Positions 1-64,000 of a stretch of 64,000 bases of DNA are shown here, one piece after another. The position numbers were made by a program, and so were the translations under genes. Each line of letters starts with the position of its first letter. Within the stretch, counting starts at the first letter, position 1. This stretch comes from Actinacidiphila rubida (lineage in GTDB: Bacteria > Actinomycetota > Actinomycetes > Streptomycetales > Streptomycetaceae), in NCBI RefSeq assembly GCF_900110255.1, contig NZ_FODD01000009.1, forward strand, positions 1 through 64,000, written 5' to 3'. The notes under the pieces are model-generated. The model was not told the DNA's origin. It saw only the letters and a list, made by a program, of their open reading frames with translations, and made no database searches.

Positions 1-96
1 AGGCTCCCAGTAGACGACTGGGTTGATAGGCCGGATGTGGAAGCACCGTAAGGTGTGGAGCTGACCGGTACTAATAGGCCGAGGGCTTGTCCATGT
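1..96 (+). rRNA. 23S ribosomal RNA, 3' end (partial)
   Basis: The first ~95 bases match the conserved 3' end of actinobacterial 23S rRNA, ending near the AATAGGCCGAGGGCTTGTCC segment. The rest of the gene lies upstream of the window. The exact mature 3' end is estimated, since it is set by processing. The 5S gene follows in the usual order. Confidence 0.93.
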
Positions 97-120
97 ATGC
101 TCGCGTTCACTGTGTGGTTC

Positions 121-183
121 TGAAACAACCAGCAACCACCCACCCCACCAGTAGTGGTGGGTTGTTGGGTGGGTGGTGTTTCA
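121..183 (+). other. 23S-5S spacer processing stem
   Basis: A long imperfect hairpin lies between 23S and 5S. TGAAAC at 121-126 pairs with GTTTCA at 178-183, ACCACCCACCC at 135-145 pairs with GGGTGGGTGGT at 167-177, and CACCA/TGGTG closes the inner loop around 146-159. Such spacer stems are typical sites where the rRNA precursor is cut by double-strand-specific RNase. The pairing is read directly; the processing role is inferred. Confidence 0.6.
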
Positions 184-187
184 TAGA

Positions 188-307
188 GTTTCGGTGGTCA
201 TAGCGTTAGGGAAACGCCCGGTTACATTCCGAACCCGGAAGCTAAGCCTTTCAGCGCCGATGGTACTGCAGGGGGGACCCTGTGGGAGAGTAGGACACCG
301 CCGAACA
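188..307 (+). rRNA. 5S ribosomal RNA
   Basis: About 120 bases beginning GTTTCGGTGGTCATAGCG and containing the conserved CCGAACCCGGAAGCTAAGCC and GGGGGACCCTGTGGGAGAGTA segments (written here as short core pieces) match streptomycete 5S rRNA. The ends GTTTCGG and CCGCCGAACA can pair as expected for helix I. It is the last gene of the rRNA operon. Confidence 0.95.
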
Positions 308-316
308 ATTCTTGAT

Positions 317-359
317 AAATGGCCTGACCCCGGATCATCGATCCGGGGTCAGGCCATTT
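317..359 (+). terminator. rRNA operon terminator
   Basis: A perfect inverted repeat with about 20-bp arms (317-336 and 340-359) and a 3-nt loop lies ten bases after 5S. Only a short T run follows, which is common for GC-rich actinobacterial terminators. It separates the rRNA operon from the downstream phospholipid gene. Confidence 0.85.
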
Positions 360-420
360 CTGCGTCTGGGGTAGAGTCGGCGCGCAACGTCCACGGTTCG
401 TACTGGCAGGAGGGGCCCCG

Positions 421-1029
421 GTGGAGGTCCAGGAGACACGGGTGCAAACGGATCGGATCTTCACGATCCCCAACATCCTGAGTATGGCGCGCCTCGTGGG
501 CGTTCCGGTGTTCCTGTGGCTGATTCTCTGGCCGGAGTTCGGCGGGCCCAAGCTGGACGGCTGGGCCCTCCTGCTGCTCGCCTTCAGCGGCGTGAGCGAC
601 TACCTGGACGGCAAGCTCGCCCGTCGGTGGAACCAGGTCAGCAGTCTCGGCCGGATCCTGGACCCCGCCGCGGACCGGCTCTACGTCCTCTCCACTCTGG
701 TGGGCCTCACCTGGCGGGACATCCTGCCGCTCTGGATCACCGTGCTGCTGCTGGCGCGTGAGGCCATGATGGCCGTGATGCTGCTGATTCTGCGGAGACA
801 CCGCTACGGCCCACCCCAGGTGAACTTCATCGGGAAAGCGGCTACCTTCAACCTCATGTACGCCTTTCCGCTGCTGCTCCTGAGCGACAGCAGCGGATGG
901 CTTGCGACCCTGGCGTCAGTTTTCGGCTGGGCGTTCGCCGGTTGGGGTACAACCCTGTACTGGTGGGCAGGGATCCTCTATGTGGTGCAGGTCCGGCGAC
1001 TTGTCAGGGCGGATACCACGGCTGACTGA
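421..1029 (+). CDS. CDP-alcohol phosphatidyltransferase (cardiolipin synthase type)
   Basis: A 202-residue integral membrane enzyme of phospholipid synthesis. The CDP-alcohol phosphotransferase signature is complete: D60-x2-D63-G64-x2-A67-R68-x8-G77-x3-D81-x3-D85, with the aspartates binding Mg2+ and the CDP-linked lipid. Several hydrophobic helices follow. The GTG start has AGGAGG at 408-413, seven bases upstream. In Streptomyces the gene in this setting, next to a mannose-1-phosphate guanylyltransferase-like gene, has been characterised as a eukaryotic-like cardiolipin synthase; the mycobacterial positional equivalent is pgsA2. Substrate (phosphatidylglycerol or another alcohol) is inferred from that context rather than from residues. 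Confidence 0.85.
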
Positions 1030-1052
1030 GTCACGAGGAGGACGTTTTCGTC

Positions 1053-3548
1053 ATGAAGGCAGTAGTGATGGCCGGCGGCGAAGGGACCCGCCTTCGCCCG
1101 ATGACCTCAAGCATGCCCAAGCCCCTGCTGCCTGTGGTTAATCGCCCGATTATGCAGCATGTGCTGACACTGCTCAAGCGGCATGGACTCACTGAGACGG
1201 TGGTCACAGTCCAGTTCCTCGCCTCCCTGGTGAAGAATTATTTCGGGGACGGCGAGGACTTCGGAATGGAGCTCACCTACGCCAACGAGGAAAAGCCGCT
1301 GGGGACGGCCGGAAGTGTCAAGAACGCCGAAGAGGCGTTGAAGGACGAAGCGTTCCTCGTGATCTCCGGTGACGCGCTCACCGATTTCGACCTGAGTGAT
1401 CTGATCGCTTTCCACAAGGCCAAGGGCGCGCTCGTCACCGTCTGCCTGACCCGGGTGCCGAACCCTCTGGAGTTCGGCATCACGATCGTCGACGACGAGG
1501 GCAAGGTCGAGCGTTTCCTGGAGAAGCCGACCTGGGGCCAGGTCTTCTCCGACACGGTGAACACGGGCATCTACGTCATGGAGCCCGAGGTCTTCAACTA
1601 CGTCGAGCCCGATGTGCCCGTCGACTGGTCGGGGGACGTCTTCCCGCAGTTGATGAAGGAGGGCAAGCCCATCTACGGCTATGTCGCCGAGGGCTACTGG
1701 GAGGACGTCGGTACCCACGAGAGCTATGTGAAGGCCCAGGCCGACGTCCTCGAGGGCAAGGTGGACGTCGACATCGACGGGTTCGAGATCTCGCCCGGCG
1801 TGTGGGTCGCGGAAGGCGCCGACGTCCACCCGGACGCGGTGCTGCGCGGCCCCCTGTACATCGGCGACTACGCCAAGGTCGAGTCCGGGGCGGAGATCCG
1901 CGAACACAGCGTCATCGGGTCCAACGTGGTCGTGAAGTCCGGTGCGTTCCTGCACAAGGCCGTCATCGCCGACAACGTCTACGTGGGCCCGCAGACCAAC
2001 CTGCGCGGCTGCGTGATCGGCAAGAACACTGACGTGATGCGGGCCGCGCGGATCGACGAGGGCGCGGTCATCGGCGACGAGTGCCTGATCGGCGAGGAAT
2101 CGATCATCTCGGGCAACGTCCGGGTGTACCCGTTCAAGACCGTCGAGGCCGGCGCGTTCGTCAACACGTCGGTCATCTGGGAGTCCCGCGGCCAGGAGCA
2201 CCTGTTCGGCGCCCGCGGCGTGACCGGCATCCTCAACGTGGAGATCACGCCGGAGCTCGCGGTGCGGCTGGCGGGTGCGTACGCCACCACTCTCAAGAAG
2301 GGCGCGACCGTCACCACGGCCCGCGACCACTCCCGCGGTGCCCGTGCCCTCAAGCGCGCCGTGATCTCGGCGCTGCAGACGAGTGCCATCGAGGTCCGCG
2401 ACCTGGAGAACGTGCCGATGCCGGTGGCCCGGCAGCAGACCGCGCGCGGCAGCGCCGGCGGCATCATGATCAGGACGACGCCCGGACGCCCGGACTCGCT
2501 CGACATCATGTTCTTCGACGAGCGGGGCGCCGACCTGTCCGCGGCCGGCCAGCGCAAGCTGGACCGCGTCTTCGCGCGCCAGGAGTACCGCAGGGCGTTC
2601 CCCGGCGAGATCGGCGACCTGCGGTTCCCCGCCACGGTCTTCGACTCGTACACCGGCGCCCTCCTGCGGGCCGTCGACATCTCGGGCATCGCCGACTCCG
2701 GGCTGAAGGTGGTCGTGGACGCGGCCAACGGCAGTGCCGGCCTGGTGCTGCCCAGCCTGCTCGGCCGGCTCGGCGTCGACGCGCTGACCGTCAATCCCGG
2801 CCTGGACGAGGCGCGGCCGACCGAGACCGAGGAGAGCCGCAGGGCCGGCCTGGTGCGGCTCGGGGAGATGGTCTCCTCGGCGCGTGCCGCTTTCGGTGTG
2901 CGCTTCGACCCGGTCGGCGAGCGGATGTCCCTCGTGGACGAGCTGGGCCGGATCGTCGAGGACGACCGGGCGCTGCTGGTGCTGCTCGACCTGGTGGCCG
3001 CGGAGCGGCGCAGCGGGCGCGTGGCGCTGCCGGTGACCACCACCCGCATCGCCGAGCAGGTCGGGGCCTACCACGGCACCCAGGTGGCCTGGACGACGAC
3101 GTCCATGGACGACCTGACGCGTGTCGGCCGCGAGGAGGGCACGATCTTCGGCGGCGACGCCCGCGGCGGCTTCATCATCCCGGAGTTCAGCAGCGTCTTC
3201 GACGGCTCGGCCGCGTTCGTGCGGCTGATCGGCCTGGTCGCCAGGACGCAGCTGACGCTCAGCCAGATCGACGCCCGGATCCCGCGGGCGCACGTCCTCA
3301 AGCGGGACGTGCCGACGCCGTGGGCGGTGAAGGGCTCGGTGATGCGCCGGGTCGTCGAGCAGGCCGGGGAGCGGTCCGTGGACACCACGGACGGCGTGCG
3401 CGTGGTGGAGTCCGACGGGCGCTGGGTCATGGTGCTGCCCGACCCCGCGGAGGCCGTCACGCACCTGTGGGCCGAGGGCCCGGACGACGAGTCGGCACAG
3501 GCCCTCCTGGAGGAGTGGGCGCAGGTCGTGGAGGGTGCCGGCCGCTGA
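1053..3548 (+). CDS. Mannose-1-phosphate guanylyltransferase-like protein fused to a degenerate phosphomannomutase domain
   Basis: 831 residues in three parts. Residues 1-~235 are a nucleotidyltransferase with GGEGTRLRP at 8-16 and a following PKP, the NTP-binding signature for making NDP-sugars (GDP-mannose likely). Residues ~250-380 are left-handed beta-helix hexapeptide repeats. Residues ~390-831 match the alpha-D-phosphohexomutase fold. The mutase active-site loops are altered: RTTPGRPD near 470-478 stands where TASHNP should carry the phosphoserine, FDPVGER near 617-623 replaces the Mg-binding DGDGDR, and GGDARGG near 698-705 replaces GExSGH. The C-terminal part is therefore probably non-catalytic. 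The ATG has a GAGGAGG ribosome-binding site at 1036-1042. GDP-mannose feeds mannosylated lipids and protein O-mannosylation. Confidence 0.85.
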
Positions 3549-3631
3549 CCGGACCATGCTCCGAGGCCTGATCGGCGCCCCTTGAGGGGGCCATTCGAGT
3601 GAGACGGCCGCGACGTGCGACGATGTGCGGC

Positions 3632-4567
3632 ATGCCGCAGCAGCAACCCGATCGGAGCAGCCCCGTGCCCGGGGCTGCTCCGCGGCGCCCGGACGCGTCG
3701 ATGTCGCTGCTCACCAATGTCATGGAGCACAGCCTCGACGACGGCTACGCGGAGGCCGCGGCCCGTCGCGGGGCCGTCGGGTCGTCCCGGCTGCCGACGT
3801 CCCTGAGCGGGCGTCTGTGGCTGGCCGCCGGGCTGGTGCTCGCGGCGCTCGTGGTGACGCTGGGAGCGGCGCAGGCGCAGTTCTCGGCGCCGACCGTGGC
3901 CAAGGAGCGGCAGAACCTCATCGACCGCATCCAGGCGGAGACCAAGAGCGCGGACAGCCTGCAGAAGAACGTGGACGCGTTGCGCGACACCGTCTCCGGC
4001 GAGCAGCAGGCGGCCCTGCGCGACCACGGCGGGGCGCAGAGCGCCGCGCTGCTGGAGCTGCTGGCGGGCGCGACGCCCGTCACCGGTCCCGGGGTGCGCC
4101 TCGTCGTGGACGACGCCAAGGAGGCCTCTCAGGGGTCCACCGGCGGCCCGCGGGAGAGCAGCAGCTTCTCGGACACCGGGCGGGTCAGGGACCGCGACAT
4201 GCAGCGCGTGGTGAACGGCCTGTGGGCCTCCGGCGCCGAGGCGATCTCGATCAACGGGCAGCGCCTCACCGCACTGTCGGCCATTCGGGCGGCGGGGGAG
4301 GCCATACTGGTCGACAACAAGCCGCTGGTGCCGCCGTACACGGTGCTGGCGATCGGGGACGGGAAGCGGTTGAGCAGCACATTCCAGGACAGCGCGGACG
4401 GCCAGTACCTGCAGGTACTCAAGGACGACTACGGCATCCGCGCCGGCATCGACGTCCAGGACAAGCTCGACCTGCCCGCGGCGCCGAGCATCGTCGTGCG
4501 CTACGCGACGCCGGTCCCCGGCAACCAGAAGGCCGACAGCGCCGGTAACGGGAAGGGTTCGAAGTGA
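3632..4567 (+). CDS. DUF881 membrane-anchored coiled-coil protein (first copy)
   Basis: About 311 residues. A cytoplasmic N-terminal part is followed by one transmembrane helix (LWLAAGLVLAALVVTLGAAQAQ region), then a coiled coil (KERQNLIDRIQAETKS...) and a DUF881 domain with the typical VTGPGVRLVVDD and GAEAISINGQRL segments. The topology suggests an extracytoplasmic domain anchored by its N-terminal helix. Its function is unknown in the family. It overlaps the small basic protein gene by 4 bp (GTGA) and forms a conserved DUF881-sbp-DUF881 trio in actinobacteria. The start is uncertain: ATG 3632, ATG 3623 and GTG 3599 are in frame and none has a clear ribosome-binding site. Confidence 0.8.
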   Translation: MPQQQPDRSSPVPGAAPRRPDASMSLLTNVMEHSLDDGYAEAAARRGAVGSSRLPTSLSGRLWLAAGLVLAALVVTLGAAQAQFSAPTVAKERQNLIDRIQAETKSADSLQKNVDALRDTVSGEQQAALRDHGGAQSAALLELLAGATPVTGPGVRLVVDDAKEASQGSTGGPRESSSFSDTGRVRDRDMQRVVNGLWASGAEAISINGQRLTALSAIRAAGEAILVDNKPLVPPYTVLAIGDGKRLSSTFQDSADGQYLQVLKDDYGIRAGIDVQDKLDLPAAPSIVVRYATPVPGNQKADSAGNGKGSK

Positions 4568-4896
4568 TCGCCGTACTGGGCCTCGTCGTGGGCATCGTGG
4601 TCGGCCTCGTGGTGCACCCCGTGGTGCCCTCCGGGGTCGAGCCGTACCTGCCCATCGCCGTGGTCGCCGCGCTGGACGCCGTGTTCGGCGGTCTGCGGGC
4701 CATGCTCGACGGGATCTTCGACGACAAGGTGTTCGTCGTGTCCTTCCTGTCCAACGTCGTCGTCGCCGCCCTGATCGTCTTCCTCGGCGACAAGCTCGGC
4801 GTGGGCTCCCAGCTGTCCACCGGCGTCGTGGTCGTCCTCGGCATCCGGATCTTCTCCAACGCGGCCGCGATCCGCCGGCACGTCTTCCGGGCGTGA
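4564..4896 (+). CDS. sbp: Small basic protein (DUF1290), membrane
   Basis: A 110-residue, strongly hydrophobic protein with about three transmembrane helices and the family segment PSGVEPYLPIAVVAALDAVFGG. It belongs to the DUF1290/small basic protein family, which in many Gram-positives sits beside division genes. Its molecular role is not established. The GTG start overlaps the stop of the upstream DUF881 gene (GTGA), implying translational coupling, and the second DUF881 gene begins 7 bp after its stop. The three products probably act together in the membrane. Confidence 0.85.
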   Translation: MIAVLGLVVGIVVGLVVHPVVPSGVEPYLPIAVVAALDAVFGGLRAMLDGIFDDKVFVVSFLSNVVVAALIVFLGDKLGVGSQLSTGVVVVLGIRIFSNAAAIRRHVFRA

Positions 4897-4903
4897 CGCG
4901 GAC

Positions 4904-5905
4904 ATGAGCGACGAGCACACCCCCCACGAGCCGGACGAGCGTCCCCGCCGGCCCGGCGAGCGCCCGCCCGCGGCGGACGCGCGGTCCGCGGCCGGCGACG
5001 AGCGCGCGGGCCAGGAGGAACGTTCCGCGGCCGCGGAGCGCCCCGGGCGGGACGAGCCGGCGGCCGGCGACGGCGCGGGTGCGGACGGCGCTGACGGCTC
5101 CCCTCGTGGGGCCGGCGGCGGCGCTGCGGGCGGCGGCGACGGAGACGGCGGGTCCGCACGCGACGGCGGGAACGGCGGGGACACGACCCGCAACGGCCGG
5201 CGGCGCCTGGCCGACGGCCTGTGGCCGCCGCGGCTGTCGCGGGCCCAGCTGATCGTCGCGCTCCTGCTGTTCGTCCTCGGCCTCGGCCTGGCCATCCAGG
5301 TCCGCACCACGAGCGACAACGGAGCCCTGCGCGGCGCCCGCCAGGAGGACCTGGTGCGCATCCTGACCGAGCTGGACAACCGCAGCCAGCGGCTGGAGGA
5401 CGAGAAGCGGGGGCTGGACAGCCAGCGCTCGCAACTGGAGTCCAGCTCCAACCAGGCGGCCGAGGCGCTCAAGCAGACGCAGCAGAAGGAGGCCGAGCTG
5501 GGCGTGCTGGCCGGCACCGTGCAGGCCCAGGGGCCGGGGATCACGCTGACGATCACCGACCCGCACGGCAGCGTCCAGGCAGACTCCCTGCTGGACACGC
5601 TGCAGGAGCTGCGTGCCGCGGGCGCCGAGGCCATCCAGATCGACAACGTGCGCGTCGTCGCGGACACCTACTTCACCCAGGGTGCCGACGGGGTCCTGAT
5701 CGACGGGCACAAACTGTCACAGCCTTACGTCTTCAAAGTGATCGGCAATCCGCAGGACCTGGAACCGGCGCTGAACATCCCGGGAGGGGTGGTGCAGACG
5801 CTGGAGAAGGAGCAGGCCACGGCAGATGTGGTGCGTTCGCAGAAGATCGTCGTGGACGCCTTGCGGCCGTCGAAGCAGCCTGACTACGCTCGGTCATCCC
5901 AGTGA
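4904..5905 (+). CDS. DUF881 membrane-anchored coiled-coil protein (second copy)
   Basis: 333 residues. The first ~105 are a low-complexity, charged and glycine/alanine-rich cytoplasmic tail, followed by one transmembrane helix (AQLIVALLLFVLGLGLAIQV), a coiled coil (ILTELDNRSQRLEDEKRGLD...) and a DUF881 domain (GPGITLTITDP; AGAEAIQIDNVRVV). It is paralogous to the protein encoded at 3632-4567, with sbp between them. The ATG at 4904 lacks a strong ribosome-binding site, so coupling to sbp is likely. In mycobacteria a gcvH gene follows at this point; here the GarA-like gene follows directly. Confidence 0.82.
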   Translation: MSDEHTPHEPDERPRRPGERPPAADARSAAGDERAGQEERSAAAERPGRDEPAAGDGAGADGADGSPRGAGGGAAGGGDGDGGSARDGGNGGDTTRNGRRRLADGLWPPRLSRAQLIVALLLFVLGLGLAIQVRTTSDNGALRGARQEDLVRILTELDNRSQRLEDEKRGLDSQRSQLESSSNQAAEALKQTQQKEAELGVLAGTVQAQGPGITLTITDPHGSVQADSLLDTLQELRAAGAEAIQIDNVRVVADTYFTQGADGVLIDGHKLSQPYVFKVIGNPQDLEPALNIPGGVVQTLEKEQATADVVRSQKIVVDALRPSKQPDYARSSQ

Positions 5906-6011
5906 GCCAGGGGGTCCGGGCATCAGTGGGGTGCTGAGTGGTGGAAACTGTGAGTAGCGAGGGTTGGTCCTGCCCCACGGGCGGGTCTGCTTCTTTCAAG
6001 GGGAATCGCCC

Positions 6012-6806
6012 GTGAAGTTGTTTGGGAAGTTGTTCGGCAGGAACGCGCGGCAGTCGGCAGACCCGACGCCGACGGCGCGCCATCGTGCTCCGCGGCACGT
6101 GGCCGACGAGGGTCTGGGCGGTCCCGGGGACCGTCCGCTCTTCAGGAACGACGTGCCGGGAGGCGGCGGGGACTTTTCCGGCGCGCACGGCGTGGCGCCT
6201 GTTGACCCCGCTTCTGCCGGACGCATAGGTTTCGGTGATCCAGCGACGTCAGCCACGGGCGGAGGGGTCGGCTTGCCGGTATGCAGCAGGTGCGGTCACA
6301 CCAACGCGGAGGCGAGCCGCTTCTGCTCGAACTGCGGTGCGCCGCTGAGGACCGGAGGCGTGCCCTACGAGCGCGCCTCGGAGACCACGTCCACCATCTC
6401 GATCTCCGGTATCGAGGCGTACGAGGCGGAGGCCACCGGCCAGACGCCGGTGCCGTCGCTGTCGCCCGAGGCGCAGGCCGCGGTCGCCGCGCTGCCCCCG
6501 GGGTCGGCGCTGCTGATCGTGCGCCGCGGCCCGAACTCCGGCAGCCGGTTCCTGCTCGACGGTGAGCTCACCACGGCCGGCCGCCACCCGCAGAGCGACA
6601 TCTTCCTGGACGACGTCACCGTCTCGCGGCGGCACGTGGAGTTCCGGCGCGGTGGGGACGGCGGGTTCACCGTCTCCGACGTGGGCAGCCTGAACGGCAC
6701 CTACGTCAACCGGGAGCGGATCGACTCGGTGCCGCTGTCCAACGGCGACGAGGTGCAGATCGGCAAGTACCGGTTGGTCTTCTACGCGAGCCAGCGGGGC
6801 ATCTGA
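6012..6806 (+). CDS. GarA-like FHA protein with N-terminal zinc ribbon
   Basis: 264 residues from the GTG at 6012, which has AAGGGG at 5998-6003. Residues 1-14 form a basic amphipathic segment (KLFGKLFGR). Four cysteines C91, C94, C105 and C108 make a zinc ribbon, then an ETTS motif at 124-127, then an FHA domain at ~167-258 with the phosphothreonine-binding GR (190-191), SRRH (205-208) and NGT (228-230) motifs. In GarA/OdhI the N-terminal ETT is phosphorylated by PknB/PknG and then binds its own FHA domain, controlling 2-oxoglutarate dehydrogenase and glutamate metabolism. The motif and synteny suggest the same switch here; the zinc ribbon is an added feature relative to mycobacterial GarA. 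Confidence 0.85.
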   Translation: MKLFGKLFGRNARQSADPTPTARHRAPRHVADEGLGGPGDRPLFRNDVPGGGGDFSGAHGVAPVDPASAGRIGFGDPATSATGGGVGLPVCSRCGHTNAEASRFCSNCGAPLRTGGVPYERASETTSTISISGIEAYEAEATGQTPVPSLSPEAQAAVAALPPGSALLIVRRGPNSGSRFLLDGELTTAGRHPQSDIFLDDVTVSRRHVEFRRGGDGGFTVSDVGSLNGTYVNRERIDSVPLSNGDEVQIGKYRLVFYASQRGI

Positions 6807-6861
6807 CCCCGCCCGGCTCACCGCCGGGTCCTTCCCGGCGAGCCCCCGAGGGAAGGTGTGC

Positions 6862-7641
6862 ATGCCGAGAACGCCAGGCGGTGCCGGAGACGGCACCGCC
6901 CTGCCGGCCGCGGAGGGCACGCTGCTGAGCATCGGAGCGGTGCTCAGCCGGCTGCAGGACGAGTTCCCCGAGGTCACCATCTCCAAGATCCGCTTCCTGG
7001 AGGCGGAGGGCCTGGTGGAGCCGCAGCGCACCCCCTCGGGGTACCGGAAGTTCGGCTCGCGGGACGTGGAGCGGCTGGCGTACGTGCTGCGGGTGCAGCG
7101 CGACCACTACCTGCCGCTGCGGGTGATCAGGGAGCACCTGGACGCCCTGGACCGCGGCGAGCCGGTGCCGACGCTGGCCGCGGTCGCCGAGGGACGTGCC
7201 AGTGCCGCCCTGCCCGGCCCCGCCGGTCCGCCGGACGCGCTGGGCGAGGCGGTGCCCGAGGAGGGTTCCGGGGAGCTCCGGGTGGGCCGGGACGAGCTGC
7301 TGGCCGTCACCGGCGCCGACGCGGCCGAGCTGGCCGAGTGGGAGTCCTACGGCCTCGTCGCGGCAGGCCGGGACGGCGGGTACGACGCCGAGACGGTGAA
7401 CATCGCGCGGCTGATCGTGGCACTGGGCAGGTTCGGCCTCGAGCCGCGCCATCTGCGGGCCGTGAAGGCCGCCGCGGACCGCGAGGCGGGGCTCGTGGAG
7501 CAGGTCGTGGCACCGCTGCGCCGGCACCGCAACCCGCAGACCCGCACCCATGCCGAGACCACGGCCAGGGAACTGGCCTCGCTGTCCGTTCGGCTGCATG
7601 CCGCGATGGTCCAGTCGGCTTTGCGCGTAAGGCTTCACTGA
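6862..7641 (+). CDS. ftsR: MerR-family transcriptional regulator FtsR
   Basis: 259 residues from the ATG at 6862 (GAGGGAAGG just upstream; GTG 6856 is also in frame). The N-terminal winged helix contains SIGAVLSRLQDEFP...ISKIRFLEAEGLVEPQRTPSGYR, the characteristic MerR-type recognition helix of this actinobacterial subgroup, followed by a long helical region and a C-terminal effector-like part without the cysteines of metal sensors. By position it corresponds to mycobacterial Rv1828, and the group is named FtsR because corynebacterial members control ftsZ. The target in this organism is inferred only. Confidence 0.82.
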   Translation: MPRTPGGAGDGTALPAAEGTLLSIGAVLSRLQDEFPEVTISKIRFLEAEGLVEPQRTPSGYRKFGSRDVERLAYVLRVQRDHYLPLRVIREHLDALDRGEPVPTLAAVAEGRASAALPGPAGPPDALGEAVPEEGSGELRVGRDELLAVTGADAAELAEWESYGLVAAGRDGGYDAETVNIARLIVALGRFGLEPRHLRAVKAAADREAGLVEQVVAPLRRHRNPQTRTHAETTARELASLSVRLHAAMVQSALRVRLH

Positions 7642-7743
7642 CCCGCAATTCCGGGCCTGTCGGGGCCTGAGCGGGGTGCCGGGAGGCCTCGCCACGGGGT
7701 GCCCGACTACCCAAACCCGGCGGGCACGGCCTAGGGTTGCTGT

Positions 7744-8217
7744 GTGAACGAGCTCGACGTTGTGGGTGTCCGGGTCGAAATGCCCTCCAACCAACCGATC
7801 GTGCTCCTGCGTGAAGTGGGAGGCGACCGGTACCTGCCCATCTGGATCGGGCCGGGGGAGGCCACGGCCATCGCCTTCGCGCAGCAGGGCATGACCCCTG
7901 CGCGACCGCTCACCCACGACCTCTTCAAGGACGTGCTGGAGGCGGTCGGCCAGACCCTGACCGAGGTGCGCATCACCGACCTGCGGGAAGGTGTCTTCTA
8001 TGCGGAGCTGGTGTTCGCCAGCGGGGTCGAGGTCAGCGCCCGTCCGTCCGACGCGATAGCGCTGGCGCTGCGCACCGGGACGCCGATCTACGGCAGTGAC
8101 GGGGTGCTGGACGACGCGGGGATCGCCATCCCGGACGAGCAGGAGGACGAGGTCGAGAAGTTCCGCGAGTTCCTCGACCAGATCTCGCCCGAGGACTTCG
8201 GTACCAGCAACCAGTAG
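7744..8217 (+). CDS. Bifunctional nuclease family protein (DUF151)
   Basis: 157 residues with the hallmark segments VEMPSNQPIVLLRE, YLPIWIGPGEATAIAFAQQG and RPSDAIALALRTGTPIY of the BFN/DUF151 family, some members of which have been reported to have DNase and RNase activity. No signal peptide or membrane helix. The length is normal for the family. The GTG start begins MNELDVVGVRVE, as in close relatives. It lies between two MerR genes, an order conserved with mycobacteria. Confidence 0.85.
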   Translation: MNELDVVGVRVEMPSNQPIVLLREVGGDRYLPIWIGPGEATAIAFAQQGMTPARPLTHDLFKDVLEAVGQTLTEVRITDLREGVFYAELVFASGVEVSARPSDAIALALRTGTPIYGSDGVLDDAGIAIPDEQEDEVEKFREFLDQISPEDFGTSNQ

Positions 8218-8314
8218 CCGGCGGTCACGCAGGGCAAGGTTGCTCCGCCGTACGGGCATTCGGGGAGTCGTTCCCGGTGTGCGGTCGGATGAAACCACTC
8301 GTGGGGTGAATATC

Positions 8315-8369
8315 ACTCGGCGTGCCGAGTGTGGCGATCGTTGACGCACCCCGGGGGACTGCCTACCGT
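8315..8369 (+). promoter_or_regulatory. Sigma-70-type promoter and upstream dyad for the second MerR gene
   Basis: TTGACG at 8341-8346 and TACCGT at 8364-8369 are separated by 17 bp, an excellent housekeeping-sigma promoter, and the MerR gene starts 61 bp downstream. Just upstream, ACTCGGC-GT-GCCGAGT (8315-8330) is a perfect 7-bp dyad that could be an operator. The elements are read directly; their use is inferred. Confidence 0.7.
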
Positions 8370-8430
8370 CAAGGTGGAAAGTCTCGTGGCACATGCGCGC
8401 TGCCGCGAGGCGCTAAGGACGGAGGGCGGC

Positions 8431-9051
8431 GTGAGAAGCACCGGCGACGGTTGGGTGCCCGGCGGTCCGCTGGCTCTCCACGGGCCCCTGGCCCGCACTG
8501 CTCCGGGCGACTGCGACGGTTCCGGCGGGGCGGGCGGCTCCGACCCCGAGACCACGGGAGAGCAGATCGGCTACCGCGGGCCCACGGCCTGCGCGGCGAC
8601 CGGGATCACCTACCGCCAGCTGGACTACTGGGCCCGCACCGGCCTGGTCGAGCCCAGCGTGCGGCCCGCCTACGGCTCCGGCACCCAGCGGCTGTACGGC
8701 TTCCGCGACGTGGTCGTGCTGAAGATCGTCAAGCGCCTGCTGGACACCGGCGTCTCGCTGCAGAACATCCGCACGGCCGTGCAGCACCTGCGGTCGGTGG
8801 GTCCGTCCGAGCTGGCCCGGATGACGCTGATGAGCGACGGCGCGACGGTCTACGAGTGCACCTCGCCCGACGAGGTCGTCGAGCTGCTGCAGGGCGGCCA
8901 GGGCATCTTCGGCATCGCGGTCGGCGTGGTCTGGCGGGACGTGGAGAGCGCCCTGTCGCAGATGCACGGCGAGCGCGTCGACACCGGCGAGACCCTCGTC
9001 GGCCACAATCCCGAGGACGAGCTGGCCAGGCGGCGCAACCGGGCGGTCTGA
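8431..9051 (+). CDS. MerR-family transcriptional regulator (second of the block)
   Basis: 206 residues from the GTG at 8431, which has GGAGGG five bases upstream. A disordered acidic N-terminal ~45 residues is followed by a MerR helix-turn-helix (GYRGPTACAATGITYRQLDYWARTGLVEPS) and a conserved tail (DGATVYECTSPDEVVELLQGGQGIFGIAVGVVWRD). It corresponds positionally to mycobacterial Rv1830. The last gene of the conserved garA-MerR-nuclease-MerR block; it has its own strong promoter. Targets and effector are unknown. Confidence 0.83.
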   Translation: MRSTGDGWVPGGPLALHGPLARTAPGDCDGSGGAGGSDPETTGEQIGYRGPTACAATGITYRQLDYWARTGLVEPSVRPAYGSGTQRLYGFRDVVVLKIVKRLLDTGVSLQNIRTAVQHLRSVGPSELARMTLMSDGATVYECTSPDEVVELLQGGQGIFGIAVGVVWRDVESALSQMHGERVDTGETLVGHNPEDELARRRNRAV

Positions 9052-9128
9052 GCACCGCGAGCGGCGCGCCGGCGGCACACCGTACACGTGTACGGCCGAT
9101 GTCGGCGGGGTGCGGGACGATCGATGGT

Positions 9129-10541
9129 GTGAGAAGTGCGCCGACGATCCTCCATCTGGACATGGACGCGTTCTTCGCCGCGGTCGAGCAGGCGGCCAAG
9201 CCGAGCCTGCGGGGCAAGCCGGTCGTGGTCGGCGGCCTGGGCAACCGCGGCGTGGTGGCGACCGCGTCCTACGAGGCACGGGTGCACGGCGTCCACTCCG
9301 CGATGGCCACGGCCCACGCCCGCAGGCTCTGCCCCAACGCCGCCTACCTCATCCCGCGCTTCGGCGTCTACCGGCAGATCAGCGAGATCGTGATGGCGCT
9401 GCTCGCCGAGGTGTCCCCGCTGATAGAGCCGCTGAGCCTGGACGAGGCGTTCGTCGACCTGGAGGCCGGCGAGCTGGCCGGCGACCCGCGGGCGGTCGCC
9501 GTGGGCCTGCGCTCCCGCATCCGCGCCGCCACCGGCCTGACCGCCTCGGTGGGCCTGGCCGGGTCCAAGCTGCTCGCCAAGATCGCCTCCGAGCAGGCCA
9601 AGCCGGACGGCCTCGTGGTGGTCCGCCCCGGCAGCGAGCGGGCCCTGCTCGACCCGCTGCCGGTGCGCACCCTGTGGGGCGTGGGACCCGCCACCGCCGA
9701 GCATCTGCGCAAGGCCGGCATCCTGACCGTCGCGGAGATCGCGCAGGCCGGCGAGGCCGAGCTGGTGCGGCTGCTGGGCAAGGCGCACGGCACCTCGCTG
9801 CACGCCATGGCCGCCGGGCTCGACAACCGGCCGGTGGTCGCCGACCGGGACGTGAAGTCCATCTCGGTGGAGGACACCTTCGACAGCGACCTCCACGACC
9901 GCGCCCACGTCCGCTACGAGATCGACCGGCTCGCCGACCGCTGCGTCCAGCGGCTGCGCGGCGCGGGGCGCTCGGGGCGGACCGTGGTCGTCAAGGTGCG
10001 GCGCTACGACTTCTCGACGCTGACCCGCTCCGAGACGCTGCGGGCGCCCACCGACGACCTGTCCGTCGTCCGGGAGACCGCGCGCCGGCTCCTGGAGGCG
10101 GTGGACACCACCGGCGGGGTGCGGCTGCTCGGCGTCGGCGTCGCGGGACTCGCCGACTTCACGCAGGAGGACCTGTTCGCCCAGCACGCCGGCGCCCAGG
10201 AACCGGGGGAGGAGATCGTGCCCGAGCTGCCCGCCGCGCCCCCGCCGCAGCCGGAGCAGGTCCACCGCTGGCTGCCGGGGCAGGACGTGGTGCACGAGGA
10301 GTTCGGGGCCGGGTGGGTCCAGGGCAGCGGGGTGGGCCGCGTCACCGTCCGGTTCGAGGTGCCCTCGGACACCGCGCCCGGCCGGGTGCGCACCTTCCCC
10401 GTCGACGATCCGGCGCTGGCGCACGCCGAACCGCTCCCACTGGTGCCGCCCGGCGGTCAGTCGCCGCCGGCCACCTCGCCGAAGTCGTGGTCCGGCGGCT
10501 CGTCCGGGCCGGGGCCGGAGCGCGGCACGTCCATGTCGTAG
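9129..10541 (+). CDS. dinB: DNA polymerase IV (Y family) with C-terminal Tudor-like extension
   Basis: 470 residues starting at a GTG (9129). Translesion polymerase: catalytic carboxylates lie in LHLDMDAFFAAVEQ (D11) and SLDEAFVDLE, with the thumb/HhH segment GVGPATAEHLRKAGI and a little-finger domain to ~residue 350. Pol IV enzymes are normally 350-400 residues. Here residues ~384-430 (VVHEEFGAGWVQGSGVGRVTVRFE) resemble the small Tudor/SH3-like domain found at the C terminus of UvrD/PcrA helicases, followed by a Pro/Ser-rich tail. The last 85 bp overlap the convergent PRC-barrel gene. Other in-frame starts exist upstream (ATG 9099), but the chosen start fits the family. Confidence 0.85.
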   Translation: MRSAPTILHLDMDAFFAAVEQAAKPSLRGKPVVVGGLGNRGVVATASYEARVHGVHSAMATAHARRLCPNAAYLIPRFGVYRQISEIVMALLAEVSPLIEPLSLDEAFVDLEAGELAGDPRAVAVGLRSRIRAATGLTASVGLAGSKLLAKIASEQAKPDGLVVVRPGSERALLDPLPVRTLWGVGPATAEHLRKAGILTVAEIAQAGEAELVRLLGKAHGTSLHAMAAGLDNRPVVADRDVKSISVEDTFDSDLHDRAHVRYEIDRLADRCVQRLRGAGRSGRTVVVKVRRYDFSTLTRSETLRAPTDDLSVVRETARRLLEAVDTTGGVRLLGVGVAGLADFTQEDLFAQHAGAQEPGEEIVPELPAAPPPQPEQVHRWLPGQDVVHEEFGAGWVQGSGVGRVTVRFEVPSDTAPGRVRTFPVDDPALAHAEPLPLVPPGGQSPPATSPKSWSGGSSGPGPERGTSMS

Positions 10542-10834
10542 TGGTGGTAGAGCTGCAGTTCCTGTTCCGGCGACAGGTGGCGCCCCACGCCGAAGTCGGG
10601 GGCGTCCCGGATCAGGGCCCTGCGGTAGGGCACTCGCAGCACGTCGTTCACGAGTTCGCTGGGCTCGAGCGGCACGAAGGCGTCACGGGTGAACAGGCCC
10701 GTGCGCACTGCCGCCCACTCCGGCGACCCGGTCGCGTCGTCGAGGTACACCTCGTCCACCGTGCCGATCTTCGCGCCGTCGCTGTCCAGGGCGCGGCGTC
10801 CGATCAGGCTGCGCGGGTCGATGTCGCTCTGCAC
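10457..10834 (-). CDS. PRC-barrel domain protein
   Basis: 125 residues from the GTG at 10834, which has GGAGGT directly upstream. Residues ~1-85 form a PRC-barrel (DPRSLIGRRALDSDGAKIGTVDEVYLDDATGSPEWAAVRTG), a beta-barrel adaptor domain found in RimM and in photosynthetic reaction-centre H subunits. The C-terminal part is acidic and Tyr/His-rich. No catalytic residues are evident, so a binding or structural role is inferred. Its 3' end overlaps dinB on the opposite strand by 85 bp. Divergent from the gcvP riboswitch region. Confidence 0.8.
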   Translation of the reverse strand: MQSDIDPRSLIGRRALDSDGAKIGTVDEVYLDDATGSPEWAAVRTGLFTRDAFVPLEPSELVNDVLRVPYRRALIRDAPDFGVGRHLSPEQELQLYHHYDMDVPRSGPGPDEPPDHDFGEVAGGD

Positions 10835-10967
10835 GGGACCTCCAGCCAGCCGAGGACTCGAATACTGCTCGATACCAATCAAAGCCACATCGGAGGCGCT
10901 GTCGACTCGGGACGGCACGCCGTGCTGAGCAGCGGTCGCGCCCCCCGGAGGTGCGCCGGCGCGCTGG

Positions 10968-11218
10968 TAGGCTGGTGAACGGCTGCAGACCCCTTGCGGG
11001 AGAGCTTCCGGATCGTGCCGTCATGGGCGTCGCGGGAGCGCCGAAGGAGCAACCCCTCCCCGGAATCTCTCAGGCACCCGTACCGCATGGACGAGGTCAC
11101 TCTGGAAAGCAGGGCACGCCTCGGGAGCGACGCAGCCTCCGGGACACGGTCCTCACCGACGGTGAAAGCCGCCCCTCACCGGGCGGTGAAGCTCTCAGGT
11201 CCGATGACAGAGGGGGAG
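10968..11218 (+). promoter_or_regulatory. Promoter -10 and tandem glycine riboswitch of gcvP
   Basis: A TAGGCT -10 box at 10968-10973 is followed from about 10994 by two consecutive glycine-aptamer-like modules. The first has GCGGGAGAGC, GCCGAAGGAGCAA and CTCTCAGGCACCCGTACCGCATGGACG (in pieces); the second, from ~11110, has GACGGTGAAAGCCG, GGGCGGTGAAGCTCTCAGGT and ATGACAGAGGGGGA. These are the conserved cores of the glycine riboswitch, which usually activates glycine cleavage genes, and gcvP starts 60 bp later. Exact aptamer boundaries are approximate. Confidence 0.92.
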
Positions 11219-11281
11219 GCCGTACGGGTGTTCGCTCCGCAGCACCCCCGAAGGTCGTCGCAGACCAGGAGGCCTCCTCAC

Positions 11282-14170
<2,889 letters not shown>

Positions 14171-14215
14171 GGCGCGTCCCGGGCCGCCGGCGGCCGCCCG
14201 CCGCCGGGCATGGCA

Positions 14216-14248
14216 GAGCCGGTTCCTCCAGGAGCGGGGAACCGGCTC
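14216..14248 (+). terminator. Hairpin terminator after gcvP
   Basis: GAGCCGGTTCC (14216-14226) and GGAACCGGCTC (14238-14248) form a perfect 11-bp stem with an 11-nt loop, 45 bp after the gcvP stop. It lies between the convergent gcvP and DUF5999 genes and could serve both. No U-run follows. Confidence 0.65.
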
Positions 14249-14292
14249 GGGTGTGCGACCGCGCTGCGTGCGCGGGGGGAGGCCCGGGGGCC

Positions 14293-14499
14293 TCAGGCCG
14301 CCTTGGTGATCCGGCCGCTGTCCAGCGGGCGGTGCGGCGCGATGATCCGGCCGTCGGGGAGCAGCTCCCCGGTGTCGTCGAAGAGCAGTACTCCGTTGCA
14401 CAACAGGCTCCAGCCCTGCTCGGGGTGGTGGGCCACGGTGCGGGCCGCCTCCCGGTCGGAGCAGTCGGCGGCGGGGCACTGCGGTTGGTGCTGGCACAT
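14293..14499 (-). CDS. DUF5999 family small protein
   Basis: 68 residues beginning MCQHQPQCPAADCSDREAAR and continuing HHPEQGWSLLCNGVLLFDDTGELLPDG, characteristic of the streptomycete DUF5999 family. Three early cysteines (C2, C8, C13) plus H4 suggest metal binding, but this is not demonstrated. The ATG at 14499 starts at the family-conserved methionine; the longer in-frame reading to 14667 is not conserved-looking. Function unknown. Confidence 0.82.
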   Translation of the reverse strand: MCQHQPQCPAADCSDREAARTVAHHPEQGWSLLCNGVLLFDDTGELLPDGRIIAPHRPLDSGRITKAA

Positions 14500-14692
14500 G
14501 GTCGTCGGTGTCTTTTCGTGTGAGTGGTGAGTGGTGCGTTCGGTCGCGCTGCCTGCCTCGTTCACGTCCGTCCCCCCGATCGTGCGCGGCGGTCCCAGTG
14601 TTGTCCTGCCGGGGTGATTCCGCAGGGATTTCCCCGAGCCGGTCCTCATTGGAGGATGACGCGTCACTCGCGCGGGCGGTTGCGCGCCGCCA

Positions 14693-14741
14693 CGCGGTAC
14701 TGTGCCCCCTCGCCGGATCGGCGAGGGGGCACAGTACCGCG
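14693..14741 (-). terminator. Long hairpin terminator for the 14767-15354 gene
   Basis: A perfect inverted repeat of 23 bp per arm (14693-14715 and 14719-14741) with a three-base loop lies just downstream of the stop codon of the minus-strand gene ending at 14767. This is one of the strongest hairpins of the window. It also isolates the DUF5999 gene from read-through. No T-tract is seen on either side. Confidence 0.75.
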
Positions 14742-14766
14742 TTCGGGGGCGCGGGCCCCGCGCCGG

Positions 14767-15354
14767 TCAGGCCGGAGAGCCGGCCAGCGGCGGCGGTGCC
14801 AGCCGTACGTTGAGTACCGGCGCCAGCTCCACCAGGCGGTACACCCGGTGGGAGGCGATCCCGGGCGGTGCCGGCGCCAGCGGGATGAGCAGGTCCGCGG
14901 GGTCGGGCTGGGCGGTGGCCGCGTCGGCGCGCGGCACCGCGTGCAGCCACAGCGCCAGCATGTACAGGCCGGGCACCGACAGCAGGTGCGGCTGGTACGT
15001 GGCCGGCAGGGCGTCCGCCTGCCGCAGCGCCCGCTCCGTGGACACCAGGTACGGGCCCTCGGAGAAGCGTGAGAACACCCATCCGTCCGGTGTCGCCACC
15101 GTCTCGCCCGCCGCGGCGACCCGCGCCCCCACCCGGATATGGAACCGCCAGCCGGTCAGCCGCGCCTGGGGAAGGGCACCGGGAACCGATGCCGGTTCGA
15201 ACACATGGACAGGCAGCGGGTGTTCGGCGTCCAGCGGCCCCTCCGCGGTACGCAGGGCCGGGGTACGCGCCTCCAGGACCGCGGTGGGCGAACTGAGCGC
15301 CGCGAGGACGCTCAGGAGGGCAGGAGCGGGTGCAGGGGGGACAAGCAGCGGCAT
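14767..15354 (-). CDS. Hypothetical protein
   Basis: 195 residues from the ATG at 15354 (GAGAGG upstream; the in-frame start at 15456 is less likely). It is soluble, proline- and alanine-rich, with HIRVGARVAAAGETVATPDGWVFSRFSEGPYLVSTERAL in the middle (given in part), suggesting a small beta domain. I recognise no catalytic motif and no confident family. Codon bias (GC-rich third positions) supports a real gene, as does the strong hairpin directly after its stop. It lies alone between DUF5999 and a ~470-bp intergenic region. Confidence 0.65.
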   Translation of the reverse strand: MPLLVPPAPAPALLSVLAALSSPTAVLEARTPALRTAEGPLDAEHPLPVHVFEPASVPGALPQARLTGWRFHIRVGARVAAAGETVATPDGWVFSRFSEGPYLVSTERALRQADALPATYQPHLLSVPGLYMLALWLHAVPRADAATAQPDPADLLIPLAPAPPGIASHRVYRLVELAPVLNVRLAPPPLAGSPA

Positions 15355-15825
15355 GATGTCGCCTCTCACTCTGGAGACACAACGGGAGACACAGGTGGTG
15401 CGGGGTGGGGATGCGGACGGCGCCGTGGGTCCTGGGGGGATGTCCGGCACGGGCACGTCCGGCGAGGGCGGAGTCTTTGCCTTGTGCGCGGAGTTTATAC
15501 GACGCGTGTTCGCTCCGTGTTTCGTCTAGTCGCTGCCAGTATTACGCGCAAGGCGAGAATTCGCCTTCTTTGACAGGCGGCTCCCCGGCATTCCCGCAGG
15601 GTATGGGGCGACCGGTGCATTTTTCTGCCTGTCACGGTCGGCCGGAACCCGTCGGTCGATTTCGACGGGGTTTACGCAGGTCTCCCGCGCCTGAATGTGC
15701 CGCTGTCAGGTGCCGCGTGGTGCTGCACAGAGCAAGCGTAGCGTGCAGGACCGATCGGGTGTGGCGTTATCGATCATTTGGGTGGGCATCCTCCGTGGGG
15801 GACCGCTAGCGGGAGGGAAGCTCCG
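15355..15825. other. Intergenic region between divergent genes
   Basis: About 470 bp that is noticeably less GC-rich than its surroundings. A short hairpin, AAGGCGA-GAAT-TCGCCTT (15550-15567), is followed by TTGACA (15570-15575), which has no well-spaced -10. Reading frames here lack GC-biased third positions and family resemblance, so I call no gene. It probably holds the divergent promoters of the flanking genes. Confidence 0.5.
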
Positions 15826-17316
15826 ATGGGGGAGAAGGTCGTGGCCGGTGCGTTCGACCTGGCCGACCGCCGGATGTACCGGCGCAAGCTGCAGCAGTGT
15901 CTGCTGGGGCTGGAGCGGCTGTTGGACGAACGGCGATTCGAACGGCCACGCAATCTCATGGGCCTGGAGATCGAATTGAATCTCGCCGATTCCGCCGGGC
16001 TGCCCCGCATGATGAACGAAGAGGTGCTGGAGCGCATCGCGAGCCACGATTTCCAGACCGAGCTGGCACAGTTCAATATTGAAGTGAACATCGCGCCCCA
16101 CCCGCTATCGGGCCGGGTCCTCGACCGGCTGGCGGAGGAACTGCGTACCGGTCTGGGCTACGCCGACCGGATGGCGCGTGAAGTGGGTGCACACATCGTG
16201 ATGGTGGGAATTCTGCCGACTCTTGAGGCGCAGGACCTCGTCTCGGCGAACCTGTCCAGGGCCGACCGGTACACCCTGCTCAACGACCGCATCCTGGCTA
16301 TGCGGGGCGAGGACATCACCGTCGACATCGAAGGTGTCGAGCACCTCGTCTACACCTCCTCGTCCATCGCGCCCGAGGCCGCCTGCACCTCCACCCAGCT
16401 GCACCTGCAGGTCACGCCGGGCCGCTTCGCCGCCGTGTGGAACGCCGCACAGGCGGTGTCCGGCCCGCAGATCGCCGCCGCGGCCAACTCCCCGTTCCTG
16501 TTCGGCCGCGAGCTGTGGCGCGAGACGCGGCCGCTGCTGTTCCAGCAGGCGACCGACACCCGCCCGTTGGAGCTGCGGGCCCAGGGCGTGCGGCCGCTCA
16601 CCTGGTTCGGGGAGCGGTGGATCGACTCGGTGTCCGACCTCTTCGAGGAGAACGTGCGCTACTTCCCCTCGCTGCTGCCGATCTGCGACGAGGAGGACCC
16701 GCTGAAGGTGCTCGACGACGGCGGCATCCCGCGGCTGCGCGAGCTGACCCTGCACAACGGGACCATCTACCGCTGGAACCGGCCGGTCTACCAGGTCGTC
16801 GACGGGGTGCCGCACCTGCGGGTGGAGAACCGCGTGCTGCCCGCCGGGCCGACCGTCGCCGACGTCCTGGCCAACGCCGCGTTCTACTACGGCCTGGTGC
16901 GGGCCCTGGCCGAGGCGCCCCGCCCGCTGTGGCAGCGCATGCCGTTCGACGCCGCCGCGGCCAACTTCGACGCGGCCTGCCGGGACGGCATCGGCGCCGT
17001 GCTGCACTGGCCGCGCGGGCGCGGCAGCGCGCTCGCCGAGGTGCCGGCCGCCGACCTGATCCGCGACGAGCTGCTGCCGCTGGCCGCCGCGGGCCTGGAC
17101 GCCTGGGGCATCGACCCGGTGGACCGCGACCGCTACCTGGGCATCATCGAGGAGCGGTGCCGGCGCCGTACCAACGGCGCCGAGTGGCAGGCCGAGGTCT
17201 TCCACCGCCTGCTGGAGCGCGGCGCCGACCGCCGGACCGCCCTGGCCACCATGACCCAGCGCTACCGCGACCTGACGGAGGCGGGAGAGCCGGTCCACAC
17301 CTGGCCCACCGGCTGA
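15826..17316 (+). CDS. Glutamate-cysteine ligase family (GCS2-like) protein
   Basis: 496 residues from the ATG at 15826, with GGGAGGGAAG just upstream. The segment FERPRNLMGLEIELNLAD...NEEVLERIASHDFQTELAQFNIEVNIAP matches the carboxylate-amine ligase GCS2 fold (glutamate binding and Mg/ATP sites), as do TSTQLHLQVTPGRF and EVNIAPHPLSG. Family members ligate an amino acid to another amine using ATP. Streptomyces make mycothiol rather than glutathione, so the true substrate is unclear and the gene-name annotation should be treated as family level. It stands alone as a transcription unit. Confidence 0.75.
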   Translation: MGEKVVAGAFDLADRRMYRRKLQQCLLGLERLLDERRFERPRNLMGLEIELNLADSAGLPRMMNEEVLERIASHDFQTELAQFNIEVNIAPHPLSGRVLDRLAEELRTGLGYADRMAREVGAHIVMVGILPTLEAQDLVSANLSRADRYTLLNDRILAMRGEDITVDIEGVEHLVYTSSSIAPEAACTSTQLHLQVTPGRFAAVWNAAQAVSGPQIAAAANSPFLFGRELWRETRPLLFQQATDTRPLELRAQGVRPLTWFGERWIDSVSDLFEENVRYFPSLLPICDEEDPLKVLDDGGIPRLRELTLHNGTIYRWNRPVYQVVDGVPHLRVENRVLPAGPTVADVLANAAFYYGLVRALAEAPRPLWQRMPFDAAAANFDAACRDGIGAVLHWPRGRGSALAEVPAADLIRDELLPLAAAGLDAWGIDPVDRDRYLGIIEERCRRRTNGAEWQAEVFHRLLERGADRRTALATMTQRYRDLTEAGEPVHTWPTG

Positions 17317-17477
17317 ACCGCCCTCCCGTGTCACCGTCCCCGCGCCGCTCCCGGCCCGACGGCACCGCCTGAGGTGGGGGGTGGCTCCGCCCGGCGGAGC
17401 GGGATCTTCGTATCTTTTGCGGAGACCCTTTTCGCGTGCGGACGGCGCGCAGGCGGGACGACGACACTGGAGGGCCC

Positions 17478-18263
17478 GTGCACGCTGAGTCATACGAGCT
17501 GGAGACGCGGCTGGAACCGCGGACGCTGCGCAGCGAGACGCTGATCGTGCTCGGCCTGTCGCTGGGCGCCAGCGGGGTCTCCGCGCTCATCAGCTTCATC
17601 GGCTCGGTGACCCGCCCCGGCGCGCTGAAGAACCAGTCGGCCACCCTCGTCAGCTCCGCGGCCCCGGGCCGTCCCTGGCTCGACCTCGCCTGGCAGCTCT
17701 TCGGCATCGCCAGCGCCCTGGTGCCGGTGGCGCTGGTGGCCCACCTGCTGGCCCGCGAGCGCGTCGGGATGCCGGTGATGGGCTTCGACCGGACCCAGCC
17801 GCGCCGCGACCTGCTGCGCGGCACGGTCGTCGCGGCCGTCATCGGCGGGATCGGGCTGGCCTTCTACCTCGGCGTGCGGGCGGCCGGCTTCAACCTGACC
17901 GTCGTGCCGGAGTCACTGCCGAACGTGTGGTGGAAGATCCCCGTGCTGGTGCTGTCCGCCGTGCAGAACGCCGTGCTCGAGGAGACCATCGTCGTCGGCT
18001 ACCTGCTGCGCAGGCTGGGGCAGTTGGGCTGGACGCCGGCCGGCGCGCTGGCCGCCAGCGCGGTGCTCCGCGGCTCGTACCACCTCTACCAGGGGCTCGG
18101 CGGCTTCTTCGGGAACATGGCGATGGGTGTGGTCTTCGTCCTGCTGTACCGGCGCTGGGGCCGGGTGGGTCCCCTGGTCGCCGCGCACTCGCTCATCGAC
18201 ACGGTGGCCTTCGTCGGCTACGCGCTGCTGGCCGGGAAGGTCGGCTGGCTGCCCACGGGCTGA
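17478..18263 (+). CDS. CPBP-family intramembrane metalloprotease
   Basis: 261 residues from the GTG at 17478 (GGAGGG 17469-17474). About seven membrane helices. The ABI/CPBP motifs are present with a variant first motif: EETIVVGYLLRR, where the usual EExxxR has valine/glycine in place of the arginine; then RGSYHLYQG carrying the first histidine and AHSLIDTVAFVGY carrying the second with an Asp. Family members are membrane proteases (Rce1/bacteriocin immunity type). Streptomycete relatives commonly have this variant, so activity is plausible but unproven. Confidence 0.82.
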   Translation: MHAESYELETRLEPRTLRSETLIVLGLSLGASGVSALISFIGSVTRPGALKNQSATLVSSAAPGRPWLDLAWQLFGIASALVPVALVAHLLARERVGMPVMGFDRTQPRRDLLRGTVVAAVIGGIGLAFYLGVRAAGFNLTVVPESLPNVWWKIPVLVLSAVQNAVLEETIVVGYLLRRLGQLGWTPAGALAASAVLRGSYHLYQGLGGFFGNMAMGVVFVLLYRRWGRVGPLVAAHSLIDTVAFVGYALLAGKVGWLPTG

Positions 18264-18464
18264 GCCGCGCCCGGGCGCCTGCCTGACACATCCCGCCTGC
18301 CCCGCGGGGCCTGGCGCGCACGCTGTCCCCCCGCCTGGCGGCCGGGAGGTGCCCCCACCTTCCGCCTGGCGATCGCACCACCAGGCCCCCCGGGCCTCGC
18401 CCTGCGGGCGGATGGCGCTGTGTGTCGGACAGCCCCGGGCGCCGGGTGCGGGCGGTGCTGCCGG

Positions 18465-19286
18465 TCAGGGCACCGCGTGCAGCTCGCCGTCCACGACGGT
18501 GACCGCGGAGCCCGTCAGCAGCACGCGGTCGCCGAGCAGGCGGGTGGCGACCAGCCCGGACCGCGCCGACGCCTGGAGGCCGGTCAGCACGTCGCTCCCC
18601 AGCCGCGCGGACCAGAACGGGGCCAGCGCGGTGTGGGCGCTGCCGGTGACCGGGTCCTCGTCGATGCCTACGGCGGGGAAGAAGCCGCGCGAGACGAAGT
18701 CGTAGCCGCGGCTCCGGTCGTCCGCCGCCGCCGTGGCGATGATCCCGCGCTCCGAGAGCCGGGCCAGCGCCGCGAAGTCCGGGGTCAGCGCGCGCACCGT
18801 CGCCTCGTCGGCGACCTCGACGAGCAGGTCGCCGCAGTCGGGTCCGGTGTCGAGCACGCGCAGGGGCTGCGCGCCGAGTGCCGTGGCGAGGCCGTCGGGG
18901 GCGGTGGTGGGAGTCAGCGGGGCGGCGGGGAAGTCCAGGGTGATCGTGCCGTCACCGCCGGTCTCCGCGGACAGCACGCCGGCCCGGGTGCGGAAGCGGA
19001 TCGTGCCGCCGTCGGCTCCCGTGGTCCGCAGCACGTGGGCGGTGGCCAGGGTGGCGTGGCCGCACAGGCCGACCTCGGTCACCGGGGTGAACCAGCGCAA
19101 CGCCCACCCGGCGTCCGGTGCGCCGGTCAGGGGGTGGGCGAAGGCGGTCTCGGAGAGGTTCATCTCCGCCGCCACCTGCTGCATCCACGCCTCGGGCGGG
19201 AACTCGTCCGAGCCGACCAGAAGCACCCCCGCGGGGTTGCCGCCGAAGGGCCGGTCGGTGAACGCGTCGACGATTCTGATCCGCAT
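18465..19286 (-). CDS. PhzF family isomerase
   Basis: 273 residues with the PhzF/diaminopimelate epimerase-like fold signatures: IRIVDAFTDRPFGGNPAGVLL at the start, MNLSETAFAHP with the catalytic acid E46, GLCGHATLATAHVL, and a C-terminal RGYDFVSRGFFPAVGIDEDPVTGSAHTAL. PhzF isomerises trans-2,3-dihydro-3-hydroxyanthranilate in phenazine synthesis, but most genomic homologues, as here with no other phz genes nearby, have unknown substrates. Length and motifs are intact. Confidence 0.88.
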   Translation of the reverse strand: MRIRIVDAFTDRPFGGNPAGVLLVGSDEFPPEAWMQQVAAEMNLSETAFAHPLTGAPDAGWALRWFTPVTEVGLCGHATLATAHVLRTTGADGGTIRFRTRAGVLSAETGGDGTITLDFPAAPLTPTTAPDGLATALGAQPLRVLDTGPDCGDLLVEVADEATVRALTPDFAALARLSERGIIATAAADDRSRGYDFVSRGFFPAVGIDEDPVTGSAHTALAPFWSARLGSDVLTGLQASARSGLVATRLLGDRVLLTGSAVTVVDGELHAVP

Positions 19287-19365
19287 GCGGCGACTCTAGG
19301 GGCTGGGAACGGCCGTCGCCGCCCGTTCGCGGGCGGCGACGTGGGGAAGATCCCTTGCCCGTGGT

Positions 19366-19557
19366 TCAGGCGTGCTGCGGGACCTCGTCCTTGAGCGTGG
19401 CCCTGATCTGCTCGCGCAGTTCCGGCCCGTCGGTGTGGCCGTGCACGGACACCGCGTGCTCGCTGGCGGCACGCATCACCTCGTCCTCCTCACCGGCGAT
19501 GGTGAGGCTGCAGTTCGACTCGCTGGGGTATTCACGGCAGTCGGCGACTTTGCGCAT
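19366..19557 (-). CDS. DUF1059 family small protein
   Basis: 63 residues from the ATG at 19557, preceded by an AGGAGGAGG-like ribosome-binding site. MRKVADCREYPSESNCSLTIAGEEDEV is the DUF1059 signature, with conserved cysteines at 7 and 16. The C-terminal part is a charged helix. Role unknown. It is divergent from the methyltransferase gene, with the dyad at 19647 between them. Confidence 0.82.
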   Translation of the reverse strand: MRKVADCREYPSESNCSLTIAGEEDEVMRAASEHAVSVHGHTDGPELREQIRATLKDEVPQHA

Positions 19558-19646
19558 GACGCACCTCCTCCTTGCCCTCGAGTCTAGGCCGACGAGTCCG
19601 CCCGCACCTGTGCAGAGCATCGTCGATCGTGACGAAAGCCCTCTGG

Positions 19647-19662
19647 TACGGACAAGTCCGTA
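19647..19662. promoter_or_regulatory. Perfect dyad, candidate operator
   Basis: TACGGAC-AA-GTCCGTA is a 16-bp inverted repeat with perfect 7-bp arms, lying between the divergent DUF1059 (start 19557) and methyltransferase (start 19715) genes. Its form suits a dimeric helix-turn-helix repressor of TetR type. No TetR gene is adjacent, so the binding protein is unknown. Confidence 0.5.
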
Positions 19663-19714
19663 TTGTGCGGCGGTCGCGGCCTCTGCTGGAGTGGAGGACG
19701 AGGAGGTGGGCGTC

Positions 19715-20845
19715 ATGACCGCCACCGCAGGAAACGGGCAGGGCGCGGCAGCCGCGGACCAGGACGCGCGGCGGGGAGCGCAGGCCCAACAGCCCACGGA
19801 AGAACAGGTGATGGAGTTCCTGGAACAGGTCATCACCGACGGCGCCGCCGCGATGGCCGGCCTGTGCACGTCGCTCGGCGACCGCCTGGGTCTGTACACG
19901 GCGATGGCCGGGGCGGGACCGCTGACCTCCGCCCAACTCGCCGACCGCACCGGCCTGTCCGAGCGGTACGTCCGCGAGTGGCTCGCCGCCCAGGTCGCCG
20001 GCTCCTACGTCGACCACGACCACGCGAACGACACGTACGAACTCCCCCCGGCGCACGCGGCGGTGCTGGCCGACCCCGACGTCCCGACGTACGCGGCGGG
20101 CATGTTCACCATGCTCCAGGCCCTCTACGGCACGGAGGACGTGCTGATGGACGCCTTCCGCACCGGTGAGGGCGTGGGCTGGGGCGAGCACGCCCCGGCC
20201 CTGTTCGAGGGCACCGCGAAGTTCTTCCGGCCCGGCTACGCGGCCTCGCTCGTCCCCGAGTGGCTGGCATCGATGGACGGTGTGGTCGAGAAGCTGCGCG
20301 GCGGCGCCAAGGTCGCCGACGTCGGCTGCGGCTTCGGGCACTCGACGATGCTGATGGCGAAGGCGTTCCCGCGCTCGCACTTCCACGGCTTCGACTTCCA
20401 CCGCCCCTCGATCGAGGCGGCCCGCGGTCTCGCCGCCGAGCAGGGCGTCAGCGACCGCGTCGAGTTCGACGTGGCCACGGCCCAGGACTTCCCCGGCGAC
20501 GGCTTCGACCTGATCACCTTCTTCGACTGCCTGCACGACATGAGCGACCCCGGCGCCGCCCTGCGGCAGGCCGAGCACGCGCTGGCCGACGGCGGGCAGT
20601 GCATGCTCGTCGAGCCGAACGCCTCCGCGGACGTGGAGGAGAACGTGCACCCCATCGGCCGCGGCCTGACCTCGGCCTCGGTGGCGGTCTGCCTGCCGTC
20701 CGCACTCGCCCAGCACGGCCCGCAGGCGCTGGGCAACCACGCGGGCGAGGAGCCGATGCGGCGGATCGCCGACTCGGCCGGTCTGCACCACTGGACGCTG
20801 ACCGCCGAGAGCCCGGTCAACCGCGTCTACGCGCTGGCCCGCTGA
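19715..20845 (+). CDS. Class I SAM-dependent methyltransferase with N-terminal winged-helix domain
   Basis: 376 residues from the ATG at 19715, with AGGAGG at 19701-19706. Residues ~50-110 resemble the dimerisation/winged-helix part of O-methyltransferase-like proteins (LGLYTAMAGAGPLTSAQLADRTGLSERYVREWLAA). Residues ~195-300 form the Rossmann SAM-binding domain with VADVGCGFGHSTMLMAK (motif I), HGFDFHRPSIEAAR and FDLITFFDCLHDM. Substrate unknown. A gene of this kind often stands alone, and here it is divergent from DUF1059 with a dyad in the shared promoter region. Confidence 0.83.
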   Translation: MTATAGNGQGAAAADQDARRGAQAQQPTEEQVMEFLEQVITDGAAAMAGLCTSLGDRLGLYTAMAGAGPLTSAQLADRTGLSERYVREWLAAQVAGSYVDHDHANDTYELPPAHAAVLADPDVPTYAAGMFTMLQALYGTEDVLMDAFRTGEGVGWGEHAPALFEGTAKFFRPGYAASLVPEWLASMDGVVEKLRGGAKVADVGCGFGHSTMLMAKAFPRSHFHGFDFHRPSIEAARGLAAEQGVSDRVEFDVATAQDFPGDGFDLITFFDCLHDMSDPGAALRQAEHALADGGQCMLVEPNASADVEENVHPIGRGLTSASVAVCLPSALAQHGPQALGNHAGEEPMRRIADSAGLHHWTLTAESPVNRVYALAR

Positions 20846-20920
20846 GCGCCGCGGCGCCGGCGGCCACCACGCGCCCGGTCCCGCCTTGACCGGGCCCTGC
20901 CCGCTGGTCACGCTGGAGGT

Positions 20921-21673
20921 ATGACCACGGCCGGGGAGGCCGCGCTGCGGCGGGTGCTCGCCGTCTTCGACCTCCTGATCGACGCGGTCGACGAGGACAC
21001 GCTGGTCCCGGCGCTCCTCCCGCTGCTGCTGCGCGCCGTTCCGGGCGACAGCATCGTCTGGGCGCCGCACCCGGTCCGCGCCGGCCCGGTGAGCCTGCCC
21101 GCGGACCTCCTCGACGCCCCGCTGCTGGCCGCGTTCGAGCGCGGCGCCGGCGCCGACCCGCTGGTCGCCCACACCACCAGGGGCCCCGGTTTCCCTGTGC
21201 GCCGCTCCGACCTGCAGAGCCGCGCCGACGTCACGGCGATGGCCGTCTACGACGAGGTGTACCGGCCGCTGGGCGCCGAGCACCAGCTGGCGATGTCGTT
21301 CCCGGGCGGCCGCAGCGGAGGGGTGCCGCGCACGGTGTGCCTGGCCGTCAGCCGGCGGCACGGGGACTTCACCGACGCGGACCTGGCGACCGCGGCGATG
21401 CTGCGCGACCGGCTCGGCCGGGCGATGGGCCGGCTGGCGCACGCGTCCGGGCCGGCGGACGCGCGGTCCGCCCCCGCCGGGGTCCGCGCGCTGGTGACCC
21501 GGCGCGAGGCGGCGGTGCTGACCCTGCTGGCGCACGGTCTCACCAACGAGCAGATCGCGCACCGCCTGGCGATCTCCCCGCGCACCGTCGACAAGCACCT
21601 GGAGCACGCGTACCCGAAGCTGCGGGTGTGCGGCCGGGTCGAGGCGGCGAACCTGTGGCGGGCCGGCGCCTGA
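20921..21673 (+). CDS. LuxR-family transcriptional regulator
   Basis: 250 residues; ATG 20921 has GGAGG six bases upstream. The C-terminal LuxR helix-turn-helix is clear: VTRREAAVLTLLAHGLTNEQIAHRLAISPRTVDKHLEHAYPKLRV (in part). The N-terminal ~180 residues look like a degenerate GAF-type sensory domain with no recognisable ligand residues, and there is no receiver domain. It follows the methyltransferase gene by 75 bp on the same strand and could be co-transcribed. Confidence 0.83.
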   Translation: MTTAGEAALRRVLAVFDLLIDAVDEDTLVPALLPLLLRAVPGDSIVWAPHPVRAGPVSLPADLLDAPLLAAFERGAGADPLVAHTTRGPGFPVRRSDLQSRADVTAMAVYDEVYRPLGAEHQLAMSFPGGRSGGVPRTVCLAVSRRHGDFTDADLATAAMLRDRLGRAMGRLAHASGPADARSAPAGVRALVTRREAAVLTLLAHGLTNEQIAHRLAISPRTVDKHLEHAYPKLRVCGRVEAANLWRAGA

Positions 21674-21746
21674 CGGGCGGGCCCGCGACGGACCGGCGCC
21701 TGACGGAACGGGCCCACGTCGGACCGGGAAGCGCCAGGTGCGGTGC

Positions 21747-22163
21747 CTACCGGGCGCGCGGCTGGTGGAAGCGCACCTGGTTCCCCGCGGGGTCGCGGAA
21801 CGCGCAGTCGCGGACGCCCCACATCTGGTCCATCGGTTCCTGCATCACCTCCGCGCCGGCGGCGCGGACCCTCTCGAACGTCGCGTCGACGTCGTCGGTC
21901 CTGAAGATGACGCCGCGCAGCAGGCCCTTGGCGAGCAGATCGGCGGCGGCCTCGCGGTCGGCCTCGGGGGCGTTGGGATCGGCGACCGACGGTTCGAGCA
22001 CGATCTCCACGCCGGGCTGGGAGGGGGAGCCGACGGTCACCCACCGCATCCCCCCGAACCCGACGTCGTTGCGGACCTCCAGTCCGAGGGTGTCGCGGTA
22101 GAAGGCGACGGCCTGGTCGTGGTCGTCGACGGCGATGAAGCACTGAGCAAGCGAGATGTCCAT
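21747..22163 (-). CDS. VOC-superfamily (glyoxalase-like) protein
   Basis: 138 residues from the ATG at 22163 (GTG 22172 is in frame). The two beta-alpha-beta-beta-beta units of the vicinal oxygen chelate fold are visible: QCFIAVDDHDQAVAFYRDTLGLEV and GVIFRTDDVDATFERVRAAGAEV, ending DPAGNQVRF. Metal ligands are not obvious, so an enzymatic or binding role is open. The start lies just after the AraC-type gene's stop (22174) on the same strand, so the two form an operon, a pairing often seen in actinobacteria. Confidence 0.83.
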   Translation of the reverse strand: MDISLAQCFIAVDDHDQAVAFYRDTLGLEVRNDVGFGGMRWVTVGSPSQPGVEIVLEPSVADPNAPEADREAAADLLAKGLLRGVIFRTDDVDATFERVRAAGAEVMQEPMDQMWGVRDCAFRDPAGNQVRFHQPRAR

Positions 22164-22173
22164 GCCCCTCACG

Positions 22174-22608
22174 CTACGAAGCGCCGGACGGCCTGGCTTC
22201 TCCGTTCCTGACCGGCCTGGTGTGGATCTTGGCGATGCAGGCCGGGACGGCCGCGCCCTCGCTGTGGTCGCGGGCCCGGTAGGCGCTCGGGGTCTCGCCG
22301 ACCAGCTCGGTGAAGCGCGAGCTGAACGACCCGAGCGAGGTGCACCCGACCGCCATGCACACCTCGGTGACGCTCTGGTCGCCGCGCCGCAGCAGCGCCT
22401 TCGCGCGCTCGATCCTGCGCGTCATGAGGTAGCTGTACGGCGTCTCGCCGAAGGCCGCGCGGAAGCTGCGCTGGAAGTGGCCGGGCGACATCAGGGCGAA
22501 CCGCGCCAGTGCCGGCACGTCCAGGGGCTCCGCGTAGTCGCGGTCCATCAGATCGCGGGCCCGGCGCAGGCGCACGAGATCGGAGAGGTCCTGCTGCACA
22601 CCGGCCAC
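22174..22608 (-). CDS. AraC-family transcriptional regulator (DNA-binding domain only)
   Basis: About 144 residues. Only the tandem helix-turn-helix AraC DNA-binding domain is present: LDVPALARFALMSPGHFQRSFRAAFGETPYSYLMTRRIERAKALL and VTEVCMAVGCTSLGSFSSRFTELVGETPSAYR (shortened). No ligand-binding domain. GTG starts at 22608 and 22599 are both possible and neither has a strong ribosome-binding site. It sits directly upstream of the VOC gene, suggesting control of that gene or response through it. Confidence 0.83.
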   Translation of the reverse strand: MAGVQQDLSDLVRLRRARDLMDRDYAEPLDVPALARFALMSPGHFQRSFRAAFGETPYSYLMTRRIERAKALLRRGDQSVTEVCMAVGCTSLGSFSSRFTELVGETPSAYRARDHSEGAAVPACIAKIHTRPVRNGEARPSGAS

Positions 22609-22698
22609 CGTACCCGGATTCCGGCGGACCGCGGGTTCGCGCAGGCCAGGAGGGATGCCCCGGCCGGCCGCCGAGGGGTGTTGCCTTCCGACAGGTTC

Positions 22699-22733
22699 CG
22701 ATATATCGTTGACGTGTCGCGAACGATCAACGA
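22699..22733 (+). promoter_or_regulatory. Candidate PadR operator region
   Basis: CGATATATCG (22699-22708) is a perfect 10-bp palindrome and an AT-rich island in GC-rich surroundings, of the type seen at PadR promoters. Overlapping it, TCGTTGA (22706-22712) and TCAACGA (22727-22733) form a second inverted repeat. Both lie directly upstream of the PadR start at 22750, so autoregulation is likely. Confidence 0.6.
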
Positions 22734-22749
22734 TGGAAGGAGCGACATC

Positions 22750-23376
22750 ATGCGTACCCAAGGACATGAACACGATCACCACCACGGGCACTGCGGCCCC
22801 GGCCATCACGGGTGGGGCGAGCGCGAGGCCCGCAGGGCGGCCTTCGGGCCGTTCGGACCTCCCTTCGGCGGCGGGCCCTTCGGCCCGGGAGGCCGGGGCA
22901 GGGGCGGGCACCGCGGCGGCGGCAGGGCGAGGCGCGGCGACGTCCGCGCGTCGATCCTGGCGCTGCTCAAGGACCGGCCGATGCACGGCTACGAGATGAT
23001 CCAGGAGATCGCCGAACGCAGCGGCGGCGCGTGGAAGCCGAGCCCCGGCTCGGTCTACCCGACGCTTCAGCTGCTGGAGGACGAGGGCCTGATCACCAGC
23101 GCGAGCGAGGGCGGCAAGAAGCTGTTCACGCTCACCGAGGCCGGCCGCACCGAGGCCGACTCCGGTCCCGAGGCCCCGTGGGAGGAGCCCGGCCGCGGCG
23201 TCGACTGGGACGCCCTCAACGAGATAAGGAAGGCCGGCGGCGGACTCGTCGAGGCGTTCCGCCAGGTGTGGGCCACCGGCACGCCCGAGCAGCGCGACAA
23301 GGCGCTGGTCGTGGTGAACGAGGCCCGCAAGCGGCTGTACCTCATCCTCGCGGACGAGGACACCGAGCAGGACTGA
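22750..23376 (+). CDS. PadR-family regulator with His-rich N terminus
   Basis: 208 residues from the ATG at 22750 (GGAAGGAG upstream). The first ~20 residues are HEHDHHHGHCGPGHHGW, with eight histidines and a cysteine, followed by a Gly/Phe/Pro-rich and Arg-rich linker. The PadR winged helix begins ~residue 65 (RASILALLKDRPMHGYEMIQEIAERSGGAWKPSPGSVYPTLQLLEDEGLI, shortened), with a C-terminal dimerisation helix. PadR proteins repress genes for stress or efflux. The His-rich segment could bind transition metals, which is inferred from composition. Confidence 0.87.
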   Translation: MRTQGHEHDHHHGHCGPGHHGWGEREARRAAFGPFGPPFGGGPFGPGGRGRGGHRGGGRARRGDVRASILALLKDRPMHGYEMIQEIAERSGGAWKPSPGSVYPTLQLLEDEGLITSASEGGKKLFTLTEAGRTEADSGPEAPWEEPGRGVDWDALNEIRKAGGGLVEAFRQVWATGTPEQRDKALVVVNEARKRLYLILADEDTEQD

Positions 23377-23430
23377 CCCGTGAACGGCCCGCGGTGCGGC
23401 ACGGCCGTCCCGCGGGCCCCGCAGACCGGT

Positions 23431-23467
23431 CGAGCCGGTCCGGAGCGCTACGCCCCGGACCGGCTCG
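23431..23467. terminator. Convergent terminator between padR and lacI genes
   Basis: CGAGCCGGTCCGG (23431-23443) and CCGGACCGGCTCG (23455-23467) form a perfect 13-bp stem. The LacI stop codon (23448-23450) sits in the loop, so the right arm is coding sequence. It lies between converging genes and probably terminates both. Confidence 0.65.
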
Positions 23468-24476
23468 ATCCGCGTATCACCAGCCTGGTGGGCACGATCC
23501 GCGCCTGCGCCGGCTGCGCGCCCGCGCCCGGCTCCGCGTCCAGCAGCCCGCGCAGCGCCGCGACCGCGGCCTCGCCCAGGGCCCGCTGGTCCTGCGCAAC
23601 GGTGGTGAGCGCGGGCCGCACCAGGGATGCGGCGTCGATGTCGTCGAAGCCCACCACCGCCAGGTCCCGCGGTACCGCGAGGCCCGCGTCGGCGGCCGCG
23701 TGCAGCGCGCCGATGGCCATCTGGTCGCCCGCCGCGAAGATCGCGGTCGGCCGCTCGGCGACCTCCAGCAGCCGGCGCGCCGCCGCCTGCCCGCTGGCCA
23801 GGAAAAAGTCCCCCTCGGCCACGTACGCCTCGGGCACGCCGAGCCCCAGCCGGGCGCACGCCCTGCGGTAGCCGGCCAGCCGCTCGGCCGCCGGGGGCAG
23901 GTGCAGCGGCCCCGTGATGGTGGCGATCCGCCGGTGCCCGAGCGCGTACAGGTGCTCCACCGCCGCCTCCGCGCCCGCCGCGTTGTCCGAACTGACGCGG
24001 ACCGTGCGGGGCCCGGTGAACGCGGTGTCGATGCCCGCACACGGCACCGTCGAAGCCGCGAGCAGCCGCAGGAAGCGGTCGTCCGGAGGCGTGGTCAGCA
24101 CGATCACGCCCTCCAGGTTGTGCCGCCTGACCGCCTGCAGATGCGTGCCCTCGGGGTCCTCGGGGGCGGGCGTGGTCAGCAGCATCAGGTGGTAGTCGGC
24201 CTCCGAGAGCGCGGTGCGCACCGCGCTCAACAGGCCCAGCAGGAAGGGGTTGTGGAGTCCCTGCGCCTCCTGACCGCTGTCCCAGACCAGGCCGATGGTG
24301 TCCGAGCGGCGCCGCACCAGGGTGCGGGCCGGCTCGTTGGGCGCGTAGCCCAACTCCGTCGCCAGCCGCCGGATCCGCTCGCGGGTGGCCTCGCTGACCT
24401 CGGCCCGGTCGTTGAGCGCCCGCGAGACGGTGGCGGTCGAGACACCGCTGCGGCGGGCGAGTTCACGGATGTTCAC
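23448..24476 (-). CDS. LacI-family transcriptional regulator
   Basis: 342 residues from the GTG at 24476. The helix-turn-helix is typical: NIRELARRSGVSTATVSRALND, followed by a hinge helix and a periplasmic-binding-protein-like sugar domain (DTIGLVWDSG...GVIVLTTPPDDR...AIFAAGDQMAIGAL...VVGFDDIDAASLVRPALTTV). It is divergent from the secreted GH3 beta-glucosidase and most likely represses it, in the manner of CebR/BxlR regulators. The ligand is inferred to be a glucoside or cellobiose-type sugar. A longer in-frame start at 24584 looks unlikely. Confidence 0.88.
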   Translation of the reverse strand: MNIRELARRSGVSTATVSRALNDRAEVSEATRERIRRLATELGYAPNEPARTLVRRRSDTIGLVWDSGQEAQGLHNPFLLGLLSAVRTALSEADYHLMLLTTPAPEDPEGTHLQAVRRHNLEGVIVLTTPPDDRFLRLLAASTVPCAGIDTAFTGPRTVRVSSDNAAGAEAAVEHLYALGHRRIATITGPLHLPPAAERLAGYRRACARLGLGVPEAYVAEGDFFLASGQAAARRLLEVAERPTAIFAAGDQMAIGALHAAADAGLAVPRDLAVVGFDDIDAASLVRPALTTVAQDQRALGEAAVAALRGLLDAEPGAGAQPAQARIVPTRLVIRGSSRSGA

Positions 24477-24566
24477 GAAGTACCCGTTCTGCGTGAGTGG
24501 ACAGGTGGCCGACCTGCGGGGAGGCGTCGCATCCAGCGTGAACGAAAACACCTCCTGCGTACAGTC

Positions 24567-24618
24567 TTGACGATCAGTGAGCACGAGGACAGACTGCCGC
24601 CCGTTTGGAAACGTTTAC
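24567..24618 (+). promoter_or_regulatory. Promoter and LacI-type operator of the GH3 gene
   Basis: TTGACG (24567-24572) and CAGACT (24590-24595) are spaced by 17 bp. Just downstream, GGAAACGTTTAC (24607-24618), with the palindromic core AAACGTTT, resembles operators of LacI-family sugar regulators. This fits repression by the divergent LacI gene. The -10 is a weak match. Confidence 0.55.
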
Positions 24619-24670
24619 GGCACACAGGTCCCGGCCTGCCGGGACCCCTACGCGGAACGGGACTCCTGAC

Positions 24671-26956
24671 ATGCCAGCAAAACCACGAAGACTGCGGGCC
24701 CAAGGACTGCTCACGCTCGCCACCGCCGCCGCGTGCGTGGCGGCCGTCGCCTCGGTTCCCGCCCAGGCCGGCGACAACCCGACCTACACCAACCCGAACG
24801 CGCCGATCGACGTGCGCGTCAACGACCTGCTCCACCGCATGACGCTGGCCGAGAAGATCGGTCAGATGGACCAGATCTCCGTCGTCCGCATGCAGGGCGA
24901 CTGCCAGTGGAGCGGCGGCGACTTCACCGACTCCTGCATGAAGAGCGTGCTCGTCGACAACGCGGCCGGCTCCGTGCTCTCCGGCGGCGGCGCGGGTCCC
25001 GCGGTCAACACGCCCGAGAACTGGGCGAAGATGGTCAACGCGGTGCAGAAGTACGCCGTCACGAACTCGCGGCTGCACATCCCCGTGCTGTACGGCGTGG
25101 ACGCCGTGCACGGGCACAACAACGTCCTGGGTGCCACGATCTTCCCGCAGGAGATCGGCATGGGCTCGACCTGGGACGCCTCGCTGGCCGGCGCCGCGGG
25201 TGCCGCCACCGCCCGAGCGGTCGCCGCCACCGGCATCGACTGGAACTTCGCGCCGGTCACCGACATCGCCCGCGACCAGCGCTGGGGCCGCTACTACGAG
25301 ACCTACGGCGAGGACCCGCTGCTGTCGGGCACGCTGGCCGCCTCCGCCGTCAAGGGCATCCAGGGCGCCGACGGCGCCAAGAAGGTCGCCGCGACCGTCA
25401 AGCACTTCGCCGGCTACGGCGAGCCCGGCAACGGCCACGACCGCGTGCCCGGCGACGTCTCGATCCGCTACCTGCAGGACACCCTGCTGCCGTCGTACAA
25501 GCAGGCCATCGACGCCGGCGCGAAGACCGTGATGGTCAACTCCGGTGCCATCAACGGCGTTCCGGCCACCGGCTCGCGCTACCTGCTGACCACCGTGCTG
25601 CGCAAGCAGTTCGGCTTCCAGGGCGTCGTCGTCAGCGACTGGCAGGACGTCCGCGCGCTGCAGACCTCCTACCACGTCGCCGCCGACTACCCCGAGGCGA
25701 TCGCCAAGGCCGTCAACGCGGGCCTGGACATGGCGATGGAGCCCTACGACGCGCAGGGCTGGAGCGACGGCCTGAAGACCGCCGTCGACCGCGGCCTGGT
25801 CTCCGTCCAGCGGATCGACCAGTCCGTCGCGCGCATCCTCACGCTCAAGTTCCAGCTCGGGCTCTTCGAACACCCCTACGTGGACGCCTCGAAGGCCGAC
25901 GCCGCCGTCCTGGGCGCCGACACCACGCTCGCCCGCCAGGCTGCCGACGAGTCCCAGGTGCTGCTGCGCAACGACGGCAACGTGCTGCCCGTCTCCTCGT
26001 CCGCCAAGAAGATCGTCGTCGCCGGCTCCTACGCCGACGACATCAACGACCAGCTCGGCGGCTGGACGGTCGGCTGGCAGGGCGTGCCCGACGGTGTGCA
26101 GGCGCCCGGCACCACGGTGCTGCAGGGCATCAAGGCCGCCGCGCCGTCCGGCACCCAGGTCGTCCAGGCCAAGACGGCGGACGACGCGGTCGCCCAGGCC
26201 AAGGACGCGGACCTGACGGTCGTCGTGGTCGGCGAGAAGGCCGCCGCCGAAGGCGCCGCCGACAGCCCGCGGCCCGAACTCAGCGCCGACCAGCAGGCGT
26301 TGGTCAAGTCACTCAAGGCCACCGGCAAGCCGGTCGTCACCGTGGTCATCGCCGGCCGCCCGCTGGTGCTCGGCGACGCCGACGGCACGCAGGGCCTGCT
26401 GATGTCGTGGCTGCCCGGCAGCGAGGGCGGCAAGGCCGTGGCCGACGTGCTGTTCGGCGCGGTCAATCCCAGCGGCCGGCTCAGCGCGTCCTGGCCGAAG
26501 GACATCGGCAACGAGCCGCTGTACTACCAGCAGCTGCCCGGGACCAACGGCGGCCCCGAGTCCTCGTACGACGCCGCCTACCCGTTCGGCGCGGGACTGT
26601 CCTACACCACCTACACCTTCGCCTCGATCAAGGCCGCTTCGGCGACCGCCCGGGCCAAGGACACCATCCACCTGTCGGTCGGCGTGTCCAACTCCGGCTC
26701 CCGCGCGGGCGACCTGGTGGTGCCGGTCTACGTCTCGCAGCCGTCCAGCGACGTGCTGTCGCCGTCCCGCAAGCTCGTGGCCTTCGCCCGGGTGCACCTG
26801 GACGCCGGGCAGTCCCGCACGGTCGCCCTCGACGTGCCGCCCAGCAGGCTGGCGGTCACCCCGGGCGACATCGACGGCAGCGCACCGCAGGCCGTCGCGA
26901 GCGGGGACTACGTCTTCACCGCCGGCACCCAGACCACGACGGTGACGGTGCACTGA
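24671..26956 (+). CDS. Secreted glycoside hydrolase family 3 beta-glucosidase
   Basis: 761 residues. The signal peptide is residues 1-33, with a basic start (MPAKPRRLR), a hydrophobic core and cleavage after AQA. The GH3 N-terminal barrel has LYGVDAVHGHNN, KHFAGYG and the catalytic nucleophile D323 in VVVSDWQD. The GH3 C-terminal alpha/beta domain follows, and an FN3-like domain closes the protein (SVGVSNSGSRAGDLVVPVYVSQP). The enzyme releases terminal glucose, and possibly xylose, from oligosaccharides outside the cell. The ATG at 24671 fits the signal peptide. Regulation by the adjacent LacI protein is likely. Confidence 0.93.
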   Translation: MPAKPRRLRAQGLLTLATAAACVAAVASVPAQAGDNPTYTNPNAPIDVRVNDLLHRMTLAEKIGQMDQISVVRMQGDCQWSGGDFTDSCMKSVLVDNAAGSVLSGGGAGPAVNTPENWAKMVNAVQKYAVTNSRLHIPVLYGVDAVHGHNNVLGATIFPQEIGMGSTWDASLAGAAGAATARAVAATGIDWNFAPVTDIARDQRWGRYYETYGEDPLLSGTLAASAVKGIQGADGAKKVAATVKHFAGYGEPGNGHDRVPGDVSIRYLQDTLLPSYKQAIDAGAKTVMVNSGAINGVPATGSRYLLTTVLRKQFGFQGVVVSDWQDVRALQTSYHVAADYPEAIAKAVNAGLDMAMEPYDAQGWSDGLKTAVDRGLVSVQRIDQSVARILTLKFQLGLFEHPYVDASKADAAVLGADTTLARQAADESQVLLRNDGNVLPVSSSAKKIVVAGSYADDINDQLGGWTVGWQGVPDGVQAPGTTVLQGIKAAAPSGTQVVQAKTADDAVAQAKDADLTVVVVGEKAAAEGAADSPRPELSADQQALVKSLKATGKPVVTVVIAGRPLVLGDADGTQGLLMSWLPGSEGGKAVADVLFGAVNPSGRLSASWPKDIGNEPLYYQQLPGTNGGPESSYDAAYPFGAGLSYTTYTFASIKAASATARAKDTIHLSVGVSNSGSRAGDLVVPVYVSQPSSDVLSPSRKLVAFARVHLDAGQSRTVALDVPPSRLAVTPGDIDGSAPQAVASGDYVFTAGTQTTTVTVH

Positions 26957-27077
26957 TCCCGTGCCGGGCCCCGGCCCGGCCGGACACCCACCCGGCGCGC
27001 CGGGCCGGAGGCGGAACGTCCCGCCACCGGCCCGGCGCGTGGTGTGTGATGGTCCTCCGGCACCGAAGGGAGGCCCG

Positions 27078-27788
27078 ATGGACGGCGAGGAACCCGGGGA
27101 CGGCGGCGGCCGCGACACGGCAGCCGACGACGAGGCGCTGCTGGCCCGGATGCGCGCCGCCCCCGTCCTGGCCGGGCCGCTGCCGCGGTTCGCCCCCGAG
27201 GACGCCCCGAACACACCGGGACCGCTGTTCGCCCGCTGGCTCGACCGGGCCCTGGCCGAGGGCGTGCCCGAACCGCACGTCGTGACGCTCAGCACCGCGA
27301 GCCGCGACGGCGTGCCCAGCGCGCGCGTACTGATGCTGCGCGGCGTCGACACCGCCGACTGCGCCTGCCTGTTCGCCTCCGACGCAGAGAGCCCCAAGGG
27401 CCGGGACCTGGCCGCCAACCCCCGCGCGGCGCTGACCTGGTACTGGCCCGCGCACGGCCGGCAGATCCGGATGACCGGAACCGTCGGCACGCTCGGCGAG
27501 GACGCGGCCCGGCGCGACTACCTCGGCCGTTCCGCCGCCTCCCGCGCCGCCGGGTTCACCGGCCGGACGAGCCTGCCGCTCAGCGGCCCCGGCGAGTACG
27601 ACCGCGCCCGGCGAGCCGCACAGGACCTCATCGCCGCGGAACCCGGCCGCGTGCCGGACGGCCACACCCTGTACCGGTTGCGGGCCCAGGAGGCCGAGTT
27701 CTTCCAGGCCGACCCCGCGCGCTTCCACCTGCGCGTGCGGTACACGCGCTCCGGGGACGGCTGGACCCGCACCTTGCTGTGGCCATGA
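27078..27788 (+). CDS. Pyridoxamine 5'-phosphate oxidase (PdxH/PhzG-like)
   Basis: 236 residues from the ATG at 27078, with GGGAGG six bases upstream. It has the FMN split-barrel fold with PdxH-type motifs: PHVVTLSTASRDGVPSARVLMLRG, NPRAALTWYWPAHGRQIRMTGTVGTL and a C-terminal FFQADPARFHLRVRYTR region ending in the dimerisation domain. The length agrees with PdxH. It could oxidise pyridoxamine phosphate to PLP, or be a PhzG-type oxidase; a PhzF homologue lies 8 kb away, but no phenazine cluster is present. Confidence 0.8.
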   Translation: MDGEEPGDGGGRDTAADDEALLARMRAAPVLAGPLPRFAPEDAPNTPGPLFARWLDRALAEGVPEPHVVTLSTASRDGVPSARVLMLRGVDTADCACLFASDAESPKGRDLAANPRAALTWYWPAHGRQIRMTGTVGTLGEDAARRDYLGRSAASRAAGFTGRTSLPLSGPGEYDRARRAAQDLIAAEPGRVPDGHTLYRLRAQEAEFFQADPARFHLRVRYTRSGDGWTRTLLWP

Positions 27789-27896
27789 CTCATCCCCGCG
27801 AAGGAGGCGACACGCCCTCCGGCCCTCCTCCGGGGTGGGGAGGGATGGCCCGTTGAGGCGATGTGCCCGGCGGGCGGGCCTGATGGAGTGGAGGCC

Positions 27897-28481
27897 GTGT
27901 ACAGCAGCCACGGACCGCCCCTCGACTTCGCCCGGCTCGCCGACGACAGGCGCCTGACGCCCGGCGTGCGCGCGGTGGCGGCCGGTGCGCGGCGCCGGGC
28001 GACACGGGACGGCGACCGGCTGGTCGACACCGCCCATCTGCTGCACTCGCTGCTGGAGGGCGACCCTGCCGCGCGCGAGGCGTGCGACGGCGGCACCGGG
28101 CGGATGCCGCGGGTGCTCGGCTATCTGGTGCAGCGCAGCATCGGCTACGGGCTGCGGTGGAGCGGCGCCGTGGAGGAGACGGGTGCCGTTCCGGCACTGG
28201 TGCCGGTTCCGGTGCCGCTGCCCGGGCCGGTTGCGGTGCCCCGACCGGCCGGGTGCGTGGCCGGGTCCGGCGCGGTGGAGGAGGGCGGCTGGAGCCCGGC
28301 CGCCGCGGCGGCGGTGCGCCGGGCCGTGCACCTCGCCCGGCGGCGTGGAAGGACCCGGGCCACGGGGCTCGACCTCTTGGACGCCCTCGCGGCCGACCCC
28401 GCGTGCCGGGCGCGCGAGGTGCTGCGTGCGGCCGGACTGGATGTCAGCCGCTACCGGGGTGACGGTCCTGTCGCGAGCTGA
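27897..28481 (+). CDS. Stand-alone Clp N-domain-like protein
   Basis: 194 residues starting at GTG 27897. Two helical repeats resemble the Clp/Hsp100 N-terminal domain: LTPGVRAVAAGARRRATRDGDRLVDTAHLLHSLLE and WSPAAAAAVRRAVHLARRRGRTRATGLDLLDALA (shortened), each with the 'xTxxHLLxALL' style helix. No AAA+ module is present. The middle linker (VPALVPVPVPLPGPVAVP) is Pro/Val-rich. Such proteins may be adaptors for Clp substrates, but no function is shown. The EamA gene starts 12 bp after its stop. Confidence 0.75.
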   Translation: MYSSHGPPLDFARLADDRRLTPGVRAVAAGARRRATRDGDRLVDTAHLLHSLLEGDPAAREACDGGTGRMPRVLGYLVQRSIGYGLRWSGAVEETGAVPALVPVPVPLPGPVAVPRPAGCVAGSGAVEEGGWSPAAAAAVRRAVHLARRRGRTRATGLDLLDALAADPACRAREVLRAAGLDVSRYRGDGPVAS

Positions 28482-28493
28482 CATCATGACCCG

Positions 28494-29552
28494 ATGCACG
28501 TATCTCAGGGGAGGAGCGGGGGCCTTGGCCTCGCCCTGCTGTCGGCCGTCGCGTTCGGCGGCTCGGGCGTGGCGGCCAAGCCGCTGATCGAGGCGGGGTT
28601 CGACCCGCTGCACGTGGTGTGGCTGCGGGTCGCCGGCGCGGCGCTCATCCTGCTGCCCGTCGCCGTCCGGCACCGGGCGCTGCTGCCGCGCAGGCCCGGG
28701 CTGCTGCTCGGGTTCGGCCTGCTCGGCGTCGCCGGCTGCCAGGCGCTGTACTTCGTGGCGATCTCCCGGATCCCGGTCGGCGTCGCCATCCTCGTCGAGT
28801 ACCTCGGCCCGGCGCTGCTGCTCGGCTGGGTGCGGTTCGTCCAGCGCCGCCCCGTGCACCGGGCCGCGGCGGCCGGCGTGCTGCTCGCGGTCGCCGGCAT
28901 GGCGGGCGTCGTCGAGATCTGGTCCGGCCTCGCCTTCGACGCGCTGGGCCTGCTGTGCGCGTTCGGCGCGGCCTGCTGCCAGGTCGCCTACTTCGTCCTC
29001 GCCGACGCGCGTTCCGTGGACGGCGAGACGCCCGACCCCGTCGCTGTCATCGCCCACGGCCTGATCATCGGCACCGTCGTGCTCGCCGCCTTCGCCCGGC
29101 CCTGGGAGATCCCCTACTCCGGCCTGTCCCGGCGCGTGGCTCTGGGCACCCACGACGTTCCCGCGGTGCTGCTCATCGCGTGGATCGTGCTCGTCGCCAC
29201 GGTCGTGGCGTACCTGACCGGAGTGATGGCGGTCCGCCGGCTGAGCCCGCAGGTCGCCGGCGTGGTCGCCTGCATCGAGGCCGTCGTCGGCACGGTCCTC
29301 GCGTGGGTGCTGCTCGGCGAGCACCTCGGCACGATCCAGGTCCTCGGCGGCGCCCTCGTCCTGTGCGGGGCGTTCGTCGCCCAGACCTCGGCGTCCGCGG
29401 CCACCCCACCCCACGACGACGTGCCGCTCGGTGCGGTGCCGGACCTCGGCTCCCTGCCGGCGTCCACCTCCGCGTCCGCCTCCGCCTCCGCGCCGGCATC
29501 GGCATCGGCCCCCGCGTCCGCCGAAGGCGAGGTCGAGGTGGCGGGCGCGTGA
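28494..29552 (+). CDS. EamA/DMT-family exporter (first)
   Basis: 352 residues with ten predicted membrane helices in two EamA repeats: GLALLSAVAFGGSGVAAKPL, AGCQALYFVAISRIPVGVAILVEYLGPALL and SPQVAGVVACIEAVVGTVLAWVLLGEHL. The sequence FVAISRIPVG..EYLGP is typical of RhtA-like amino-acid or metabolite exporters. The last ~45 residues are a low-complexity Ser/Ala/Pro tail encoded at 29460-29530. The gene follows the Clp-N-like gene by 12 bp and may share its transcript. Substrate unknown. Confidence 0.87.
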   Translation: MHVSQGRSGGLGLALLSAVAFGGSGVAAKPLIEAGFDPLHVVWLRVAGAALILLPVAVRHRALLPRRPGLLLGFGLLGVAGCQALYFVAISRIPVGVAILVEYLGPALLLGWVRFVQRRPVHRAAAAGVLLAVAGMAGVVEIWSGLAFDALGLLCAFGAACCQVAYFVLADARSVDGETPDPVAVIAHGLIIGTVVLAAFARPWEIPYSGLSRRVALGTHDVPAVLLIAWIVLVATVVAYLTGVMAVRRLSPQVAGVVACIEAVVGTVLAWVLLGEHLGTIQVLGGALVLCGAFVAQTSASAATPPHDDVPLGAVPDLGSLPASTSASASASAPASASAPASAEGEVEVAGA

Positions 29553-29841
29553 CGCGCCGACCGGCGCGCGGAGTCGAGCCGGTGGGCGCGCGGGCGGTCC
29601 GGCCGCCGCCCCGGGCAGCGCGTGGTCGTGGGGTGCCGCTTGCGTCACGGAGGACCGCGGACCAGCCGCCCGGGTGAGGTGTCCCGCCGTGCCGGGCAGT
29701 GCCTCACCGGGTCACCGCCCGCATCGCAGGGGAGCTCCGGCCATCGGGAGCCGGCGACATGAAGTCGCCCGCCGGGGCCGGCCGTTGAGCTCGGCCTGTG
29801 CGTGCGTACCGTCCGCACGGCCTCAAGGTGCTGCTGGGGGA

Positions 29842-30030
29842 TAGGGTGACGGCGTGCACTCCACTGTTCTTCCGCCGCCTGCCCGCTGAGCGCGGGCACG
29901 CTGCCACCACCGAAGATTCCGCCTGTCCCTGACCGGTCGGCGCACGACGTGCGACGGTCCCGGTCCGGCAGGCGAGTGAGTGCTGCCCGCAGACGGTGAC
30001 GCCTTCACCCACCCCTTTCCCTGCGGGAGA
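29842..30030 (+). promoter_or_regulatory. Structured 5' leader with candidate attenuator upstream of the second EamA gene
   Basis: After a TAGGGT -10-like box (29842-29847), the ~485-bp gene-poor gap 29553-30036 holds three nested hairpins. A: GCCCGC 29881-29886 with GCGGGC 29892-29897. B: GCCTG 29921-29925, GACCGG 29931-29936 and CGCAC 29941-29945, each with its complement up to 29973. C: CCCGCAG 29986-29992 with CTGCGGG 30021-30027, enclosing GGTGA/TCACC. Hairpin C covers the GGGAGA ribosome-binding site of the gene starting at 30037. It does not match any riboswitch class I recognise. The first ~290 bp of the gap show nothing notable. Confidence 0.6.
29854..29889 (+). CDS. Candidate 11-residue leader peptide
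   Basis: A GTG-initiated open frame of 11 codons (MHSTVLPPPAR) begins seven bases after the TAGGGT box, consistent with a leaderless transcript. Its stop codon lies in the loop of hairpin A of the structured leader. Its size, position and coupling to secondary structure suggest a ribosome-stalling leader peptide, but so short a frame could arise by chance. Confidence 0.4.
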   Translation: MHSTVLPPPAR

Positions 30031-30036
30031 ACTCTC

Positions 30037-31050
30037 GTGTCCCTCACGCCTGTCCGGGCCGCACTGCCGGCCCGTCGCGCGCTCCTCTTCGTCGTCTTCG
30101 CCGCCACCGCCTGGGGCACCGCGGGCGCGGCCGCCGCGCTGCTCTACGACGGCAGCGGCCTCGGCCCGATCGGGCTGACCTTCTGGCGGGCGGCCGGGGG
30201 CTTCGTGCTGCTGCTCGGCGCCCGCGCCGCCCGCCGCCCGCGGGCGGCGGCACCCGCCGACCTCGCCGCGACCGCGGTCGACGCACCCCGGCGGCTCCGC
30301 GGCGCCGTGCGGATCGTCACCACCGGCGCGGGTCTGACGCTCTTCCAGGTGGCGTACTTCTGCGCGGTGAAGGCCACCGGCCTCGCCGTCGCGACGGTGG
30401 TCACGCTCGGCTCGGGGCCGGTGCTGATCGCCGTGACCGCGCGGCTGACGATGGGGGAGCGCCTCGGGCGCGGCGGCGCCTGCGCGGTCGCCGGGGCGCT
30501 GGGCGGGCTCGCGGTCCTCGTCCTCGGCGGCGGGAGCGCGGCGGTGCGGCCGGCCGGTGTCGCCCTCGCGGTGCTCTCCGCGGCCGGCTACGGCGCGATC
30601 ACGCTTCTCACCCGGTGGTACGGCCGCCTGGGGACCGCGGCCGACCCGCTGGACACGTCCCTGTGGTCGTTCGGACTGTGCGCCGTCGTGCTGCTGCCCG
30701 CCGCCGCGGCCGAGGGGCTGCTGCCGCAGGCGGCGGATCTCACCCGGACTCTGCTGCTCCTCGGCTACCTGGCATCGGTGCCGACCGCCCTCGCCTACGC
30801 CCTGTACTTCGCGGGCGCCGCCGTGCTGCGCGCGGCCACCGTCTCGGTGATCGCCCTGATCGAACCGGTCTCGGCCGCGGCGATCGCGGTCGCCCTGCTC
30901 GGCGAACACCTCACGGCCGCCACGCTCGCGGGCACGGTGGTGCTGCTCGCCGCGGTCACGGTGCTGGCCTGGGAGGAGGCGCGCACCCCGGTGCCGGTCC
31001 CGGCGGTGGCCATGTCCTCCGAGCCCGTTGCGGAGGGCGGTGCCGCCTGA
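30037..31050 (+). CDS. EamA/DMT-family exporter (second)
   Basis: 337 residues from the GTG at 30037 (GGGAGA at 30025-30030). Ten membrane helices in two EamA repeats: [72 protein letters not shown] (in part) and [27 protein letters not shown]. It resembles YdcZ/RhaT-type metabolite exporters. The structured leader directly upstream implies translation controlled by a metabolite or by ribosome stalling, plausibly linked to the exported compound. Substrate unknown. Confidence 0.87.
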
Positions 31051-31183
31051 CGTCGGGCGTCCGGCACGTGCGCCGTCCGTGCTCACGGCCGCCACGCGGG
31101 TGGGCGGGGTGCGGGCGGTGCGGGCCCTGGGCGGGGCCCGCACTCCGGTGGCCGTTCCGCGGCGGAGTGGCGGTGCCTCGCGC

Positions 31184-31867
31184 TCAGCGCTCGGTGCGCG
31201 CGGGGTCCGTCTCCGGCGCGTGCGGTTGCGGTGTGACGCGGCGGAGTTGGTGGGTGCGGGCGGCCGCGTCCCCGGGGGCGCCGCGTTCGGCCAGCAGGCC
31301 GGTGATCCGGTGACGGACCGACTCCGGCTTGTTGCCGCCGAACTTGAACTTGGCCCGGACCGCGGTGACGTCCAGCCGCACCACGCGCAGGCCCGGCAGC
31401 AGGCGGCCGAAGGGCGCTTCGCCGGCCGTCACGGGCGCGGTGCCGCCCTCGGGCTGGAAGTGCGCCGTCTGCCGTCGCAGCAGCTCCGCCTTCTCCCGCG
31501 GATCGTCCACGACGTGGGCCACGGCGAGGAGTTGGACGGCCGCGTAGTAGCTCGTCGGGGTGCCGTGGTCGGTGGGCTGGTCGGGGAGCGCGGTCCAGTG
31601 GCCGGGGACGAAGACGTAGTCGTCCACCACGCTCAGGGTCACGTGCGGGCTCGCGTCGAGGGCGGCCCACAGCGGGTTCGGGCGGGCCAGGTGGAGGACG
31701 GCCTCGCCGTGGTCGCCCGGCGCGGGGTCGTAGAGGAAGTGGACGGGCTGGACGAACGGCGGTGCGCCGTCGAGGCCGTTGACGGCGAGCTGCCCGAAGT
31801 CGTGGGAGGCCAGCCAGGTCCGCCACTCGTCGTCGTCCAGGGGCTCGTCCCAGGGGTGGATCAGCAC
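31184..31867 (-). CDS. FMN-binding negative regulator (PaiB-like) split-barrel protein
   Basis: 227 residues from the GTG at 31867 (GGAGGAGG upstream). It is related to the PaiB/FMN-binding negative transcriptional regulator family: FGQLAVNGLDGAPPFVQPVHFLYDP, GEAVLHLARPNPLWAALDASPHVTLSVVDDYVFVPGHW and AKFKFGGNKPESVRHRITGLLAERG (in pieces). The fold binds FMN. Overlaps the upstream split-barrel gene by 7 bp, so the two are translationally coupled. Whether it regulates transcription or is an oxidoreductase is unknown. Confidence 0.78.
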   Translation of the reverse strand: MLIHPWDEPLDDDEWRTWLASHDFGQLAVNGLDGAPPFVQPVHFLYDPAPGDHGEAVLHLARPNPLWAALDASPHVTLSVVDDYVFVPGHWTALPDQPTDHGTPTSYYAAVQLLAVAHVVDDPREKAELLRRQTAHFQPEGGTAPVTAGEAPFGRLLPGLRVVRLDVTAVRAKFKFGGNKPESVRHRITGLLAERGAPGDAAARTHQLRRVTPQPHAPETDPARTER

Positions 31868-32574
31868 GGGGCCTCCTCCGTCCGGGCCGTGCCGCGCGGG
31901 CCGCCCGGCGCGAGGTAGCCGGGGAGGCCGATCGAGGGGTCGAGGTCGTCGGCGGGGACCGGCGTACCGTACGAAGGACGCACCGGCACCACGCCCGTCC
32001 AGTACGGCAGTCCGGCGTCCTCCGGCTCGTCGCTCGGGCCGCCGGTGCGGACCTTGGCGGAGACCTCGCCGAGGTCCAGGCGCAGCACGGCGGTCGAGGC
32101 CAGTTCCTTGGCGTTGGCGCGGCGGGAGTCCGCCGACCTGCCGGGCACCGCCTGGTCGACGATCGCGTCGAGCGCGAGCGAGCGCTCCCCGGGGTCGGTG
32201 ACCTGGTGGGCCGTGCCGTGCACCACGACCGAGCGGTAGTTCATCGAGTGGTGGAACGCGGACCGGGCGAGCACCAGGCCGTCGACGTGGGTGACGGTCA
32301 GGCACACCGCCAGCCCCGCCTCGACGGCTGCCGCCCGCAGCGGGCGCGCGCCCGTGGAGCCGTGCACGTACAGCCGTTCGCCGTGCCGCGCGTAGAGCGT
32401 GGGCAGCACGACCGGCGCCCCGTCGCGGACGAAGCCGAGGTGGCACAGGTAGCCGGCGTCGAGGATGCCGTGCACCAGCGCGCGGTCGTAGGCGGCGCGT
32501 TCGCGCAGACGCGTGGGTGTGGTGCGGGCGGTGGGAGGGTAGTCGGCGGCAGGCGGCGCTGGGTCCCGGGTCAT
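31861..32574 (-). CDS. Pyridoxamine 5'-phosphate oxidase-family (FMN split-barrel) protein
   Basis: 237 residues from the ATG at 32574. The FMN split barrel is seen in GILDAGYLCHLGFVRDGAPVVLPTLYARHGERLYVHGST and SVVVHGTAHQVTDPGERSLALDAIVDQAVPGR (shortened), the latter typical of nitroimidazole-resistance/PNPOx-like proteins. It forms an operon with the PaiB-like gene downstream and is divergent from a MocR regulator across a 30-bp gap with a perfect palindrome, an arrangement suggesting PLP-linked control. Confidence 0.8.
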   Translation of the reverse strand: MTRDPAPPAADYPPTARTTPTRLRERAAYDRALVHGILDAGYLCHLGFVRDGAPVVLPTLYARHGERLYVHGSTGARPLRAAAVEAGLAVCLTVTHVDGLVLARSAFHHSMNYRSVVVHGTAHQVTDPGERSLALDAIVDQAVPGRSADSRRANAKELASTAVLRLDLGEVSAKVRTGGPSDEPEDAGLPYWTGVVPVRPSYGTPVPADDLDPSIGLPGYLAPGGPRGTARTEEAPC

Positions 32575-32590
32575 GACTAGCGAAGTCCTT

Positions 32591-32602
32591 TGCACTAGTG
32601 CA
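32591..32602. promoter_or_regulatory. Perfect 12-bp palindrome, candidate MocR operator
   Basis: TGCACTAGTGCA lies in the 30-bp gap between the divergent split-barrel gene (start 32574) and the MocR gene (start 32605). It overlaps the only space for either promoter, and CATAAT at 32601-32606 could be a -10 for a MocR transcript starting at or near its start codon. Autoregulation and divergent control are inferred. Confidence 0.6.
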
Positions 32603-32604
32603 TA

Positions 32605-33945
32605 ATGTCGTTTGTGCTAGGAGAGTATCGGATCACCGGCCGGGGCGCATCGGCTATCGCCGCCAGCATCGAGAGTGCCGTCGGGTCGGGTGCGCTGCCG
32701 CCCGGCGAGACCCTGCCGCCGCTGCGCGAGCTGGCCCGCGCGCTGGACGTCAACCCCAACACGGTCGCCGCCGCGTACCGGCTGCTGCGCGACCGCGGGG
32801 TGATCGAGACCGCCGGGCGGCGCGGCAGCCGGGTGCGGTCGCGGCCCGCGACCGCGCCTCGCGACGAGATCAGGATCGATGTGCCCGCGCGGGCCCGGGA
32901 CATCTCCACCGGCAACCCCGACACCGCCCTGCTGCCCCCGCTGGCCGACGCCCTGGCCGCCGCCGCCGTGCACCACGCGCAGGCGCCGGTCCTCTACGGT
33001 TCGGCACCCGTCGACGCCGAACTGGGCGCCCTGGCCCGCGCCGCCTTCGACGCCGACGGCGTGCCCGACGGCCCGATCAGCCTCACCTCCGGGTCGCTGG
33101 ACGCCATCGAGCGGGTGCTGGCCGCACACCTGCGCCCGGGCGACGCGGTGGCCGTCGAGGATCCGGGATGGGGGAGCGTGCTCGACCTGGTGCCGGCGAT
33201 GGGCCTGCGTGCCGTCCCGGTCGGCGTCGACGACGAGGGGCCGCTCGTCGCGGACGTGGCCCGGGCCCTGGCCGGCGGCGCGCGGGCGCTGGTCGTCACC
33301 GACCGCGGCCAGAATCCGACCGGCGCCGCACTGTCCGCCGAACGGGCGGCCGAGCTGCGGGAGTTGCTGGCCGCCCACCGGGACGTCCTGGTCATCGACG
33401 ACGACCACGTGCACGGGCTGACCGACCTGCCGCTGCACTGTCTGGCCGGTGCCACCGAGCACTGGGCCCTGGTGCGCTCGACCGCCAAGGCCTACGGGCC
33501 GGACCTGCGGCTCGCCGTCTCCACCGGGGACGCGCTGACCGTCGACCGGGTGCGCGGCCGGTACCGGCTCGGCGCGGGCTGGGTCAGCCACCTGCTGCAG
33601 CGCACGGTCGTCCACCTGTGGCGGAACGACGCCGTGGACGTGGACGCCACCGCCCGCTCCTACACCGCCCGGCGCGAGGCGCTGCTGCGGGCGCTCGCCG
33701 ACCGGGGCGTCGCCGCCCACGGCCGCAGCGGCATGAACATCTGGGTGCCGGTCTCCGACGAGACCGGCGCGGTGGCCGGGCTGCTGCAGCACGGCTGGGC
33801 CGTCGCGCCCGGCGCCCGCTTCCGCGCCCGCTCGGCACCGGGGATCCGGCTGACCGTCTCACCGCTGGCGCACGAGGACATCGAGCCGCTGGCCGACGCC
33901 GTCGCCGCCGTGCTGCGCCCGGCCGGGGCGAGCCGCTACGCCTGA
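32605..33945 (+). CDS. MocR/GabR-type regulator (GntR DNA-binding plus aminotransferase fold)
   Basis: 446 residues. Residues ~10-75 are a GntR winged helix (ASIESAVGSGALPPGETLPPLRELARALDVNPNTVAAAYRLLRDRGVIE, in part). The rest is a class I aminotransferase fold with the PLP lysine K295 in RSTAKAYGPDLRLA. MocR proteins sense PLP or PLP-amino-acid adducts and often regulate vitamin B6 genes; here the divergent neighbour is a pyridoxamine-oxidase-like gene. The start may be ATG 32605, ATG 32598 or GTG 32614, all close to the predicted transcription start. The 3' end overlaps the convergent EamA gene by 10 bp. Confidence 0.87.
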   Translation: MSFVLGEYRITGRGASAIAASIESAVGSGALPPGETLPPLRELARALDVNPNTVAAAYRLLRDRGVIETAGRRGSRVRSRPATAPRDEIRIDVPARARDISTGNPDTALLPPLADALAAAAVHHAQAPVLYGSAPVDAELGALARAAFDADGVPDGPISLTSGSLDAIERVLAAHLRPGDAVAVEDPGWGSVLDLVPAMGLRAVPVGVDDEGPLVADVARALAGGARALVVTDRGQNPTGAALSAERAAELRELLAAHRDVLVIDDDHVHGLTDLPLHCLAGATEHWALVRSTAKAYGPDLRLAVSTGDALTVDRVRGRYRLGAGWVSHLLQRTVVHLWRNDAVDVDATARSYTARREALLRALADRGVAAHGRSGMNIWVPVSDETGAVAGLLQHGWAVAPGARFRARSAPGIRLTVSPLAHEDIEPLADAVAAVLRPAGASRYA

Positions 33946-34997
33946 CTCCGGAGCGCCTTGGGCCGCCGCTGCGTGAGGGCCGCGCCGATCAGGATGACCA
34001 CCGCGCCGACCGGCTCGTTCCAGCTCAGCGACTCGCCGAGCAGGAGCACGCCGGCCGCGGTGGCCACGATCGGTATGAGGTAGGTGACCATCGCGCCGAT
34101 CGTCGGCCCCTTCTCCGCGACCAGGCCGTACTGCACGAGGAACGCGATCCCGGTGCCGAGCGCGCCCAGTGCCAGCACCGACAGCACCGACTTCGCCGGA
34201 TAGGACGTGGGCAGCGAGGTGAAGAACGGTGTCACCACGACGAGTTGCAGGGTGCCCAGCATCAACTGACTGGCGGACATGGCCAGGTTGGAGGCACCCG
34301 AGTTGGTCAGGGTCCGCCGCACGTACGCCCAGCCGACCGCGTAGCTGACGGCCGCGGTCAGCGCCATGACCGTGCCCTTGGGATCCTCGCCGGAGAACCC
34401 CTGCCAGGCGCCGAGCACGGTCAGCACCCCGGCGAAGCCCAGCCCCACGCCGGCGAAGCGCTGCCGCGACGGCCGGTCCTCCGAGAGCGCGACGACCGAC
34501 ACCAGCATCGAGAAGAGCGGCGTCGCCGCGTTGCAGATGCCGGCCAGCATCGACGGGATCGTCTGCTCGGCCGTCGCGAAGAGCGTGAACGGCAGCGAGT
34601 TGAGGAAGAAGGACGCGACGAGCAGGTGCAGCCACACGCGCCGTCCGCGCGGCAGCCGCTCCCGCTTGACCGCCACCGCGGTGGCGAGCACCGCGGTGCC
34701 GAACACCATCCGGCCCAGGGTGACCTGCAGGGGCGCGAACGCCTCGTTGCCCACCTTCATGAACAGGAAGCTGAAGCCCCACACCAGGCCGAGCGCGGCG
34801 AAGCGCACCCGCCAGTCGGTGAAGCCCCGCAGGACGCGCACGGCGGAGAGCGCCGAAGGAGCCGGGGCGGCGGAGGCGGCGGAGGGAGCGGAGGGAGCCG
34901 GCGCGGTCGACGCGGCCGGGGGCGGGGGTGCGGTGGGTGCCGTCGCGGGTGCGGGGGCTGCGGGCGCAGTGCTCGGGGTCTCGGCCGGTGCGGTCAT
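33936..34997 (-). CDS. EamA/DMT-family exporter (third)
   Basis: 353 residues from the ATG at 34997. The first ~50 residues are a low-complexity Ala/Pro/Ser/Thr segment. Ten membrane helices follow with EamA signatures: LGLVWGFSFLFMKVGNEAFAPLQVTLGRMVF, AEQTIPSMLAGICNAATPLFSMLVS and YLIPIVATAAGVLLLGESLSWNEPVGAVVILIGA (shortened). Drug/metabolite exporter of unknown substrate. Divergent from the LysR gene at 35070, a common regulator-exporter arrangement in which LysR controls export. Confidence 0.87.
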   Translation of the reverse strand: MTAPAETPSTAPAAPAPATAPTAPPPPAASTAPAPSAPSAASAAPAPSALSAVRVLRGFTDWRVRFAALGLVWGFSFLFMKVGNEAFAPLQVTLGRMVFGTAVLATAVAVKRERLPRGRRVWLHLLVASFFLNSLPFTLFATAEQTIPSMLAGICNAATPLFSMLVSVVALSEDRPSRQRFAGVGLGFAGVLTVLGAWQGFSGEDPKGTVMALTAAVSYAVGWAYVRRTLTNSGASNLAMSASQLMLGTLQLVVVTPFFTSLPTSYPAKSVLSVLALGALGTGIAFLVQYGLVAEKGPTIGAMVTYLIPIVATAAGVLLLGESLSWNEPVGAVVILIGAALTQRRPKALRSQA

Positions 34998-35069
34998 GGC
35001 ACCACGATGACGTGAGCGACGTCGTAGAACAAGCGAGAATTCGTACACAGACACCGTAGGATCGCTTAC

Positions 35070-35975
35070 ATGTTGAGCCTGGAGCGCCTCCGCATCCTGC
35101 ACGCGATCGACACCTACGGGTCGGTGAGCGCCGCCGCGGACGTGCTGAGCGTCACCACCTCCGCCGTGTCGCAGCAGATGGCCAAGCTGGAGCGGGAGAC
35201 CGGCCAGTCGCTGCTCGCCAAGAACGGCCGCGGGGTGCGCCTGACGGACGCCGGGCGCCTGCTGTCCGGGCACGCCGAACGGATACTCTCCCTCGTCGAG
35301 CTGGCCCACTCCGACCTGGAGGCGCACCGGGGCGCGGCGGTCGGCGAGCTGCGGGCCGGCGCGTTCCCCACGGCCGTGCGCGGGCTGTTCCCCGCCGCGC
35401 TGACCGAGCTGCGCCGCGCCCACCCCCAGCTGCGCACCGTCGTCCACGAGCTGGAGCCGCAGGACCAGCTGGCCCGGCTGGTCCGCGGCGACATCGACCT
35501 GGCGGTCGTCCTCGACTGGTACAACAAGCCGCTGTCGCTGCCCGGCGGCCTCGCCAAGGCCCCGCTGTTCGACGACATCGCGGACGTGGCGGTGCCGGTC
35601 GGTCACCGCCTTGACGGCAGGCCGCAGATCGAGCTGGACGAGCTGGCCGACGAGGAGTGGATCGCCTGGCCGGACGGCGGGTTCTGCCACGAGTGGCTGC
35701 TGTTCACGCTGCGCGGCAAGGGCATCGAGCCGCTCATCTCGCACCACGCGGAGGAGCACGCCACCGTGCTGGCGCTGGTCGCCGCCGGACTCGGCGTCGC
35801 CGTCATGCCGCGGCTGGGCCGCGACCCGATGCCCGAGGGCGTGCGGATCGTGCCGGTCCACTCGACCATGTGCCGCCACGTCTACGCGGTCTGGCGGGCG
35901 GACGGCGACCGCCGCCCCGCGATCCGGGTGGCGGTCGACGCGCTGCGGCGGTCGGCCGACCGGTACACCCGCTGA
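35070..35975 (+). CDS. LysR-family transcriptional regulator
   Basis: 301 residues from the ATG at 35070. The LysR helix-turn-helix is clear (LERLRILHAIDTYGSVSAAADVLSVTTSAVSQQMAKLERETGQSLL, in part), followed by a periplasmic-binding-like effector domain (VGELRAGAFPTAVRGLFPAAL...IDLAVVLDWYNKP). Divergent from the third EamA exporter with a 72-bp shared promoter region, so it probably regulates that exporter in response to its substrate. Confidence 0.9.
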   Translation: MLSLERLRILHAIDTYGSVSAAADVLSVTTSAVSQQMAKLERETGQSLLAKNGRGVRLTDAGRLLSGHAERILSLVELAHSDLEAHRGAAVGELRAGAFPTAVRGLFPAALTELRRAHPQLRTVVHELEPQDQLARLVRGDIDLAVVLDWYNKPLSLPGGLAKAPLFDDIADVAVPVGHRLDGRPQIELDELADEEWIAWPDGGFCHEWLLFTLRGKGIEPLISHHAEEHATVLALVAAGLGVAVMPRLGRDPMPEGVRIVPVHSTMCRHVYAVWRADGDRRPAIRVAVDALRRSADRYTR

Positions 35976-36002
35976 CGGGGACCGGCCGGACCACCGCCGC
36001 GG

Positions 36003-36515
36003 TCAGGCCAGCGAGATCTCGCCGCCGGAGACCGTGACCTGCTGGGCCGCCAGTGGCGCCTGCGCCGGGCCGTTGGCCACGCTGCCGTCGGCGACGTGGA
36101 ACTTGCTGCCGTGGCACGGGCAGTTGATGGTGCCGCCGGACACGCCGGCGACCGTGCAGCCCTGGTGGGTGCAGATCGCCGTGAAGCACTTGAACTGTCC
36201 CGCGGCCGGCTGCGTCACGACGACCTTCTGGTCGGCGAAGACCTTGCCGCCGCCCACCGGGATCTCGGAGGTCTTGGCAAGGGGGGTGCCGCCGCCGGAG
36301 CCGGAGGAGGAAGAAGGGGCAGCGGATCCGGACGGCGCCGCGGAGCCGGTGTCGGAGGAGTCCGTGGACGCCGCGCTCCCGCTGGGGCTGGCGTCGGAAC
36401 CGGAGTCCGAGGAGGAGCCGCACGCGGTGAGCACGGCGGCGAGCCCCGCGCCTCCGGCCGCCGCGACGATGGTGCGGCGGGTGGGGGACTCGGGGATTCC
36501 TGGGGTTTCGGCCAT
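36003..36515 (-). CDS. Rieske [2Fe-2S] lipoprotein
   Basis: 170 residues from the ATG at 36515. The signal has a twin-arginine pair in SPTRRTIVAAAGGAGLAAVLTACG and a lipobox (LTAC), so it is probably Tat-exported and lipid-anchored outside the membrane. A long Ser/Gly/Asp linker (~residues 35-75) precedes a Rieske domain with both cluster motifs, CTHQGC and CPCHGSKF. Likely a small extracytoplasmic electron carrier; the redox partner is not in the window. Confidence 0.9.
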   Translation of the reverse strand: MAETPGIPESPTRRTIVAAAGGAGLAAVLTACGSSSDSGSDASPSGSAASTDSSDTGSAAPSGSAAPSSSSGSGGGTPLAKTSEIPVGGGKVFADQKVVVTQPAAGQFKCFTAICTHQGCTVAGVSGGTINCPCHGSKFHVADGSVANGPAQAPLAAQQVTVSGGEISLA

Positions 36516-36593
36516 GAGCTGCTTCCTGTCCACTGGTCGGGCCCGGCGGGCCGGCACGGAGCCGGCCCGCCGCGTCGTGTCACGCGTGACCGT

Positions 36594-38723
36594 TCATACG
36601 GCCTGCGGCGGCGAAACGTTCAGCGACGCGCGCAGGAAGTTCAACTGGTGCCGCAACAGCCCCTCCACCACCACCGGATCGGTGGGCCCGTGGGTGACGT
36701 CGGACATCGGAAGCACCTGGTGCGGACGGTGCGCGGCCAGCAGCGCCGCCGACATCCGCAACGTGTGCGCGGCGACCACGTTGTCGTCGGCCATCCCGTG
36801 CACCAGCAGCAGCGGCCGCCGCAGCGCCGCCGCCTCGTTGATCGGCGACGAGCGCTCGTAGGCCTCCGGGTGCTCGTCGGGGTGGCCGAGGAAACGCTCG
36901 CGCCAGTGCGTGTCGTACAGGCGCTGGTCGCTGGGCCCGGCGCCGCAGACCGCGGCGTGGAAGACGTCGGGACGGCGCAGCACCGCGGCCGCGGCGAGGG
37001 TGCCGCCGTAGGACCAGCCACGGATGCCGACCCGTTCCAGGTCGAGGTCGGGGCAGTGCGCGGCGGCCGCGTGCAGCGCGGTCACCTGGTCGTCGAGCGG
37101 GGCGGCGAGCGTGTCGAGGTGCACGCTCTTCTCCCACCGCGGGCCGCGCCCCGGCGTGCCCCGGCCGTCCGCGACGATCACCGCGAAGCCCTCCTCGGCG
37201 AACCACTGCGCCTCGCACAGCGGCCAGTTCCGGCCGCGCAGCACCAACCGCTGGGCGGGGCCGGCATAGGGCGCGAGCAGCACGGGCAGCGGTGCCGCGC
37301 CCGGCCGGTGCCACGAGGGCAGCAGCAGCGCGGTGCGGATCTCCGTGTCGCCGGCCCGCAGCCAGGTGACGCGCGGCGGGGTGACCGGCTCGGCCGCCAG
37401 GCACGCGATCGGCCGCGGGGCACCCTCGCCGGAGAGCAGCCGGAACCGCGGCCCGTCGTCGGTGCGCGAGGCGAGCAGGAGGGTGCCGGCCGCGCGCTGC
37501 CCGGTGTGCAGGCCCGGTTCCGGGCTCAGCCGCAGCGGTGCCTCCTGCGGGGTGTACGACCACAGGTGCGACTCGGTCGGCTCGTCGACGGCGGTGAACA
37601 GCACGGACTCGCCCGCGACCTGCTCGACGGACTGGATCTGCAGCCCCTCGGGCGTGACCGGCCGGCCGTCGACGGTGAGCCGGCGGGTTCCGCCGTCGTC
37701 GATGGTGTGCACCAGGGCGCCGGACGCCGTCCTGGCCGGTGTGCCCGGGACCAGCTGCACCCACGCGGGGTCCGTCCGTTCATGCAGCAACCGGGTGGCG
37801 CCGGTCCCGGGATCCGCCGCGAGCACCTGGACGGTGCGCTGGTCGCGGCTCTGCACGCTCAGCAGCGGACCGTGGGCGTCCCAGCCGGCGGTGGCGAGGT
37901 ACTCGAACGCGGCCCGGTCCCAGACGACCTCGGTCCGGGTCCCGTCCAGCCCGAACACGGCCAGCGACACGTCCGCGTTGGTGGTGCCCGCGGCCGGGTA
38001 CGCCGTCTCGCGCGGCGGCCGCGACGGGTTCGCGGCGTCGGCGATCCACCAGCGCTGCACCCGGGCCTCGTCCACCCGTGCGACCAGCAGCCGCTGCCCG
38101 TCCGGCGCCCACCAGTAGCCGCGGTGGCGGCCCATGGACTCGGCCGCGACGTGCTCGGCGAGCCCGTACCTCACGTCCGCGCGTTCGGGGACGGCCAGTT
38201 CGCGGCCCGGCCCGCCGTCGAGGTCCGCGACGTGCAGGGCGCCGCCGCTGACGTAGGCGACACCGCGCCCGCGCGGGGCGAGCCGCGGCTCCGTCACCGG
38301 GCCCGCGGTGGGCACCGGCCGCGGGCTCCCGTCCCGTGCCGGCTCCAGGCACCACAGGGCGCCGTCGAGCGCGAACACGACCGTGTCCAGGTCCGGGGAG
38401 GCGTCGTAGGCGACGATGCCCCGGGCGCGCTCGCGGGCGCGCTCCCTGCGGACGCGCTCGGCCTCCGGCACCTCGCCGGTGCCCGCGGCGAGCGCGGCCG
38501 GGTCCACCAGCAGCCGTTCCCGGTCGCCGTCGAACAGCCACAGGCAGCTGACGCGGTCCTCGGGACCGCGGGTGCGCAGGAAGAGGACGGCCGAGCCGTC
38601 GGCGGAGAGCGTGAACGCCCCGGGCACGCCGAGCGAGTAACGCTGCGTGCGGGCGACCTGCGCCGGGTACGCGGCGGCGGCCGGGGAGGAGGAGGGTGCG
38701 TCGGCAGAAGTGATCATGTCCAT
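36594..38723 (-). CDS. S9-family prolyl oligopeptidase (dipeptidyl peptidase IV type)
   Basis: 709 residues. The N-terminal ~430 residues form a DPP-IV-type beta-propeller (YGLAEHVAAESMGRHRGYWWAPDG). The C-terminal alpha/beta hydrolase has the serine nucleophile S571 in GWSYGG, the aspartate in VHGMADDNV and the histidine in SDVTHGP. No signal peptide, so it is cytoplasmic. It removes dipeptides from peptides with proline or alanine second. Start: ATG 38723, with GGAGG nine bases upstream, or ATG 38717. Confidence 0.92.
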   Translation of the reverse strand: MDMITSADAPSSSPAAAAYPAQVARTQRYSLGVPGAFTLSADGSAVLFLRTRGPEDRVSCLWLFDGDRERLLVDPAALAAGTGEVPEAERVRRERARERARGIVAYDASPDLDTVVFALDGALWCLEPARDGSPRPVPTAGPVTEPRLAPRGRGVAYVSGGALHVADLDGGPGRELAVPERADVRYGLAEHVAAESMGRHRGYWWAPDGQRLLVARVDEARVQRWWIADAANPSRPPRETAYPAAGTTNADVSLAVFGLDGTRTEVVWDRAAFEYLATAGWDAHGPLLSVQSRDQRTVQVLAADPGTGATRLLHERTDPAWVQLVPGTPARTASGALVHTIDDGGTRRLTVDGRPVTPEGLQIQSVEQVAGESVLFTAVDEPTESHLWSYTPQEAPLRLSPEPGLHTGQRAAGTLLLASRTDDGPRFRLLSGEGAPRPIACLAAEPVTPPRVTWLRAGDTEIRTALLLPSWHRPGAAPLPVLLAPYAGPAQRLVLRGRNWPLCEAQWFAEEGFAVIVADGRGTPGRGPRWEKSVHLDTLAAPLDDQVTALHAAAAHCPDLDLERVGIRGWSYGGTLAAAAVLRRPDVFHAAVCGAGPSDQRLYDTHWRERFLGHPDEHPEAYERSSPINEAAALRRPLLLVHGMADDNVVAAHTLRMSAALLAAHRPHQVLPMSDVTHGPTDPVVVEGLLRHQLNFLRASLNVSPPQAV

Positions 38724-38755
38724 AACGGGGATCCTCCCCGCATTAGCCTGGGGGG

Positions 38756-39595
38756 ATGTTGAGAGAAGTGACGGGCATCCGCTATGTGACGCCGCTGCGT
38801 GAAGGCGGCTCGGTGCCCGGTGTGGTCGAGGCCGACGACCTCGGTACCTACGTGGTGAAGTTCAGCGGCGCGGCCCAGGGCCGCAAGGCGCTGGTGGCCG
38901 AGGTGATCGCCGGTGAACTCGGCAGGCGGCTGGGCCTGCGCGTGCCCGAACTCGTGCGGTTCGACTTCGACCCGGTGATCGGGCTGGGCGAACCCGACCA
39001 GGAGATCCAGGACCTGCTGAAGGCGAGCGGCGGGCTCAACCTCGGGATGGACTTCCTGCCCGGCTCCCTCGGGTTCGATCCCCTGGTGTTCACCGTGGAT
39101 CCCGCGGAGGCGAGCCGCATCGTCTGGTTCGACGCCCTCATCGGCAACGTCGACCGGTCGTGGCGGAATCCTAACATGCTGGTCTGGCACAGGGACTTGT
39201 GGCTCATCGACCACGGCGCCTCCCTCATCTGGCACCACAACTGGCGTTCCGCCGAGTCCGCGACGGCGCGCCCGTACGACGCGTCCGACCACGCCCTGTC
39301 CCGCTTCGACCCCGAACCCGCCGCGGTGGCGGGCGAGTTGGGCGCCCTGGTGACCGAGGACCTGCTCGCCGGGGTGACCGGACTCGTCCCCGACGAGTGG
39401 CTGGTCGACGAGCCCGGGTTCGACACCCCCGACGACGTGCGACGTGCCTACGCCCGGATCCTCGGCGCCCGTGCCCAGGACGTCCACCTGCGGATCACCA
39501 CCGCGCCCGGGCGCCGCGAGAAGCAGCCGCCGCCCGAGTGGCTGAGGCCGTGGGTCGAAGGACACGCCGACAAGAAGAGCGGGGGCGCCGAGTGA
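38756..39595 (+). CDS. HipA-like kinase family protein
   Basis: 279 residues from the ATG at 38756. Kinase-like motifs of the HipA fold are present: TYVVKFSGAAQGRKALVAE (ATP-binding lysine), ALIGNVDRSWRNPNMLVW (catalytic loop, GNxDR..NPN) and LWLIDHGASLI (IDHG in place of DFG). No HipA N-terminal subdomain and no HipB antitoxin nearby. Ends in GTGA overlap with the DUF3037 gene, so the two are translationally coupled. Related genes are often annotated as HipA-like or misannotated as aminotransferases. Function and substrate are unknown. Confidence 0.82.
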   Translation: MLREVTGIRYVTPLREGGSVPGVVEADDLGTYVVKFSGAAQGRKALVAEVIAGELGRRLGLRVPELVRFDFDPVIGLGEPDQEIQDLLKASGGLNLGMDFLPGSLGFDPLVFTVDPAEASRIVWFDALIGNVDRSWRNPNMLVWHRDLWLIDHGASLIWHHNWRSAESATARPYDASDHALSRFDPEPAAVAGELGALVTEDLLAGVTGLVPDEWLVDEPGFDTPDDVRRAYARILGARAQDVHLRITTAPGRREKQPPPEWLRPWVEGHADKKSGGAE

Positions 39596-39975
39596 ACGGG
39601 CGGGACGTCTTCGAGTACGCGCTGGTGCGCGTGGTGCCGCGGATCGAGCGCGGCGAGATGATCAATGCCGGTGTCCTGGTGTACTGCAGGGCGCAGAGCT
39701 ACGTCGGCGCGCGCGTGCACCTCGACGAGGCGCGGCTGCGCTGCCTCGATCCGGACGTGGACGTGGACGGCGTGCGGGCGGCGCTGCGCGGCTACCAGGG
39801 CATCTGTGCGGGCGGCGCCCGCGCGGGGCAGGCGGCCGAGGACGATCCGGGCCGCCGCTTCCGCTGGCTGACCGCGCCGCGCAGCACGATCGTCCAGCCC
39901 GGGCCCATCCACACCGGGCTGACCTCCGACGCGAACCACGAGGCGGACCGGCTGCTGGAACTGCTGGTGCGCTGA
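39592..39975 (+). CDS. DUF3037 family protein
   Basis: 127 residues; the GTG start overlaps the stop of the HipA-like kinase gene by 4 bp. The DUF3037 signature is visible: FEYALVRVVPRIERGEMINAGVLVYCRAQSYVGARV, with RFRWLTAPRSTIVQPGPIHTGL at the C terminus (in part). No catalytic motif is recognised. Its tight coupling to the kinase, also seen in other bacteria, points to a two-component module of unknown purpose. Confidence 0.83.
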   Translation: MNGRDVFEYALVRVVPRIERGEMINAGVLVYCRAQSYVGARVHLDEARLRCLDPDVDVDGVRAALRGYQGICAGGARAGQAAEDDPGRRFRWLTAPRSTIVQPGPIHTGLTSDANHEADRLLELLVR

Positions 39976-40040
39976 AGGCCGGTGCGGGGCGTGCCGCCCG
40001 CGGTTCGCCCGTGCCTTCGCACACATCCGCCGTGGTGGCG

Positions 40041-40069
40041 TTGACACTGGGTCACGGCACTCCTACGGT
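40041..40069 (+). promoter_or_regulatory. Strong sigma-70-type promoter of fabG
   Basis: TTGACA (40041-40046) and TACGGT (40064-40069) are separated by exactly 17 bp, 81 bp upstream of the fabG start. Downstream, AGCG-GT-CGCT (~40091-40100) is a short dyad that might be an operator. The best promoter match in the window. Confidence 0.75.
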
Positions 40070-40149
40070 TTCGCGTACGGGACCTACTAAGCGGTCGCTC
40101 ATGTGTCAGAGTGCATGGGCGGCCGCCTCACCGGGCTGAGGAGACACAG

Positions 40150-40911
40150 ATGTCCACCACCGAGCAGCGCGTCGCGATCGTCACCGGCGCCGCCCGCGGC
40201 ATCGGCGCCGCCACCGCGGTGCGGCTGGCCGCGGAAGGCCGCGCCGTCGCCGTACTCGACCTCGACGAGGGGGCGTGCAAGGAGACCGTCGAGGCGATCA
40301 CCGCGGCCGGCGGTCGGGCGATCGCGGTCGGCGCCGACGTGTCCGACGAGGCCCAGGTCGAGGCCGCCGTGGCCCGCGTCGCCGAGGAGCTGGGCGCGCC
40401 CACCATCCTGGTCAACAACGCCGGCGTGCTCCGCGACAACCTGCTGTTCAAGATGACCGCCTCCGACTGGGACACGGTCATGGGCGTCCACCTGCGCGGC
40501 GCGTTCCTGATGACCCGCGCGGTGCAGAAGTACATGGTCGACGCCAAGTTCGGCCGCGTCGTCAACCTCTCCTCGTCCTCCGCGCTCGGCAACCGGGGGC
40601 AGGTCAACTACTCCGCCGCCAAGGCCGGTATGCAGGGCTTCACCAAGACCCTGGCGATCGAGCTGGGCAAGTTCGGCGTCACCGCCAACGCGGTCGCCCC
40701 GGGCTTCATCGCCACCGACATGACCGCGGCGACCGCGGCCCGGGTCGGCATGGGCTTCGAGGAGTTCCAGGCCGCCGCCGCCACCCAGATCCCCGTCCAG
40801 CGCGTCGGGCGCCCCGACGACGTCGCCAACGCGATCGCCTTCTTCACCGGCGACGCGGCCGGCTTCGTCTCCGGCCAGGTCATGTACGTGGCCGGCGGTC
40901 CCCTCAACTGA
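40150..40911 (+). CDS. fabG: 3-oxoacyl-ACP reductase FabG-type SDR
   Basis: 253 residues from the ATG at 40150. Classical SDR with the NAD(P)-binding TGAARGIG (12-19), NNAG (89-92) and the catalytic Ser/Tyr/Lys: S143 region, Y154 and K158 in NYSAAKAG. Sequence features (NAVAPGFIATDMT; GRPDDVANAIAFF) agree with 3-ketoacyl-ACP reductases. Followed by a second SDR 20 bp downstream on the same strand and by ung, an order shared by other streptomycetes. Could reduce acyl-CoA or other ketones rather than act in the main fatty-acid cycle. Confidence 0.85.
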   Translation: MSTTEQRVAIVTGAARGIGAATAVRLAAEGRAVAVLDLDEGACKETVEAITAAGGRAIAVGADVSDEAQVEAAVARVAEELGAPTILVNNAGVLRDNLLFKMTASDWDTVMGVHLRGAFLMTRAVQKYMVDAKFGRVVNLSSSSALGNRGQVNYSAAKAGMQGFTKTLAIELGKFGVTANAVAPGFIATDMTAATAARVGMGFEEFQAAAATQIPVQRVGRPDDVANAIAFFTGDAAGFVSGQVMYVAGGPLN

Positions 40912-40931
40912 CGCGCACGAAGGCCAACGAC

Positions 40932-41714
40932 ATGACTCAGCCCACTTCCGGATCCGGCCGTGCCGCCCTCGTCACCGGCGCCAGCCGGGGCATCGGCTAC
41001 GGCATCGCCGAAGCACTCGTCGCCCGCGGCGACCGCGTCTGCATCACCGGACGCAACGAGGACGCCCTCAAGGAGGCCGTCGAACGGCTCAGCGCCGCCG
41101 CGCCCGGCGGCTCGGCGGAGCCGCGGGTCATCGGCGTCGCCGGCAAGGCGCACGACGAGGCCCACCAGGCGATCGCCGTCGAGCGCACCATGGAGGCGTT
41201 CGGCCGGATCGACTACCTCGCCAACAACGCCGGCACCAACCCGGTGTACGGCCTGCTGGCCGACCTCGACCTCGGCGTGGCCCGCAAGGTCTACGAGACC
41301 AACGTGATCTCCGCGCTCGGCTTCGCGCAGCAGACGTGGAAGGCGTGGCAGAAGGAGAACGGCGGCGCGATCGTCAACATCGCGTCCATCGCCGGTCTCG
41401 CGCCCTCCCCGTTCATCGGCGCGTACGGCATGAGCAAGGCCGCCATGGTCAACCTCACCGTGCAGCTGGCCGCCGAGATGGCGCCGGGCGTGCGGGTCAA
41501 CTCCATCGCCCCGGCGGTGGTGAAGACGAAGTTCGCGGCCGCCCTGTACGAGGGCCGTGAGGAGGAGGCCGCGGCCGGCTACCCGCTGGGCCGGCTCGGC
41601 GTGCCCGAGGACATCGGCGGTGCCGCCGCGTTCCTGCTCTCCGAGCAGGCCGCCTGGGTCACCGGGCAGAACCTGGTCGTGGACGGCGGCCTGTTCCTGA
41701 AGGCCGGCGCCTGA
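40932..41714 (+). CDS. SDR-family oxidoreductase
   Basis: 260 residues from the ATG at 40932, 20 bp after fabG. NAD(P)-binding motif TGASRGIG (15-22), NNAGTNP and the catalytic Y165/K169 in YGMSKAA. A C-terminal TGQNLVVDGGL segment is typical of the family. Co-transcribed with fabG from the strong promoter at 40041. Probably an acyl or keto-compound dehydrogenase; substrate unknown. Confidence 0.87.
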   Translation: MTQPTSGSGRAALVTGASRGIGYGIAEALVARGDRVCITGRNEDALKEAVERLSAAAPGGSAEPRVIGVAGKAHDEAHQAIAVERTMEAFGRIDYLANNAGTNPVYGLLADLDLGVARKVYETNVISALGFAQQTWKAWQKENGGAIVNIASIAGLAPSPFIGAYGMSKAAMVNLTVQLAAEMAPGVRVNSIAPAVVKTKFAAALYEGREEEAAAGYPLGRLGVPEDIGGAAAFLLSEQAAWVTGQNLVVDGGLFLKAGA

Positions 41715-41870
41715 CGGGCGCCTGACCGCCCCGTGACGGGCGCCTGACGGGCGACGTCACGGGTCCGCCCGCGCACCGCAGTGCCCGCCCGCCGACCGCG
41801 GGCGGGCACTGTCGGTGGGTGGGGCTATGTTCGGGGACAGCAAACGGATCACCGACCGGAGGTTCCCGAC

Positions 41871-42560
41871 GTGCCCATGATGCTGCCCGACTCCTGGCAG
41901 GCCGCCCTCGGCGGGGAGTTGGACAAGTCCTACTTCCAGGAGCTCACCCAGTTCGTCGCCGACGAGCGGTACGGGCACCGTGTCTTCCCGCCCGAGGAGC
42001 AGGTGTTCGCCGCGCTGGAGGCGACCCCGTTCGACCGCGTGAAGGTGCTGATCCTCGGCCAGGACCCGTACCACGGTGAGGGCCAGGGGCACGGCCTGTG
42101 CTTCTCCGTCCGCCCCGGTGTGAAGACCCCGCCCTCGCTGCGGAACATCTTCAAGGAGCTGCGGGACGAACTCGGCCACCCGATCCCCGACAACGGCTAC
42201 CTGATGCCGTGGGCCGAGCAGGGCGTGCTGCTGCTCAACGCGGTGCTCACGGTGCGGGAGGGCGAGGCCAACTCGCACAAGGGCCGGGGCTGGGAGAAGT
42301 TCACCGACGCGGTGATCTCGGCCGTCTCGGCGCGGCCCGACCCCGCGGTGTTCGTGCTGTGGGGCAACTACGCGAAGAAGAAGCTCCCGCTGATCGACAC
42401 CGAGCGGCACGCCGTGATCCAGGGCGCCCACCCGTCGCCGCTGTCGGCCAAGCTCTTCATGGGCAGCCGGCCGTTCACCCGGATCGACGAGGCGGTCAAG
42501 GCCCAGGGCCACGAGCCGATCGACTGGCGCATCCACGACCTGGCGGTGACCGCGGGCTGA
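41871..42560 (+). CDS. ung: Uracil-DNA glycosylase, family 1
   Basis: 229 residues from the GTG at 41871 (GGAGG 41858-41862; ATG 41877 is also possible). Family 1 UDG motifs are complete: VLILGQDPYHGEGQGHGLCFSV with the catalytic D65, and HPSPLSAKLFMG with the catalytic histidine. Excises uracil from DNA arising from cytosine deamination, the first step of base-excision repair. Converges on a lipoprotein gene 12 bp downstream. Confidence 0.95.
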   Translation: MPMMLPDSWQAALGGELDKSYFQELTQFVADERYGHRVFPPEEQVFAALEATPFDRVKVLILGQDPYHGEGQGHGLCFSVRPGVKTPPSLRNIFKELRDELGHPIPDNGYLMPWAEQGVLLLNAVLTVREGEANSHKGRGWEKFTDAVISAVSARPDPAVFVLWGNYAKKKLPLIDTERHAVIQGAHPSPLSAKLFMGSRPFTRIDEAVKAQGHEPIDWRIHDLAVTAG

Positions 42561-42571
42561 CGGCTCGCCGT

Positions 42572-43108
42572 TCAGCGCCGCCGGCGCGCGGGGCCGGGCG
42601 GCGTGCCGCCGAGCCCGAGCGGCCCGATGGCCCCGCGGCAGGCGCGGGCCGCGGCGCCGCCCGCGCCCCAACCCCCGTACTCCCGGCCCAGATCGCACGC
42701 CCGGGCCGCGGACGGCAGCGAGGGCAGGGGCGGCAGCGACGGCGGCGGCACGGCGGGCGCCGCACCGGTCCGGTGCGGCGCCCGCGGCAGCGCACCGTGG
42801 CGCGGTCCGTCACCGCCGGCGGCCACCGCCCGGCCCGACGGCAGGGGCGCGCGATCCGGGCCGGGCGGCCTCGCGCCCGTGGTGTCCAGCACCTGGTGGG
42901 CGGGCGGCCGGCGCGGCACGTCACCGTCCGCGCCCGGTGAGGCCCCCTGTTCACGGGCGGACGGCCGCGGGCCGCCGTCGTGCCGCGACGGGGAAGCGGT
43001 GACCGTCGCGCACCCGGCTGCCCCTACCGCCAGAACGGCCAGCACGGCCACCAGGAGGGGAAGGCGGTGGGGGAGCCGGCGGGCGAACGGCCGGGGCAGT
43101 CGGTGCAC
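42572..43108 (-). CDS. Hypothetical lipoprotein
   Basis: About 178 residues. An N-terminal signal with arginine-rich start (RLPRPFARRLPHRL) and hydrophobic core LLVAVLAVLAVGAAGC carries a lipobox (GAAGC), so it is lipidated and surface-anchored. The rest is Pro/Ala/Gly/Arg-rich and low in complexity, with CDLGREYGGWG...ACRGAIGPLGLG near the end; two cysteines (CDLGR, CRG) might pair. No family recognised. The GTG start (43108 or 43117) is uncertain. Confidence 0.65.
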   Translation of the reverse strand: MHRLPRPFARRLPHRLPLLVAVLAVLAVGAAGCATVTASPSRHDGGPRPSAREQGASPGADGDVPRRPPAHQVLDTTGARPPGPDRAPLPSGRAVAAGGDGPRHGALPRAPHRTGAAPAVPPPSLPPLPSLPSAARACDLGREYGGWGAGGAAARACRGAIGPLGLGGTPPGPARRRR

Positions 43109-43335
43109 TTGATCCACTCTGCCCGGGCGCGTGCCCACCCGGTACTCCCCGTCCGAGTGACCGTTCGGCCCTCGCACGCCCGCACTTCACCCGCACGGGT
43201 GGCGCGGGGCGCAGGACCGGGACCCGGGCGCCCGGCGGATCGCCACCAGGGTGCCCGTATGCTGCGGTGACGCCCGCGCCGGGGACCTTCGCGGCCCGGC
43301 GCACGGCGGAACCGACGCACACGACAGGAGCACGC

Positions 43336-44268
43336 ATGGCATCCGGCAGCGCCCCGCTGAGGATCGGCGTCATCGGCCTCGGCGACATCGCACAGAAGGC
43401 GTACCTGCCGGTGCTCGCCGCCCAGCCCGGCCTGGAGCTGCACCTGCAGACCCGCACTCCGGCCACGCTGGAGCGGGTCGGCGACGCGCTGCGGCTGCCG
43501 CACCGCCACACCACCCTGGACGCGCTCCTCGGCCAGGACCTGGACGCGGCCTTCGTGCACGCCCCGACGGAGCACCACGTGGCGATCGCCGAGCGCCTCA
43601 TCGAGGCGGGCGTCCCCACCTACGTCGACAAGCCGCTCGCCTACGACCTGGCCGGCGCCCGGCAGGTCGTCGAACTGGCCGAGCGGCGGCGGGTGTCGCT
43701 GATGGTCGGCTTCAACCGGCGCTACGCGCCGGGCTACGCGCAGTGCCTGGACCAGCCGCGGCACCTGGTGCTGATGCAGAAGAACCGGGTCGGTCTGGCC
43801 GAGGCGCCGCGGACCATGGTCTTCGACGACTTCGTGCACGTCGTCGACACCCTGCGGTTCCTGGCGCCCGGCACCGTGGACCGGGTCACCGTCAACGCCC
43901 GCGTGCGGGACGGGCTGGTGCACCACCTCGTGCTCCAGCTGTCCGGTGACGGCTTCACCGCCGTCGGCTCGATGAACCGGATGAGCGGCTCGGTCGAGGA
44001 GAGCCTGGACGTCAGCGGCGACGACGCCCGCCGGCAGGTGGTCAACCTCGCCGAGGTCGTCGACCACAAGGGTCAGCCGACGATCCGCCGCCGGGGCGAC
44101 TGGGTGCCGGTGGCCCGCCAGCGCGGTATCGAGCAGATCACCCTGGCGTTCCTGGATGCGGTCCGCGCCGGCACCGTGCTGGACGCGCGGGACGCGCTGC
44201 GCACCCACGAGCTGTGCGAGCGCATCGTCACGGAGATTGACCAGGCAGCGCCGGAGCCGGTCGCCTGA
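43336..44268 (+). CDS. Gfo/Idh/MocA-family oxidoreductase
   Basis: 310 residues from the ATG at 43336 (AGGAGC upstream). N-terminal Rossmann domain with LRIGVIGLGDIAQKAYLPVLAA and the Gfo/Idh signature VDKPLAYDLAGARQVVELAE, which carries the conserved EKP-type lysine (DKP here). The C-terminal alpha/beta substrate domain is complete. NAD(P)-dependent oxidation of a sugar or cyclitol is the usual activity; the substrate is unknown. The 3' end overlaps the convergent lnt gene by 41 bp. Confidence 0.85.
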   Translation: MASGSAPLRIGVIGLGDIAQKAYLPVLAAQPGLELHLQTRTPATLERVGDALRLPHRHTTLDALLGQDLDAAFVHAPTEHHVAIAERLIEAGVPTYVDKPLAYDLAGARQVVELAERRRVSLMVGFNRRYAPGYAQCLDQPRHLVLMQKNRVGLAEAPRTMVFDDFVHVVDTLRFLAPGTVDRVTVNARVRDGLVHHLVLQLSGDGFTAVGSMNRMSGSVEESLDVSGDDARRQVVNLAEVVDHKGQPTIRRRGDWVPVARQRGIEQITLAFLDAVRAGTVLDARDALRTHELCERIVTEIDQAAPEPVA

Positions 44269-45763
44269 CCAGCCGCGTCGCCTCGTAGGCGGCCGCCACC
44301 AGCACCAGCAGCAGCGCCAGGTGCGGCACCCAGTCCCCGAACCGGACGTAGGGGCTGACACCGGTGGCCAGCGGCACCTGGTACACGGTCGCGGCGACGC
44401 TGCGGGTGCCGACGCGGTGGCCCACGGGCCGCCCGTCGGCGTCGTAGACGGCACTGATGCCGGTGAGCGTGGCGTGCACCATCGGCCGCCACGTCTCCGC
44501 GGCCCGCAGGGCGGCCAGCGAGGCGTGCTGCGCCGGCGCCCAGCTGTCCTGGAACGACGACGTCGAGGACTGGGCGACCAGCACCTGCGCGCCGTCGCCC
44601 GCCAGGTGCCGGCTCATGTCGGGGAACGCGGTCTCGAAGCACACCAGCGGCGCGAAGCGCAGCCCGTGCGCGTCCATCACGACCTGCCGGGTGCCGGGCC
44701 TGCGGTTCTGGTCGGCGGCCTTGCCGACCGAGGTGGCCCAGCCGAGCAGCGACCTCATCGGGATGTACTCGCCGAACGGGACCAGCCGCATCTTGTCGTA
44801 CGTCGGGCCGGTCACCCCGAGCGGGCCGACGAGTTCGGAGGTCTTGGAGATGCCCGAGCCGTCGGCCTTGGGGGCGTCGACGTTCACCAGCAGGTCGGCG
44901 CCGACCTCGGAGGACAGCGACGCCAGCCGGTTGGCGACGTCGGCGCGCGTGGACAGGTCGACGCCGATGCTGCTCTCGCCCCACACCACCAGGTCGGGGT
45001 GGGTGCCGACGAGTTGCTGGGTGAGCGCGATCTCGCGGTCCAGACGGCTGTCGCCGTCGGGCATGACGCCGGGCTGGACGACCGCGATGCGCACCGAGCC
45101 CGACTGCTGCGGGCGCGGCGCCCACAGGGCGACGCCGGTCGTGAGGACGGCGGCCGCGAGAAGGCCGCCGACCGCCGGCCGCCGTGCCCGCGGCAGCGCG
45201 ATCAGCGCGGTCACCGAGGTGTTCAGCAGCACCACCAGGAAGCTGACGAGCCACACCCCGCCGACGGACGCCAGCCGCAGCGCGGGCCGCACCTCGTACT
45301 GGCTGGCGCCCAGCAGGCCCCACGGCCCGCCCAGGCCCTGCCAGGAGCGGACCAGCTCCACCATCAGCCAGCCGCACGGCACCAGGACCACCGCGGAGGC
45401 GACCTGGGCGGGGCCGGCGGCCGCGCCGAGCAGCCGTCGCACGAGCCAGCCCCAGGGCGCCCAGAGCGCCCCCAGGATCAGGGCGAGGACGACGATGAAC
45501 ACGTTCAGGCTCGGCAGCAGCCAGTGGTGGACGGCCATCATGAAGCCCGCGCCGCCGAACCAGCCGTCCAGCGCGGCGCGCCTGGCGGTGGGCGCCGAGC
45601 GGACGAGCAGCATCCACGGCACCAGCGCGACATAGGCCAGCCACCACAGCGAGGGGGCCGGGAACGCCAGCGCGGGCACCGCGCCGGCCAGGGCCGCCAC
45701 GCCGCTGCGCACCCAGCGGGACGACAGGCGCGCGGTCAGGCGCTCCTGGACCGTCGCCGTCAT
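44228..45763 (-). CDS. lnt: Apolipoprotein N-acyltransferase
   Basis: 511 residues from the ATG at 45763 (GAGGGAG upstream). Eight membrane segments surround a nitrilase-type domain. The catalytic triad is intact: E263 (VVWGESSIG), K324 (YDKMRLVPFGEY) and C375 (PLVCFETAFPD). It adds the third acyl chain to the N-terminal cysteine of mature lipoproteins; Streptomyces carry two lnt genes and this is one of them. Lipoprotein genes at 36003 and 42572 and the solute-binding protein at 53107 are plausible clients. The C terminus overlaps the Gfo/Idh gene by 41 bp. Confidence 0.92.
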   Translation of the reverse strand: MTATVQERLTARLSSRWVRSGVAALAGAVPALAFPAPSLWWLAYVALVPWMLLVRSAPTARRAALDGWFGGAGFMMAVHHWLLPSLNVFIVVLALILGALWAPWGWLVRRLLGAAAGPAQVASAVVLVPCGWLMVELVRSWQGLGGPWGLLGASQYEVRPALRLASVGGVWLVSFLVVLLNTSVTALIALPRARRPAVGGLLAAAVLTTGVALWAPRPQQSGSVRIAVVQPGVMPDGDSRLDREIALTQQLVGTHPDLVVWGESSIGVDLSTRADVANRLASLSSEVGADLLVNVDAPKADGSGISKTSELVGPLGVTGPTYDKMRLVPFGEYIPMRSLLGWATSVGKAADQNRRPGTRQVVMDAHGLRFAPLVCFETAFPDMSRHLAGDGAQVLVAQSSTSSFQDSWAPAQHASLAALRAAETWRPMVHATLTGISAVYDADGRPVGHRVGTRSVAATVYQVPLATGVSPYVRFGDWVPHLALLLVLVAAAYEATRLVRRPAPALPGQSP

Positions 45764-46026
45764 CCGTGCTCCCTCACGTGCGTCCACCAGGTGCTCGCGC
45801 GCCGAGCCCGGGGTGATCAAGGCTCTTTACCCCCTCTCGCGGGGCGACACACCGCTGTGCGGGCGCGTCGTTCCCGGACGGTTCCACCGACGCCGCCATC
45901 CTCCTCCCCGTCCCGCTCCCGCGCGCCGACGGGGCGTGCTCGGCTCGCGGGAACCGTCGCGTGGCCCCTGCGGCGGGACGGGCACGCCGCCGCGGCGGCA
46001 CCTCGCCGGGAGGGGGCGCGCCCGGG

Positions 46027-46623
46027 TCAGGGCAGGCGGTTCCAGGCGGTCAGGACGTGCCGGCCGTGTTCGAGGCCGAGGCGGCTGACGGTGCCCGTCG
46101 CGAGCTGGAACAGCGCGCCGTCGGCCGGCGGGAGGCCGAGCCGGCGGGCGGTCAGCACGCGGAGCAGGTGGGCGTGCGCGACGAGCACGACGTCGCCGCC
46201 CTCGCTGTTGGCGAAGGCCGCGTCGGCCCGGGCCAGTACCCGGTCGGCCCGCTCGCCGACCTGCTCGGGTGTCTCGCCCGGATGCCCCTCGGGGCCCGGC
46301 GCGACCCCGTCGTTCCACAGGTCCCAGTCGGGCCGGCCGCGGTGGATGTCGCGGGTGGTGACGCCCTCGTAGCCGCCGTAGTCCCATTCGCGCAGGTCGT
46401 CCTCGACCCGGGAGTGCTCCAGGCCGGCCAGCTTGGCGGTCTGGCGGGCGCGCTCCATCGGGCTGGTCAGCACGCACGCGATGTGCCGGGAGGCGAGCAT
46501 CGGGGCCAGGCTGCGGGCCTGCTCCTCGCCGTGCGGGGTGAGCGGGAGATCGGTGTAGCTCGTGTGCTGCCCGGACAGGGTCCACTCGGTCTCGCCGTGG
46601 CGGATCAGAACCAGTTCGCCCAT
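46027..46623 (-). CDS. Histidine phosphatase family protein
   Basis: 198 residues with the RHG catalytic motif LVLIRHGETEWT at the start, the second histidine in VVLVAHAHLLRVL and the acid in LREWDYGGYEGVT. A phosphoglycerate-mutase-like phosphatase fold of the broad-specificity type (CobC/PhoE-like). Cytoplasmic. Substrate not inferable from context: the neighbours are lnt and a flavoprotein disulfide reductase. Confidence 0.88.
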   Translation of the reverse strand: MGELVLIRHGETEWTLSGQHTSYTDLPLTPHGEEQARSLAPMLASRHIACVLTSPMERARQTAKLAGLEHSRVEDDLREWDYGGYEGVTTRDIHRGRPDWDLWNDGVAPGPEGHPGETPEQVGERADRVLARADAAFANSEGGDVVLVAHAHLLRVLTARRLGLPPADGALFQLATGTVSRLGLEHGRHVLTAWNRLP

Positions 46624-46876
46624 CGGGCACCTCCCGTGACGCCCCTCGGCGCCGCCGTCATGATCATACGTCCCGCTCCGGGACGAGGTGCGGCGCCGGG
46701 ACCGTCACGCACCGCGCGACGGACGACCGGCTTCCGCAAAGACCACAACCCGCTGTGCGGCACGGGACTTCCCGTCATCCGGCGTGGCTACGATGACGCG
46801 CAGCGCCCGGGTTGCGGCATCCGCGTGACCTCGGTCTGATCGGTAGGACACAGGCGACGTCAGGACAGGAGCCGGC

Positions 46877-48316
46877 ATGGACGACGAGACCCGCACTTAC
46901 GACGTGGTGGTCATCGGAGCGGGCCCCGTGGGGGAGAACGTGGCCGAGCGCACCCGGTCGGGCGGGCTCAGCACGGTGATCGTGGAGAGCGAGCTGGTCG
47001 GCGGCGAGTGCTCGTTCTGGGCGTGCATGCCCAGCAAGGCACTGCTGCGGCCGGTCATCGCCCGGGCCGACGCCCGGCGGGTGCCCGGACTCGCCGGCCT
47101 GGCCGCGGGGCCGCTCGACGCGCACGCGGTGCTGTCCAGGCGCGACACCGTCGCCGCCAACTGGAAGGACGACGGGCAGGTCGCCTGGCTGAACTCGGTG
47201 AACCTGGACCTGGTGCGCGGCCACGGCCGGCTCGACGGGCCGCGCCAGGTGACCGTGACGACGCCGGACGGCGGCACCGTGCGGCTGGCCGCCCGCCACG
47301 CCGTCGTCGTCTCCACCGGCACCACGGCCGCGCTGCCCCCGCTGCCCGGCATCGACGACGTGCGGCCGTGGATCAGCCGTGACGCCACCAGTTCCAAGGA
47401 CGTGCCCGGCCGGCTGCTCGTCGTCGGCGGCGGTGTCGTGGCCGTCGAGATGGCGACGGTGTGGCAGGCACTCGGCTCGCAGGTGACGATGCTGGTGCGC
47501 GGCTCGGGGCTGCTGCCGAAGATGGAGCCGTTCGCCGGGGAGATGGTCACCGACGCGCTCCGGGAGGCCGGCGCCGACGTGCGGTTCGGGGTGTCGGTGA
47601 CGGCGCTGTCCCGCGAGGGCGGCCCCGAGGGCGAGGTGCGGGCCGTGCTCGACGACGGAAGCACGCTCGCGGCCGACGAGATCCTCTTCGCGACCGGCCG
47701 CAGGCCGCACACCGGCGACATCGGCATGGAGACCGTCGGGCTGAAGCCCGGGGACTGGCTGCCGACCGACGACACCCTGCGGGTCACCGCGATCGAGGAC
47801 GGCTGGCTGTACGCGACGGGCGACGTCAACCACCGTGCCCTGCTCACCCATCAGGGCAAGTACCAGGGCCGGATCGCCGGCGCGGCGATCGTGGCGCGGG
47901 CGAAGGGTGAGCCGCTGGACGACGCCCCCTGGGGCGCGCACGTGGCCACCGCGGACCACGGCGCGGTGCCGCAGGTCGTCTTCACCGACCCCGAGGTCGC
48001 CTCGGTGGGCCTCACCCTGGAGGAGGCCGAGCGGAGCGGGCGCAGCGTCCGCGCGGTCGACTACGAGATCGGCAACACGGCCGGCGCCTACGTCTACGCC
48101 GAGGACTACCAGGGCAAGGCCCGCATGATCGTGGACCTGGACGCCGGCATCCTCCTCGGTGTGACGTTCGTGGGGCCGGGTGTCGGCGAGCTGATCTACT
48201 CGGCGACGGTCGCGGTGTCGGGCCAGGTCCCCCTCGCCCGGCTGTGGCACGCGGTTCCGGCGTACCCCACGATCAGCGAGGTCTGGCTGCGCCTGCTGGA
48301 GACGTTCCGCGGCTAG
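46877..48316 (+). CDS. Pyridine nucleotide-disulfide oxidoreductase (variant lacking the catalytic His)
   Basis: 479 residues with FAD-binding VVVIGAGPVGENVAE, the redox pair C45-x4-C50 in VGGECSFWACMPSK, an NAD(P)-binding GGGVVAVEMATVWQ and the C-terminal dimerisation domain. In dihydrolipoamide dehydrogenase the C terminus has HAHPTLSE with a catalytic histidine; here it reads HAVPAYPTISEVW, so the histidine is replaced by tyrosine. An actinobacterial subgroup shares this. It probably reduces a quinone or other acceptor instead of a disulfide substrate; the actual reaction is unknown. Confidence 0.87.
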   Translation: MDDETRTYDVVVIGAGPVGENVAERTRSGGLSTVIVESELVGGECSFWACMPSKALLRPVIARADARRVPGLAGLAAGPLDAHAVLSRRDTVAANWKDDGQVAWLNSVNLDLVRGHGRLDGPRQVTVTTPDGGTVRLAARHAVVVSTGTTAALPPLPGIDDVRPWISRDATSSKDVPGRLLVVGGGVVAVEMATVWQALGSQVTMLVRGSGLLPKMEPFAGEMVTDALREAGADVRFGVSVTALSREGGPEGEVRAVLDDGSTLAADEILFATGRRPHTGDIGMETVGLKPGDWLPTDDTLRVTAIEDGWLYATGDVNHRALLTHQGKYQGRIAGAAIVARAKGEPLDDAPWGAHVATADHGAVPQVVFTDPEVASVGLTLEEAERSGRSVRAVDYEIGNTAGAYVYAEDYQGKARMIVDLDAGILLGVTFVGPGVGELIYSATVAVSGQVPLARLWHAVPAYPTISEVWLRLLETFRG

Positions 48317-48400
48317 GGTCCGTCGTCCGGATCTCCATGCCGCGGGCCCCCGCCCCTCGCGTTCCCGGGGGCGGGGCGTCCGGCGCCGGAGCGGGCCGGG

Positions 48401-49084
48401 TCAGACCGCCGGCGGCAGCGCGAGCGAGGCCTTGACGGACTCGGTGAGGGCGTCGGCCAGGACCTCGGGCCGGCCCTCCTCGAAGCCGTCCAGCGCGACG
48501 CGGACGACGTCCGCGGTGCTGGACTTGGGCGCGTCGATGTGCGCGGCCAGGTCGGTGTCGACGTAGCCGACGTGCAGCCCGGTCACCTGGGTGCCCTGAT
48601 CCGCCAGCTGGATGCGCCAGGCGTTGGTGAGCGACCACTGCGCGGCCTTGGCCGCGGAGTAGGCCGCGGCGGCGGGCTGGGTGACCCACGAGAGCACGCT
48701 GTGCACGGTGAGGATGCCGCCCCCGCCGTTGCGGGCCAGCACGGGCGCGAACGCCCGGTTCATGGCCAGGGTGCCGAGCACGTGCGTCTCGTACTCGCGC
48801 AGGTAGTCCTCCGTGGAGCCGTCCAGCAGCGAGGCGCCGGTGGAGATGCCCGCGTTGTTGACCAGGAGCGTGACGTCGCCCGCCTGCTCGGCGGCGGCCC
48901 GCACGGACTCCGGGTCGGTGATGTCGAGCTGGAGCGGCACGGCACCGGGGGCGGTCACCTTCCGCGGGTCGCGGGCCGCGGCGTACACCTTCGCCGCGCC
49001 GCGTTCCAGCAGGTCCGTGACGAACTGCGCGCCGATGCCGCGGTTGCCGCCGGTGACGAGAGCGATCGAGCCGTTGATCTTCAT
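48401..49084 (-). CDS. SDR-family oxidoreductase (TetR-regulated)
   Basis: 227 residues from the ATG at 49084. NAD(P)-binding TGGNRGIG, NNAGIST and the catalytic pair in AAYSAAKAAQ. Short for the family but complete in motifs. Divergent from the TetR gene at 49180, with two TetR-type operators between them, so it is very probably the TetR target. The substrate is unknown. Confidence 0.87.
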   Translation of the reverse strand: MKINGSIALVTGGNRGIGAQFVTDLLERGAAKVYAAARDPRKVTAPGAVPLQLDITDPESVRAAAEQAGDVTLLVNNAGISTGASLLDGSTEDYLREYETHVLGTLAMNRAFAPVLARNGGGGILTVHSVLSWVTQPAAAAYSAAKAAQWSLTNAWRIQLADQGTQVTGLHVGYVDTDLAAHIDAPKSSTADVVRVALDGFEEGRPEVLADALTESVKASLALPPAV

Positions 49085-49104
49085 GGGTGCGTCCTTGCCG
49101 AGAG

Positions 49105-49151
49105 GAGGAAACAGATCGGTTTCCTCTCACTGTAAACCGATCTGTTTCCTC
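49105..49151. promoter_or_regulatory. Double TetR-type operator between divergent SDR and TetR genes
   Basis: Two 18-bp arms, GAGGAAACAGATCGGTTT (49105-49122) and AAACCGATCTGTTTCCTC (49134-49151), are perfect reverse complements, 11 bp apart. Each contains the quasi-palindrome AAACAGATCGGTTT, typical of a TetR-family site, so two dimers could bind back to back. The pair lies between the gene starts at 49084 and 49180, covering both promoters. Confidence 0.8.
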
Positions 49152-49179
49152 TGTCGAGGCCCGGCGCTAACCTGGGTGC

Positions 49180-49758
49180 ATGACCACCACCACGCCGAAG
49201 CCCAGCCCCCGCGACCGGCTGCTCGACGCCGCGGCCGAGCTCTTCTACCGCGAGGGCACCGGCACCGGTATCGACGCCCTGTGCAAGGCCGCCGGAGTCT
49301 CCAAGCGGTCGATGTACCAGCTGTTCGGCAGCAAGGACGACGTGCTCGCGGCGGCCCTGGAGCGCTGGGCGCCCGCCATCGAGGCGCGGCTGCTGCCCGC
49401 CCCCGGGGAGCCGGCCGGAGCCCGCGCGCGCATCCTGTACGTCTTCGAGCGGCTGGAGGAGGCCGCCGCCGCGCCGGAGTACCACGGGTGCCCGTTCCTT
49501 GCGGCACAGGTCGAGCTGAAGGACCCCGGGCACCCCGGCAGCGCCGTCGCCGCGGCGCGCAAGCGGCAGATGCAGGCCTTCTTCCAGGCCGAGGCCGAAC
49601 GCGGCGGCGCGGCCCGGCCCGACGTGCTCGCGCGGCAGTTGATGGTCGCCTACGACGGCTCCTCGGTCCGCGCGGGCATCGGCGCCGACGACCTCGACGG
49701 CGGGCTCGCGGTCCACCTCGCAGCCGTGCTGCTGGACGCCGCCGGCGTCAGCGCCTAG
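49180..49758 (+). CDS. TetR-family transcriptional repressor
   Basis: 192 residues from the ATG at 49180. The N-terminal TetR helix-turn-helix is complete: RDRLLDAAAELFYREGTGTGIDALCKAAGVSKRSMYQLFGSKDDVLAAAL (shortened). The C-terminal helical domain has one cysteine (YHGCPFL). It is divergent from the SDR gene, with the paired operators between them, so autorepression and control of the SDR are expected. The 3' end overlaps the convergent split-barrel gene by 11 bp. Confidence 0.9.
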   Translation: MTTTTPKPSPRDRLLDAAAELFYREGTGTGIDALCKAAGVSKRSMYQLFGSKDDVLAAALERWAPAIEARLLPAPGEPAGARARILYVFERLEEAAAAPEYHGCPFLAAQVELKDPGHPGSAVAAARKRQMQAFFQAEAERGGAARPDVLARQLMVAYDGSSVRAGIGADDLDGGLAVHLAAVLLDAAGVSA

Positions 49759-50380
49759 GAGTGCGCACCCCGAAGTAGTCGCCGCCCTTGCGGCGCGCGC
49801 TGTCCGTGCCCCAGGCCCGCCGCAGGCGCAGCGGCGCCCGCACCAGCCGCGGGATGTGCTTGGAGCACTGGATGTACGCCTCCTGCACCTCGGCCTCCAC
49901 CCACACCACCGGACGCCGGCCGCGGTTGCGGTCGGCGGGCAGCCCCGGGTGCAGCTCGCGCATCTCGCCGTCCGGCACGACCCGCGCCCGGCCGTTGACG
50001 TGCAGCCCGATCCGGTCGCGGGAGAAGTCGATCAGCAGGATCCCGATGTGCGGGTTCTCCCGGATGTTGCCGAGCGAGGCCATCACACCGTTGCCCCGGT
50101 ACTCCGGATAGCACAGCGTCTTGGCGTCCAGCACGTGCAGCACCCCGGGCGGCCCGGCGCGGAAGCCCGCGTCGCACTCACCGCGTCCGTCCGACGTGGC
50201 GACGAGGAACATCTCCTGGTCCGCCGCGAACTCCCGCATGCGGGTGTTGAGATGGTCGAGCACCTGGTCGGCGTAGAACCGGTCGGCACGCTCCCGCGTA
50301 CCCAACTCCGCCTGCAGCGCGCGCTCTCCGGCGCTGCCGGGGTGCGGTGGCACCGCTCCCGCACCCGAACCGCTGAACAT
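49748..50380 (-). CDS. Pyridoxamine 5'-phosphate oxidase-family protein
   Basis: 210 residues with the split-barrel FMN fold: EMFLVATSDGRGECDAGFRAGPPGVLHVLDAKTLCYPEYRGNGVMASLGNI (in part), and GRARVVPDGEMRELH. The C terminus is a helical, charged extension. Homologues are annotated as general stress or flavin-binding reductases; substrate unknown. It lies between the TetR gene (11-bp overlap of 3' ends) and the sulfur locus, transcribed away from the latter. Confidence 0.82.
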   Translation of the reverse strand: MFSGSGAGAVPPHPGSAGERALQAELGTRERADRFYADQVLDHLNTRMREFAADQEMFLVATSDGRGECDAGFRAGPPGVLHVLDAKTLCYPEYRGNGVMASLGNIRENPHIGILLIDFSRDRIGLHVNGRARVVPDGEMRELHPGLPADRNRGRRPVVWVEAEVQEAYIQCSKHIPRLVRAPLRLRRAWGTDSARRKGGDYFGVRTPRR

Positions 50381-50533
50381 CGGCCGACCCCCTCACCGTC
50401 GAGTGGAATCCGTGGTCGAGCGGACAGCCACGCTAGCCCCGGCCCGGGCCGTCCCCGGGCGGTTCCCGCCATCACCCCCCGCGGGCGGGCCCGGCGTGGT
50501 ACAGGCCCCCATGTCCACGATGCGGTCAGCTGT

Positions 50534-50563
50534 TTGACCGGTTTCGGCGCCACCGGCTACGTT
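50534..50563 (+). promoter_or_regulatory. Promoter of the first leader peptide
   Basis: TTGACC (50534-50539) and TACGTT (50558-50563) are 18 bp apart, and the leader ORF's ATG (50571) comes 7 nt after the -10, so the transcript would start at or next to the ATG. The same arrangement recurs at 52089-52118. Confidence 0.6.
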
Positions 50564-50570
50564 GCGCGGC

Positions 50571-50651
50571 ATGCAGCGCACCACACATCTGACGACGCGG
50601 GGTCACGTCGACCTCAAGCGCGTGTGCTCCGCTGCGTGTCACCGGTTCTGA
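50571..50651 (+). CDS. Putative leader peptide (leaderless, 26 residues)
   Basis: An open frame of 26 codons starting MQRTTHLTTRGHVDLKRV and containing two cysteine codons near its end belongs to the short 'putative leader peptide' family annotated in many Streptomyces genomes upstream of sulfur-related genes. It begins 7 nt after a -10 box, implying leaderless translation. An inverted repeat CGGGAGC/GCTCCCG (50679-50685 and 50730-50736) lies between it and the ROK gene. Regulatory role inferred. Confidence 0.7.
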   Translation: MQRTTHLTTRGHVDLKRVCSAACHRF

Positions 50652-50763
50652 GCGCACCGCTCCGCACAGGAGCGCCCCCGGGAGCGCCCGCCCGCCGCCT
50701 GCCGTGTCGCCGGCGGCCGGCCGTCCGCGGCTCCCGTCCGCCCGGACCCGGAAGGCATCCGCC

Positions 50764-52035
50764 GTGACACCGTTCCCCGACCGTCCGCACCGCCCCGCCT
50801 CCCCGACTCCGCTGCGCCGGGCCGACGTCGTACCCCCGCAGGGGCCGCGCCGCTCCTCGGCCGCCGGCGCGGTGCTCGGCGCGATCCTCGACCACGGCCC
50901 GGTGGCCCGCAGCACCGTGGCCCGCCTCACGGGCCTGTCGCCGTCCGCGGTGACCGGCCACAGCGCCCGGCTGGTCGCGCGCGGCCTCGTGCGCGAGCGG
51001 CCCGAGACCGCGGGGCCGCGCGGACTCGGGCGCCCGCACGTCCCGTTGGAGATCGACACCGGCGGCCACCTGGTCGCCGGCCTGCACATCGCCGTCGCGC
51101 ACTCCACGGTGGCGCTCATGGACCTGCGCGGCACGATCGTCGCCGAGGACCGGCGGCCGCACCACCGCCCGGCGCCCCGCGACGTGCTCGACGGCGTCCC
51201 CGCCCGGCTGTCCGCGCTCGCCGCCGCGCACGCCGCGGGCCGCACGGTGCTCGCCCTGGGCGCTGCCACCGGCTCGTGGGTGGACCCGGAGGCGGGCGTG
51301 ATCGTCGACCATCCGTGGCTCGGCTGGCGCGACGTGCCCGTGCGCGATCGGCTCGCCAGGACGACGGGACTGCCGGTGCACGTCGACAGCCACTCGCGCG
51401 CCCTGGCCCGCGCCGAGCAGCTGATCGGCGCGGTCGCCGCCCGGGACAGCAGCGTCCTGCTCTTCGTCGGAGCCGTGGTCGACGCCGCGTTCGCCACGGC
51501 GGGCGCGGTGCACCGCGGGCCGCGCTCCGCCGCCGGCAGCGTCGCCCACCTGCCGCTCGCCGACGGCGAGGAGGCGGGCGACGGGCCGGCCGAGCCCTGT
51601 CGCTGCGGCACTCCGCGCTGCCTCCAGTCCGAGGTGTCGGAACCGTCCCTGCTGCGCCAGGCCGCGGCGCGCGGTCTGCGGGTCGCGGACTTCCCGGACC
51701 TGCTCGGCCTCGCCCGGGCCGGCGACCGCACCGCGGTGGCGCTGTTCCGGCGCCGGGCCCGGCTGGTCGGGCGGGTCGCCGCCCTGCTGCTGGACATGTT
51801 CGACCCCGAGGTGCTGGTGGTGGTCGAGCCCGGCACCGGCGCGCTGCCCGAGTGCCTGGCCGACCTGCGGGCCGAGGTCGGCGCGCGCTCCTGGGTGTGC
51901 GACGACCCCGAGCGGGCCGTGGTGCCCAGCAGCTTCACCGGTTCCGTGCTGTCCGTCGCGGGCTGCGCCGTGGCCCTCGGCGCCCTCTACGCCGACCCGC
52001 TCGGCCCGTGGTCCGCGCTGCCCGCGGTGTCCTGA
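50764..52035 (+). CDS. ROK-family transcriptional regulator
   Basis: 423 residues from the GTG at 50764 (GGAAGG 50750-50755). A winged-helix N terminus (GAVLGAILDHGPVARSTVARLTGLSPSAVTGHSARLVARGLV, in part) precedes a ROK domain. The zinc-binding motif is CRCGTPRCLQ rather than CxCGxxGCxE. ROK regulators sense sugars, but this subgroup is often found with sulfonate-uptake genes. It is downstream of the first leader peptide and upstream of the flavin reductase/ABC/monooxygenase cluster, so control of organosulfur use is inferred. Confidence 0.82.
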   Translation: MTPFPDRPHRPASPTPLRRADVVPPQGPRRSSAAGAVLGAILDHGPVARSTVARLTGLSPSAVTGHSARLVARGLVRERPETAGPRGLGRPHVPLEIDTGGHLVAGLHIAVAHSTVALMDLRGTIVAEDRRPHHRPAPRDVLDGVPARLSALAAAHAAGRTVLALGAATGSWVDPEAGVIVDHPWLGWRDVPVRDRLARTTGLPVHVDSHSRALARAEQLIGAVAARDSSVLLFVGAVVDAAFATAGAVHRGPRSAAGSVAHLPLADGEEAGDGPAEPCRCGTPRCLQSEVSEPSLLRQAAARGLRVADFPDLLGLARAGDRTAVALFRRRARLVGRVAALLLDMFDPEVLVVVEPGTGALPECLADLRAEVGARSWVCDDPERAVVPSSFTGSVLSVAGCAVALGALYADPLGPWSALPAVS

Positions 52036-52088
52036 CGGCGTGTGAGCGGGACCACGGGAAAGCCCCTTTAATTCAGCGAGTTGCATTG

Positions 52089-52118
52089 TTGACCGCGTTC
52101 CGCCGGCGACAGGACAAT
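52089..52118 (+). promoter_or_regulatory. Promoter of the poly-cysteine leader
   Basis: TTGACC (52089-52094) and GACAAT (52113-52118) are 18 bp apart, with the ATG at 52125 6 nt after the -10. It has the same TTGACC-18 spacing as the first leader promoter (50534). The -10 is a weak consensus match, so the assignment rests on the repeat of the arrangement. Confidence 0.55.
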
Positions 52119-52124
52119 GGGACC

Positions 52125-52307
52125 ATGACCAGCGAGCAGCGAATTCAGGGACGCCGGACCGCACCGGTGCGTTCCCGCCGCACCGCCGCGGGTCCGGTGG
52201 CCGCGGCCGTCCGGCGCCGCTGTTGTCGCCGCTGCTGCGAGTGTCGGGACCACAGCCTCCGTCGTGCTTGTCGCACGGCTCTGCCGGAAGCCGCCCGCCG
52301 CGCCTGA
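52125..52307 (+). CDS. Leaderless cysteine-rich leader ORF (60 residues)
   Basis: An open frame of 60 codons from the ATG at 52125. Cysteine codons occur at 33, 34, 37, 38, 40 and 49; five of them lie within codons 33-40 (segment RRCCRRCCEC). It has no good ribosome-binding site but begins 6 nt after a -10-like box, implying leaderless translation. It is followed by competing hairpins and then the flavin-reductase gene. Poly-cysteine leader ORFs controlling sulfur operons are known in mycobacteria; a cysteine-sensing role here is inferred. Confidence 0.65.
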   Translation: MTSEQRIQGRRTAPVRSRRTAAGPVAAAVRRRCCRRCCECRDHSLRRACRTALPEAARRA

Positions 52308-52321
52308 ACTGCGCTTTCGCT

Positions 52322-52396
52322 CAGGCTCAGATGACCGGTCGGCCTGACCGGCCGGCTTGTCGGGTGAGCCTGTCGGGCCGGTCTGTCGGGCCGGTC
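52322..52396 (+). promoter_or_regulatory. Candidate attenuator with competing hairpins and a tandem 13-bp repeat
   Basis: CAGGCTCA (52322-52329) pairs with TGAGCCTG (52365-52372) around an inner hairpin CCGGTC (52335-52340)/GACCGG (52346-52351). Immediately downstream, the 13-mer TGTCGGGCCGGTC is directly repeated (52371-52383, 52384-52396); both copies contain GGCCGGTC, complementary to GACCGGCC (52346-52353). The central segment can therefore pair upstream or downstream, as expected of an attenuation switch. The rest of 52397-52555 shows nothing clear. Confidence 0.55.
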
Positions 52397-52555
52397 CGGC
52401 GCCGCGGTTCGTGCCGGCCTCGTGCCGTCGCCATCGGCCGTACTCCTTACCGCAATTCGCGTCGCCACCGAACTCCCCGGTTCCGCACGCCATTTCGCGA
52501 TGTCACGCTCCCATGCCCGCATTCCGCCATGCCCATTTCTCTGTACCAGGGGGAG

Positions 52556-53071
52556 ATGTTGTCCGTCGCCTTGTCCTCGCTTCCCACGCCGGGTATCGAC
52601 CCGGAGCGCTTCAAAGAGATGTTCCGCAACCACCCGGCCGGGGTCGTGGTCGTCACCCTCGACGCCGGCCGCGGGCCCGCCGGATTCACCGCGACCTCGC
52701 TCACTTCGCTGTCCCTGACCCCTCCGCTGGTGTCCTTCGGCATCGCCGTCACCGCCTCGTCGTGGCCGCACGTCGAGCGCGCCGGCAGTGCGGTGGTCAA
52801 CTTCCTGGGCGCCCAGCAGGAGGACGTGGCACGCCGGTTCGCGACCAGCGGCATCGACCGGTTCGCCGCACCCACCCGATGGCGCCGCCTCCCCGAGGGC
52901 GAGCCCGTGCTCGACGGTGTCAGCGGCTGGCTGCGCCTCGGCCTCGACCAGGTCGTCCCGGCCGGCGACCACCGCATCGTCGTCGGCCGGGTCGAGGACT
53001 CCTGGCTCGGCACGGACCGCAGCCCGCTGCTGTTCCACGACGGCGCCTACCACTCCCTCACCTCCCGCTGA
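52556..53071 (+). CDS. Flavin reductase (flavin-dependent monooxygenase partner)
   Basis: 171 residues from the ATG at 52556 (AGGGGGAG just before it; ATG 52529 is also in frame). The flavin reductase-like domain has FKEMFRNHPAGVVVVTLDAGRGPAGFTATSLTSLSLTPPLVSFGIA and VVNFLGAQQEDVARRFAT (shortened), with the typical GFTATS motif. It supplies reduced FMN from NAD(P)H, most likely to the LLM monooxygenase at the end of this cluster, like SsuE with SsuD. It is the first gene after the poly-cysteine leader. Confidence 0.88.
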   Translation: MLSVALSSLPTPGIDPERFKEMFRNHPAGVVVVTLDAGRGPAGFTATSLTSLSLTPPLVSFGIAVTASSWPHVERAGSAVVNFLGAQQEDVARRFATSGIDRFAAPTRWRRLPEGEPVLDGVSGWLRLGLDQVVPAGDHRIVVGRVEDSWLGTDRSPLLFHDGAYHSLTSR

Positions 53072-53106
53072 CCGGAACCGGCTTCCGGCCCACACCAGGA
53101 ATCACG

Positions 53107-54213
53107 ATGCCCACCAGCACTCCGCCCGTACCCGCGTCCCCCGTGCCGTCCCCCGTCTCCGCCTCCCCGGCGCCCTGGGCCCGCCGCTCCTTCCTCGCCC
53201 TCGCCACGGGCGCGGCCCTGGCCGCCGCCGGCTGCGCCCGCACCACGACCGCCGCGGACGCCGCCCTGCCCACCCGCGCCCTGCCGTCCGGGGCCCCACC
53301 GCCCGGCACCCGGCTCTCCATCGCCGTGCACACCTCCCAACTGCAGCTGGCGGACTCCGGCCTGGACGCGAAACTGCCGTTCACCGTGTCCGGCTGGCCC
53401 AACCTCAGTGCGGGCCCCGACGTGATCCAGGGCTTCCGGGCCCACTCGGTGGACCTGGCGAACAACGCCGGGATCCCGCCGATCCAGGCCCAGGCCATCG
53501 GCGTGGGCGCCCGCATCGTCGCGGTGCAGTCCCGCAACCACCCCCTCTACACGTTCGCCACGGCGCCCGGCACCGACATCGCCCGCGCCGAGGACTTCCG
53601 CGGGAAGAAGATCGCCTTCTCGCAGGGGCAGGCGCAGGGTGTGGTGGTGCTGCGGGCCCTGAAGGAGGCCGGGTTGCGCACCTCCGACGTGAAGCTCGTC
53701 GCGCTGCCCAGCACCCAGTTCCTCACCGCGCTCCAGGCGCGCCAGGTCGACGTCGCGCCGCTGGCCGAGCCCGTCCTCACCAAGTACCTGACGCAGTACG
53801 GCAAGGACGGCGCCCGCGGGGTGCACACCGACGTGGTGGACCTGCTGTCGATCCTCTGGGCGCCGGTCGAGGTGCTGGAGGACGACGCCAAGGCCGCCGC
53901 GATCAGGAGCTTCGTCCCGCTGTGGGCGCAGGGCGTGGTCTGGGCGTGGGAGCACGCCGACGCCTGGATCCAGGCCTACTACGTCAAGGACCAGGGTGTC
54001 AGCGCCGACGACGGGCGGCGCATCACGGCCTCGCTCGACCAGCCCCAGTTCCCGCTGTCCTGGGACCGGGCCATCGCCTGGGAGCAGCAGACCGCGGACC
54101 TCCTGGCCGAGGGCGGGTTCGTGCCGAAGGTGAAGGCCGAGGCGCTGTTCGACCGGCGGTTCGAGGGGCTCGCGGCGCGGTCCGTCCCGCAGAAGTACCG
54201 GGTGGCGTCATGA
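53107..54213 (+). CDS. ABC transporter substrate-binding lipoprotein (SsuA-like)
   Basis: 368 residues from the ATG at 53107. The signal has twin arginines (WARRSFLALATGAALAAAGC) and a lipobox, so it is a Tat- or Sec-exported lipoprotein at the cell surface. The NMT1/SsuA-type periplasmic domain has VQSRNHPLYTFATAPGTDI, DFRGKKIAFSQGQAQGVVVLRAL and LTALQARQVDVAPLAEPV (in part). Ligand probably a sulfonate or other organosulfur compound, inferred from the neighbouring flavin reductase and FMN monooxygenase. Permease gene overlaps by 4 bp (ATGA). Confidence 0.88.
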   Translation: MPTSTPPVPASPVPSPVSASPAPWARRSFLALATGAALAAAGCARTTTAADAALPTRALPSGAPPPGTRLSIAVHTSQLQLADSGLDAKLPFTVSGWPNLSAGPDVIQGFRAHSVDLANNAGIPPIQAQAIGVGARIVAVQSRNHPLYTFATAPGTDIARAEDFRGKKIAFSQGQAQGVVVLRALKEAGLRTSDVKLVALPSTQFLTALQARQVDVAPLAEPVLTKYLTQYGKDGARGVHTDVVDLLSILWAPVEVLEDDAKAAAIRSFVPLWAQGVVWAWEHADAWIQAYYVKDQGVSADDGRRITASLDQPQFPLSWDRAIAWEQQTADLLAEGGFVPKVKAEALFDRRFEGLAARSVPQKYRVAS

Positions 54214-55019
54214 CCGAGGCGCTGTCCCGCCCGCGCGGCACCCGTCGCCGGCTCGGCCCCGGCCGCGCCGTGCCGTTCGGGCGGCTGCTCGGGCCCCTCC
54301 TCCTGGTGGCGGTCTGGTGGGCCGCCTCCGCGCTGCACTACCTCGACCCGCGGATCCTCACCGGCCCCGGTTCCGTGGCGGCCACGGCCGCCGACCTCGT
54401 CCGCGACGGACGGCTCCAGGACAATGTGCTCATCTCGCTGCAACGGGCCGGGCTGGGGCTGCTGTTCGGCGTCCTCGCCGGGGTGGTGCTGGCGGTCGCC
54501 GCCGGCCTCAGCCGCTTCGGCGAGTACCTCGTCGACGGAACCCTGCAGGTCAAGCGGGCGATCCCGTCGCTGGCGATGCTGCCGCTGCTCATCCTCTGGC
54601 TCGGCATCGGCGAGCAGATGAAGGTCACCGTGATCGCCCTGGGCGTCGCGGTCAGCGTGTACGTCAACACCTACGCCTCCCTGACCGGCATCGACAGCCG
54701 GTACGTGGAGCTGGCCGAGAGCCTGGATCTGAGCCGGTGGCGGTTCGTGCGCACGGTGGTGGTGCCGGGGTCGCTGCCCGGCTTCTTCGTCGGCCTGCGG
54801 CTCGGCGTGACCGCGTCCTGGCTCGGCCTGATCGTGGTGGAGCAGATCAACTCCACCAGCGGGATCGGCTACATGATGTTCCAGGCACAGCAGTACGCCC
54901 AGTCCGACGTGATCATCGTCGGCCTGGTCGCCTACGGGATCTTCGGATTCGCCTCCGACGCGGCGGTCCGGGCGGTCGAGAGGAGAGTGCTGTCATGGCG
55001 CCGTACGCTGGCGGGCTGA
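54210..55019 (+). CDS. ABC transporter permease (SsuC-like)
   Basis: 269 residues from the ATG at 54210, overlapping the substrate-binding gene (ATGA). About six membrane helices and the permease EAA-type loop near ESLDLSRWRFVRTVVVPGSLPGFFVGLRLG (in part). Homologous to the SsuC/TauC permeases for sulfonates and taurine. Its 3' end overlaps the ATPase gene by 25 bp. Confidence 0.9.
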   Translation: MTEALSRPRGTRRRLGPGRAVPFGRLLGPLLLVAVWWAASALHYLDPRILTGPGSVAATAADLVRDGRLQDNVLISLQRAGLGLLFGVLAGVVLAVAAGLSRFGEYLVDGTLQVKRAIPSLAMLPLLILWLGIGEQMKVTVIALGVAVSVYVNTYASLTGIDSRYVELAESLDLSRWRFVRTVVVPGSLPGFFVGLRLGVTASWLGLIVVEQINSTSGIGYMMFQAQQYAQSDVIIVGLVAYGIFGFASDAAVRAVERRVLSWRRTLAG

Positions 55020-55903
55020 CCGCGAGCAGGGACGTCCCGGTCCACGACGCGCCCGCCACCGCCGCGGCCGCACCGCCCGCGGTGCGCACCACCGGCCTGG
55101 TCCGCTCCTTCGGCGGCCGCGACGTGCTCAGGGGACTCGATCTGACCCTGGCGCGGGGCGAGTTCACCGTGCTGCTGGGCCGCAGCGGCTCCGGGAAGTC
55201 CACGCTGCTGCGGGCCGTCGCCCGCCTCGACCACGGCGTGGCAGGCTCCGGCGGCCTGGCCGTTCCCGACCGGGTGTCCCTGTCGTTCCAGGACTCGCGG
55301 CTCCTGCCGTGGCTGCGGATCCTCGACAACGTGGTGCTCGGCATCCGCGGCCCGGGGGCACGCGAGCGCGGCGCCACGGCCCTGGCCGAAGTGGGGCTGG
55401 CCGGCCGGGAGCGGTCCTGGCCGCACGAGCTGTCCGGCGGCGAGCAGCAGCGCGCCGCACTGGCCCGGGCCCTGGTGCGGGATCCCGAACTGCTGCTCGC
55501 GGACGAGCCGTTCGGCGCCCTCGACGCACTGACCCGGATCAAGATGCACGGTCTGCTGAGGGAGTTGTACGAGCGGCACCGGCCGGCCGTGCTGCTCGTC
55601 ACCCACGACGTGGACGAGGCGGTCGAACTCGCCGACCGGGTACTGGTCCTGGAGGACGGCCGGATCGCCGTGGACCTGGCCGTCCGCCTGCCCGTCCGCC
55701 GAAGCCGCCGCGACCCGCGGTTCCAGGAGTACCGCGACACGCTGCTGGCCGCCCTCGGCGTCACCGAACCCGGCGACCGGCCGCACGTCCACGGCGGGCC
55801 GACCGAGCACGCCGCGCCGCCGCCGTACGGCGACCCCGTCCACCCGCCGCAGCCGACCGACCGCCCCGACGAGGAGAAGGACAGCCATGACCCGCGGGAC
55901 TGA
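54995..55903 (+). CDS. ABC transporter ATP-binding protein (SsuB-like)
   Basis: 302 residues from the ATG at 54995 (GAGGAGAG upstream). Walker A GRSGSGKST, signature LSGGEQQR, Walker B LLLADEP and the H-loop THDVDE are complete. SsuB/TauB group. The last ~45 residues are an acidic/proline-rich tail (HVHGGPTEHAAPPPYGDPVH). It overlaps the permease upstream by 25 bp and the monooxygenase downstream by 17 bp, so the importer and enzyme are translated as one unit. Confidence 0.92.
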   Translation: MAPYAGGLTASRDVPVHDAPATAAAAPPAVRTTGLVRSFGGRDVLRGLDLTLARGEFTVLLGRSGSGKSTLLRAVARLDHGVAGSGGLAVPDRVSLSFQDSRLLPWLRILDNVVLGIRGPGARERGATALAEVGLAGRERSWPHELSGGEQQRAALARALVRDPELLLADEPFGALDALTRIKMHGLLRELYERHRPAVLLVTHDVDEAVELADRVLVLEDGRIAVDLAVRLPVRRSRRDPRFQEYRDTLLAALGVTEPGDRPHVHGGPTEHAAPPPYGDPVHPPQPTDRPDEEKDSHDPRD

Positions 55904-57272
55904 CCGCAAGCACCTGCACCTGAACGCGTTCCTGATGTCCGTCGGGCACCACGAGGCCGCGTGGCGGCTGCCGGAGAGCCCCGCGTCCGGCGGCACCGAC
56001 CTCGCCCACTACACCCGCCTCGCCCGCATCGCCGAACGCGGGCTGCTGGACTCGCTGTTCCTCGCGGACAGTCCCGTGCTGATGGGCGACCCGGGACGCC
56101 GCCCCGGCAGCAAGCTCGAACCCACCGTGCTGCTCACCGCGCTGGCCGCGGTGACCCGCCGGATCGGCCTCATCGCCACCGCGTCCACCAGCTACAACGA
56201 GCCCTACAACCTGGCGCGCAGGTTCGCCTCGGTCGACCACGTCTCCGGCGGGCGGGCCGGCTGGAACATCGTCACGACCGCGGGCGCCGACGCGGCCCGC
56301 AACTTCGGCCTGGACGACACGCCGCTGCACCACGACCGCTACCTGCGGGCCGCGGAGTTCGTGGACGTGGCGACGAAGCTGTGGGACAGCTGGGCGGACG
56401 ACGCGGTGCTCGGCGACAAGGACCTCGGAGTGCACGCCCGCGCCGAACGGGTGCGCAGGATCGACCACAAGGGCGCGTACTTCCGGGTCGACGGACCGCT
56501 GAACGTCGAACGGTCCCCGCAGGGCTACCCGTTGCTGGTGCAGGCCGGGTCCAGCGAGGACGGCAGGGACTTCGCCGCCCGGTACGCGGAGGCGGTGTTC
56601 ACCGCCCAGCAGACCCTCGACGACGGCATCGCCTTCTACCAGGACGTCAAGCGGCGGGCCGCGGCCGCCGGCCGCGACCCCGAGGGCATCAGGATCCTGC
56701 CGGGCATCGTGCCCGTCATCGGCGACACGGAGGCCGAGGCCCGCGCGCTCGACGAGGAACTCGACCGGCTGATCCGGCCCGAGTACGCCAAGCTCCAGCT
56801 CGCCAGGACCCTTCGGGTGCATCCCGACGCGCTCGGCCTGGACGAGGAACTGCCCGACGACCTGCCCACCGAGGACGAGATCGAGGGCGCCAAGAGCCGC
56901 TACACGCTCATCGTCGACCTCGCCCGGCGGGAGCGGCTGACGGTCCGCCGCCTCATCGGCCGGCTCGGCGGCGGCCGCGGCCACCGCACCTTCGCCGGCA
57001 CCGCCGAGCAGGTCGCCGACACCATCCAGCACTGGCACGAGGCGGGCGCCGCCGACGGGTTCAACATCATGCCCGCGGTCCTGCCCTCCGGGCTCGAACT
57101 GTTCGTGGACCGGGTGGTGCCCCTGCTCCAGGAACGCGACCTGTTCAGGACCGAGTACACCGGGACGACGCTGCGGGAGCACTACGGGCTGCCACGCCCC
57201 GCCAACCGCCTCTTCGAGCCCGTCGACACCGGCGACGGCCATCTCGGCATCGCGCTGGCGGGCGCCCGGTGA
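55887..57272 (+). CDS. FMN-dependent monooxygenase (NtaA/SnaA/DszA-type LLM oxidoreductase)
   Basis: 461 residues from the ATG at 55887, overlapping the ATPase gene by 17 bp. Bacterial-luciferase-like TIM barrel of the NtaA/SnaA/DszA group: HLNAFLMSVGHHEAAWRLPESP, RRIGLIATASTSYNEPYNLARRFASVDHVSGGRAGWNIVTTAG and SPQGYPLLVQAGSSEDGRDFAARYAEAVFT (in part). Uses reduced FMN from the flavin reductase of the cluster plus O2, probably to release sulfite from an imported organosulfur compound. Substrate unproven. A strong hairpin at 57296 terminates the operon. Confidence 0.9.
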   Translation: MTRGTDRKHLHLNAFLMSVGHHEAAWRLPESPASGGTDLAHYTRLARIAERGLLDSLFLADSPVLMGDPGRRPGSKLEPTVLLTALAAVTRRIGLIATASTSYNEPYNLARRFASVDHVSGGRAGWNIVTTAGADAARNFGLDDTPLHHDRYLRAAEFVDVATKLWDSWADDAVLGDKDLGVHARAERVRRIDHKGAYFRVDGPLNVERSPQGYPLLVQAGSSEDGRDFAARYAEAVFTAQQTLDDGIAFYQDVKRRAAAAGRDPEGIRILPGIVPVIGDTEAEARALDEELDRLIRPEYAKLQLARTLRVHPDALGLDEELPDDLPTEDEIEGAKSRYTLIVDLARRERLTVRRLIGRLGGGRGHRTFAGTAEQVADTIQHWHEAGAADGFNIMPAVLPSGLELFVDRVVPLLQERDLFRTEYTGTTLREHYGLPRPANRLFEPVDTGDGHLGIALAGAR

Positions 57273-57295
57273 CGGGCTGTCCCGCTCCCGTGCGG

Positions 57296-57330
57296 GGGCC
57301 GGCCGCCGCGGACTCCGCGGCGGCCGGCCC
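57296..57330. terminator. Hairpin terminator after the sulfur operon
   Basis: A perfect 16-bp stem (57296-57311 and 57315-57330) with a 3-nt loop lies 24 bp after the LLM monooxygenase stop and before the convergent oxidoreductase (end 57352). Probably acts in both directions. No U-run. Confidence 0.7.
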
Positions 57331-57351
57331 GGGGGAGCGGGGGTGCTCCCG

Positions 57352-58281
57352 CTAGGGCCTGTCGGCGGAGACCTCGATGACCACCTTGCCGCGGGTGTGG
57401 CCGTCCTCGACGGCGCGCAGCGCCCGGTCCGCCTGGTCCAGCGGGAAGGTGCGGGTGACGAACGGGTCCAGGGCGCCCTCGGCGACCAGCGCCACGACCG
57501 CCTCCAGCGCCCGGGTGGTGCGCGCGCGGGTGACGGCGCTGCCGCCCAGCTCCGCGACGCCCGCCTTGTCCGCGACGCTGATCACCCGCCGCGGGTCGGC
57601 GGCCAACGCCGCGACCGCGCGCAGGGGTTCCCCGCCCACCAGGTCGAAGACCGCGTCGACGCCGTCCGGCGCCACCGCCCGCACGCGGTCCGCGACACCC
57701 GGCCCGGAGGCCACGTGCGCCGCGCCCAGCGACGTCACGAAGTCCGCCTTGGCCGCGCCGGCCGTCCCGATCACCCGCAGGCCGTCGTGCACGGCGATCT
57801 GCACGGCCGCCGAACCGACCCCGCCGCCCGCGCCGTTGACCAGCAGCGTGGCGCCGCGCGGCAGGTCCAGCTGCCGCAGGCCGTCCCACGCGGTGCCGCC
57901 CGCGACGGGCAGGGTCGCCGCGTCCGCGAACGAGACCGCGGCGGGCTTCACCGCGGCGGCGCCCTCCGGGAGCAGCGTGAACTGGGCGTAGGAGCCGGCC
58001 ACCGGGTGCCCGAACACCTCGTCGCCCACCGCGAACCCGGTCACGCCCTCGCCCACCTCGGCCACCACGCCGGCCGCCTCGCGCCCGAAGACCCGGGGGA
58101 ACCGCGGCGCGGGCTCTCCGGGCGCCGCCATGCCCTCCCGGCGCTTCCAGTCCGCCGGGTTGACGCCCGACGCGCGGACGGCGACCAGCAGTTGGCCGGG
58201 GCCGGGCACCGGCCTGGGGAGGTCGGCGAACGCCTCGGCCTCGGGTCCGCCGAACCGGTTGTACACGTAAGCACGGGGCAT
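57352..58281 (-). CDS. NADP-dependent quinone-oxidoreductase-type MDR protein
   Basis: 309 residues from the ATG at 58281. Zinc-independent medium-chain dehydrogenase with GroES-like N domain (RASGVNPADWKRREG), the NADP-binding GAGGGVGSAAVQIA and a typical C terminus (FPLDQADRALRAVEDGHTRGKVVIEV). Lacks zinc ligands, so it is a quinone-reductase/enoyl-reductase type. Likely reduces quinones or unsaturated carbonyls; substrate unknown. Possibly co-transcribed with the GNAT gene upstream. Confidence 0.88.
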   Translation of the reverse strand: MPRAYVYNRFGGPEAEAFADLPRPVPGPGQLLVAVRASGVNPADWKRREGMAAPGEPAPRFPRVFGREAAGVVAEVGEGVTGFAVGDEVFGHPVAGSYAQFTLLPEGAAAVKPAAVSFADAATLPVAGGTAWDGLRQLDLPRGATLLVNGAGGGVGSAAVQIAVHDGLRVIGTAGAAKADFVTSLGAAHVASGPGVADRVRAVAPDGVDAVFDLVGGEPLRAVAALAADPRRVISVADKAGVAELGGSAVTRARTTRALEAVVALVAEGALDPFVTRTFPLDQADRALRAVEDGHTRGKVVIEVSADRP

Positions 58282-58347
58282 GGCTGCTGTCCTAGCGTCG
58301 GGAAACGGTGGTCCCGCCGCCGGCCGGCGGGACCACCGGTACGTCGA

Positions 58348-59082
58348 TCATGCCAGGCCGTCCCGCGCGGGCACGGGAACGCGCAGGCTGTGGAAGTCGG
58401 TGGACCGCCGCGCGGTGAAGCCCAGCGACTCGTAGAGCCTGATGGCACCCGAGTTGACGGTCGCCGCGTGCAGGAACGGGACGTCACCGCGGGCCCTGAT
58501 GCCCACGGCGACCTGCCGGACCAGCCGGCCGGCCAGCCCGCGGCCGCGGTGCTCCGGGTCCGTGCACACCGCGCTGATCTCGGTCCAGCCCGGCGGGCGC
58601 AGGCGCTCACCCGCCATCGCGACGAGCCGGCCGCCGTCCCGCACGCCCCAGTAGGCGCCCAGCTCGATGGTGCGCGCCAGGAAGGGGCCGGGCTGGGTGC
58701 GCGCGACCAGTTCCAGCATCTCCGGGACGTCGGCCGGGCCCAGCAGCTCCGCCGCCGCGTCGGTCTCGCCGCGCAGCGCGGGCGTGCCCACCATCTGCAC
58801 GCCCGGCAGCGGCCGGCGGGCCGCCCACCCGTCGGGCAGCGCCCCGCCGCCGGTCAGCGGGAAGATGTTGCCGGGGCCCACCAGCCGGCCCATGTCCACC
58901 CAGGACCCCGGGTCACCCGGATCGGCCACCGCCACGAACGGCGCCACGTCCGTGTGGAAGCGCGCGGCACGCCCGGTGATCTCGGCGAAGTGCCGTTGCG
59001 GGCCGGCCAGCGCGGCCCACACGGGGTTGTCGAGGACGTGCGGAGCCGGGAGCCGGTCCTGGGGCGTGGCGCTGGTCGGCAT
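58348..59082 (-). CDS. GNAT-family N-acetyltransferase
   Basis: 244 residues from the ATG at 59082. A preceding domain (VWAALAGPQRHFAEITGRAARFHTDVAPFVAVADP) is followed by a GNAT fold with the acetyl-CoA-binding segment VCTDPEHRGRGLAGRLVRQVAVGI and a C-terminal ATVNSGAIRLYESLGF. Acceptor unknown. Ends 66 bp upstream of the MDR gene start, so the two genes may be co-transcribed. Region 59083-59334 upstream shows no gene. Confidence 0.87.
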   Translation of the reverse strand: MPTSATPQDRLPAPHVLDNPVWAALAGPQRHFAEITGRAARFHTDVAPFVAVADPGDPGSWVDMGRLVGPGNIFPLTGGGALPDGWAARRPLPGVQMVGTPALRGETDAAAELLGPADVPEMLELVARTQPGPFLARTIELGAYWGVRDGGRLVAMAGERLRPPGWTEISAVCTDPEHRGRGLAGRLVRQVAVGIRARGDVPFLHAATVNSGAIRLYESLGFTARRSTDFHSLRVPVPARDGLA

Positions 59083-59334
59083 GGTCGCCTGTGACTTCCG
59101 TTCGTTCGTGCCGGTGCGGGGCAGTGCGTGCTCGTGCGGGTCGTGTCGGGTCGGTGCGGGGCACCAACGGAGCGAACCCGGCGGCGGGCCCGCGCATTCC
59201 CGCGGTGCGCCGCCCGGATGTCCGCGTGCGCCCGCCGGTGCGCCGTCCGCGCCGCTGCGGGTGGAACGCGGCCTCTGCCACCATCGGTCCGGGATTCGGC
59301 CGACCCGGGCGATGGCCCGGCCGTGGGGGGACGC

Positions 59335-60153
59335 ATGGACCGCAGATGGCTGGTGACCGGGTGCTCGTCGGGGCTGGGGCACGCCCTGGCTGCCGCGGCG
59401 GCGCGGGCGGGTGACCGCGTGGTCGCCTCGGCCCGCAGGCCGGAGGACGTCGGGGACCTGGTGCGGGCCCACCCCGGACGGGTGGTGGCGGTGCCCCTGG
59501 ACGTGTGCGATCCGGCGCAGTGCGAGGGGGCGGTGGCCCGCGCCGAGGCGTGCTTCGGCGGAGTGGACGTCCTCGTGAACAACGCGGGGTCCGGCCTGTT
59601 CGGCGCGGTCGAGGAGGTCGCCGACGACGAGCTGCGGGCGCAGCTGGAGCTCCTGGTCGTCTCGGCCTGGCGGCTGACCCGGCTGGTGCTGCCCCTCATG
59701 CGGCGCCAGGGCGGCGGGCACGTCGTCAACGTGTCGTCGCTCGCCGGCCGGATGGGCTTCCCCGGGCTGTCGGCGTACACGGCGGGCAAGTACGCGCTGG
59801 AGGGGATGAGCCAGGCGCTGGCCGCCGAGGTCGCGCCGTTCGGGATCCGCGTGACGGTGGTCGAACCCGGGACGTTCGCCACCCGCTACGGGGCGTCGCT
59901 GGCGGTCGCGGCGACCAGGATCGACGCCTACGCGGAGGTGACCGCGCCCATGCGGGAGGGGTTGCGGGAGATGCGGGACAACCCCGCGCTGAACCGGCCG
60001 GAGACGTTCGCCACGCAGGTGCTGCGGCTCGTGGCCGCGGGGCGGGCACCGACCCGGCTGCCGATCGGTGAGGACGCGTACGCCTTCGTCGACGCCGTGG
60101 AGAAGGCCAACGCGCGGGAGCTGGAGGAGGCGCGGGCGTTCGTGGCCGGCTGA
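59335..60153 (+). CDS. SDR-family oxidoreductase
   Basis: 272 residues from the ATG at 59335 (GGGGGG upstream). NAD(P)-binding TGCSSGLG (8-15), VNNAGSG and the catalytic pair in SAYTAGKYALEG; the region after it (GIRVTVVEPGTFATRYGASLA) is typical of the family. The stop codon is inside the left arm of the 21-bp hairpin at 60145. Converges on ku. Substrate unknown. Confidence 0.88.
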   Translation: MDRRWLVTGCSSGLGHALAAAAARAGDRVVASARRPEDVGDLVRAHPGRVVAVPLDVCDPAQCEGAVARAEACFGGVDVLVNNAGSGLFGAVEEVADDELRAQLELLVVSAWRLTRLVLPLMRRQGGGHVVNVSSLAGRMGFPGLSAYTAGKYALEGMSQALAAEVAPFGIRVTVVEPGTFATRYGASLAVAATRIDAYAEVTAPMREGLREMRDNPALNRPETFATQVLRLVAAGRAPTRLPIGEDAYAFVDAVEKANARELEEARAFVAG

Positions 60154-60202
60154 GCGCGCGGCCGGCCCTGCGTCCGCCGGACCGGCCGCGCGCTCAGCCG
60201 GC
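60145..60202. terminator. Convergent hairpin terminator between SDR and ku
   Basis: Perfect 21-bp arms (60145-60165 and 60182-60202) with a 16-nt loop. The left arm contains the SDR stop codon (60151-60153); ku ends 26 bp beyond at 60229. Suitable as a bidirectional terminator. Read directly; function inferred. Confidence 0.7.
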
Positions 60203-60228
60203 CCTCGCTTTCAGCGCCTCCCGCGCCG

Positions 60229-61251
60229 TCAGCCCGTCCTGCGGCGGGTGGCCTTCTTCGCGGCTGCCTTCTTCGTGGCCGCCTTCTTCGCGGGCGTCTT
60301 CTCCCCGGCCTTCCCGGCCGCGCCCGTACGGCCCGTGCTCGTGCGGGCGGAGGCCGCCTTCGCCGCGCTCTTCCCCGCCGGCGCCTTCCTGGCGGTCTTC
60401 TTCGCGGTGGCCTTCTTCCGCGACTGCGCGGACAGCTGGGTGACGGTGGCGCCTGGGGCCTCGCCGCCCTCCCCGTCCTCGGCGCCTCCCGTGGCCTGGT
60501 CGACCGACGCCTGGAGGGCGGCCATGAGGTCGACGACCTTGCCGCCGCGGTCACCGCTGGGCGCGGGCAGCTCGGTGCCCTCGATCTTCGCCGCCACCAG
60601 GGCCTCCACCGCCTGCGCGTACTCGTCCTGGTAGCTGTCCAGGTCGGCCTCGCCGAGGGCGTCGATGAGCGTGTCGGCGAGCCGCAGCTCGTTGTCGCTG
60701 ATGCTCACCTTGCCCTTGGGGGCCGCGTCGGACGGCGAGTTGAGCTCGTCCGGCCAGCGCAGCGTCTGCAGGACGAGCACGTCGTCGCGCGGCCGGACCA
60801 GCGCCAGGTGCTCGGAGTTGCGCATCGCGAACTTGCCGACGGCCGCCTTGCCCGCCTTCGCCAGCGCCTCGCGCATCAGCACGTAGGGCTTGTCGGCCGC
60901 GGGGGAGGCCGGAGCGAGGAAGTAGGGGGTGTCGAGCTGCACCGCGTCGATCGCCGCCAGGTCCAGGAAGCCGCTGATCTCGATGGTCTTGGCGGTCGGC
61001 AGCGGCAGCGCCTTGAGATCGGCGTCGGTGACCTCCACCAGCTCGTCGTCGGGCGTCTCGAAGGCGCGGCCGATCTCCCCGGACTCCAGCACCTGATCGT
61101 CCAGCTCGCAGGTCTTCTGGTAGCGGACGCGGCCCTGGTCGGCCTCGTGGACCTGCCGGAAGCCGATCTTGTGGCTGGATACCGCGGACCCGAGCTTCAC
61201 CGGGATGGAGACCAGGCCGAAGGCCAGGTTCCCCGACCAGACGCTGCGCAT
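60229..61251 (-). CDS. ku: Ku protein (non-homologous end joining)
   Basis: 340 residues. The Ku core (~1-255) starts MRSVWSGNLAFGLVSIPVKL and has YFLAPASPAADKPYVLMREAL. The C-terminal ~65 residues are a lysine/alanine-rich tail (KKATAKKTARKAPAGKSAAK...) expected to bind DNA, as in longer actinobacterial Ku proteins. Binds broken DNA ends and recruits LigD. Divergent from the stand-alone LigD polymerase gene with a 49-bp gap. Translation signal: duplicated AAAGGACACGC elements just upstream. Confidence 0.94.
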   Translation of the reverse strand: MRSVWSGNLAFGLVSIPVKLGSAVSSHKIGFRQVHEADQGRVRYQKTCELDDQVLESGEIGRAFETPDDELVEVTDADLKALPLPTAKTIEISGFLDLAAIDAVQLDTPYFLAPASPAADKPYVLMREALAKAGKAAVGKFAMRNSEHLALVRPRDDVLVLQTLRWPDELNSPSDAAPKGKVSISDNELRLADTLIDALGEADLDSYQDEYAQAVEALVAAKIEGTELPAPSGDRGGKVVDLMAALQASVDQATGGAEDGEGGEAPGATVTQLSAQSRKKATAKKTARKAPAGKSAAKAASARTSTGRTGAAGKAGEKTPAKKAATKKAAAKKATRRRTG

Positions 61252-61252
61252 G

Positions 61253-61274
61253 GCGTGTCCTTTGCGTGTCCTTT
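61253..61274. repeat. Tandem 11-bp repeat containing duplicated Shine-Dalgarno of ku
   Basis: GCGTGTCCTTT occurs twice in direct tandem (61253-61263 and 61264-61274). Read on the minus strand it is AAAGGACACGC twice, each carrying an AAAGGA Shine-Dalgarno-like element directly upstream of the ku start (61251). The nearer copy is the likely ribosome-binding site. Confidence 0.65.
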
Positions 61275-61300
61275 TTCTCCGGCTATGGGATCTTTATGGT

Positions 61301-62191
61301 ATGCCGATCACCGAGGTCGGGGGCCACCGGTTCAAGATCAGCCACCTCGACCGCGTGCTGTGGCCGCAGACCGGTACGACCAAGGCCGAGCTGCTGCACT
61401 ACTACGCGACGGTCGGAGAGGTGATGCTGCCGCACCTCCGGGGCCGCCAGGTGAGTTTCGTGCGCACCCCGGACGGCGTGGAGGGGCAGCGCTTCTTCCA
61501 GAAACGCCCGCCGGCCGGTACGCCCGACTGGGTGACGGTGGCCGAGACCGTCCGCAACAGCGGCGAGACGATGGAACAGGTGCAGGTCGACGACCTGGCC
61601 ACGCTCGTCTGGGCCGGCAACCTGTCGTGCGTGGAGATCCACACCCACCAGTGGCTCGCGGACGCGCCCGGCACCGCGGACCGGCTGGTGCTCGACCTGG
61701 ATCCGGGCCCCGGCCGCACGGTCGTGGACTGCTGCCGCGTCGCGCTGCTGCTGCGCGACCGGCTCGCCGAGGACGGCCTCACCAGCTGGGCGAAGACCAG
61801 CGGTTCCAAGGGGCTGCATCTGCTCGCCGCGCTGCGCGGTGCGAGCCCGCAGTCGGCCAGCGACTACGCCAAGGCCGTGGCGCGGGAGCTGGAGACCCGC
61901 CACCCCGACACCGTCATCTCCCGGATGACCAGGGCCGATCGCACCGGCAAGGTCTTCATCGACTGGTCGCAGAACGCCGCCCGCAAGACCACCGCCGCCC
62001 CCTACACCGTCCGTGCCAGGGAGACGCCGACCGTCTCCACCCCGGTGTCCTGGCGCGAGGTGGCGGCCGCCGAGCGGCCCGAGCACCTCGGGTTCACCAT
62101 CGCCGACGTGCCCGGGCGGATCGCCGTGGACGGCGACCTGATGGCGGGACTGCTCGATCCCGGCAGTGCCGGAGCGCTGCCGGGATCGTGA
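61301..62191 (+). CDS. ligD: LigD-type primase/polymerase domain protein
   Basis: 296 residues from the ATG at 61301. Polymerase domain of LigD as a separate gene (no ligase or nuclease domain). Catalytic motifs intact: LDLDPG with D132/D134, TSGSKGLHLLA and RTGKVFIDWSQN. Fills or trims broken ends with NTPs during NHEJ with Ku. A TATGGG at 61284 is close to the ATG, so the mRNA may be leaderless. Divergent from ku; the ligase component must be elsewhere. Confidence 0.92.
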   Translation: MPITEVGGHRFKISHLDRVLWPQTGTTKAELLHYYATVGEVMLPHLRGRQVSFVRTPDGVEGQRFFQKRPPAGTPDWVTVAETVRNSGETMEQVQVDDLATLVWAGNLSCVEIHTHQWLADAPGTADRLVLDLDPGPGRTVVDCCRVALLLRDRLAEDGLTSWAKTSGSKGLHLLAALRGASPQSASDYAKAVARELETRHPDTVISRMTRADRTGKVFIDWSQNAARKTTAAPYTVRARETPTVSTPVSWREVAAAERPEHLGFTIADVPGRIAVDGDLMAGLLDPGSAGALPGS

Positions 62192-62239
62192 GGGCGGCGT
62201 GGGTGCCGGGCGGCGTGGGCGCCGGACGGGACGCGGCGG

Positions 62240-62731
62240 TCAGCTCTGCGCGCCGGCCAGGTGCTCGGCCAGCTCCTGCTCGTCCTCGTCGTTGAGCGAG
62301 GTCTTCAGCAGGGTGCCGCCGTAGGGGTGCATCGCCGCGGCGAACTTGTCCTCGGTGATCTTCGAGGCCATGATCACCACGGCCGTCGAGCCGGGCTTCA
62401 GCAGTTCCTGGACCTGGTTGCGGAACTGCTCGTCGATGCCGGACTTGCCCAGCTTGCCGAGCAGGCCGCCCATGGCGGCGCCGGCGAGCAGGCCGAGGCC
62501 CGGGACCAGGAAGAGCAGCCCGAAGACCGTCCCCCACAGCGCGCCGGACGCCGCCGAGACGCCGACGATCTTGCTCGGGGTGTCCACGTGGGTCTTGCCT
62601 TCGGCGTCGACCGACACGATGGCCAGCCCGTTGAGGTTGACCACGTAGTCCTTCTGCAGTGCCTGGACCTTGGCGTACGCGTCGTCGGCGACCTTGGGGT
62701 CGTCGTAACCGATGACGATGAGTTCGGACAT
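62240..62731 (-). CDS. DUF1269 membrane-associated protein
   Basis: 163 residues from the ATG at 62731 (GGAGG upstream). MSELIVIGYDDPKVADDAYAKVQALQ is the DUF1269 start; a hydrophobic hairpin (SGALWGTVFGLLFLVPGLGLLAGAAMGGLLG) follows, then a helical C terminus. Two membrane segments and a cytoplasmic domain are likely. Role unknown; related proteins are linked to stress in some actinobacteria. Confidence 0.83.
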   Translation of the reverse strand: MSELIVIGYDDPKVADDAYAKVQALQKDYVVNLNGLAIVSVDAEGKTHVDTPSKIVGVSAASGALWGTVFGLLFLVPGLGLLAGAAMGGLLGKLGKSGIDEQFRNQVQELLKPGSTAVVIMASKITEDKFAAAMHPYGGTLLKTSLNDEDEQELAEHLAGAQS

Positions 62732-62821
62732 GGGAGGGTGCCTCCTCGGTGAGGTCGGCTCGGAGAGCGACACCTGAACCTTATGTCCGATTTGTCGGGC
62801 CGGTCTACTCTGCCCGAGCGC

Positions 62822-63250
62822 TCACCCGGCCTCCGTCAGGGTCTCGCCGGTCGGGGGCGCCGGCTCCGCGTCCAGCAGCTCCATCTCCGCGTCGGTGAAC
62901 AGCCGCGACCGCAGCAGGAAGCGCACCCCCTCGGGTGCCTCCAGCGAGAAGCCGCTGCCGCGCCCGGGCACCACGTCGACGGTCAGGAACGTGTGGCGCC
63001 AGTACGTGTACTGGCTCGCGCTCATCCAGAACGGCGTGTCCCCGGCGACCCGGCCGAGCAGCACGTCCGCCGCGCCGACCAGGAACTCGCCGCGCGGGTA
63101 GCACATCGGGGAGCTGCCGTCGCAGCAGCCGCCCGACTGGTGGAACATCAGCGGGCCGTGCCGGCCCGCCAGCCGGGTCAGCACGTCCTCCGCCGCGGGG
63201 GACAGCACGACGCGGCGCAGCGGCGAGGCCGCTCCGTCGGCGGCCGCCAT
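62822..63250 (-). CDS. DUF779 family protein
   Basis: 142 residues from the ATG at 63250. The DUF779 signature is present: MFHQSGGCCDGSSPMCYPRGEFL, with three clustered cysteines and a histidine that may bind metal, and GSGFSLEAPEGVRFLLRSRLFTDAEMELL. DUF779 genes normally sit beside an aldehyde dehydrogenase; none is present in the window upstream, where the gap 63251-63628 is gene-poor. Function unknown. Confidence 0.85.
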   Translation of the reverse strand: MAAADGAASPLRRVVLSPAAEDVLTRLAGRHGPLMFHQSGGCCDGSSPMCYPRGEFLVGAADVLLGRVAGDTPFWMSASQYTYWRHTFLTVDVVPGRGSGFSLEAPEGVRFLLRSRLFTDAEMELLDAEPAPPTGETLTEAG

Positions 63251-63628
63251 CAGAAGCCCCCCGGCGCACAGGCGGCCTGTGGCCGTCCTGGCGGCACCGC
63301 CGCCGCGGGAACCGCCCGGATCATCGTCGTGGCCGGCTTCTGGGCCGGGGCGTTGCTCGAGGACACCGTCGCCTCCTGTGCTGCTCGCCTGGCTGATGTC
63401 GACGAGGGGTGCGCCCGGTCGGGTCTCCCGCGTGCCTGGACCGGCGGACGCCTGCGATCCCTCCTGCCGCCGGCCACGACGCACGGAGCACCCCTGCGTC
63501 GGCGGGGTGGACGTCCCCGGATCGTAGGCCGAAGTCGTCGCCCACGGAACACCCCTCGCGCCGGTCCGCGCCCGGCGCACCCACCGCCGACCCCGCCGGC
63601 CGCACCGCACCCGGGCCCGCTCAGGCGG
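63251..63628. other. Gene-poor region upstream of DUF779
   Basis: About 380 bp. No reading frame shows both family resemblance and coding bias; I looked specifically for an aldehyde dehydrogenase C terminus (the usual DUF779 partner) and did not find one. It may contain the DUF779 promoter or the debris of a lost gene. Confidence 0.45.
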
Positions 63629-63868
63629 TCACGCCGCCGGGAAGAGTTCGTCGAGCCGGGCGGAGATGTCGGACGTCCACCCGAACCGCACGGCCTCGTG
63701 GACGCCTTGCCACTGTGGCTCCTTGCTGACACCGATGATCGGGGCGGCGACCAGCGGGTGGTTGACCAGCCAGGCCCGTGCCAGGCCGGCCGGTGTGACG
63801 TCGTGGGCGGCCGCGAGCCGGTCGAACTCCTCCGCCCGCCCCATCAGTTCGGGGTCGCCCAGGAACTC
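63629..63868 (-). pseudogene. Aldo/keto reductase C-terminal fragment
   Basis: On the minus strand, about 78 codons ending at 63629 match the end of aldo/keto reductases: DPELMGRAEEFDRLAAAHDVTPAGLARAWLVNHP and APIIGVSKEPQWQGVHEAVRF...LDELFPAA (in part). The catalytic Asp-Tyr-Lys-His region and all upstream sequence are missing; homology stops near 63868, where a different gene remnant begins on the plus strand. An internal ATG at 63844 exists but the product would be inactive. Confidence 0.65.
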
Positions 63869-63873
63869 GCCGA

Positions 63874-64000
63874 CTGCGCCGCGAGTTCGCCGCCGCCGTC
63901 CGCACCGGCGTGCCCACCTCGCTCGACGCGGCCCGCGGCCTCCACCTCCACCACCTCATCGCCCCGCGGAGTCCCTGGCCGTGTGAGCCGGGGACCCGCC
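63874..64000 (+). pseudogene. Fragment resembling the C terminus of a Gfo/Idh-type oxidoreductase
   Basis: Plus-strand codons from 63874 read LRREFAAAVRTGVPTSLDAARGLHLHHLI, very like the end of Gfo/Idh/MocA-type oxidoreductases, then lose resemblance. There is no start codon or upstream domain because sequence before 63870 belongs to the aldo/keto reductase remnant on the other strand. The window ends at 64000. The assignment is tentative. Confidence 0.4.

Follow-up and report, generated by a model that had tools for sequence, protein, structure and literature searches.

The leader ORF and its operon

The question raised by this locus is why a short ORF crowded with cysteine codons should stand ahead of an operon that appears suited to scavenging sulfur. 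The ORF occupies 52125-52307 (+ strand) of the window, by which we mean the whole 64-kb stretch of DNA (64,000 nucleotides) that was analysed. Its translation bears out what had been claimed from the letters alone, giving 60 codons with Cys at residues 33, 34, 37, 38, 40 and 49. The Cys run itself, read from the codon listing, covers leader codons 33-40 (TGT TGT CGC CGC TGC TGC GAG TGT, 52221-52244, +). At the Cys frequency of 0.7% found in 34 window ORFs picked by length and codon GC, six Cys in 59 leader codons has P = 4e-6, a value not corrected for the large number of ORFs that 64 kb contain. The promoter that the sequence-only reading had proposed, a TTGACC-18 arrangement with a -10-like box 6 nt before the ORF, is likewise recovered by a promoter scan (52089-52118, +): the -35 element TTGACC (52089-52094) and the -10 element GACAAT (52113-52118) are separated by a spacer of 18, and 6 nt lie between the -10 box and the leader ATG at 52125. 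It is the single promoter-like site in 52030-52620, where shuffled sequences give a mean of 0.0 (sd 0.1). Profile searches with Pfam, NCBIfam and Rfam give no match for the window leader ORF. The leader region is also free of Rfam matches at the gathering threshold in a search of the whole 64-kb window, in which 5S rRNA, 23S rRNA and two glycine aptamers are matched. Tandem glycine riboswitch aptamers (Rfam RF00504) lie at 10987-11220 (+).

The genes behind the leader, all on the + strand, are those that had been claimed. A flavin reductase (Flavin_Reduct, Pfam PF01613, E 3.1e-37; 52559-53071, with a TTG start assigned by comparison) follows the Shine-Dalgarno (SD) sequence GGGGGAG at 52549-52555, for which relatives have GGGGGAGACG-TTG or related motifs. 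Then comes an SsuABC-like importer, whose three components score below the curated cut-offs: a solute-binding protein like SsuA (53107-54213; TIGR01728, E 4.1e-26), a permease like SsuC (54210-55019; PF00528, best NCBIfam match SsuC, E 5.7e-53) and an ABC ATPase of the sulfonate type (54995-55903; PF00005, best NCBIfam match the aliphatic sulfonates ATPase, E 1.6e-68). The FMN-dependent monooxygenase (55887-57272) is placed firmly in the NtaA/DmoA family by TIGR03860 (551.8 bits, cut-off 279.7). Upstream of the leader, at 50704-52035 (+), is a ROK-family regulator gene of uncertain start codon (Pfam ROK, E 2.7e-27, with a MarR_2 HTH).

A conserved box and its leaders

When the region 52040-52560 is compared by blastn with 61 genomes, several matches start at 52068 and so reveal a near-invariant 27-nt box, TTAATTCAnnnAGTTGCATTGTTGACC (52068-52094, +), whose 3' end is the -35 hexamer and which is a candidate ROK operator. 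Pattern searches find the box in 13 of the 35 genomes of the genus (at most two mismatches) and in 25 of 391 genomes of an order sample (at most three); the box pattern read backwards, used as a control, has no matches in either search. Fourteen of 15 genus sites show no mismatch across the 24 fixed positions of the box, and the exact AATTCAnnnnGTTGCATTGTTGAC occurs on 48 contigs of a species collection, named Streptomyces, Actinacidiphila or Peterkaempfera. Counting identical sequences once and including the window, the loci collected contain 64 distinct box sites, some of them closely related.

At 63 of these 64 sites an ATG follows at a set distance, 57 nt (57 sites) or 56 nt (6 sites) past the box start. 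This geometry puts the start codon at the expected sigma-70-type transcript start, from which leaderless transcripts are predicted. A Cys-containing leader is present at 61 of the 64 sites, namely 56 complete leaders together with L002, L034, L045, L068 and L051, the last of which shows one Cys before its sequence ends inside the leader. By tblastn a flavin reductase lies downstream of 58. The six others are L002 and L045, to which we return below, L051 and L068, for which the available sequence ends too soon, L095, with a decayed box and no leader, and L034. At L034 (genome G013) the box and Cys leader are followed by an ABC-exporter-like gene (identified by reading) with no flavin reductase, an apparent rearrangement. 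The ROK gene is found 5' of the box in 59 of the 63 other loci; a match is missing at L002, L045, L095 and L052, the last having only 196 nt of upstream sequence. By sequence, then, 52125-52307 belongs to a Streptomycetaceae family of Cys leaders of the leaderless type, with which the downstream operon and the upstream ROK regulator are largely conserved.

The next question is "does the Cys run persist in relatives that have the same operon?" This had been set as a test beforehand, and 56 of the 58 sites with a reductase downstream have a leader with at least two Cys. The remaining two, L076 and L093, have lost the leader: the conserved ATG opens a frame that runs into the flavin reductase and contains no Cys, and the operon is kept. 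Among the 56 complete leaders the length varies from 18 to 74 aa and the number of Cys from 2 to 7. The peptides drift in length and sequence and the Cys codons persist. The N-terminus is fairly conserved, often M[TSN][SG]xQR[NI], and a comparison of the family peptides makes no fixed Cys spacing apparent.

The Cys codons are specific to the leader frame, with 205 among 2197 codons (9.3%, vs 0.7% in the 34 window ORFs) and 64 and 41 in the other two frames. TGT/TGC triplets make up 3.5-4.2% of the post-stop spacer in every frame, so that the local background of Cys triplets is above zero. The choice of codon is distinctive as well, UGU:UGC being 159:46 in the leaders (UGU 78%) against 8:89 in the window ORFs (8%). 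The last Cys lies at most 7 codons from the stop in 52 of the 56 leaders, and 41 contain two Cys spaced 0-2 residues apart. In comparisons of leaders that share at least 84% identity, 32 of 44 indels have a length divisible by three, compared with 16 of 92 just past the stop; the corresponding figures are 47/75 vs 25/119 at 80% identity and 16/22 vs 7/45 at 88%. This test is partly conditioned on the definition of the ORF by its start and stop, and is to be read as a direction and not as a probability. Since the leader sequences are related, p-values overstate their independence.

RNA structure and the spacer

We turn to the region between the leader stop and the SD, which in the window is a C-rich, G-poor spacer (52308-52543, +; C 0.392, G 0.291, a C-G difference of about +0.10). 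Across 56 loci the difference averages +0.173, and for 16 control spacers taken from the window it is -0.001 (p = 3e-9); the pyrimidine content is raised as well. A single genome supplies the controls, and the 56 spacers share ancestry. The reductase gene of the family is also richer in C than in G (0.411 vs 0.316) and thus shares part of the skew, which makes the spacer compatible with Rho but no proof of it. The distance from stop to gene ranges from 113 to 409 nt across the family. A scan of the window alone over 52030-52620 returns no terminator-like site, the G+C-rich stem with a U run behind it that a classical attenuator with an intrinsic terminator would have.

Competing hairpins had been proposed for this region. 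Strong hairpins are indeed predicted in its 5' part; their role as a switch is not supported, the whole fold surpassing shuffles by little (z -1.52, with 6 of 100 as good) and no terminator-like site being found. According to the folding, the reductase SD is mostly paired, to the same extent as in dinucleotide shuffles (unpaired 0.166 vs 0.169, 54 loci, p = 0.40), and the mean energy z of the spacer region against such shuffles is -0.93. When the leader is masked in silico, partition-function folding of 55 loci leaves the SD closed, its openness changing from 0.163 to 0.171 or 0.178. SD-leader pairing averages 0.18 in these 55 loci, the partners of the SD not lying consistently in the leader, and exceeds 0.6 in eight of them. 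In six of the eight (L048, L054, L059, L069, L071 and L114), whose leaders are similar, the SD pairs just 5' of the last Cys codons (0.69-0.98); in L055 (0.80) and L085 (0.78) it pairs with other stretches of the leader. The pyrimidine tract before the SD keeps its complementarity mainly through C/U changes. Masking of the SD as a common switch is unsupported across the family by the folding, with and without a modelled ribosome, and by the shuffles.

A covariation search over the leader ends and the SD region (34/36 sequences after near-duplicates were dropped) yields only one hairpin, P1, that is both highly paired and rich in two-sided changes. The remaining high-ranking helices were set aside as mostly one-sided, G-U or less well paired. 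P1 is a 5-bp hairpin of leader nt 31-35/42-46, with 88.7% of its cells paired in 53 distinct rows. Shuffles give 12.5 two-sided changed cells where P1 has 37, and a score of 0.242 where the covariation of P1 reaches 0.397; for pairing, two-sided cells and covariation score alike none of 500 shuffles is as high; the number of its pairs with a two-sided change and the further pair types are matched by 83 and 43 of the 500. None of the slid versions of P1 approaches it in cells paired. Most relatives have the hairpin within their leader ORF; in the window it is broken in the aligned register, and the palindrome CGCACCGGTGCG (52160-52171, +), shifted by about one codon, is a possible counterpart. 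We read P1 as RNA and not as a DNA dyad because there are G-U pairs among its cells, an argument that is not decisive. Our guess is that P1 serves as a pause hairpin that couples polymerase and ribosome.

Loci that differ from the window

Searches for flavin-reductase orthologues of at least 61% identity give 17 in the genus and 16 in the order sample, with the window in both sets; five of the 17 and one of the 16 are box-less. A further orthologue, that of genome G277 (L102/L156), has the box and has lost the leader. The short flanks of the six box-less loci, searched with the operon proteins, give no ROK match. In two of them, L131 and L159, the monooxygenase adjoins the reductase, and in genome G033 (L183), one of the six, the operon is re-ordered and runs solute-binding protein, permease, ATPase, reductase, monooxygenase.

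The G033 operon is headed by an unrelated ORF, MRSIRHLGEQARCACLGAMRCSRRCRLISC, of 30 codons with 5 Cys, which starts 6 nt past a -10-like TAGGGT and lies on the operon strand 396 nt before the match to the solute-binding protein. The strict promoter pattern is unmatched ahead of this ORF, and the -35 element would be TTGTCG. Since it was chosen among the most Cys-rich ORFs in 700 nt, it is suggestive only. The sequence TTAATTC is seen upstream of it. The other five box-less loci, G319 among them, have no comparable Cys ORF within 600-700 nt upstream of the reductase.

In the genome of the window itself the box recurs once, on contig C39 (L002, box at 3190-3216, - strand). The leader ORF there has 42 codons with 2 Cys, and the gene behind it is nearest to alkanesulfonate monooxygenase, below the curated cut-off. 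At L045/L175 a box and a Cys leader precede a gene that looks similar to this alkanesulfonate-monooxygenase-like gene of L002/L174. From their sequences, we read L002/L174 and L045/L175 as a second member of the regulon.

A second Cys leader ahead of the ROK gene

The ROK gene is itself preceded by a Cys leader, MQRTTHLTTRGHVDLKRVCSAACHRF (50571-50651, +), found by a pattern search and by its likeness to NCBIfam NF042934 (22.4 bits, cut-off 27). Read from the sequence, its promoter-like site (50534-50563, +) has TTGACC at 50534-50539, a spacer of 18 and TACGTT at 50558-50563; the ATG lies 7 nt past TACGTT, a layout shared by most of the relatives compared. Sub-threshold matches to NF042934 occur in 6 of 14 control genomes as well, so the score of 22.4 bits means little and conservation is the argument for this second leader. 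Of the 29 loci whose upstream sequence is long enough, the window among them, 28 have it, and in L072 it was not found. The search patterns favour the conserved core by construction; the peptides are alike beyond the core too.

The leader of the ROK gene, HVDLKRVCSAAC, differs in kind from the Cys leader of the operon, so that a Cys leader of one class stands before the regulator and one of another class before the structural operon. Its peptide, LTTRGHVDLKRVCSAAC, is placed for leaderless translation and is highly conserved and nearly fixed in relatives, which on the two-tier reading given below suggests that the peptide sequence matters; the 32 copies collected have a UGU:UGC ratio of 32:33. 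The operon leader drifts except for its Cys codons, mostly the rare UGU, which on that reading suggests a pure codon sensor.

Proposed mechanism and alternatives

Combining these observations, we propose for 52125-52307 the role of a cysteine attenuator, a leaderless upstream ORF placed before a sulfur-scavenging operon, a reading to which we give a probability of about 0.75. The transcript start, the translation, the response to cysteine, the pairing of the ROK regulator with the box and the step from stalling to expression are parts of it that we infer. RNA polymerase would start at or very near the A of the leader ATG, and a 70S ribosome would load there and translate the leader. With plentiful cysteinyl-tRNA the ribosome would run through the Cys codons, for the family chiefly the rare UGU that is decoded by wobble, and would leave at the stop. 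The spacer of about 110-410 nt would then be unprotected and expression of the operon would be cut, with Rho-type termination and masked reductase SD as the likeliest means. In cysteine shortage the ribosome would stall in the Cys run near the leader end and the cut would be prevented, so that flavin reductase, importer and monooxygenase would be made and sulfur would be freed from organosulfur compounds. In favour of this reading count the set distance from box to ATG, the frame-bound Cys codons with their UGU bias, the tendency of indels to keep the frame, the conserved gene order, the two leader losses, the box site on contig C39, the Cys ORF of G033, the spacer composition and the mycobacterial precedent. 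Against it stand an SD pairing at the level of shuffles, which masking of the leader leaves in place, the lack of a terminator-like site in the window, the Cys triplets of the spacer, the loss of register of P1 in the window and the box-less orthologues.

Could the ORF instead encode a functional Cys-rich small protein, metal- or redox-binding, which acts in trans and is placed here by ordinary co-transcription? The leader frame is kept and the N-terminus is fairly conserved, as such a protein would have it. A length that varies from 18 to 74 aa, 2-7 Cys with no fixed spacing apparent, and forms of 18 aa such as MTIRQRIPRHVPCPCCRA, which could hardly fold, are not what one expects of it; the UGU bias is a feature of decoding and not of a protein, and two loci without the leader retain the operon. 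We consider this explanation very unlikely. Only slightly less improbable is that the promoter box at 52068-52094, under ROK control, is all that matters and that the ORF arises incidentally from a leaderless ATG and GC-rich DNA. The box is the most conserved element of the locus, and the ATG would come free with it. In the window, however, the Cys run begins 127 nt beyond the box, and a promoter needs neither Cys codons confined to one frame (205 vs 64 and 41) nor a UGU bias nor indels that keep the frame.

Within the attenuator reading there is the choice of how expression is cut. Rho-dependent transcriptional attenuation in the C-rich spacer is a possibility that we put somewhat short of even odds: the C-G difference of +0.173 and the raised pyrimidine content of the 56 spacers against the 16 window controls point to it, as does the lack of a terminator-like site in the window, and it was suggested for mycobacterial cys leaders on similar grounds in a report whose excerpt calls its own prediction weak (PMC1262725). 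The variable length of the spacer, 113-409 nt, the origin of the controls in one genome, the relatedness of the spacers and the skew shared by the reductase gene weaken the argument, and it is not obvious how a ribosome held up in the leader could block Rho along a long downstream spacer. A stall in the Cys run would leave most of the spacer bare, and simple masking of rut is therefore no full explanation. Translational attenuation, in which the reductase SD is masked until a stalled ribosome unmasks it, seems to us rather doubtful, at perhaps a one-in-three sort of chance. It is the mode reported for mycobacteria in the excerpt of PMC13236596, and the pairing of the SD with the leader in the six similar leaders and in L055 and L085, together with the complementarity that the pre-SD pyrimidine tract keeps mainly by C/U changes, speaks for it; the mean leader pairing of 0.18 without a stall effect in 55 loci, and an SD pairing equal to that of shuffles, speak against it.

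The attenuator may also be one of two tiers. The ROK gene and the operon would each be gated by cysteine through its own leaderless Cys leader, the two leaders being of unrelated kinds, and P1, inside the operon leader in most relatives, would pause RNA polymerase in step with the leaderless 70S ribosome. This extension is tentative, and we would not quite bet on it. In the main proposal, the ROK regulator, CysR/SsuR-like by analogy, probably acts on the box upstream of the leader; the first half of the box, read in reverse, resembles the Corynebacterium glutamicum CysR/SsuR half-site, given as TGAAtnnAAt in the excerpt of PMC2580772.

The locus had been described as a streptomycete counterpart that couples sulfonate use to cysteine supply. 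The conservation of the leader with the operon supports the counterpart; as to the substrate, "organosulfur" is safer than "sulfonate". If the proposal is true, cysteine attenuation by leaderless ORFs reaches beyond mycobacteria into Streptomycetaceae, a family of antibiotic producers, and takes in organosulfur scavenging. The leaders of 18-74 codons, the two leader losses, the second box-and-leader site, the Cys ORF of G033 and the leader of the ROK gene form a natural test set, with which one could test directly how terminator-less actinobacterial Cys leaders work. The UGU bias gives a specific prediction on sensing at the level of codons, and one that can be checked.

Comparison with known systems

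Among the matches listed in a literature search, judged by title and the start of the abstract, no paper describes this streptomycete leader family. An entry in NCBIfam, NF042934 (cis_reg_atten, "putative leader peptide", of the HVDLxR..SAxC type), covers small leaders that precede several flavin-reductase paralogues. Distant reductase paralogues, of about 50% identity, include several with HVDLxR-type leaders, one of which when scanned scores 28.2 bits with NF042934, and the leader before the window operon's own ROK gene resembles this type at a sub-threshold score. The two poly-Cys leaders scanned, those of the window and L047, have no NF042934 match above 27 bits; they lack the HVDLxR core and their sequence drifts.

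Genes for sulfur and sulphonate use are controlled in C. glutamicum by the ROK-type regulators CysR and SsuR, whose half-site resembles reverse-read TTAATTCA; the cysR and ssuR transcripts are leaderless, and the excerpt of the report mentions no Cys leader (PMC2580772). The likeness of the regulators is drawn by analogy. For Streptomyces lividans, the excerpt of a survey lists eight leader peptides and calls none of them a Cys leader (PMC8079986). One of them, "metL" (MSTTSDRTPATEATTTPGARCMCRRMCAF) before metNIQ, is leaderless and carries three Cys codons towards its end; it is a leader which the authors assign to Met (and Thr) in that excerpt (PMC8079986). The operon is a different one and the likeness lies in the anatomy; the metL leader might be a cysteine sensor.

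Cys leaders without terminators were described by Seliverstov et al. 2005 (PMC1262725), whose excerpt lists Mycobacterium cys, Propionibacterium acnes cys and Bifidobacterium longum cbs. Like the present family, these have Cys runs near the stop, no conserved terminator hairpin and a possible role for Rho; the operons differ, and no Streptomyces Cys leader is reported in that excerpt. The nearest known system is that of the mycobacterial poly-Cys leaderless small ORFs, proposed in the excerpt of PMC4633059, which we take to be Shell et al. 2015. Cysteine-responsive attenuation by such mycobacterial leaders is due to Canestrari et al. 2020, as cited elsewhere, and the excerpt of a 2026 paper calls the mode translational (PMC13236596). 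The Streptomycetaceae leaders share with the mycobacterial ones the start placed for leaderless translation, the short ORF, Cys clustered near the end and the position before sulfur genes. Unlike them, they precede an operon of flavin reductase, SsuABC and NtaA-DmoA, accompanied by a ROK regulator and the near-invariant box. They further show the UGU bias, P1 in most relatives and a stop-to-gene distance of 113-409 nt, UGU and P1 being described here for Streptomycetaceae. By analogy of anatomy, the leader family would work as the mycobacterial poly-Cys leaders do.
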